From positions 1 to 25,765 of the IMG/VR virus record IMGVR_UViG_3300008267_000401: 25,765 bases of DNA; one strand, 5' to 3'. The number at the start of each line of letters is the position of its first letter. Positions within the stretch are counted from its first letter, which is position 1. Under the pieces are notes generated by a model. It made no database searches. It was not told the origin of the DNA and saw only the letters and a list, made by a program, of their open reading frames with translations. This DNA is from a virus. Of the stretch, positions 1 to 25,765 are shown piece by piece. A program made the translations under genes and the position numbers.

Positions 1-30
1 TATAAATAATATTAATAATATAAATAAGGT
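1..30 (+). promoter_or_regulatory. Possible late-type promoter, two TATAAATA boxes
   Basis: The octamer TATAAATA, identical to the T4 late promoter -10 box, occurs at 1-8 and again at 19-26, just ahead of the small gene starting at 35. The AAGG at 26-29 that overlaps the end of the second box would serve as its ribosome binding site. In such AT-rich DNA the octamer can arise by chance, and the form differs from the ATATTTATATAAAAT motif found upstream of later genes, so this is a tentative call. Confidence 0.3.
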
Positions 31-34
31 TATA

Positions 35-214
35 ATGGGTAATTTTAAATTTAAAAATAAATTCACAGATGATATCGAAGATGCTCGAGAAATCATCCGT
101 GTTCTTGGTCGCATGATACAAGAAGGTAAAATTGACAAACAATCTACGTTGGATAATTTAGCACGTGCTTTGAAAAAATTAGACTCTGCAAAATATTATA
201 TTGATCGCGAATAA
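35..214 (+). CDS. Small uncharacterised protein, 59 aa
   Basis: This open frame starts with ATG six bases after an AAGG ribosome binding site (26-29) and ends with TAA. The product is charged and probably mostly helical: a basic start (MGNFKFKNKF), an acidic patch, then a helix-rich segment with RVLGRMIQEGKID and LARALKKLDSAKYY. There is no signal peptide, membrane segment or cysteine. It lies 11 bases ahead of the zinc-ribbon gene and is probably co-transcribed with it. I do not recognise the family. The good ribosome binding site and the tight packing with the next gene support it being real. Confidence 0.6.
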   Translation: MGNFKFKNKFTDDIEDAREIIRVLGRMIQEGKIDKQSTLDNLARALKKLDSAKYYIDRE

Positions 215-225
215 ATCTTTTCTAA

Positions 226-387
226 ATGAAACCAAAATCCACTCCGCCCCCAAAAGGGTATAAAAGATTACAATGTAAATATTGTGATGCAATTTGCCAA
301 CGTGTTGACGAAAAAGCAACAGCCGTTACATGTTGGCAATGCACTTCTAAATTAGTTCATGGACAGCATTTGGAAGTACGCAAATAA
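226..387 (+). CDS. Zinc-ribbon mini-protein, 53 aa
   Basis: A short ATG-started frame encoding a protein with two Cys-x2-Cys knuckles, CKYC (residues 17-20) and CWQC (36-39), separated by 15 residues, with an extra Cys at 24. This is the layout of a four-cysteine zinc ribbon. The N-terminus is basic and proline-rich (MKPKSTPPPKGYKR). Such small ribbons in phages usually bind nucleic acid or a host protein such as RNA polymerase, but the partner here cannot be told from sequence. It sits between a small helical protein and the HD-domain gene in a same-strand run leading to the sigma factor gene. There is no strong Shine-Dalgarno site before the ATG. Confidence 0.65.
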   Translation: MKPKSTPPPKGYKRLQCKYCDAICQRVDEKATAVTCWQCTSKLVHGQHLEVRK

Positions 388-404
388 TTTCTTATATTAA
401 TTTT

Positions 405-1181
405 ATGTTAGAAGCAGAAACAATCAAATCAAATTGGGAACAATATCGATCATTAGTGAATGATTATTTTCCAACCCGGGCCGAGTCACTGAATCAAATG
501 TATGATGCATTTGAAGATCGATTAGTAATGATGCCAGCATCATCAATGGCTCATTTTCATAATGCATTTGCTGGAGGATATGTAGATCATGTACTTCGTG
601 TTATTGCATGTGCTGAGAAACTTTATGAGACTTGGAGTGAAATGGGTGCAGATATGTCTGGATATACTTTAGAAGAACTTCGTTTTGCTGCAATGCATCA
701 TGATTTAGGTAAAGTAGGTTTTCCTGGCGATGGTAATGAAGTTTATCAAGTTGAAACATCTGATTGGCATCGCAAGAATCAAAACAAGATGTATAAACAT
801 AACGAAAACATTCCATTCACCATGGTACCAGATCTTTCAATTTGGTTGCTACAAGAATATGATGTGAAAATGTCTTGGACAGAATATCAAGCAATCAAGA
901 TTCACGATGGAATGTATGATGATGCAAATAAGCCATATTTTGTTGCTCGTTCAGCACAAGCCAAATTGAAAACAAATTTACCTATCGTTTTGCATCATGC
1001 AGATCATATGGCAGCACAAATTGAATTCGAGCGTTGGAGAAACAAAGACAATGCTACTCCAAAGGCATCTGCAGAAAAGAGTAAAATTACAAAAAGTAAT
1101 GGTTTAAAAAATCTAGCAGAAAATAATCCGGATGTCGAAAAAACATTAACGGATATTTTTAGTGCATTTAATCAGGATTAA
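405..1181 (+). CDS. HD-domain metal-dependent phosphohydrolase-like protein
   Basis: The 258-residue product carries the spaced His/Asp ligands of the HD superfamily: H62 in GGYVDHVLRV, H98-H99-D100 in HHDLGK, H167-D168 in IHDGMY and H197-H198-x-D200-H201 near residue 200. HD enzymes use one or two divalent metals to cleave phosphate esters (nucleotides, cyclic or alarmone nucleotides, occasionally nucleic acid); which substrate applies here is not visible. The lysine-rich C-terminal 45 residues look flexible. The ATG at 405 is preceded by an AT-rich run without a clear ribosome binding site. It ends one base before the ATG of the membrane-protein gene, so the two are probably translated together. 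A role in nucleotide metabolism or in countering host nucleotide signalling is conceivable but is inference only. Confidence 0.75.
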   Translation: MLEAETIKSNWEQYRSLVNDYFPTRAESLNQMYDAFEDRLVMMPASSMAHFHNAFAGGYVDHVLRVIACAEKLYETWSEMGADMSGYTLEELRFAAMHHDLGKVGFPGDGNEVYQVETSDWHRKNQNKMYKHNENIPFTMVPDLSIWLLQEYDVKMSWTEYQAIKIHDGMYDDANKPYFVARSAQAKLKTNLPIVLHHADHMAAQIEFERWRNKDNATPKASAEKSKITKSNGLKNLAENNPDVEKTLTDIFSAFNQD

Positions 1182-1182
1182 T

Positions 1183-1476
1183 ATGATATCAGGTTTAATA
1201 ATAGTATCATTGCTATTAACTTCAATATATTTAGGTTATCGTACATGGTATTTAGCAGGAACATTAGCAGACGCACAAGAATATATTGAAGGTTTAGAAT
1301 CTACTAATCAATACATGTTTGAACGTATTGATCAATCATATTCAGCAATGAAACAGATTGATAGATTAGGCGCTTTTGAAAAAGATGATGAGGCAGGAAC
1401 TACATTTCAGTTACTGAGTCAAGTAGTAGAAGAATTAAAGGAACAATTTAATGACAGCGAAGCGCAAGAAAAGTAA
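1183..1476 (+). CDS. Small membrane-anchored protein with helical tail, 97 aa
   Basis: The protein has one hydrophobic N-terminal segment (about residues 2-19, ISGLIIVSLLLTSIYLGY) followed by a long, charged, probably coiled-coil region, so it looks like a single-pass inner-membrane protein with a cytoplasmic or periplasmic tail. A GTG at 1162 is in frame, but the ATG at 1183 is the better start: it follows AGGA (1174-1177) by five bases and would avoid overlap with the HD gene. The last 26 bases overlap the sigma factor gene. I do not recognise the family. A spanin- or holin-like role is possible from topology alone, but nothing else supports it. Confidence 0.6.
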   Translation: MISGLIIVSLLLTSIYLGYRTWYLAGTLADAQEYIEGLESTNQYMFERIDQSYSAMKQIDRLGAFEKDDEAGTTFQLLSQVVEELKEQFNDSEAQEK

Positions 1477-2152
1477 TGTATATTTTACAAAAGTAACCGA
1501 ATATGCAATTTCTGCATATAACAGAACCGATAACAATTCATCATTGCGTGAAAAAATTTATCGTAGATTTATATATCCTGCTTTCATGAAGATGGCAGAA
1601 AATCTTATTAATAAAGTTAAGCCTACTTATATTGATTCAACTTTTATGGATTTGCAGACAGATTTAGTTACGTATTTAACAGAACGTTTAAATAAATTTA
1701 ATCCTAATGCTGGTAAAGCATATTCATATTATACTAGAACATCATTTAATTATTTGATTGCTGAAAATCAAAAAGCATATTCTAAATTAAAATCAGATGC
1801 TTTAGAATTAGATGTAGATGAACAGCGTAATATTATTACAGAAATTCATAATGATGAAATGCGAGAAACGCTTTTTGAATTCATGGATGCATATATTGAA
1901 TATTGTTATGACAATTTAAACTACATATTTACAAGTCCAACTGATATTCACGTTGCAGATTCAATTCTTCATATATTTGAAAGTCGAGAAAACATTGAAG
2001 ACTTCAATAAAAAAGCACTTTATATTTTTATTAGAGAACGTACGGGATTAGAAACAACAAATATTACCAGAGTCATTAAAGTTCTAAAACAATTATACGA
2101 AGAAAAATTTCTAGAGTATGAACGTACAAACTTCGTAAATCTGCCGTTTTAA
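1451..2152 (+). CDS. 55: Late-transcription sigma factor, T4 gp55-like
   Basis: The 233-residue product resembles the phage late sigma family in its central part (about residues 40-113): a helical run ending in DLQTDLVTYLTERLNKFNP, then AYSYYTRTSFNYLIAENQK, which matches the sigma region 2 pattern of a helix followed by the aromatic, basic YxTRxxFN core-binding and -10-reading helix. T4 gp55 is shorter (185 aa) and directs RNA polymerase to TATAAATA boxes of late genes. The C-terminal part (FIRERTGLETTNITRVIKVLKQLYEEKF) looks like a helix-turn-helix-type bundle, which gp55 lacks. The ATG lies inside the end of the previous gene, eight bases after AAAGGA (1437-1442). Its likely target is the AT-rich motif upstream of the structural genes in this window. 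The family call is from pattern, not alignment. Confidence 0.65.
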   Translation: MTAKRKKSNVYFTKVTEYAISAYNRTDNNSSLREKIYRRFIYPAFMKMAENLINKVKPTYIDSTFMDLQTDLVTYLTERLNKFNPNAGKAYSYYTRTSFNYLIAENQKAYSKLKSDALELDVDEQRNIITEIHNDEMRETLFEFMDAYIEYCYDNLNYIFTSPTDIHVADSILHIFESRENIEDFNKKALYIFIRERTGLETTNITRVIKVLKQLYEEKFLEYERTNFVNLPF

Positions 2153-2167
2153 TATTTATTATTAAAG
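2152..2167 (+). promoter_or_regulatory. Variant of the putative late-promoter motif
   Basis: ATATTTATTATTAAAG resembles the ATATTTATATAAAAT motif found ahead of five other genes, but is imperfect after the first eight bases. It lies in the short gap between the sigma gene and the 143-aa gene and overlaps that gene's AAAGGA ribosome binding site. It may be a weak promoter for the baseplate operon, or simply AT-rich spacer. Confidence 0.3.
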
Positions 2168-2176
2168 GATTTGCGC

Positions 2177-2608
2177 ATGGACAAGAATGATGAAATATTT
2201 AAAGGCACTAGCTTTTCCGATTTAATGTCCGATGTCTATCATAATTCTAAAAAGAAAGATAGGCAAATGAATCAATTAATTGCATCATTACAGCCATTAA
2301 TAAAAAATGCGTCAGATGCAACCGTTGTTATGCCATTGATTAAAGACATATTAGATGTATCGATTAAAAATGACGATCATTTAGTCAAATTAACTGCAAT
2401 CGTTCAGCGATATATTTCAACTAAACAAACCATAACGGGTGCTGATAGTTTGTTAAGTGAAGAAGAAAAACAACAACTTCTTCGTGTTGCAGAACAAACT
2501 TTATCTTCTGATTTAGATGAATTAGATGAATTCAAACAAGAAGACCGCATATTGCAGCAACGCGCAGAACAAATTAAAGAGCAATTGAATAAAGGTATGA
2601 ATGACTAA
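2177..2608 (+). CDS. Uncharacterised helical protein, 143 aa
   Basis: The frame can be extended to a TTG at 2171, but the ATG at 2177 sits seven bases after AAAGGA (2164-2169) and is the better start. The product is acidic and almost entirely helical, with no cysteines or membrane segment. Its C-terminal third (SEEEKQQLLRVAEQ and on through EQIKEQLNKG) is a strong coiled-coil candidate. It overlaps the spike gene by eight bases, so it is translationally coupled to the baseplate module. Its position between a gp55-like sigma factor and a spike gene allows two guesses: a transcription co-factor like T4 gp33, or a small baseplate or tail assembly protein. Nothing in the sequence decides between them. 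Confidence 0.6.
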   Translation: MDKNDEIFKGTSFSDLMSDVYHNSKKKDRQMNQLIASLQPLIKNASDATVVMPLIKDILDVSIKNDDHLVKLTAIVQRYISTKQTITGADSLLSEEEKQQLLRVAEQTLSSDLDELDEFKQEDRILQQRAEQIKEQLNKGMND

Positions 2609-3581
2609 TGTACATTTTCATATCGGAGAAGTTGTTGCAAATAATAATACGTATCAATATGTTCAAGAAAAAAACTTTGAAATACGCGTTATAACATATA
2701 CTGATTTTTACAATAGAGAAGAAATTAGTGCTATACCGTATGACAATAATACAAAAAAGATACCAGCAATTGGTGAACATGTTTTACTTGTTCGAGGTTT
2801 ATCTGTAGATAACGTTTCTCAATCAAATTATCCACAATGGTATTATTTGTCATCATTTTCTATCAATTCAAATGCAAATGATAACAAGTTGTTAGGCTAT
2901 GCAACAACTGAATCTACCGTTACTGGTTCTGTGAATTTAACATCTAAACAAGTTTCATGGCTGCAACCATTTAGTGGCGATTTAATGTTCGAAGGCCGAT
3001 TTGGAAACAGTCTTAGGATGTCTAGTACGACTAAACAACAGTATCCGGTTGCCCCGTCATGGTTAGGCCAAAATGATGGCGATCCTATCATTGTTTTATC
3101 AAATGGTAGAACATATGATGAAAGCAAATATGTTGTAGAAAACGTTAATGAAGATGCTAGTTCATTGTATTTAACGAGTACTCAAAAACTTCCTATTCTA
3201 TTAGGAGATAAAAACAATAGAAATCCGTTATCTTGTTTTGCACCTGTTGAATCAGCGTTTGAACGTTCACAATTTATTGGTGTAGCAGATAGAATTATCT
3301 TAAAAGCAAAATCCGATGTTGTTGTTATAGATTCCCCAAAAGGTATTGTTTTAAATACAACTGGAGAAGTTAAAATAGGAAATGATGAAGCTAATATTAG
3401 TTTAGTGCACGGCGATGTATTGTTAACTATCTTACAAAAAATTTTAAATCAATTAGCACAGCCAGTTCAATGCGGCACTGCACAAGGTACATTTATCAAT
3501 AGGTCTAATTTATCAGCAGCTCAGCGTGAATTACAAAATCTTTTAAATTCTAAATATTTTATAACCAAAGAAACATATTGA
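2601..3581 (+). CDS. Baseplate central spike protein (gp5/gpV-like, no lysozyme domain)
   Basis: This 326-residue protein has the layout of a contractile-tail puncturing spike. The N-terminal about 110 residues contain an OB-fold-like pattern with IPAIGEHVLLVRGL. The middle holds GDLMFEGRFGNSLRM, a hallmark string of T4-type baseplate hub proteins of marine phages. Around residues 225-265, DRIILKAKSDVVVIDSPKG and VLNTTGEVKIGN is the alternating beta-helix segment that precedes a membrane-piercing tip in gpV-like spikes. Unlike T4 gp5 there is no lysozyme domain between OB fold and helix. The last about 60 residues are helical and polar. The ATG follows AAAGG (2591-2595) by five bases. Downstream are gp25 and gp6, the expected neighbours. 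Confidence 0.75.
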   Translation: MTNVHFHIGEVVANNNTYQYVQEKNFEIRVITYTDFYNREEISAIPYDNNTKKIPAIGEHVLLVRGLSVDNVSQSNYPQWYYLSSFSINSNANDNKLLGYATTESTVTGSVNLTSKQVSWLQPFSGDLMFEGRFGNSLRMSSTTKQQYPVAPSWLGQNDGDPIIVLSNGRTYDESKYVVENVNEDASSLYLTSTQKLPILLGDKNNRNPLSCFAPVESAFERSQFIGVADRIILKAKSDVVVIDSPKGIVLNTTGEVKIGNDEANISLVHGDVLLTILQKILNQLAQPVQCGTAQGTFINRSNLSAAQRELQNLLNSKYFITKETY

Positions 3582-3582
3582 T

Positions 3583-4410
3583 ATGAGTTCTATTGTTCCA
3601 CCATTAGATTTAATACCAACGTTGCCTGGCAAGACAGCGTCTGTTATAATGCAACAACTAGATATTCAAATGGATAATTTAGTTGATCAAGTTAGTACAA
3701 CAGTTCAAGATTCTATAAAATTGCCTAGTAATATACAATGCAATGATCCTAGAATAGAAAAAATCAAAACAAATCTAAAACAAATACAAACTCAAATTAC
3801 TGAGTTACAACAAAATTTACCTAAAATACAACAAACTATTGATAATGTTAAAACTGCAGTTCAAACGGCACAAACAATTAAAGCTATTATAACTGTAGCA
3901 CAATTATCTAACCCAATCACTGCACCAGTATTTATAGCTCAAAATTTAATGGCTATACAAGATGCATTAATTGTTAATAGTTTAGGAGCATTGCAATCAT
4001 TTTCAACAGTACCAACATCATTAACTTCAAAATTTCAAACTATTGTACCAGTTTTAGCACAATCAATTCAAAAACTAAATTCTGTTTGTAATTCAGATAA
4101 TAGCGGAGATGGTATTGAAATCCCAAATTTTGATGGAGATATTGATTACAATGATTTAGTAGATACTGATTTTTATACAGAACAAAATGTTTCTGATAAT
4201 GATTTACAGTTTAGATCAGATACTATACAACAATTGGTAGAACAACAACGAGACTTGATATCATCATTGCTTGAAGCACCTAGTCAAGTTTATAAAGAAT
4301 CCGGATTGCCTTCCGACGATTTAGGTAAAGCCGGCGACTATTACGTAGACATTTCTACAAATAAAATATATGGGCCTAAAACATCAGTTTGGGGAACACC
4401 CGTAAACTAA
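3583..4410 (+). CDS. Tail/baseplate-associated coiled-coil protein
   Basis: A 275-residue protein with a central coiled-coil region (about residues 60-100, rich in IKTNLKQIQTQITELQQN-type heptads), then a hydrophobic helical stretch (about 95-140), an acidic low-complexity linker (DGDIDYNDLVDTD) and a short C-terminal module, GKAGDYYVDISTNKIYGPK, ending in WGTPVN. The GDYYxDxxTxxIYGPK-type module recurs at the ends of phage fibre and tail proteins, often after collagen-like repeats. The protein is therefore probably a virion component attached near the spike. Its exact role is unknown. The start is one base after the spike stop codon, so the two are probably translated together. A tape-measure role is unlikely because it is far too short. 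Confidence 0.6.
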   Translation: MSSIVPPLDLIPTLPGKTASVIMQQLDIQMDNLVDQVSTTVQDSIKLPSNIQCNDPRIEKIKTNLKQIQTQITELQQNLPKIQQTIDNVKTAVQTAQTIKAIITVAQLSNPITAPVFIAQNLMAIQDALIVNSLGALQSFSTVPTSLTSKFQTIVPVLAQSIQKLNSVCNSDNSGDGIEIPNFDGDIDYNDLVDTDFYTEQNVSDNDLQFRSDTIQQLVEQQRDLISSLLEAPSQVYKESGLPSDDLGKAGDYYVDISTNKIYGPKTSVWGTPVN

Positions 4411-4418
4411 CATTTAGT

Positions 4419-4435
4419 ATATTTATATATAAAAT
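4419..4435 (+). promoter_or_regulatory. Putative late promoter motif
   Basis: ATATTTATATATAAAAT is a two-base-longer form of the motif ATATTTATATAAAAT seen ahead of four other genes. It ends only six bases before the ATG at 4442, and no Shine-Dalgarno site fits in that space. If it is a -10-like element, the transcript would be nearly leaderless. Confidence 0.5.
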
Positions 4436-4441
4436 ATTCAT

Positions 4442-4936
4442 ATGGATTCAAAAACACTTATAAAAGCACTAAAAGTAGCCGTACGTGAGGTTATAAAAGA
4501 AGAATTAACGGAAATTCTTCGAGAAGGTTTACAATCTACTATTACAGAGATAAATCAACCACAGACAAAACGACAAGCTCCGCCGCCGCCTATGCCAAAA
4601 CGTAAGACAGTGCAATTCAATGAAAATAGATGGGCGTCTATTTTAAATGAAACTGATCCGCTTATTGAACAAGGGCCTTCGACAATAAATAGTTTTGCGG
4701 AATTAATGAACGAAGGTATGGATGATACTATTACAATGACATCACGTGATGCTCAAGGTTTTGGTGCAATGCGTCAAAATATGGCTGCTGCAATGGGATT
4801 AGCCCCACAAGCCCCATCTGTAATGGAAGATCCAGAAACTGGTAAAACATATGAAGTAGCACCAGAAGTGCAACAAGCTATGACTCGAGACTATTCTGCG
4901 TTAATGAAAGCAATGAATAAAAAGAAAGGTAACTAA
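4442..4936 (+). CDS. Uncharacterised baseplate-cluster protein, 164 aa
   Basis: The product begins with an amphipathic, charged helix (TLIKALKVAVREVIKEELTE), followed by a proline-rich linker (APPPPMPKRK) and a short polar motif (NRWASILNETDP). The C-terminal half is Met/Ala/Gln-rich and helical, with MEDPETGKTYEVAPEVQQAM. The low-complexity, linker-like build suggests a scaffold, chaperone or peripheral virion protein. It lies directly before the gp25 gene, with a one-base overlap (TAATG), and starts a putative transcription unit under the motif at 4419. I do not recognise the family. Confidence 0.6.
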   Translation: MDSKTLIKALKVAVREVIKEELTEILREGLQSTITEINQPQTKRQAPPPPMPKRKTVQFNENRWASILNETDPLIEQGPSTINSFAELMNEGMDDTITMTSRDAQGFGAMRQNMAAAMGLAPQAPSVMEDPETGKTYEVAPEVQQAMTRDYSALMKAMNKKKGN

Positions 4937-5418
4937 TGCCATATCAAATAGTAAATGTAGTAGCTGAAGCTTCATTAAACACTGCATTAGGAATTAATAT
5001 TCCTTTTACGGGCCCGTTTGGAGTATTTAATTCTACATTTACAACAAATGATCAAGCATTAGCAAATTTAAAAAATCTTCTTTTAACATATAAAGGAGAG
5101 CGTATATATCAACCAAATTTTGGTACTGATTTGCCGAAATTATTATTCGAGCCGAATACGAAAGAATTAAAACCAATTGTATCTGAAGTAATTGCAGAGG
5201 CGGTAGAATATTGGCTACCTTATATTAATATAATTGACATCAGTACTGTAACTGCAGAAGATGATCCAAATTCACCACATGAATTAAAAATTACAATTAC
5301 ATTTTCAGTGGCTCCGCAACAAGGTGTTGCGTCTAGTAATACAACAAGTTATGATACAGAAAACAATTTGAGTCAATTAGTGTTAGCTGTAAATCAAAAT
5401 CAATTATTGGTATTATAA
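4936..5418 (+). CDS. 25: Baseplate wedge subunit gp25 (gpW family)
   Basis: The 160-residue protein carries the gp25/gpW core: ALANLKNLLLTYKGERIYQP followed by NFGTDLPKLLFEPN (residues about 41-75), then a helical segment and a final beta pair (HELKITITFSV). In contractile tails this small subunit joins the wedge to the first sheath ring. The family is sometimes labelled 'lysozyme-like', but it is structural. It is a little longer than T4 gp25 (132 aa), with a 25-residue extension at each end. An AAGG (4927-4930) precedes the ATG, which overlaps the previous stop. The gp6 gene follows immediately, as in T4. Confidence 0.9.
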   Translation: MPYQIVNVVAEASLNTALGINIPFTGPFGVFNSTFTTNDQALANLKNLLLTYKGERIYQPNFGTDLPKLLFEPNTKELKPIVSEVIAEAVEYWLPYINIIDISTVTAEDDPNSPHELKITITFSVAPQQGVASSNTTSYDTENNLSQLVLAVNQNQLLVL

Positions 5419-5419
5419 C

Positions 5420-7297
5420 ATGGAAACAAAAAAAGATATATCATATTTAGGAAAAGATTTTAGTCAATTCAAACAAGGATTGATTGATTTTACTAAACAG
5501 TATTTTCCAACATCATACACTGATTTTACTGATGCTGCACCTGGAATGATATTTTTAGAATTAGCTGCATACGTAGGAGATGTATTATCATATTATGCAG
5601 ATAATAATTTAAAAGAGTCAATGCTTGAACAAGCAACCGAACGTTCGAATATATATGATATTGCAAAAAGTTTAGGTTATAGTCCTAATAATGTTGTTCC
5701 TGCATATGTTACATTAGATGTATTTCAATTAGTCCCGGCTATTGGCACCGGAGTAAATGTAGCTCCCGATTACAATTATGCGTTATCAATTAAATCTGGG
5801 TTACGAGTAAAACAAAGCACTGGTAATTCGGTATTTAGGACGTTGGATAGCATTGAATTTAATTTTTCAAGTTCTGCAAATCCTACGGAAGTAACAATAT
5901 ATGAAACAGATTCTGCAACAAATTTACCAACATATTATCTTTTAAAGAAACAAGTTCGTGCAGTATCTGGAAATGTAAAAACATCAACTTTCACATTTGG
6001 AACACCAGTTGCATATGACAAAATAGTTTTACCTGATACTAATATTATTGAAATTATTTCAGTAACTGAATCAGATGGAGATAATTGGTATGAAGTTCCA
6101 TATTTAGCTCAAGACACGGTATTTGAATCAGTTCCAAATTTATTAGAAAATGATCCGGATTTATCACAATATAGATCTGCGGCACCTAGTTTATTAAAAC
6201 TAAGAAAATCTGCAAAACGATTTATAACTAGATTGCGAAGTGATAATAAAATAGAATTGCAATTTGGTGCAGGTATATCGGATAATAATGATGAAGAAGT
6301 TGTTCCAAATCCAGACAACGTCGGAAATGGATTAGCTGGGTTTCGTCGTTCAGTAGATGTTGATATTGATCCGTCAAATTTTTTATATACAAGAACATAC
6401 GGACAAGCACCATCAAATACTACATTAACAGTAACATATACTATTGGTAATGGTATTTCTGACAATGTTCCGGCAAATGTATTAACTCAACTAGAATTTG
6501 TTGAATTCAATGATGATATTAATACTTCAAATAGTGCGCCATTGGTTAATTTTGTTAAATCAACGGTTGCAGTAAACAATGCAATTCCGGCAGTTGGTGC
6601 AAAGACTGCAGATACATTGCAAGATATTAAAAATAATGCATTAGCAAACTTTGCCACACAAAATCGCCTTGTAACACGCGAAGACTATATTATACGGTCT
6701 TACTCGATGCCGGCAAAATATGGTAGCGTTGCAAAGGCATATATTGTGCCTGATGATCAAATATCTCAAAAAGATTTAGAATCTAGAATTGCAAATCCAT
6801 TAGCAATGAACATGTATGTTTTGGGTTATAATGATTTAAAACAATTAACAACATTGAATCAAGCAATCAAAGAAAATTTAAAAACATATTTGAATTTTTA
6901 TAGAATTTTAACTGATGCTGTAAATATAAAAGATGCTTTTATCATTAATATAGGAGTTGACTTTGAAATTTCAGTATTGCCAAACTATAATAGTAATGAA
7001 GTTTTATTGCGTTGTGTTAATGAATTAAAATCATTATTCAATGTTGATAAATGGCAAATCAATCAACCGATTATTAAATCGGATATTAGTACAGCACTAG
7101 CAAATGTAAAAGGCGTTCAATCAGTAGTTGGTTTTGCATTGACTAATTTATATGATTCTGATCAAGGATATTCTGGAAATCTTTATGATTTAACTACTGC
7201 GACAAAAAATGGCGTAATTTATCCGTCATTAGATCCTAGTATTTTTGAAATTAAATTTCCGAACCGCGACATTAAAGGCCGCGTTGTAAATTATTAA
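5420..7297 (+). CDS. 6: Baseplate wedge subunit gp6 (gpJ-like)
   Basis: At 625 residues this is close to T4 gp6 (660). The N-terminal region has the family's most typical stretch, DFTDAAPGMIFLELAAYVGD, followed by YYADNNLKESMLEQATERSN (roughly residues 35-78). The middle is beta-rich. The C-terminal half includes NRLVTREDYIIRSYSMPAKY and the ferredoxin-like DAFIINIGVDFEISVLPNYN segment common to gpJ-type wedge proteins. Two copies of gp6 and one of gp7 form the trifurcated heart of each wedge in T4-like and related contractile machines. It starts one base after the gp25 stop without an obvious ribosome binding site, so coupling to gp25 is likely. Confidence 0.9.
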   Translation: METKKDISYLGKDFSQFKQGLIDFTKQYFPTSYTDFTDAAPGMIFLELAAYVGDVLSYYADNNLKESMLEQATERSNIYDIAKSLGYSPNNVVPAYVTLDVFQLVPAIGTGVNVAPDYNYALSIKSGLRVKQSTGNSVFRTLDSIEFNFSSSANPTEVTIYETDSATNLPTYYLLKKQVRAVSGNVKTSTFTFGTPVAYDKIVLPDTNIIEIISVTESDGDNWYEVPYLAQDTVFESVPNLLENDPDLSQYRSAAPSLLKLRKSAKRFITRLRSDNKIELQFGAGISDNNDEEVVPNPDNVGNGLAGFRRSVDVDIDPSNFLYTRTYGQAPSNTTLTVTYTIGNGISDNVPANVLTQLEFVEFNDDINTSNSAPLVNFVKSTVAVNNAIPAVGAKTADTLQDIKNNALANFATQNRLVTREDYIIRSYSMPAKYGSVAKAYIVPDDQISQKDLESRIANPLAMNMYVLGYNDLKQLTTLNQAIKENLKTYLNFYRILTDAVNIKDAFIINIGVDFEISVLPNYNSNEVLLRCVNELKSLFNVDKWQINQPIIKSDISTALANVKGVQSVVGFALTNLYDSDQGYSGNLYDLTTATKNGVIYPSLDPSIFEIKFPNRDIKGRVVNY

Positions 7298-7307
7298 AAG
7301 GTAAAAC

Positions 7308-8423
7308 ATGTTTAGAATATTTTATGCAGAAAAAGATACAACGTTATATGAATCATCGCCGGAATATAATACTGGTTTAGATGAAGTATTAGAAATTGGT
7401 AAACGTTTAGGTACTGATGGTGCTAATTTGTTAAAAGCTAGAAGTATTATCAAGTTTGATATGTCTGAAATTTCTGCATCATTAGCAACATATAATCAAA
7501 ATGTAACTAATTGTAAATTCGTATTGCAAATGTTTACAACTGATGCTAAAAATTTACCATCTGATTATACAATTGCAGTAAAAATGTTAGGACAAGATTG
7601 GGTTAATGGTTTAGGAAATTTATCTGCATTAACTGATGATGGTGCTAGTTGGAATTTTCCACAAAGTGGGTCTAATTGGATATCAGGTAGTCAACAAATT
7701 GAAATTGGAACTAGCGATTTATATATCTCCGGTTCAGGTACTGGAGGTAATTATTTATATCATTCAGGATCTGGTACAGCTCCGCAACTTATTACATCTG
7801 AATCCTTTTCATATAGAACAACGGACCTCAATATTAACGTTACAAATCAAATACGAATTTGGATGAGTGGTAGTAATGCAAATGCAATTCCTAATTATGG
7901 ATTCTTGATTCAATATTCAGATACAGATGAGGCTGATAATAATGTTAGGGGTTATGTAAGATTCTTTAGTAGAGATACACATACTATCTATGTTCCTAAA
8001 CTAACTATGTATTGGGATAATAGTGCTTTTACAACGGGATCATTAACATCGGCTAACTTAGAGTCATATGTTGTTTATACCAACGTTAAACCGGAGTATA
8101 AAGACACCGAAATTGCTAAAGTTAGAATTTATAGTAGAGACAAATATCCACAAAAATCTCCTACAAATTTATTTCCAATTCAAACAGTTAAATATCTTCC
8201 AACAACTACTTATTATGCGGTCTTCGATGCTCAAACAGATGAGACCATAATTCCATATGATAATATTTATAATAAAGTTAGTTGCGATAGTACTAGTAAT
8301 TTTATTTACATTGACATGAACGGTTTTATGCCGGAACGATATTATCGTTTAGAATTTAAAATTGTAGATGGATTTACAGAACAGTATGTTAGCGACAAAA
8401 TTTATTTTAAAGTAGTTAGATAA
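7308..8423 (+). CDS. Virion protein with DNRLRE-like N-terminal beta-sandwich
   Basis: The 371-residue protein opens with FRIFYAEKDTTLYESSPEYN, then LKARSIIKFDMSEI and NCKFVLQMFTT. This is the pattern of DNRLRE-type beta-sandwiches (a DTTLYE start, a variable loop, an r-x-IIKFD strand). Such domains occur in surface and adhesion proteins. The central part is Gly/Ser-rich (SGSQQ, SGSGTGGN). The C-terminal about 115 residues form a second beta-rich domain (VRIYSRDKYPQKSP through RLEFKIVDGFTEQ). AAAAGG stands nine bases before the ATG. Lying between gp6 and the giant wedge protein, it is most likely a peripheral baseplate or fibre-attachment protein. No T4 counterpart is recognisable. Confidence 0.65.
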   Translation: MFRIFYAEKDTTLYESSPEYNTGLDEVLEIGKRLGTDGANLLKARSIIKFDMSEISASLATYNQNVTNCKFVLQMFTTDAKNLPSDYTIAVKMLGQDWVNGLGNLSALTDDGASWNFPQSGSNWISGSQQIEIGTSDLYISGSGTGGNYLYHSGSGTAPQLITSESFSYRTTDLNINVTNQIRIWMSGSNANAIPNYGFLIQYSDTDEADNNVRGYVRFFSRDTHTIYVPKLTMYWDNSAFTTGSLTSANLESYVVYTNVKPEYKDTEIAKVRIYSRDKYPQKSPTNLFPIQTVKYLPTTTYYAVFDAQTDETIIPYDNIYNKVSCDSTSNFIYIDMNGFMPERYYRLEFKIVDGFTEQYVSDKIYFKVVR

Positions 8424-9637
8424 TGGCAAAACAAATTCAATCAGTTGGTAATAGCAATACTATTCCTAGTAAATTGTTCGATGCAGTAGCAGGTCAACAA
8501 CAAGCTAAATACTATAAAGAAGGATTGGATTATATTTCAAATGATACCAACATTATTCCTAGGGATGAAGTTGGAAATATTGTTTTAAATGAAGATGCTC
8601 AAAATAATCCAACATTGGTAATTGCTGCAGTTACAGAGCAAATATCTACAAAATCTGTATTACGAGTTATTGACAGTAGATTTCAATATTTTAAGTTTCC
8701 TGTGCAATTGGCACAAGGAGATAATATTAATATCAATACTAATTTTAATATCGATATTGACACGATTACTACGGAATTAAAACTACCTATAGAAGTAGAT
8801 GATGCAAATCAACCTATAGATTTAATTAAAATCAATACATCATATGAAAGTACTTGGCTTTATGGCGAAGAAAATGGCATTGTATCAATTGGATTTAAAC
8901 AATTACCGTTTGTTGGAAATTTACAGTCTGTGCCAAATTCTTATGTATTATCTAAAGACATTATTGACATATTAATAAGAAGAAATCAAACATTAAAATT
9001 TACAATACAAACACAATACTTAACTCGAGATGGCAATCGTACCGGTGTTAATCTTCGATTGAATCGCAGTAACGCAAAAACATTTAGACAATTTAATCCA
9101 GTTATCATTTATAGTGAAGCAAATACATCAGGTGATGTGGGATCTAGTACTAATCCATATGGGTTTGCATCATCTGGATTTCCTGTATTATTTATGGAAT
9201 ATTTTGTAGATGCAACTGATTTAGCAGATGGCGATACGTATTTTTTAGAAGCAGTCGGCGGCAATCCTGTTTGGATTTTAGCTGCAAATTCATATTGGTT
9301 AATTGAGCCAATAGCTATTCCTACAAATGCATCACTTTGGGGAGCATCTCCAAATAACGTGCAAGGCAACGGTGGAATATATGATTTATATGCAGATAAT
9401 GTATTATATACTAATGACTATACAACAATAGCAAAAAGAACTTTAGGTACTAATTATGAATTAGTATTAGAAAATGGTGCAGTTATAACAAATAATGATC
9501 CGGTAGTTATTGAAGATTTATCGCCATTTGGTTTCCCGGGGGAAATTGATGGAGAAACAAGAATTTTATCGCCAGGAGGCGTTACTCAAATACCATATAC
9601 TTGGAATGAATCACAAAATCGTTGGATACAAACATAA
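8423..9637 (+). CDS. Uncharacterised baseplate-region structural protein
   Basis: A 404-residue protein that starts in a TAATG overlap with the previous gene and ends in a TAATG overlap with the next, so it belongs to one translational unit with the baseplate genes. The N-terminal 60 residues look polar and extended (LFDAVAGQQQAKYYKEGLDY). The rest is beta-rich and asparagine-rich, with repeated ININTNFNIDIDT-type strands. The C-terminal end (GETRILSPGGVTQIPYTW) looks like a short fibre-type module. No catalytic motif, cysteine pair or membrane segment is visible. Position and coupling argue for a tail-baseplate part. I do not recognise the family. Confidence 0.6.
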   Translation: MAKQIQSVGNSNTIPSKLFDAVAGQQQAKYYKEGLDYISNDTNIIPRDEVGNIVLNEDAQNNPTLVIAAVTEQISTKSVLRVIDSRFQYFKFPVQLAQGDNININTNFNIDIDTITTELKLPIEVDDANQPIDLIKINTSYESTWLYGEENGIVSIGFKQLPFVGNLQSVPNSYVLSKDIIDILIRRNQTLKFTIQTQYLTRDGNRTGVNLRLNRSNAKTFRQFNPVIIYSEANTSGDVGSSTNPYGFASSGFPVLFMEYFVDATDLADGDTYFLEAVGGNPVWILAANSYWLIEPIAIPTNASLWGASPNNVQGNGGIYDLYADNVLYTNDYTTIAKRTLGTNYELVLENGAVITNNDPVVIEDLSPFGFPGEIDGETRILSPGGVTQIPYTWNESQNRWIQT

Positions 9638-12600
9638 TGTTAACACAGTATAAAAATATTGAACAAATTAATTCTGCTACTAAAGCAGTTACTGGCCAAC
9701 GAATTGATAAAACTAAAACAGAATTTTTTAGTTATGATAAAGATACTCGTGTTGTACCAGTTCCGATTCTAACAACACAAAATTCTGCTACAAAAATTGA
9801 ATTGCATGTATATTCTGGAGATTCGTGGATTACTGGAAATCATGATATTCAATTACAACAGAAAACTAAAAGCTTTGTAAATAAATTAACTAAAGCTCCA
9901 TTACGGTCTGTAAGTAATGCATTATCTATAAATTTATATAGTGAATTTTCTAAATTAAAATTAACATCTGGAAATTTTAGAATTGCTGTTAATTTCTTTA
10001 GAAATATTATAGGTAATTATAACGAACAATATTTACGAATTGATGAAATATCTCCAGATCGTACAGAAATACGTTTAAGAGCTATTGATGACGAGAATCC
10101 ATTATTTCTTCAACAATTAATAAATTACATTGAAACAGTTAAACCTGTTGATACACAATTTTATAAAACATATATTTTAAATTTTAGCAGAAATAAAACT
10201 GCAGTAATAGTTAATACGACAGTTATTGGAGAATTTGTTTATTTAAAATTATATGAACCATTATCGCAAGATATTGACGTTGATTTTAAATGTTGGATTG
10301 CAGAAGAATTACGTCCTACATATATTGATAAAGTTGCAATATTACCTGCGATACCAGAAAAACAATTTAAAAAATTGTCGAATCCGAATTGGTATGCAAA
10401 TGCAATTTATAATACTACAACTGAGACAGGATTCAAGGCTTGGACGGATCTATTAGGAACTACGACTCAAACATCACAACAAATTGTTGACTCGTATTTT
10501 TCCGGGTCATTAGCTGGTGTTAAATTGAATATTGATTATTCTGATTTTAATAATTTTGTTTTTTATAGTTCCGGAACTGAACGTTTAGAGAACTTTAAAT
10601 ATAAATTAACATTATTAGAATATTATACTTCACAAAGTTTAGTTGTATCTCAAATATCTGGAAGTGTTGCAACTACAAATGTTTCTGATTTTGAAAATTC
10701 AAAAGCAGCACTTATCGGTGGATTTGATGATTTTGAAAAATATTTGTATTATGAATCATCATCTCGTTTAACTACATATGATATTCCAAATGAAACAGCG
10801 TATGTTAAGCAATTAACGGGTAGTTATGTAACACCGGTACCCAAAACAAATTCAACAATACCATATGTGTTAGCATCAGTAAATAGTACTACATTTAATA
10901 ATTGGTATGATAATGTTTATAACTCAGCATCATTATATGATACTTTAAATTATAATGCTCTTCGTTATGCTATACCTGAATTTATTAGATTTGATTCTAC
11001 TAATTCAGATATGTTATCATTTGTTGATATGTTAGGTCAGCACTATGATATAATGTATACGTACATTAATCATATGTCTCGTATTAATAAACGAGAAGAA
11101 AATCCTAAATTAGGAATGCCAAATGAATTGTTATATTCAGTAGCAAAACAGTTTGGTTGGAATTTAACTGACGGTAATCAAGGTCAAGAATTATGGCAAT
11201 ATGTTTTAGGAACTAATGAAGCTGGCACACCGTTAACGGGTTCTAATTCTATAGGTGATCCATCAGTTTCAGGTAAAAATATGACTGCTACAATTTGGAG
11301 ACGAATTGTTAACAATTTACCGTTACTTTTAAAAAGTAAAGGTACTAAACGTAGTATTCAAGCATTGTTATCTTGTTATGGCATACCACAATCATTTGTA
11401 AGTATCAATGAATATGGCGGACCTAGATTAGAACGAGCGCCTATATATGAAAAATTAAATTTTGATTATGCATTAGATTTAATTGGTAATACTGCAGGAA
11501 CAGTAACTGTAAATTATACACAACCAATTGAATCAGTAGAGTTACGTTTTCGTACAGACAATGTAATAAAAAATCCAGCAATGCCGTCTACAATGAATCT
11601 ATATACAATAGGTTCGAATACAGTAACTATAGACTTTAGTTCGGGCACAAAAGGAGTTGTACAAATCAATGGAACTAGTTCTGGTGACTTTGAGATATTT
11701 AACGGAGATTGGATTAATACTGTATTAAGAACAAATGGAACAAATTTAGATCTAATTGCAAAAAAATCTAAATATGGAAAAATTATTACAACGGTGTCTG
11801 CATCAGCAACTGCATCATTTACTAGCACAGGAACATTGACATTAGGAGGAACTAGCACAGGCGCTAGCCGATTATTAGGCCAAGTTCAAGAATTGAGATT
11901 GTGGTCTTCTAGTTTACAAAATTCTCCATTTGAAAATCATACCAAAGCTCCAGCTGCATATGATGGAAACGTAGATGCATATGACGAGTTAGTATTTAGA
12001 TTACCATTAACACAAAATATAAATCATGCAACTACTAGTAGTTTAACTGGAGTACAGCCATATTCTTCTAGCATATCTGCATCATTTACATCTTGGTCAT
12101 CAAACACTCCATATGATTCAATTGAAGAGACATATTATTATGATGCTATATCATTAGGTGCGGGTACTTTAGATGATAATAAAATTCGTTTAGAAGAAAA
12201 TGAATTGATTGGAACATTGGATGTTGCAACCAGAGCAGAACGAAGTCAATTTGATAAAGCACCATTAGACAGTAAAAAAATAGGAGTATATTTTTCTCCG
12301 CAAACAATGATTAATGAAGATATCATTGCACAACTAGGTTTTACTGAATTAGATCAATATATTGGAGATCCTGGACAAATAAATTCAAAATCATATCCAG
12401 ATTTGATTCAGACAGCTCAATCATATTGGAAAAAATATGAATCTAGTAATGATATAAATTCATATATTTCTATTTTTACATTGTACGATTTGTCATTTTT
12501 TAGGCAGATTGAACAACTATTACCTGCAAGAACTGATAAATTAACTGGTTTATTGATACAACCAAATATATTAGAACGTAGCAAAGATACAATTCTTCCA

Positions 12601-13227
12601 AAAATAAAACGATTTGAAACATTATATAGTGCATCTATAGATGAAACAAAAATACAGTCAGTTGGAACTTATTTATTATTCAATGGATCGATATCAGATG
12701 ATATTTTAACTATACAAGGTTCTGATGATGATCAGTGGAAAATGTATTTAACAGCATCTACATCTGACAAATATGATAGTACACCATATTCATATGAATA
12801 TTTATTACGCTCAGGTAGTACATGGATTACTGGATCTACTCCGTATTGGTTAAGTGATGCATTGCAACCAACATATGTAAATTCAGTAGCATCTGAATAT
12901 CGATTAATATCTAGCTCTGTTACGTATGCAACTGGATCAGCTGGGGGCGGCACTACATATGGTAGCGGCGTTTATGGAACTTCTACATATTTTAATGATC
13001 CAATGGGATCTGGCTTTAGTGGAGTATTAGCACAAGTTCAAGATTATTTACCAATTGGTATCAACCATCAAAGATATGAAGGCACGAAAATAACATCTCC
13101 GGCGTTCAATGTAAATTCAACTCAAACTATAGATGGCGGTCCAGTTGTAGAATGGAGAACAGCTAATCCAAATCAATTGATATATCAAAATCAAAATAAT
13201 AGTCAAGGTAGTTTTAGATTAGTTTGA
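9637..13227 (+). CDS. Giant baseplate wedge protein, gp7/tail-protein-I-like with LamG insert
   Basis: This 1196-residue protein fills the position of T4 gp7 (1032 aa). Residues about 449-600 resemble the tail protein I/gp7 core: FIRFDSTNSDMLSFVDMLGQ, then AKQFGWNL, and IWRRIVNNLPLLLKSKGTKR followed by SIQALLSCYGIP. The 'KGTxxxxxxLLxxYGIP' string is typical of gpI-like baseplate proteins. Residues about 610-760 form a LamG/concanavalin-like beta-sandwich that ends in LGQVQELRLWSSSLQ, a likely carbohydrate-binding insert. The C-terminal 350 residues include FTLYDLSFFRQIEQLLPA and a Gly/Ser-rich tail. A TTG in frame at 9622 was rejected in favour of the ATG at 9637, which forms a TAATG junction with the preceding gene. 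Expected partner: gp6, in a 2:1 wedge complex. Confidence 0.75.
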   Translation: MLTQYKNIEQINSATKAVTGQRIDKTKTEFFSYDKDTRVVPVPILTTQNSATKIELHVYSGDSWITGNHDIQLQQKTKSFVNKLTKAPLRSVSNALSINLYSEFSKLKLTSGNFRIAVNFFRNIIGNYNEQYLRIDEISPDRTEIRLRAIDDENPLFLQQLINYIETVKPVDTQFYKTYILNFSRNKTAVIVNTTVIGEFVYLKLYEPLSQDIDVDFKCWIAEELRPTYIDKVAILPAIPEKQFKKLSNPNWYANAIYNTTTETGFKAWTDLLGTTTQTSQQIVDSYFSGSLAGVKLNIDYSDFNNFVFYSSGTERLENFKYKLTLLEYYTSQSLVVSQISGSVATTNVSDFENSKAALIGGFDDFEKYLYYESSSRLTTYDIPNETAYVKQLTGSYVTPVPKTNSTIPYVLASVNSTTFNNWYDNVYNSASLYDTLNYNALRYAIPEFIRFDSTNSDMLSFVDMLGQHYDIMYTYINHMSRINKREENPKLGMPNELLYSVAKQFGWNLTDGNQGQELWQYVLGTNEAGTPLTGSNSIGDPSVSGKNMTATIWRRIVNNLPLLLKSKGTKRSIQALLSCYGIPQSFVSINEYGGPRLERAPIYEKLNFDYALDLIGNTAGTVTVNYTQPIESVELRFRTDNVIKNPAMPSTMNLYTIGSNTVTIDFSSGTKGVVQINGTSSGDFEIFNGDWINTVLRTNGTNLDLIAKKSKYGKIITTVSASATASFTSTGTLTLGGTSTGASRLLGQVQELRLWSSSLQNSPFENHTKAPAAYDGNVDAYDELVFRLPLTQNINHATTSSLTGVQPYSSSISASFTSWSSNTPYDSIEETYYYDAISLGAGTLDDNKIRLEENELIGTLDVATRAERSQFDKAPLDSKKIGVYFSPQTMINEDIIAQLGFTELDQYIGDPGQINSKSYPDLIQTAQSYWKKYESSNDINSYISIFTLYDLSFFRQIEQLLPARTDKLTGLLIQPNILERSKDTILPKIKRFETLYSASIDETKIQSVGTYLLFNGSISDDILTIQGSDDDQWKMYLTASTSDKYDSTPYSYEYLLRSGSTWITGSTPYWLSDALQPTYVNSVASEYRLISSSVTYATGSAGGGTTYGSGVYGTSTYFNDPMGSGFSGVLAQVQDYLPIGINHQRYEGTKITSPAFNVNSTQTIDGGPVVEWRTANPNQLIYQNQNNSQGSFRLV

Positions 13228-13247
13228 TGATAAAAATTACAAAATGT

Positions 13248-13262
13248 ATATTTATATAAAAT
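13248..13262 (+). promoter_or_regulatory. Putative late promoter motif
   Basis: An exact copy of ATATTTATATAAAAT, with the palindromic core TTTATATAAA. It lies in the 47-base gap after the giant wedge gene and ends 12 bases before the ATG at 13275. The AAGG ribosome binding site (13264-13267) directly follows the motif, so a transcript starting near 13268-13270 would not include the whole site; either initiation is earlier or the leader is very short. Confidence 0.5.
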
Positions 13263-13274
13263 TAAGGTCAAAAT

Positions 13275-13931
13275 ATGGGATATTTAGATAATACTAGTGT
13301 TACAGTTGATGCCATCTTAACATTAAAGGGGCGTGAACTTTTAGCTAAAGGCGGTAATGCGTTTAACATTACACAATTCGCAGTAGGCGATGATGAGATT
13401 GATTATTCGTTATGGAATCCAGATCATCCACTAGGAACTGATTATTATGGTACTATTATTGAGAATATGCCAATAACTGAAGCTATTCCGGATGAAACTC
13501 AAGCTCTTCGTTATAAATTAATTACGTTGCCAAAACAAACAACTAATATTCCAGTTATTAGTGTTGGTAACACATCTATAACATTGAATGCTCCGGGTGA
13601 TAGTGCTGTTATTTCTCCGAATACAAGTAATTTACAAGGCGGAAATGCAAACTTAGGATATACCGCGATTTTATCAGATTCATCAGTTGCTGATATTCAA
13701 ATTACGCAAGCATTACAAAATACAGTATTACCAACAACTCCTAGATTTATTGGTGATAATGAAGATGCACAAAGTATTGCTGTTGCTGGATTTGGTTTCC
13801 GTATCATTGCAAAAACACAATATTTATCAGATAAAACTGCAACGATTACAATTATCGGCAATGAAACTGGTGGTAGCGTTACTATTAATTTAACTGTTAA
13901 ACAAGTAACAGCAGTAACTGCAAATGTATAA
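13275..13931 (+). CDS. Virion-associated protein with conserved N-terminus and Ig-like C-terminus
   Basis: A 218-residue protein with two parts. The N-terminal about 90 residues (GYLDNTSVTVDAILTLKGRE, then NAFNITQFAVGDDEIDYSLW and HPLGTDYYGTIIENMP) look like a module I associate, from memory, with tail genes of environmental T4-like phages; its function is unknown. Residues about 95-218 are beta-rich with an Ig/BIG-like pattern (VISVGNTSITLNAPG, AVAGFGFRIIAKTQYLSDKT, ITIIGNETGGSVTINLTVKQ), as in decoration domains on phage surfaces. AAGG at 13264-13267 serves the ATG. It has its own putative promoter and is followed closely by another virion gene. Confidence 0.6.
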   Translation: MGYLDNTSVTVDAILTLKGRELLAKGGNAFNITQFAVGDDEIDYSLWNPDHPLGTDYYGTIIENMPITEAIPDETQALRYKLITLPKQTTNIPVISVGNTSITLNAPGDSAVISPNTSNLQGGNANLGYTAILSDSSVADIQITQALQNTVLPTTPRFIGDNEDAQSIAVAGFGFRIIAKTQYLSDKTATITIIGNETGGSVTINLTVKQVTAVTANV

Positions 13932-13944
13932 TATAGGTCAAAAC

Positions 13945-15255
13945 ATGCAAATGAAAAATTTCATTGAAACATTAAAACAACAACCGCGCCATGGAGGCGT
14001 TCCTAGGAATTTATTATCAGCAGTAGGTGCTGCTAATCAAGCTACTAGAACACCAATTACTCCAACTCCGGCTCCTGCTGCAGCTGGCACTGCAAATACT
14101 GCTATTATTAATGAGCAAGTACAACAATTGGCTCAGCAATTAGCAAATCAAATGGTTGCAGAAATGCAACAATCGCAAGTAATTGCAAGAAATGGTAGAA
14201 CGTTTACAAAATTTGATACGGTAAATGATGTTGTGTCAAATCAAACGGAAGTTGTAACGGCAGGTGTATGGAGTGATGGCATTGCAAGTTTAACAACATT
14301 CTTTACATCATCAATACAAACAAATGCTCAACGATCATATTATGTCGATGTGGCACAAAAGACACCAGCAGCAACTGGCTCGGCTGTTCAATTTTCATTA
14401 GCATTTGGTCATGCTTTAGGTAGTGGTTCTGATTCGCAAGGTCAACTTAATGATTCGCCATCGAAAGCAGTTTATTCTCAATACCGTCAGTTATTATTGA
14501 ATCCTAGTGATACACGTTTTACAACAGCTGGATCAGGTAGTACAGATTATGTTTATGTAGTAAACTTTAAACGCAATCGTTTAAAAGAACGTTTAGATGC
14601 GGGTAATTGGGAATTGCCATTAGTTCGAATTTCATCTAGAGCTACTAATGCAACAGGTTCGGTTGCAACAGGCTCAGGCGTAATTAAATTGATTGATGAT
14701 TCATCAGTAGCAAATCCTAGGATTGGTGATTCTGGTAAAATTTATAACATTGTTTCAGGTTCAATTTCAAGTGGTATTCATAATCCAAATGCACCAGTAT
14801 ATTATGGTTTAGCTTATCCAGATCATGGTACATTGATTTTAGATGGAAAAATGTTAGATCAACAATTAGGATTTGCAACCAATACAGGTTCTAGTTCAGA
14901 AGGAAATAATCATTTTGTATTGTTCCATTCAATCTCTGGTTCTAGTTATTTCACTGATCCACAAACAAGTGATCCATATGGTTTCCAAGCACGTAATTCT
15001 GAAAAAGTAACAAGCACGCATTATTTTGTAAGAATTAAAAATGCTGAATACAATTTCTCAAATAACCCATCTTATATAACTGGGTCAGTTGGTCAAATTG
15101 CACAATCAACATTTGTAGGCGATCCTAAAACATATATTACTACGGTAGGTTTATATAATGAACGTCAAGAATTATTAGCAGTAGCAAAACTTTCTAAACC
15201 ATTATTGAAATCATTCCAAAGAGAAGCACTTATCCGAGTTAAATTGGATTTCTAA
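13945..15255 (+). CDS. Structural protein sharing a C-terminal domain with the next gene product
   Basis: The frame also has an ATG at 13924, but the ATG at 13945 is preferred. It follows ATAGGTCAAAAC, nearly the same leader as AAGGTCAAAAT before the gene at 13275, and it avoids overlap with the upstream gene. The product is 436 residues: a short basic head, an Ala/Pro/Thr linker (TPTPAPAAAGTANT), a Gln-rich helix (EQVQQLAQQLANQM), a beta-rich body with RSYYVDVAQK and KRNRLKERLDAGNWELPLVR, and a C-terminal segment with TYITTVGLYNERQELLAVAK. That last segment clearly matches the end of the 15317 product. A virion protein of the tail or neck is likely. The family name is unknown to me. Translation is followed by a terminator. 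Confidence 0.65.
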   Translation: MQMKNFIETLKQQPRHGGVPRNLLSAVGAANQATRTPITPTPAPAAAGTANTAIINEQVQQLAQQLANQMVAEMQQSQVIARNGRTFTKFDTVNDVVSNQTEVVTAGVWSDGIASLTTFFTSSIQTNAQRSYYVDVAQKTPAATGSAVQFSLAFGHALGSGSDSQGQLNDSPSKAVYSQYRQLLLNPSDTRFTTAGSGSTDYVYVVNFKRNRLKERLDAGNWELPLVRISSRATNATGSVATGSGVIKLIDDSSVANPRIGDSGKIYNIVSGSISSGIHNPNAPVYYGLAYPDHGTLILDGKMLDQQLGFATNTGSSSEGNNHFVLFHSISGSSYFTDPQTSDPYGFQARNSEKVTSTHYFVRIKNAEYNFSNNPSYITGSVGQIAQSTFVGDPKTYITTVGLYNERQELLAVAKLSKPLLKSFQREALIRVKLDF

Positions 15256-15270
15256 ATTAATCGCAGATTT

Positions 15271-15309
15271 AAGCCCCGTTATATTTATATAAAATGTAGC
15301 GGGGTTTTT
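15271..15309 (+). terminator. Rho-independent terminator with promoter motif in its loop
   Basis: AAGCCCCGTTA (15271-15281) pairs with TAGCGGGGTTT (15297-15307). Bases 15274-15281 and 15297-15304 form an eight-base-pair stem with one G-T wobble, extendable by three weaker pairs, followed by a T run (15305-15309). It lies 16 bases after the stop of the 436-aa gene and is GC-rich against very AT-rich surroundings, which makes it stand out. The 15-base loop holds the late-promoter-like motif. Confidence 0.85.
15281..15295 (+). promoter_or_regulatory. Putative late promoter motif inside terminator loop
   Basis: An exact ATATTTATATAAAAT copy, whose first base is the last base of the terminator's left arm. 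It ends 21 bases before the ATG at 15317. A transcript starting six to eight bases after the motif would contain only part of the right arm and so would escape termination, whereas transcripts from upstream would form the full hairpin. Confidence 0.55.
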
Positions 15310-15316
15310 ACTGAAT

Positions 15317-16891
15317 ATGGCCGAAACTAGAATAAAAAATCAAGATGAATATAAAGGTGTATATCCAACTGTCTTTAAAAAGATAGATACATCAGATATT
15401 TCAATTAATCCATTTCAAGCATTTAAAACTTGGAGTGTAATATCTGGTAGTAGTACCGGTAGTGTATTGCCTTTAGTTGGTATATATTCAGATGTTAATA
15501 ATTTACCAGCATTAGGTACAAATTTAACATATAATGATGCTACAAATGTTGATGGAACATTACAAACATTAACATACTTTTCTATCAATCACTTGTTTTA
15601 TAAAAATAAAAAAGAACCATCAAAGACGTATGGTCCTACTAATTTAAACTTAACTAAAAAGCTTTTGTTTCAAAGTGCATCTATACTTTCATTCCCTCAA
15701 GTTAAAGTAGGAGAAGGAATTAAACCTAGATCATTTACTTTAACAGGTTCAGGATTATATTTTGCTAGTGATCGTAACGGAAATGTTTATGATACATCAT
15801 ATAACACTAGTTCATTTGTAACTGGTTATAAATATTATGAAGGTTTCAATGAGTATTTTGATACTACTAGAATTCAATATGAATCAGTAGGTGTTACATA
15901 TGAGCCAGGTGTTAATACTAGTAATGGTTCACAATCTGCTATAGGATATGCTGCAAAATTTTCAGGCGCCGGGTATATACGAGATTCGATATCTGGATAT
16001 TATGACCGCGATCATGATTATGCAATTTCATTTTTCATAACAAGTTCTAATGTTGGTACTAGTGATGAACTAATATTAGCAAAAGCTTCTAGTAGTTTGC
16101 AGCCATCATATCCATTTAAAGTTGAATTAAGTGGAAGCAAACAAATTGTATTTACAATAGCAGGTAGTACTGAATTTAAAGCTCAATTGACATCTTCATT
16201 AGCAGTTTCAAGTTCATGGACTCATGTAGTTTGTCAAAAATCTGGAAGTTGGATGCAAATGTATATTAATGGAACATTACATGCATCTGCGTCTAATGAT
16301 TTATTGATTAATACATTCTCGCCATTTACTGCTTCAGCTCGTATTGACAATACAAGTGATTTATATATAGGCGGTTTTAATAGCCAAAGCTCAAACGTAA
16401 ACGCATATTTAGATGAAGTTAGAATCTTTAATAAGTCACTAACAGGTGCCAACATAAGTTCTTTAAATAGCCGTACAGAAGGCGGTACATTGTTACAAAC
16501 AAATGTTGTAGGTACTGTTTTTGATAAACAAGGAATTGTTGTAATATCATCTCCAGATTATCGTTATTATAATCTTATCAATGCACCATTTTCAGCATCA
16601 TATAAAAGTACTGTAACTATTCATGAAATGAATGTTATTACTAGAATGGATTCTGGAGATTTTAATATGTCGACAAATTTAACATTGACTCGAGATGATG
16701 ATTCTACTTATTTACCATTTGTTAGTGGAAGTTCTTTTGCGCCATACATAACTACTATAGGATTATATGATGAAGCTGGACAGTTATTAGCAATTGGTAA
16801 ATTAGCACAACCAATTCGTAAAAGAAATAATGTTGATATGAATTTCATGATTCGAATTGATTTAGATAAAAATATTTCAGCCAAGGAATAA
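15317..16891 (+). CDS. Tail-associated protein with LamG-type lectin domain
   Basis: The 524-residue product has an N-terminal beta-rich part (about 1-190), a LamG/laminin-G-3-like domain (about 205-382: AIGYAAKFSGAGYIRDSISG, HDYAISFFITSS, SSWTHVVCQKSG, MYINGTLHASAS, AYLDEVRIFNKSLTG) and a C-terminal domain (about 425-524) with YITTIGLYDEAGQLLAIGKL and MIRIDLD that is related to the end of the preceding gene product. LamG domains bind sugars or polysaccharides, so a part in recognising the host surface is plausible. No Shine-Dalgarno site precedes the ATG; the start is set by the frame and by the terminator/promoter just upstream. Confidence 0.75.
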   Translation: MAETRIKNQDEYKGVYPTVFKKIDTSDISINPFQAFKTWSVISGSSTGSVLPLVGIYSDVNNLPALGTNLTYNDATNVDGTLQTLTYFSINHLFYKNKKEPSKTYGPTNLNLTKKLLFQSASILSFPQVKVGEGIKPRSFTLTGSGLYFASDRNGNVYDTSYNTSSFVTGYKYYEGFNEYFDTTRIQYESVGVTYEPGVNTSNGSQSAIGYAAKFSGAGYIRDSISGYYDRDHDYAISFFITSSNVGTSDELILAKASSSLQPSYPFKVELSGSKQIVFTIAGSTEFKAQLTSSLAVSSSWTHVVCQKSGSWMQMYINGTLHASASNDLLINTFSPFTASARIDNTSDLYIGGFNSQSSNVNAYLDEVRIFNKSLTGANISSLNSRTEGGTLLQTNVVGTVFDKQGIVVISSPDYRYYNLINAPFSASYKSTVTIHEMNVITRMDSGDFNMSTNLTLTRDDDSTYLPFVSGSSFAPYITTIGLYDEAGQLLAIGKLAQPIRKRNNVDMNFMIRIDLDKNISAKE

Positions 16892-16893
16892 CA

Positions 16894-17430
16894 ATGATAC
16901 GCTTAAAACAACTTCTTCAAGAAATGTCTGAACGAGATTTAGATCGCTGTTTAGATAAAATACGCAATAAACAATTTCGTTTGATTGGCGCTGGTGATAA
17001 TGGACGTGTATATGAAATTGATGGCGAAGATAAAACGTTTAAAATTACAAAAGAGCAAGATGAATATGAAGTTGCTGATATTATTGTGAATCGATACAAT
17101 GAATTTACTACATTTATTCCAGTATATTATGTTGATGGAAAAAATATGTATATAATGGCAAATGCATCAGAATTACCGATACGCATTAAAAAATCAATTG
17201 ATATGTTTATGCAAGACTTTGCTAACTTTGCTAGAGATGAAGGCGGAGAAGTTTCAATATTTGATTTTACTGCAGAAACTGATAGTTTAGATCCGATGTT
17301 AGATAATTTTTTAAATGCATTGCAATCGGATGTTGAAAAATTAAACATTCCAGAATTTGATTTAGATTTAGATTTTCGATCAGATAACATCATGATGTGG
17401 GATGGAAAAATGGTCATGGTTGATTGGTGA
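16894..17430 (+). CDS. Minimal protein-kinase-fold protein with capsid-targeting-like N-terminus
   Basis: The 178-residue product shows the nucleotide-binding half of a kinase: glycine loop G32-A-G34-D-N-G37-R-V39 (IGAGDNGRVYEI), a lysine at K50 (TFKITKE), helix-C glutamates E57/E59, a hinge-like YIMANASELP, the catalytic loop D160-F-R-S-D-N165 and the metal-binding Asp D177 in MVMVDW. The chain stops one residue after that Asp, so the activation loop and C-lobe helices of full-size kinases are missing. The catalytic Asp and Asn are intact; activity is not proven. The first ten residues, MIRLKQLLQE, match a T4-style capsid-targeting leader with an L-x-E protease site. AAGGA (16884-16888) precedes the ATG. 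It could instead be an antitoxin-like or inactive pseudokinase. Confidence 0.65.
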   Translation: MIRLKQLLQEMSERDLDRCLDKIRNKQFRLIGAGDNGRVYEIDGEDKTFKITKEQDEYEVADIIVNRYNEFTTFIPVYYVDGKNMYIMANASELPIRIKKSIDMFMQDFANFARDEGGEVSIFDFTAETDSLDPMLDNFLNALQSDVEKLNIPEFDLDLDFRSDNIMMWDGKMVMVDW

Positions 17431-17433
17431 TAC

Positions 17434-17448
17434 ATATTTATATAAAAT
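17434..17448 (+). promoter_or_regulatory. Putative late promoter motif
   Basis: An exact ATATTTATATAAAAT copy starting three bases after the kinase-like stop codon and ending nine bases before the ATG at 17458. The intervening TGGATTGAA has at most a weak GGA ribosome binding site that starts immediately after the motif, so a very short or absent leader is expected. Confidence 0.5.
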
Positions 17449-17457
17449 TGGATTGAA

Positions 17458-18645
17458 ATGCAAACACAATTATTAGAAAATATTATTCGTAAATTTTTAT
17501 TTGAACAAGGTGGCAAGCTAACTATGGATTTGGCTAAAGTTACTGAAAAAGACCGCAAGTTAGCTAAAGACCAAATGAGCAAAGTTTTAATGTCAACCGT
17601 TAACGTTAACGCAGTTAATGTTAAAGATTTTGGTCAAATTCGTATTGAACTAATTAGATCAGGGGGTCGAACAAAAGTTGGTGATACAAAAATATCAACA
17701 TATCGTACAAAACAAATATTAGATGATGCAACTAATTATTTAAAAAGAAGTCAAGGCCCTTTGTTTTTAACTCTTACAACGTCTGATTTTGTTTGGTTTT
17801 TAATAAGTGATTCAACAGATAATGAACAAGAAAAACTACGAGCAAAATATTCTGTTATTGCAATATATGCTAAAAAAACATTATTTGGTAAAACGCCGGC
17901 TGTAAAAATGGGTAATGGATTTATCGATGTATTACCTCGAGGCGCAGCGGTATATAATTTTGCTGATATTAAAGTTACAGATTGGAAAGGATATAACAAT
18001 CCAGCTCCGCCAGAAAAAGATATAATACAAGATAGATCATTTACTGGAATGCCTTTACAACAATTAGAATATGGTAATAGATATAGTACAGATATAGATT
18101 GGTTATATTCATATTTTGAAAATAATTTTATTAAATTAAATATTACAACTAATTTAGAATTTAAACAAGCTGTTGGTTTTGGCTGTGAATTAAAATCTAT
18201 GATAGAACAATTTCAAGAAGAACAAAATATACCAGTAACTAGTATATGGGATACTAAAACTAGAGAAACAGTTTCAAGTTTAAAAAAATTAGAATATGAA
18301 ATAAAAAATACAAACGCTTTAAAATCTAAATATAATACATGTAAAATAGAAAATTTAGATTTACAAAATATTAAATACCCAGCTGGCGGATCATTTACTC
18401 CGGAAAATACTAAAGAAAAAAATATAGAATTTATAAAAGTGCAAATATTAATGTTAAATTATGTTAATAATAACAGTAAAAATGGGCCGGCCCCGGTAAA
18501 TAAAGAATGGTATAAAGAATTACAATCAAAAACAGGTATTTATTCCGAAGATTTAATCAATGGTGTACGAGTAATACGAAGTCTTGCTGGCTTACCTAGT
18601 GATAGAATTGATATAACTTCGGAATTAATTGAAAAGATACGATAA
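17458..18645 (+). CDS. Uncharacterised protein, possible packaged head protein, 395 aa
   Basis: I do not recognise the family. The N-terminus MQTQLLENIIRKFLFEQGG contains two L-x-E sites (LLE at 5-7, LFE at 14-16), as expected for a leader cut by a prohead protease. The next part is a mixed alpha/beta domain (about 20-190) with LFLTLTTSDFVWFLISD and AKYSVIAIYAKKTLFG. Around residues 238-275, LKSMIEQFQEEQNIPVTSIW followed by DTKTRETVSSL weakly resembles a peptidoglycan-binding helical module (Q-x-x-x-x-x-x-x-x-G-x-x-D-x-x-T), but without the usual glycine. The C-terminal region is helical and ends in a similar-looking module. It joins the next gene by TAATG, so the two are coupled. Confidence 0.55.
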   Translation: MQTQLLENIIRKFLFEQGGKLTMDLAKVTEKDRKLAKDQMSKVLMSTVNVNAVNVKDFGQIRIELIRSGGRTKVGDTKISTYRTKQILDDATNYLKRSQGPLFLTLTTSDFVWFLISDSTDNEQEKLRAKYSVIAIYAKKTLFGKTPAVKMGNGFIDVLPRGAAVYNFADIKVTDWKGYNNPAPPEKDIIQDRSFTGMPLQQLEYGNRYSTDIDWLYSYFENNFIKLNITTNLEFKQAVGFGCELKSMIEQFQEEQNIPVTSIWDTKTRETVSSLKKLEYEIKNTNALKSKYNTCKIENLDLQNIKYPAGGSFTPENTKEKNIEFIKVQILMLNYVNNNSKNGPAPVNKEWYKELQSKTGIYSEDLINGVRVIRSLAGLPSDRIDITSELIEKIR

Positions 18646-19490
18646 TGAAATCAAAAATAATATTTGAGCAAGTAGTTGATTGGGATGCGTTAGAACAACA
18701 AGTACTAGCAGAGCCAATTGCAAATGATTCGAAACTAAAACCGGCGCCGAAGCCAAAGCCACTAAAACCAGATCCTCCTAAAGTGAAAACGGATGCTTGG
18801 GGTAGACCGGAAGGTGATGAATGGTATGGATATGATCCTAAATTAAAAAAATATGTTACTGGTCCGAAAGTGAAAAAAGATGACACGGAAGGAAATGATA
18901 CATCTAGTAATGCAACTGCTAAATACGCACAACAACAGTTTAAATTGATTCAGAATGCAGTACAATTTTATGAAAACATATCTAAATTAGGACGTTATAA
19001 CAATTGGGATGAAGAACGTATGCAAACCGTATTCGTAAAGTTTTCAATGACAAATCGAGACGGTATGACACCGGTAGAAATGGCTAAGTATTGTGATGTA
19101 ATATATCGAATATTATTTAAAATGTCTGGTACTAGAAAATCAAATAGCGCAGCGTATGAATATTGGTTGTCTAGAAACTATGCATCGTCAACGTCATGGG
19201 AATATTTACAATCAATATCAGTGCCTGATTATAAATCATATGAAGATTGGTTTAAGGGTGATCGATTCGATTACATGGATTGGGATGAATTTGCGAACGT
19301 ACGATATCTTAAAAATATATTCTCTAATGTTGATCTGAAACAAATAAAAAACAAACCTAGTACGGTTGCATTAACGTTAAAATCAAAATTTACAAATGAC
19401 GAAATTCACAAAATGGTTTTATCAGCATATAAAAACAAAATATGGGGTGAACCACGTGGAAAGCGTAAAAATGCTGCTTGGATTAAATAA
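18645..19490 (+). CDS. Uncharacterised protein with Pro/Lys linker, possible packaged head protein
   Basis: This 281-residue protein starts MKSKIIFEQVVDWD, with an I-F-E site at 6-8 that fits the (L/I)-x-E consensus of T4-type prohead proteases. Next come a Pro/Lys-rich linker (KPAPKPKPLKPDPPKVK) and a Trp/Tyr-rich patch (DAWGRPEGDEWYGYDPKLKK), typical of flexible or surface segments. The C-terminal 190 residues are helical and rich in aromatic residues (FVKFSMTNRDGMTPVEMAKY, YEYWLSRNYASS). The gene overlaps its upstream neighbour by one base. There is no clear enzymatic motif. Its tight pairing with the 395-aa gene suggests a joint function. Confidence 0.55.
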   Translation: MKSKIIFEQVVDWDALEQQVLAEPIANDSKLKPAPKPKPLKPDPPKVKTDAWGRPEGDEWYGYDPKLKKYVTGPKVKKDDTEGNDTSSNATAKYAQQQFKLIQNAVQFYENISKLGRYNNWDEERMQTVFVKFSMTNRDGMTPVEMAKYCDVIYRILFKMSGTRKSNSAAYEYWLSRNYASSTSWEYLQSISVPDYKSYEDWFKGDRFDYMDWDEFANVRYLKNIFSNVDLKQIKNKPSTVALTLKSKFTNDEIHKMVLSAYKNKIWGEPRGKRKNAAWIK

Positions 19491-19519
19491 ATTCTAAAAA
19501 TAAAAATAATGAATAAGTT

Positions 19520-19999
19520 ATGAAACGAAATCACTTTCATAGTTCTGGAAATTCAAAACGAGCTAATGCCTTAAAACATGGTTACAAATCTGGCTTAGAA
19601 TTATCCGTGTCAATGCAAATAAATCAAACAGAATATCCTTTGAATTATGAGACAGAAACACTAAAATATATAGTACCAGAACGCAAAGCAAAATATACTC
19701 CTGATTTTGTATTTACAAAACAGAATGGTGAAATCATGTATATCGAAACAAAAGGACGATGGACTACAATTGATCGTACTAAAATGAAACATGTATTAGC
19801 ATCGAATCCTGGAATTGATATTAGAATAGTATTTCAAAATCCAGGACAAAAAATTACAAAAGGTTCGCCAACTACATATGAAGCATACGCTATGAAGTTA
19901 GGAATTAAACATGTTGCTAAGAAAGATATTCCTACGGAATGGCTAGAAGAATGTTTGAAAAAAGGCGAAGAACCAAAAATAGTTAAGAAATTCTTTTGA
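19520..19999 (+). CDS. T7 endonuclease I-like Holliday-junction resolvase
   Basis: The 159-residue product matches T7 gp3 along most of its length. It has SGLE (E27) at the first catalytic site, YTPDF (D62), and IETKG (E76, K78), the PD-(D/E)xK active site in the same order and spacing. The later block IDIRIVFQNPG, then KITKGSPTTYEAYAMKLGIK and IPTEWLEE, mirrors T7's DIRIVFSS, KGSPTSYGEFCEKHGIK and IPAEW. T7 endonuclease I is 149 aa and works as a dimer that cuts four-way DNA junctions and branched replication products. Here it would debranch DNA before packaging and act with the primase and recombination nuclease that follow. The start lacks a clear ribosome binding site. The basic N-terminus (MKRNHFHSSGNSKR) fits DNA binding. 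Confidence 0.9.
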   Translation: MKRNHFHSSGNSKRANALKHGYKSGLELSVSMQINQTEYPLNYETETLKYIVPERKAKYTPDFVFTKQNGEIMYIETKGRWTTIDRTKMKHVLASNPGIDIRIVFQNPGQKITKGSPTTYEAYAMKLGIKHVAKKDIPTEWLEECLKKGEEPKIVKKFF

Positions 20000-20056
20000 T
20001 TTGTGAAATATTTTTAATATATTGTTCATGTATTGATGAAATTTATTTAATTAATA

Positions 20057-20081
20057 GATTGAAGAATTTATTGATTCAATC
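20057..20081. repeat. Inverted repeat / hairpin 1
   Basis: GATTGAA (20057-20063) and its perfect complement TTCAATC (20075-20081) are separated by an 11-base loop. The stem is seven base pairs. It directly abuts the second hairpin with no base between them. No T run follows, so it is not a typical terminator. Confidence 0.5.
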
Positions 20082-20113
20082 GTTAAGCCAGGAATGTAAT
20101 GTATGTGCTTAAC
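20082..20113. repeat. Inverted repeat / hairpin 2
   Basis: GTTAAGC (20082-20088) and its perfect complement GCTTAAC (20107-20113) enclose an 18-base loop (CAGGAATGTAATGTATGT) that is less AT-rich than its surroundings. The stem is seven base pairs. No T run follows. It could be a protein-binding palindrome, an RNA structure in the leader of the primase mRNA, or an origin element. Confidence 0.5.
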
Positions 20114-20179
20114 CAATAATATATTTAATAATATTAATATTAATTGGATTCCTTACAGAATTTTATTATTATTTAAATA

Positions 20180-21124
20180 ATGAAGAATCTTAAGTTATTG
20201 CAATTACTTGAATCAGTATTAGGTAAAGGTAAATCTACATCTGGTAATAATATTGCGTTCTTCTCTCCATTTACTTCACATTACAAGCCGAAATTAGAAA
20301 TTGATATCAATACCACTCATGATGGTGAAAATGCATGGCATTGTTGGATATCGGACAAAAAAGGTCGTTCTATTTCTAGTTTGTTTAAGCAAATGAATCT
20401 GCCTAAGCAGTATCATGAACAACTTGCAAGAATCATTCAATCATCTCGTTATAAAACTCAAACAGAAACTAAACGAGAAAATGCTAGCATACAATTGCCG
20501 CAAGATTATATTCCATTATGGAAACCAAAAAAGACTCCTGATTATCGCAATGCAATTGCATATCTTAAGAATCGTGGAGTTACAATGTTTGATATTTTAA
20601 AGTATCGAATTGGTTATTGTGAATCTGGAGAATATTCCGGTAAAATAATTATTCCTAGTTATGATGACGCTGGACAATTAAATTATTTTGTTAGCCGAGC
20701 TTTTTACAAAGCAGATAAACAAAAGCATAAAAATCCTAAAATTTCTAAAGATATAATTGGTTTTGATTTAACTATAAATTGGAATGAGCCAATCATACTT
20801 TGTGAAGGTGCATTTGATGCAATTGCAATAAAACGCAATGCAATACCATTATTTGGTAAAATTATTCAACCGGCACTGCAAAAGAAAATTATTGAAAAGC
20901 GAGTACGAGACATTTATATTTGTCTTGATGCAGATGCTTTAAAGAATGCTATTCAAATTGCAGAACGTTTTATGGCAGAAGGTCTTAATGTATACTTTGT
21001 TGAATTGCAAGATGCTGATGCATCTGAATTAGGATTCGAACGCATACGAGCAATATTAAATGAAACTGATATATTAACATTTGAGGGTATTATGCATCTC
21101 AAAATGGGCATGTTATGGACATAA
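20180..21124 (+). CDS. DnaG-type primase (gp61-like) with degenerate zinc-binding domain
   Basis: The 314-residue protein has a Toprim core: E209 in IILCEGAFDAIA, D250-A-D252 in IYICLDADALK, and DADASELG around 278-285, preceded by the primase core string YSGKIIIPSYDDAGQLNYFV. The N-terminal about 70 residues match the shape of a DnaG zinc ribbon (FFSPFTSHYKPKLEID, then AWHCWISDKKGRSISSLF), but the usual Cys/His ligands are lost apart from H54-C55, so it probably folds without zinc. It makes RNA primers for lagging-strand synthesis together with a replicative helicase encoded elsewhere. Its end overlaps the recombination nuclease gene by ten bases. The start follows an AT-only run with no ribosome binding site. 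Confidence 0.85.
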   Translation: MKNLKLLQLLESVLGKGKSTSGNNIAFFSPFTSHYKPKLEIDINTTHDGENAWHCWISDKKGRSISSLFKQMNLPKQYHEQLARIIQSSRYKTQTETKRENASIQLPQDYIPLWKPKKTPDYRNAIAYLKNRGVTMFDILKYRIGYCESGEYSGKIIIPSYDDAGQLNYFVSRAFYKADKQKHKNPKISKDIIGFDLTINWNEPIILCEGAFDAIAIKRNAIPLFGKIIQPALQKKIIEKRVRDIYICLDADALKNAIQIAERFMAEGLNVYFVELQDADASELGFERIRAILNETDILTFEGIMHLKMGMLWT

Positions 21125-23358
21125 AAAAACTAGATACACACATTGAAAAGATAGATAAAATCTTTCATATTTCAGATGTACATATTCGTACATTGAAACG
21201 ACATAAAGAATACCGACAAGTATTTCAACGTATGTTTGATTTTATTGCAATGCATTCTACTGGAAATAGTATTGCAGTTGTTACAGGTGATATTGTACAT
21301 AGCAAACTAGATATGTCTCCGGAGCTAGTTCAAATGTTAGTTGACTTCTTTAATGGATTCGAAATTCCTACCATTGTTATCTTAGGTAACCATGACATGA
21401 ATTTAAACAATATGCATCGTGTGGATGCAATTAGTCCTGTATTAGATGTGATAAAAAATTCTAATATTCATTTTATCAAAGAAAATGGGTTGTTTGAATT
21501 AGGAGGCGTTACATGGAATCATATGGCTGTTGATAAAACACCTGCAGATTACATTCGTGCCAATGAATTTGATGCTGAATATAAAATTGCATTACATCAT
21601 GGTGCAGTAAATACTGCTCGAACTGATATTGGCTATCAAATTTCAAATGAGCACGTTGGTGTTGATTTATTTGCAGGTCATGATATTACATTGTTAGGGG
21701 ATATTCATAAACCAGCTCAATTCTTAGATGACGCACGTACTATTGCATATCCGGGTTCATTAATTCAACAAAATCATGGCGAAGCTCTTATACATGGCGT
21801 ATTAGTTTGGGATGTAGAACGAAGAACTGCAGATTTTCATGAAATTGAAAATGAATATGGTTACGTAACAATTGAAACTCAAGGTGCATCTATTATTAAT
21901 GCTCCTGCAAAAATGCCAAAGCGTCCTAGAGTTCGTATTAAATTCAACGGCACTAGTGCAGCAGATATGAAAAAACTTATTGCATCAATTCGCAAGAAAT
22001 ATGCAGTAGAAGACATAACAATTCAACGAACGATGGGGTCAACTGAAACTGCAGCATCATCTAGTATTGCAATAGGCAATGTTCGCGATGTTGAATATCA
22101 AAACGTATTATTAACAGAATATATTGACAATAACTTTCCACAAGCAACTACACAAGAACAAGATGCAATTAGACATATTAACCGTACAATTAATTCTAAA
22201 TTACCAGCAGTTGAGTCAGTACGTCACACAACATGGCATCCGATATCTTTTGAATTCGATAACATGTTTAGTTATGGCGAAGGCAATATTTTAAATTTTG
22301 AAAATCTACAAGATGTTTGTGGTTTATTTGCTGCAAATACATCTGGTAAATCTTCTTTGCTTGATGCAATTACATATACTATATTTGATAAATGTAGTAA
22401 AACAGGCAAAGCAAATGAAGTATTAAACAATAAAAAAGATTGGTTTCGTGGTGTATTTCGTTTTGAAATGAATGGCATTGTATATACCATTGAACGTAGA
22501 GGTACTCAAAATAAAAAGAAAGAAACTCACGTTAAAGTAGATGTAGATTTTTATACTGAATCAGAAAATTTAAACGGAGAAGAACGCAGTGAAACAAATA
22601 AAAATATTCGTCGCTTCTTAGGCACATATGATGACTTTATTTTAACGGCATTTTCATTGCAAGCTGACAACAATAACTTTATTGAAAAATCGCAAAAAGA
22701 ACGTAAAGATCTTTTATCACAATTTTTAGACATTACGGTATTTGAACAATTATACCAACTTGCGGCAGATGAAATTAAAGAGACTGCTGGTCGATTAAAA
22801 GAATATAAGAAAACAGATTTTGCAGAAATTATGTTGCAAGCAGATGAAATTATTTCTGCAAATCAAGATACAATTCAATCTTTAGAACAACAAGAAGATA
22901 AAGCTCAAGAAGATAGAAACGATTTGCAAAATCGCATCGTTGAGCTTATTGAATCAAAATTACCTACAACATATGAAGGACCAGATATTGACATTTTAAC
23001 AACGCAAGAAAATGTATTAACTGAAAAAATAGAAACACTGCAATCAGATATTGAAACTGCAGAACAACGAATTGTTGAAATGAAACAACAAAATGCAGAG
23101 CAAAAGTCTATTGTACAATCTCAATATAATCTGCAAGAAATACAAGAAAATATTGAAGTACATAAAAAACTATTACAAGAAAAAGAAACACTTAGTTTAC
23201 AAATAAAAGAGCAACAAGGAGTAATTGATGCAAAGCAACAAAAAATTGAACATCTCGATGCTCATGAATATGGAACTGCAAATACTGTACATCTAACATT
23301 TTTGTACAAGATGCAATCGAAGCCCAAGATACAATTGATCAAGATCGAGCAATATTAA
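21115..23358 (+). CDS. 47: Fused Mre11-Rad50 (gp47-gp46/SbcDC-like) recombination nuclease, N-terminal frame
   Basis: This 747-residue frame holds a complete Mre11/SbcD-type phosphoesterase and the first half of Rad50. Phosphoesterase motifs: D21-x-H23 (ISDVHIR), GDI with D59, GNHD (92-94), H161-H162 (LHHGAV), H189 and H198 (GHDITLLGDIHKP). After a linker, Rad50 starts near residue 378 (ISFEFDNMFSYGEGN), with the Walker A variant AANTSGKSS (406-414, first glycine replaced by Ala), the Q-loop region FSLQADNNNFIEKS, and the ascending coiled coil from about 550. The frame ends 22 codons after the expected zinc hook, because the true reading continues in the -1 frame from about 23271 (next entry). 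T4 encodes these two parts as separate genes. Together they resect DNA ends for recombination-dependent replication. Confidence 0.85.
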   Translation: MDIKKLDTHIEKIDKIFHISDVHIRTLKRHKEYRQVFQRMFDFIAMHSTGNSIAVVTGDIVHSKLDMSPELVQMLVDFFNGFEIPTIVILGNHDMNLNNMHRVDAISPVLDVIKNSNIHFIKENGLFELGGVTWNHMAVDKTPADYIRANEFDAEYKIALHHGAVNTARTDIGYQISNEHVGVDLFAGHDITLLGDIHKPAQFLDDARTIAYPGSLIQQNHGEALIHGVLVWDVERRTADFHEIENEYGYVTIETQGASIINAPAKMPKRPRVRIKFNGTSAADMKKLIASIRKKYAVEDITIQRTMGSTETAASSSIAIGNVRDVEYQNVLLTEYIDNNFPQATTQEQDAIRHINRTINSKLPAVESVRHTTWHPISFEFDNMFSYGEGNILNFENLQDVCGLFAANTSGKSSLLDAITYTIFDKCSKTGKANEVLNNKKDWFRGVFRFEMNGIVYTIERRGTQNKKKETHVKVDVDFYTESENLNGEERSETNKNIRRFLGTYDDFILTAFSLQADNNNFIEKSQKERKDLLSQFLDITVFEQLYQLAADEIKETAGRLKEYKKTDFAEIMLQADEIISANQDTIQSLEQQEDKAQEDRNDLQNRIVELIESKLPTTYEGPDIDILTTQENVLTEKIETLQSDIETAEQRIVEMKQQNAEQKSIVQSQYNLQEIQENIEVHKKLLQEKETLSLQIKEQQGVIDAKQQKIEHLDAHEYGTANTVHLTFLYKMQSKPKIQLIKIEQY

Positions 23359-24260
23359 CAGAATTGCAATTTCGTTTTAATAAATTACAAACAAATATTG
23401 AAACAGTATCTATATATCAAGTACAATATGATGAATTAACACATTATTCACAAACTATTCGTACAACTACAACTAATATTGAACGCAAAGAACTTCAGCT
23501 TCAATTATTAGAATCAGAATTACAAACCCGAGAATCTGAATTAGAAACGATATTAGAGCGACAGGAATCATTTACAAAAAATGAAACTGCAATCAAACAT
23601 AATCGACGTGTTGATGTTAAGATTGGATCATGCAAAGATGATATAGAAATACATACTGAAGCTATAAAATCTATTCAATCGCAAATTAAAGCTCTATTCG
23701 GTGCTATTGAAGTTGCAAAAACAAATCGAAGCACTGCACTTAAAAATTTAGAAGCATATCAACAACTAGAAACTGAATATAAAGCATATGAATATTATTT
23801 AGCAGCAGTTCAACGCAATGGTATTCCATATGAGTTGGTTGGTAAAGCTCTACCTAAAATTGAATCTGAAATAAACAATGTTCTCAATCAAATTGTTGAG
23901 TTTAACATGGTGTTAAATACTGACGGTAAAAATATTAATGGATATATTATATATGATGAAGATAATTATTGGCCATTAGAATTAACATCTGGAATGGAAC
24001 GATTTATTTCGTCATTGGCTATTAGAATTGCACTTATCAATGTATCTGCTTTACCTCGTCCAAATTTCATTGCAATCGATGAAGGATGGGGTTCATTAGA
24101 CTCAGAACATATTTCTGCAGTAGTTAACTTATTTGATTATTTTAGAACTAAATTTGATTTCTCAATCATTATTTCACACGTTGATTCTATGCGAGATATG
24201 GTTGATAATTTAATTGAAGTAAACAAGACAAACGGATTTAGCCAGATTCATCACGTGTAA
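23268..24260 (+). CDS. 46: Rad50/gp46 C-terminal half, continuing the Mre11-Rad50 fusion in the -1 frame
   Basis: This frame is open from 23268. It contains the zinc hook CKYC (23277-23288) followed by NIFVQDAIEAQDTIDQDRA, then the descending coiled coil, the ABC signature LTSGMERFISSLAIRIAL (about 23980) and Walker B FIAIDEGWGSLD (24066 on), with the D-loop Asp and the switch His in IIISHVDSM. These are exactly the parts missing from the preceding frame, so the two frames are one gene with a frameshift. The first start-like codon is a TTG at 23364, after the hook, and no ATG occurs until far into the protein, so an independent start is unlikely. If read through by a -1 shift after the TAT at 23269, the full protein would be 1048 residues. 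Confidence 0.8.
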   Translation: MWNCKYCTSNIFVQDAIEAQDTIDQDRAILTELQFRFNKLQTNIETVSIYQVQYDELTHYSQTIRTTTTNIERKELQLQLLESELQTRESELETILERQESFTKNETAIKHNRRVDVKIGSCKDDIEIHTEAIKSIQSQIKALFGAIEVAKTNRSTALKNLEAYQQLETEYKAYEYYLAAVQRNGIPYELVGKALPKIESEINNVLNQIVEFNMVLNTDGKNINGYIIYDEDNYWPLELTSGMERFISSLAIRIALINVSALPRPNFIAIDEGWGSLDSEHISAVVNLFDYFRTKFDFSIIISHVDSMRDMVDNLIEVNKTNGFSQIHHV

Positions 24261-24275
24261 ATATTTATATAAAAG
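24261..24275 (+). promoter_or_regulatory. Putative late promoter motif
   Basis: ATATTTATATAAAAG, one base different from the exact motif, starts immediately after the Rad50 stop codon and ends 15 bases before the ATG at 24291. It marks the switch from DNA-metabolism genes back to a structural gene. Confidence 0.5.
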
Positions 24276-24290
24276 AATGTAACGTGACGT

Positions 24291-25765
24291 ATGAAACGCA
24301 AAGAAGCTGTTTATAAAGGTTTAGAGTTTATTGATGTTTATTTTAATGATACATCGGCTACGTCGCCGGATTATTTTCAAATATCCGATTTTCCAACTCG
24401 ATTAACTGCAGGTAAAAATTTATTTAAACTTCGAGGACATCCTACAAATTTAAAAGTAGGCGGTTCTTTAAACATTGAAGTTTTAGATTATAATGGCAAT
24501 CCAATTTACACGCAAGTTGTTGATTATATCGATGAAGATAAAAGTCGTGTCATTGCAATTTATATTTATGAAGATACATCTCCAGGTGATTGTACCGTAA
24601 CATTATTAGCAGAGGCTGCTACAATTAATGGAGTTCCTGCACCGCAAGAATGGCAAGGACGTGCAAACATAAAATGGACAAGATCTGTTCCGGTTAATCC
24701 AAATGTATCAAATGTATCAGAAATTATTTTTGAACAAGCTCCTGGAGTTACTGTAGATGAAATCATAGGTGTACAATTAAATAGAATATATTCCGGAAGT
24801 ATTCAATTCCCAACATATTCTACAGGTACTGTTAGATATTTTTCATATAACAATCAGCCAGCAGTAGAATTAACCAGTGGAACATTTACAAGTGATATGT
24901 CTACGGGAACAATTACTGTAGCAACACCAGTTAATCCTACGCCTACACCTAATTACGCTGTATCTACAACGCCGTATGTGTCTACTATTAAAAAGATACT
25001 AAACCCAACTACGGCTTTATTAGATCGAGAATATACGGCACTTAGTAGCCAGAGTATATCAGTACATACTTATAATGCTTTTGACGCATCAACATATTCA
25101 TTGGCATATGAAGCAACACCTACTTATGTTGAAACAGAAAATTCTCAATCATTTGCGTTTATTCAAATACGAGGTTTAGAACCTGCAACAGGAGATGTTT
25201 CTCGTGTTAAAGTATTTACTAATAATAATGGTACAGTTGGTACATGGGAATTAATTAATGATATAGAATTAGAAGAAACGGAAATATTTGTCCCTAGTAC
25301 TTCATCATTATATCCGGACAAATCAATTGGCGTTTTTACCACTCAAAGTATTATTAATACATATTGGGAAGGCAAATCATATAACGGTATACAAACATTA
25401 GCTCCTGCAACATTAACTTGGACTACTGCATCTATAGAAAATGGAATGCAAATTTCATCAGGATCATTAAATTTAGAAAACACTGATCAAGTTTTAGTAG
25501 CACAAATTAAATCTAGTTATGCAGGTATATTTTTAGCAAGTTCTTCATATAAAGTATCATTAGATGCTATAGGAACAACGGTTAGTGCAACACCTGCAAA
25601 ATTAGCTGTATATGTTTCCGGAAGTTCATTTTATCAAGATCCAACTGATTTTTTCAACCAAGCATTTTCAACTAAATTAGGAAAACGAGTAGGAGAAATT
25701 GTTGTAACTGGAACTACACAAAGATTTGATGATAAAACATTTAGCTTTGAATCAGATTATTCAGG
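24291..25765 (+). CDS. Large structural protein, partial (runs off the window)
   Basis: The frame is open from the ATG at 24291 to the window edge, giving 491 codons without a stop. The product starts MKRKEAVYKGLEFIDVYFND, and the first about 120 residues form a beta-rich domain (RLTAGKNLFKLRGHPTNLKV, AIYIYEDTSPGDCTVTLLAE). The rest is Thr/Ser/Tyr-rich and beta-structured, with no catalytic motif or membrane segment: the composition of phage fibres and large tail or neck proteins. It follows a late-promoter-like motif, and no Shine-Dalgarno site is visible. The role cannot be fixed without its C-terminal part. A virion protein is the best guess. Confidence 0.65.
   Translation, partial: MKRKEAVYKGLEFIDVYFNDTSATSPDYFQISDFPTRLTAGKNLFKLRGHPTNLKVGGSLNIEVLDYNGNPIYTQVVDYIDEDKSRVIAIYIYEDTSPGDCTVTLLAEAATINGVPAPQEWQGRANIKWTRSVPVNPNVSNVSEIIFEQAPGVTVDEIIGVQLNRIYSGSIQFPTYSTGTVRYFSYNNQPAVELTSGTFTSDMSTGTITVATPVNPTPTPNYAVSTTPYVSTIKKILNPTTALLDREYTALSSQSISVHTYNAFDASTYSLAYEATPTYVETENSQSFAFIQIRGLEPATGDVSRVKVFTNNNGTVGTWELINDIELEETEIFVPSTSSLYPDKSIGVFTTQSIINTYWEGKSYNGIQTLAPATLTWTTASIENGMQISSGSLNLENTDQVLVAQIKSSYAGIFLASSSYKVSLDAIGTTVSATPAKLAVYVSGSSFYQDPTDFFNQAFSTKLGKRVGEIVVTGTTQRFDDKTFSFESDYS

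Follow-up and report, generated by a model that had tools for sequence, protein, structure and literature searches.

A promoter-like motif at the tip of a terminator-like hairpin between two virion-region genes of an uncultured lake phage

In bacteriophage T4, the late promoter TATAAATA is read by gp55 and depends on the sliding clamp and on gp33. The promoter spans positions -13 to -6, as given in the accessible part of one source (PMC1524935). For e, soc, 49, I-TevI and segB of T4, and for mobE of Aeh1, the accessible parts of two reports place a late promoter in or at the 5' strand of an inhibitory leader hairpin, so that only transcripts begun upstream form the hairpin. These leader hairpins sequester the Shine-Dalgarno sequence or the AUG, and in those parts of the reports they are not described as terminators (PMC3014915, PMC2988022). 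T4-like phages also have promoter-terminator cassettes between genes, termed PeSL, in which a promoter and a stem-loop form a composite, according to an extract of a further report (PMC4503421).

Here we describe an element from an uncultured lake phage, found in a window of 25,765 nucleotides (the whole stretch of DNA that was analysed); all its features given below lie on the plus strand. The upstream gene (13924-15255) encodes a virion-region protein of 443 aa with no match in Pfam or PHROG, and the downstream gene (15317-16891) a protein of 524 aa with a concanavalin-like (Laminin_G_3) domain, probably a tail or adhesin protein. The 61 nt between them read AAGCCCCGTTATATTTATATAAAATGTAGCGGGGTTTTTACTGAAT, followed by the ATG, and at 15271-15309 they hold a GC-rich hairpin with a T run that encloses a promoter-like motif, an arrangement far from chance. 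The left arm (15271-15286) pairs with the right arm (15292-15307) over 16 bp, across a 5-nt loop (15287-15291). The arms include CCCCGTTA (15274-15281, GC core 15274-15278) and TAGCGGGG (15297-15304, GC core 15300-15304). The T run (15305-15309), whose first bases also pair with 15271-15273, forms the putative terminator tail. The RNA of 15262-15316 has a predicted folding energy of -23.6 kcal/mol, whereas shuffled sequences average -7.85 (z -5.86), and none of 200 shuffles did as well.

The preliminary description had placed an exact copy of the motif in the loop of a terminator. The copy is indeed present (ATATTTATATAAAAT, 15281-15295, with the promoter core TATTTATA at 15282-15289), and sequence and fold agree on the nesting. 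The motif is not confined to the loop, however: the hairpin tip consists of TATATTT in the left arm paired with AAATGTA in the right, so the motif is also the upper stem, and the TATTT at the top of the left arm is the first part of the core. A generic terminator scan of the window did not have the nested site among its matches, probably because it counted the first T's as stem; in our own stricter scan, 15271-15309 was the only terminator-like site in the window. Both flanking genes also encode a common C-terminal stretch of about 41 aa (15133-15249 and 16745-16867; 46% identity, E 2e-8).

With the leaders of T4 e, soc and I-TevI the locus shares its geometry, a promoter inside the hairpin whose transcripts, from the predicted start, would lack the 5' arm. 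Unlike in those leaders, the stem ends before the AUG (10, 11 or 12 nt from the end of the right arm or GC stem in 61 of 61 distinct elements of the window and its relatives) and has a T run behind it, with the promoter as the hairpin tip. No Shine-Dalgarno sequence was seen in the helix, and the AUG lies outside it in all 61. As with a T4 late promoter, a short AT-only core stands upstream of virion genes in a phage with a sigma-like protein, but the core is TATTTATA followed by AAA. As in a Rho-independent terminator, a GC-rich stem and a T run follow the stop codon, and in the window the hairpin is beyond chance and TTTTT comes directly after the stem; unlike in such a terminator, the promoter forms the apical stem and loop, and T runs are short in some relatives. 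PeSL cassettes are said to carry early promoters, to occur in many copies and to be dense in shuffled regions. Our element, with a late-type promoter and a single copy at one fixed place, differs from these cassettes and is not a member of the group. A late promoter inside a terminator-like hairpin was found at none of 38 such sites in T4 and at none of 36 in cyanophage S-RIM8, and in open-licence full texts we recognised no report of a promoter inside a terminator loop or of TATTTATA as a phage promoter. The parts are familiar. What looks new is that they are fused, that the fusion is conserved and that the promoter is of this variant.

Three queries with the upstream protein, and none with the motif, were used to retrieve relatives. 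Read from the gene end, the element was present at 79 of 80 loci in the first set (the exception, L066, ends inside the gene), at 79 of 79 in the second, and at all 41 examined, of 80, in the third. The preliminary description had proposed to look for relatives that keep the stem and lose the loop sequence; a uniform scan instead found hairpin and motif together in 236 of 239 locus records, and the three exceptions are two contigs ending inside the gene (L066, L515) and one ending in the T run (L485). Contigs recur among the three queries, and the records hold 108 distinct 300-bp contexts, with 46 distinct elements for covariation. The element lies about 15-30 nt past the stop codon of the upstream gene. 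It is lacking at 73 of 80 loci in the more distant group around Flavobacterium phage immuto, with the next gene within a few to about 15 nt, as well as in Microcystis phage Mel-JY01 and the 484-kb record LR756508. Nested sites number at most one per genome in the window and in the relatives G001, G002 and G010. A strict scan returned one each in the window, G001 and G002 and none in immuto, T4 or S-RIM8, missing that of G010 because of its short T run. In a looser scan of the loci for hairpins around TATTTAT, many weak chance folds were among the matches listed.

The helix is conserved as a structure. Among the 46 distinct elements, 97.1% of 552 pair cells are standard, against at most 54% paired in slid control structures. 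Cells with a double change number 41 (shuffled 11.3) and the covariation score is 0.374 (shuffled 0.203), neither of which was reached in 500 shuffles. Counts by pair type are not above shuffles, at 151 of 500 for pairs with a double change and 307 of 500 for further types, and an earlier set of 25 elements gave the same covariation picture. Throughout these 46 elements the core TATATTTAT is invariant and the stem varies with compensation. As a measure of divergence, the adjacent gene has a mean pairwise identity of 0.59 at 19 four-fold degenerate sites, over 76 distinct sequences; these rows were selected by the core, and listings from the gene end give the same core invariance. The T run is less constant. 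In 54 of 61 distinct elements the hairpin is followed by at least four T's and so is of terminator type; the other seven have a run of three or fewer, in some with the stem extended instead, which is weak for intrinsic termination.

Within the window, the exact 15-mer occurs three times (at 13248, 15281 and 17434; 0.01 expected, with three copies reached in 0 of 100 shuffles), always on the plus strand and upstream of a gene. The two other copies have no hairpin and lie 12 nt before ORF 13275 (13248-13262) and 9 nt before ORF 17458 (17434-17448). A copy with one mismatch precedes ORF 24291 (24261-24275), and promoter-like copies precede ORF 4442 (TATTTATATATAAAAT, 4420-4435) and ORF 2171 (TATTTATTATTAAAG, 2153-2167). 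When three mismatches are allowed the motif is in no excess in the window (21 versus 19.9), which leaves the near-exact motif as the informative form.

The preliminary description had also called the motif a promoter, and its position and direction genome-wide bear this out. In the 159.6-kb relative G001, TATTTATA lies at most 50 nt upstream of 28 of 192 predicted genes (shuffled mean 2.6), in gene direction; the corresponding figures are 22 of 198 in G010 (shuffled 3.35) and 4 of 23 in the window (0.25). In the noncoding DNA of G001, TATTTAT has 36 occurrences on the gene-rich strand against 7 on the opposite strand; most stand 5-40 nt ahead of a start codon and in gene direction, and the G001 consensus is A (0.97) TATTTAT A (0.80) and then AAA at 0.83-0.89. 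Immuto has the same motif upstream of other genes. Because it stands before many virion-region genes, TATTTATA is probably the late promoter of this clade, its timing being deduced from that position. The consensus ATATTTATAWWAAA is nearly self-complementary, and the promoter can therefore serve as a hairpin tip. The complement of the core contains TATAAATA on the minus strand, and we considered an antisense promoter of the T4 type. This was rejected since the motif points with the genes (the strand bias in G001 above) and TATAAATA shows no excess upstream of genes (0 of 192 in G001, 2 of 198 in G010 and 6 of 211 in immuto). In G001, G010 and immuto, several motifs stand only 4-6 nt before an ATG (TATTTATtaatATG), which suggests leaderless late transcripts or misplaced start codons.

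A candidate for the sigma factor is encoded by ORF 1451-2152, which is kept in immuto and others. Aligned with the T4 gp55-family profile by hhalign, it is collinear over 103 columns with a score of 30.0 (P 0.002) and a weak probability of 14%; eight column-shuffled controls scored 11.4-24.4 and a reversed one 11.9. The phrog_234 profile had no match in five records. Profile searches with the ORF returned nothing significant from PHROGs or Pfam, and only spurious LSm4 matches from the PDB by sequence. A first structure model was poor (pLDDT 51), and a second (pLDDT 79) was used. Sigma factors took ranks 1, 3 and 4 of its matches in the PDB (best E 0.26), and its named viral matches include several phage sigma factors, a gp55 among them; the sole match below 0.001 carries no name. 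Profile and model are suggestive of a late sigma far related to T4 gp55. A separate RpoD-like sigma, recognised by Pfam sigma-70 region 2, is encoded in two of four records: in G001 (L257 1135-1869, minus strand; E 5e-16), where the protein has regions 2 and 4, and in G010 (10174-10383; 9e-16). In some relatives, the copy of the motif downstream of the sigma-like ORF (e.g. L141 2182, L148 2390) is likewise part of a hairpin, a weak one (CCTTTTTGATATTTATATTAAAGG) whose AAAGG resembles a Shine-Dalgarno sequence.

We consider it likely that the element is a terminator fused with a restart promoter between two virion genes. This reading is based on the nesting, the covariation, the invariant core and the promoter-like distribution of the motif. 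Polymerase coming from the upstream virion gene would transcribe the whole inverted repeat, and the 16-bp hairpin with its U's would stop most of it. RNA that reads through would fold into a very stable hairpin, its GC stem ending 10-12 nt before the AUG, which may prevent ribosomes from binding. The same DNA would be bound at TATTTATA by polymerase carrying the late sigma of the phage, with initiation some 6 nt downstream; if the start is spaced as in T4 late promoters, it falls at about 15294-15296, and the new RNA would contain all of the right arm's GC part and nothing of the left arm. The hairpin would then be absent and the downstream gene translated. In agreement, the predicted cost of opening the AUG region averages 14.6 kcal/mol in the read-through RNA and 4.0 kcal/mol in a restart RNA beginning about 6 nt after the core, and it is higher in the former in 50 of 50 comparisons. 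As the stem holds neither the AUG nor an obvious Shine-Dalgarno sequence, the translation block has the standing of a prediction; like termination, the start site and the sigma used, it is what we infer from the DNA. Given the seven short T runs, termination alone does not account for why the element is kept, and silencing of the leader near the AUG is likely to contribute as well. The term switch, used in the preliminary description, is stronger than the evidence: the element looks like fixed punctuation dependent on the late sigma.

Alternatively, the hairpin could mainly act as a translational timer like those of T4 e, soc and I-TevI. It would silence the downstream gene on early read-through RNA, the inner late promoter would give a translatable late RNA, and the T run would be incidental. 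A late-type promoter in the 5' strand of the hairpin is exactly the arrangement described for T4 (PMC3014915, PMC2988022), and the constant distance to the AUG, the stems kept where the T run is short and the much higher opening cost of the read-through RNA all speak for a timer. The T run of at least four in most elements, the ACT conserved after it as after ordinary terminators, and the AUG outside the stem argue against it; moreover, the upstream gene itself belongs to the virion region, so early read-through is not obvious. We regard the timer as rather unlikely. Still less probable is that the hairpin mainly protects or processes the 3' end of the upstream message, with the promoter placed there by economy of space. 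Such a role fits a stem conserved whatever the length of the T run and lying shortly after the stop codon, but it requires neither a promoter at the tip nor a fixed spacing to the AUG, and the ordinary terminators of the same genomes look classic.

An inverted repeat centred near a promoter core might also flank the promoter as a DNA operator for a dimeric regulator. A protein site would keep its letters, whereas the arms vary (CCCCG, CCCTG, CCTCG, CCCCGG, GCCCG) with compensation and G-T pairs, as in RNA; mainly for this reason the operator was rejected, and with the T run on one side only we find it very improbable. Chance or shared ancestry in AT-rich DNA is the least credible account of all. 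The motif with three mismatches is no commoner than expected, which speaks for it, but the hairpin (z -5.9), the three exact motifs against 0.01, the compensatory changes and a core that stays invariant next to four-fold sites at 0.59 identity stand against it.

With a terminator and restart promoter fused, some 40 bases would be enough for the phage to close one late message and open the next. The large clade of uncultured phages to which it belongs has hardly been studied, and the results further predict a late promoter motif for this clade and propose a candidate for its late sigma; an isolate with the same motif and sigma-like gene infects Flavobacterium. We would only tentatively go further, to a distinct type of element in which the near-palindrome of the promoter is the apex of the terminator and the share of upstream transcription that gets through depends on occupancy by late sigma and polymerase. 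Such an element would be fixed in a large freshwater phage clade whose late promoter, TATTTATA, is unreported and whose sigma is gp55-like but far diverged. Simple reporter tests could tell termination, restart and leader silencing apart, since the relatives supply numerous stems that differ by compensated changes and share one fixed core.

The ordinary terminators of G001 and G010, which look classic, give a setting for the nested site. Most strong ones near promoters stand in tandem with them, the TATTTAT motif following 15-18 nt after the stem at near-constant distance. Ending and restarting is thus normal in these genomes, and the nested site merges both. Many of their terminators (e.g. 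L165-L172, L429-L436) end in TTTTTTACT plus G or T; the stems differ and the tail is the same. At the nested site, too, the T run keeps its ACT (15310-15312 in the window).

Two further regions drew our attention. Window positions 20000-20179 form a noncoding gap of 180 nt with two hairpin-like parts, of which about 100 nt are nearly identical in G001 (gene strand 54608-54790). The gap has no match in Rfam and a fold z of -1.6, and it is possibly a structured RNA or an origin; an Rfam search of the nested element likewise gave nothing near thresholds. In an early-looking region of G001 (gene strand, about 11500-17500), upstream sequences of the form TTGGAT...TATCTTTA/TAAATTTA are repeated. They are similar to the consensus promoter of Bacteroidota, which hints at a host from that group and at early promoters read by the host sigma.

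Follow-up and report, generated by a model that had tools for sequence, protein, structure and literature searches.

Three adjacent viral genes, called P1, P2 and P3 here, probably encode head cargo, that is, proteins that would be targeted to the capsid by short N-terminal leaders, trimmed by a protease and probably ejected, and two of them occupy a site at which genes appear to be exchanged between relatives. The genes belong to an uncultured T4-like phage, known from a stand-alone virus record of 25,765 nucleotides (25.8 kb), which was analysed as a whole and is called the window below. According to this reading, the three products are candidate non-structural proteins of the phage head, and their N-termini of 8–16 residues would act as capsid-targeting sequences that bind the prohead core. 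A prohead protease of the gp21 type (S77) would then cut behind the last phi-x-E and release the mature proteins within the head, from which they would probably be ejected along with the DNA. P1, with a predicted truncated protein-kinase fold, would be the constant cargo and would most likely phosphorylate a host target, and the site between P1 and endonuclease I would allow payload to be swapped (none, one, two, or two fused genes) with the leader retained. What can be read directly in the sequences is the leaders, their conservation as opposed to the turnover of the bodies, the protease of the relatives with a matching cut signature, and the internal leaders of fused genes; that the proteins are targeted, cleaved, packaged and ejected, and all that they would do in the host, is what we infer.

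The window carries a T4-like baseplate/tail region that includes a GPW_gp25 domain and a gp6-like wedge protein; after this region come endonuclease I, Toprim/primase-like and SbcD/SbcC-like genes. All three ORFs start with ATG, and the positions and N-termini given for them in a preliminary description proved exact (MIRLKQLLQE/M, MQTQLLENIIRKFLFE/Q and MKSKIIFE/Q; here and below, a slash marks the predicted cut). The leaders end in LLQE, FLFE and IIFE, which correspond to L/I-x-E or a close hydrophobic variant, and the mature proteins would begin at Met11 (P1), Gln17 (P2) and Gln9 (P3; Table 1). The same description had called the leaders amphipathic, which has no support in statistics, the helical moments of all three being not above those of shuffled versions. 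When the P1 leader was looked for as exact DNA, its codons being guessed, there was no match, the actual gene using other codons.

Table 1. Features of the P1–P3 region, in positions of the window
Feature	Positions	Strand	Remarks
P1 leader, MIRLKQLLQE	16894..16923	+	Predicted cut after Glu10; M1, I2, L4, K5, L8 and E10 invariant among 42 relatives; residues 1-9 disordered in the model
P1, 178 aa	16894..17430	+	Conserved core gene; predicted C-terminally truncated protein-kinase-like protein; K50, E57, D160, N165 and D177 invariant
P2 leader, MQTQLLENIIRKFLFE	17458..17505	+	Predicted cut after Glu16, before Q; ends FLFE
P2, 395 aa	17458..18645	+	Occupies the first slot; residues 241-270 resemble a peptidoglycan-binding segment
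P3 leader, MKSKIIFE	18645..18668	+	Predicted cut after Glu8; ESRILLNKIILE/Q is retained at the P2-P3 joint of L013, a fused relative
P3, 281 aa	18645..19490	+	Second slot gene; relatives 21-41% identical
Exchange site, P1 to endonuclease I	17431..19519	no strand	Empty, or with 1 or 2 genes, in relatives
Endonuclease I-like gene	19520..19999	+	Delimits the exchange site on the right and is not a cargo gene; Phage_endo_I, 110.6 bits

Elsewhere in the window, a conserved small protein starting with MDSKTLIKALKVAVREVIKEELTEILREGL is encoded ahead of gp25 (4442–4936), and the N-terminus of its relatives fits the loose leader motif. The SbcD/SbcC-like (gp47/gp46-like) gene at 21115–24260 is one ORF of about 1046–1049 aa in relatives, but in the window a frame change near 23358, perhaps a sequencing error, splits it into parts of 747 and 298 aa. 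Its fused nuclease-ATPase layout is unusual compared with T4.

Relatives of P1 were found 154 times in viral contigs, and 80 loci were kept for analysis. Among 50,697 phage records there was no relative of P1 at E ≤ 0.01, and a looser search returned weak matches to Bacillus phage 'kinase' proteins and nothing else. Judged by the wedge protein, two cultured phages come closest, Microcystis phage Mel-JY01 at 54.5% identity and Flavobacterium phage immuto at 42.3%. Across the 80 loci, the slot between the conserved P1 and endonuclease I holds zero, one or two genes, an empty slot measuring 17–26 nt. It is empty in the longest relative, G001 (169 kb), where the slot genes are thus dispensable, and likewise in some other relatives. 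The slot proteins, 67 of them distinct, have diverse bodies and similar N-termini, those of the first slot starting with, for example, MKQNLLERIIRTMLFEQ, MKRIMIEQIIRKLLLEQ, MNTMLEQIIRQTLLEG or MNLLETVIKRLLFEA and those of the second with MKLKDLLFEN, MNTSILYEQ or MKINLSEQ; relatives of P2 are 21–44% identical. Since the P2 and P3 positions are swapped in relatives with the tag kept, they probably hold changeable payload that is carried in with the DNA. A cassette of three had been proposed for these genes, and three leader genes do stand side by side, but P1 is a conserved core gene, P2 and P3 make up a two-gene exchange site, and further leader genes lie elsewhere in related genomes.

No head gene was recognised within the 25.8-kb window, whose own head genes lie outside the record, and for this reason the prohead protease was looked for in relatives. 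Peptidase_S77, the gp21 family, is found in 10 of 12 long related contigs, in both cultured relatives and in T4, where gp21 cuts after L/I-x-E (PMC9026906). A matching signature recurs, at predicted cut positions, in head proteins of the relatives. Their capsid protein, about 30% identical to that of T4, has a conserved QLVKE/A(T/S)STG, with QIVSE/A and QLISE/A in the cultured relatives, and by its context QLVKE/A would correspond to SFLTE/A of T4 gp23. Their scaffold end reads VLSE/GFELANRWKKLAGLL, and a small head-module protein starts with MNKLKKLYRDFFGLTE/Q, which contains FFGLTE/Q and is made like the slot leaders. Capsid targeting with gp21-type cleavage, as first proposed for P1–P3, is well supported by sequence, through the S77 protease of the relatives, the common phi-x-E signature, the leader kept over swapped bodies and the internal leaders of fused genes, although the protease is seen in relatives and not in the window.

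In six loci, a single long slot ORF contains an internal ES...phi-x-EQ motif, the background of internal ES...xEQ matches being 0.61 per 10,000 residues, and in five of them the motif lies at a two-gene joint. In L013 (ESRILLNKIILE/Q), where the counterparts of the window's P2 and P3 are fused, and in L045 (ESKIIMKKTITE/Q) and L054 (ESILLIKNRINE/Q), it is bracketed by homology to separate first and second genes. In L060 (ESRISLKSILREILLNE/Q), the second-gene homology begins within the motif, in L080 (ESRNSYYADKFIYE/Q) the position is consistent with the joint, and L073 (ESVNPKVVKVQLSNFLQPLFE/Q) is the one of the six not counted at a joint. This layout suggests that the internal tag is excised at both ends, at E/S and E/Q. 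It is quite possible, if still a tentative idea, that in this phage group the prohead protease also separates payload polyproteins, the internal targeting peptide between two cut sites giving two head-carried effectors per translation product, and that the leader is a portable loading tag for exchangeable wall-enzyme payload beside a constant injected mini-kinase.

The structure model of P1 (mean pLDDT 83.5) continues from the disordered leader into a protein-kinase-like fold. Among the 50 Foldseek matches listed, all are kinases, pseudokinases or kinase-fold phosphotransferases, at TM-scores of only about 0.4, and a structural alignment with CDK2 gave a Z of 8.1 over 122 residues at 4.0 Å. 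As this alignment ends at CDK2 residue 146, P1 would stop at the DFG equivalent, D177-W178, with which the chain ends, and a complete C-lobe after DFG is absent. The five invariant residues of the P1 body (42 sequences; Table 1) can be assigned, by position, the roles of the catalytic Lys, Glu, Asp, Asn and Asp. P1 is predicted, at these low TM-scores, to have a truncated protein-kinase-like fold. A PADLOC search of P1–P3 gave no match.

The PG_binding_1 match of P2 reaches 19.5 bits, under the curated cut-off of 23, and that of its relative L013 reaches 23.7 bits, over it; the P2 structure model is of low confidence (pTM 0.41), and a fold search with it gave no match at E ≤ 0.001. P3 has no Pfam match. 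The second slot of relatives, as distinct from P3, often encodes an M15-like peptidase in which the HxxGxAxD ... HxH zinc ligands are present and H52, D59, H133, H136 and H138 are invariant in 12 proteins. Their profile matches among solved peptidase-like structures include entry 9flh (1.2e-07), for which a literature search found no paper, and an L-alanyl-D-glutamate peptidase (0.027). In G001, a leader gene at 94545–96314 (L114:545-2314) encodes 589 aa with the leader MIRLKSLLFE and a Phage_lysozyme2 domain. With the sub-threshold PG_binding_1 match of P2, that of L013, the M15-like proteins and this G001 gene, wall enzymes thus recur behind the leader, and payloads predicted to bind or cut peptidoglycan would most likely help the DNA through the wall or work in the periplasm. 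The proteins had earlier been described as injected to act on the host; given the putative domains of P2 and its relatives for binding or cutting peptidoglycan, the payload looks envelope-directed at least in part, and not meant for host take-over alone.

Loading into the tail is the main rival to the head-cargo reading. The leaders would in that case be sorting signals for the tail or baseplate (hub or tube lumen), the proteins would serve as virion-associated peptidoglycan hydrolases, and phi-x-E would belong to a docking peptide instead of a prohead protease site. P1–P3 are indeed located in the tail/baseplate region, after the baseplate and fibre genes, the M15-like proteins match tape-measure and endolysin PHROGs, the Phage_lysozyme2 domain of the G001 leader gene is a tail lysozyme domain, and the wall enzymes of the relatives would suit a tail location too. 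Tail loading is nevertheless unlikely, since the same signature is present in the capsid protein, the scaffold and the head-module protein, the two E/ sites that flank the internal leader in fused genes fit excision better than docking, and P1 is kinase-like.

Several comparisons show that the leaders are commoner than chance would give. A strict form of the motif, [LIVMF][LIVMF]xE with its E between residues 7 and 20, occurs in 40 of the 67 slot proteins (60%) versus 3.3% of the internal windows of the same proteins. For 608 first-slot pairs without detectable body similarity, the N-terminal local score was at least 25 in 36%, versus 2.3% when the partner was the N-terminus of another gene of these genomes and 0.4% when it was an internal segment; for the second slot (163 such pairs) the values are 15%, 1.0% and 0.2%, respectively. 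This test, with its controls, was used instead of the global pairwise identity of leader and body, which was dropped as uninformative, since the identity of the bodies is inflated by gaps. When 15 first-slot proteins are aligned, only three columns are invariant, M1, L6 and E16, all within the leader, which also holds three of the four nearly invariant columns (E7, I10 and L14); conservation in the slot thus falls on the leader and not on the body. A scan for the loose motif phi-phi-x-E was dropped as a detector, as it fits 10–17% of the genes of T4 and of the cultured relatives, and the evidence is instead taken from recurrence, conservation among orthologues, and junctions. The Q that follows the leader's E in 38 of the 67 slot proteins was not counted as evidence, because the search rule favoured Q.

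A check for the same leader on other genes of the phage had been suggested, and in relatives this kind of leader is present on about a dozen more genes elsewhere in the genomes. A tighter MIRLKxLLxE-type expression finds 15 genes in G001 versus 1.0 expected from internal frequency, and in controls without an S77 match it finds none in crAss001 (0.35 expected) and two in SPO1 (0.64 expected). In Flavobacterium phage immuto (L132-L140), the leader (F)DLKKFLVE/N(K/R)LTxNSxLL or close variants (MENFDLKKFLVE/N) stands on four genes, which makes immuto a cultured phage with its own repeated leader family. Microcystis phage Mel-JY01 has three adjacent paralogues at 60276–62718 (L141-L150), with MIKLKSLLQE/IISDRVWH, MIKLKSLLKE/IISDRVWH and MIKLMSLVTE/TISDRVWH. 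In the literature searched, neither the virion proteins of immuto nor Mel-JY01 had a paper. A second leader family, LAE/NMRRFGTKNL..E, with two possible cut sites, is found on several unrelated-looking genes per genome (L109:16011-17364; L113, G001 85268–88873; G003-G006 and G008).

The common N-termini could also result from the descent of mosaic slot genes and the usual N-terminal composition of phage proteins, with no role in targeting. At E ≤ 1, single linkage gathers the first-slot proteins into one group through weak links, so leader sharing may partly be descent, and the loose motif is as frequent as given above. This explanation is nonetheless improbable, because among the 15 diverged first-slot proteins the leader alone is conserved, and its type recurs on distant genes and at the joint inside fused ORFs. 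Slightly less probable still is that P1–P3 are accessories of the prohead core or scaffold, cut and lost before maturation without delivery to the host. In favour of this, the cut signature is that of the scaffold and head-module proteins, and in T4 the head loses most fragments of its core (PMC9026906); against it, the slot, unlike core genes, can be dispensed with and is hypervariable, and the payloads have enzyme-like folds or motifs and a single terminal cut per chain, not many.

As head cargo, the proteins would resemble IPI-III and Alt of T4 and the T-even internal-protein loci (covered in PMC9026906 and PMC12373910, both citing Repoila et al. 1994). Shared features are a short N-terminal L/I-x-E leader, unrelated bodies behind one leader, and a dispensable hypervariable locus (here P2–P3, with P1 conserved), and a gp21-family protease is seen in relatives of the window. 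The T4 internal proteins are dispensable and are directed to the core by propeptides of 10–19 residues (PMC9026906), and the T-even Ip1-3, which have the leader alone in common, enter the host by injection and differ in the GmrSD systems that they block (PMC12373910). The leader sequence differs, with MKTYQEFIAE in T4 and MxRLKxLLxE or LExIIRxxLxE in the window group, whose payloads are also larger, have wall-binding or -cutting domains, include a kinase-like protein and are in some cases fused with an internal leader, at a locus beside tail genes and endonuclease I. The propeptide of the T4 vertex protein gp24, MAKINELLRE/S, which we take to be cut at this position, has nearly the same form as the P1-type MIRLKQLLQE or MIRLKQLLRE, although gp24 is a shell protein and P1 a proposed cargo. 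Head-carried wall-degrading activity for DNA entry is known from the ejected transglycosylase of the T7 gp16 type, but T7 is a short-tailed phage, its gp16 is not known to have a cleaved leader, and the enzyme class differs from that of the window-group payloads. The Dar proteins of the phage named P1 are also head-packaged, with N-terminal residues that target DarB to the head, and are believed to enter the cell, but no common leader is reported for them, DarB is very large, and no comparable exchange site is described (PMC9024508). A prohead protease likewise cleaves the head ejection proteins of SPN3US and phiKZ close to their N-termini, and ejection is probable for these too, but they belong to another phage group and have long propeptides with several cuts (PMC10052503).

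If the head-cargo reading is correct, the 'internal protein' strategy of T-even phages would extend to a group of uncultured T4-like phages whose kinship with T4 is distant and whose leader code is a different one. As sequence alone suffices to read this code, candidate injected proteins could be found across metagenomes by leader and cut signature. Wall enzymes and a truncated kinase would join the list of likely payloads, and internal tags released by the protease would become directly testable.
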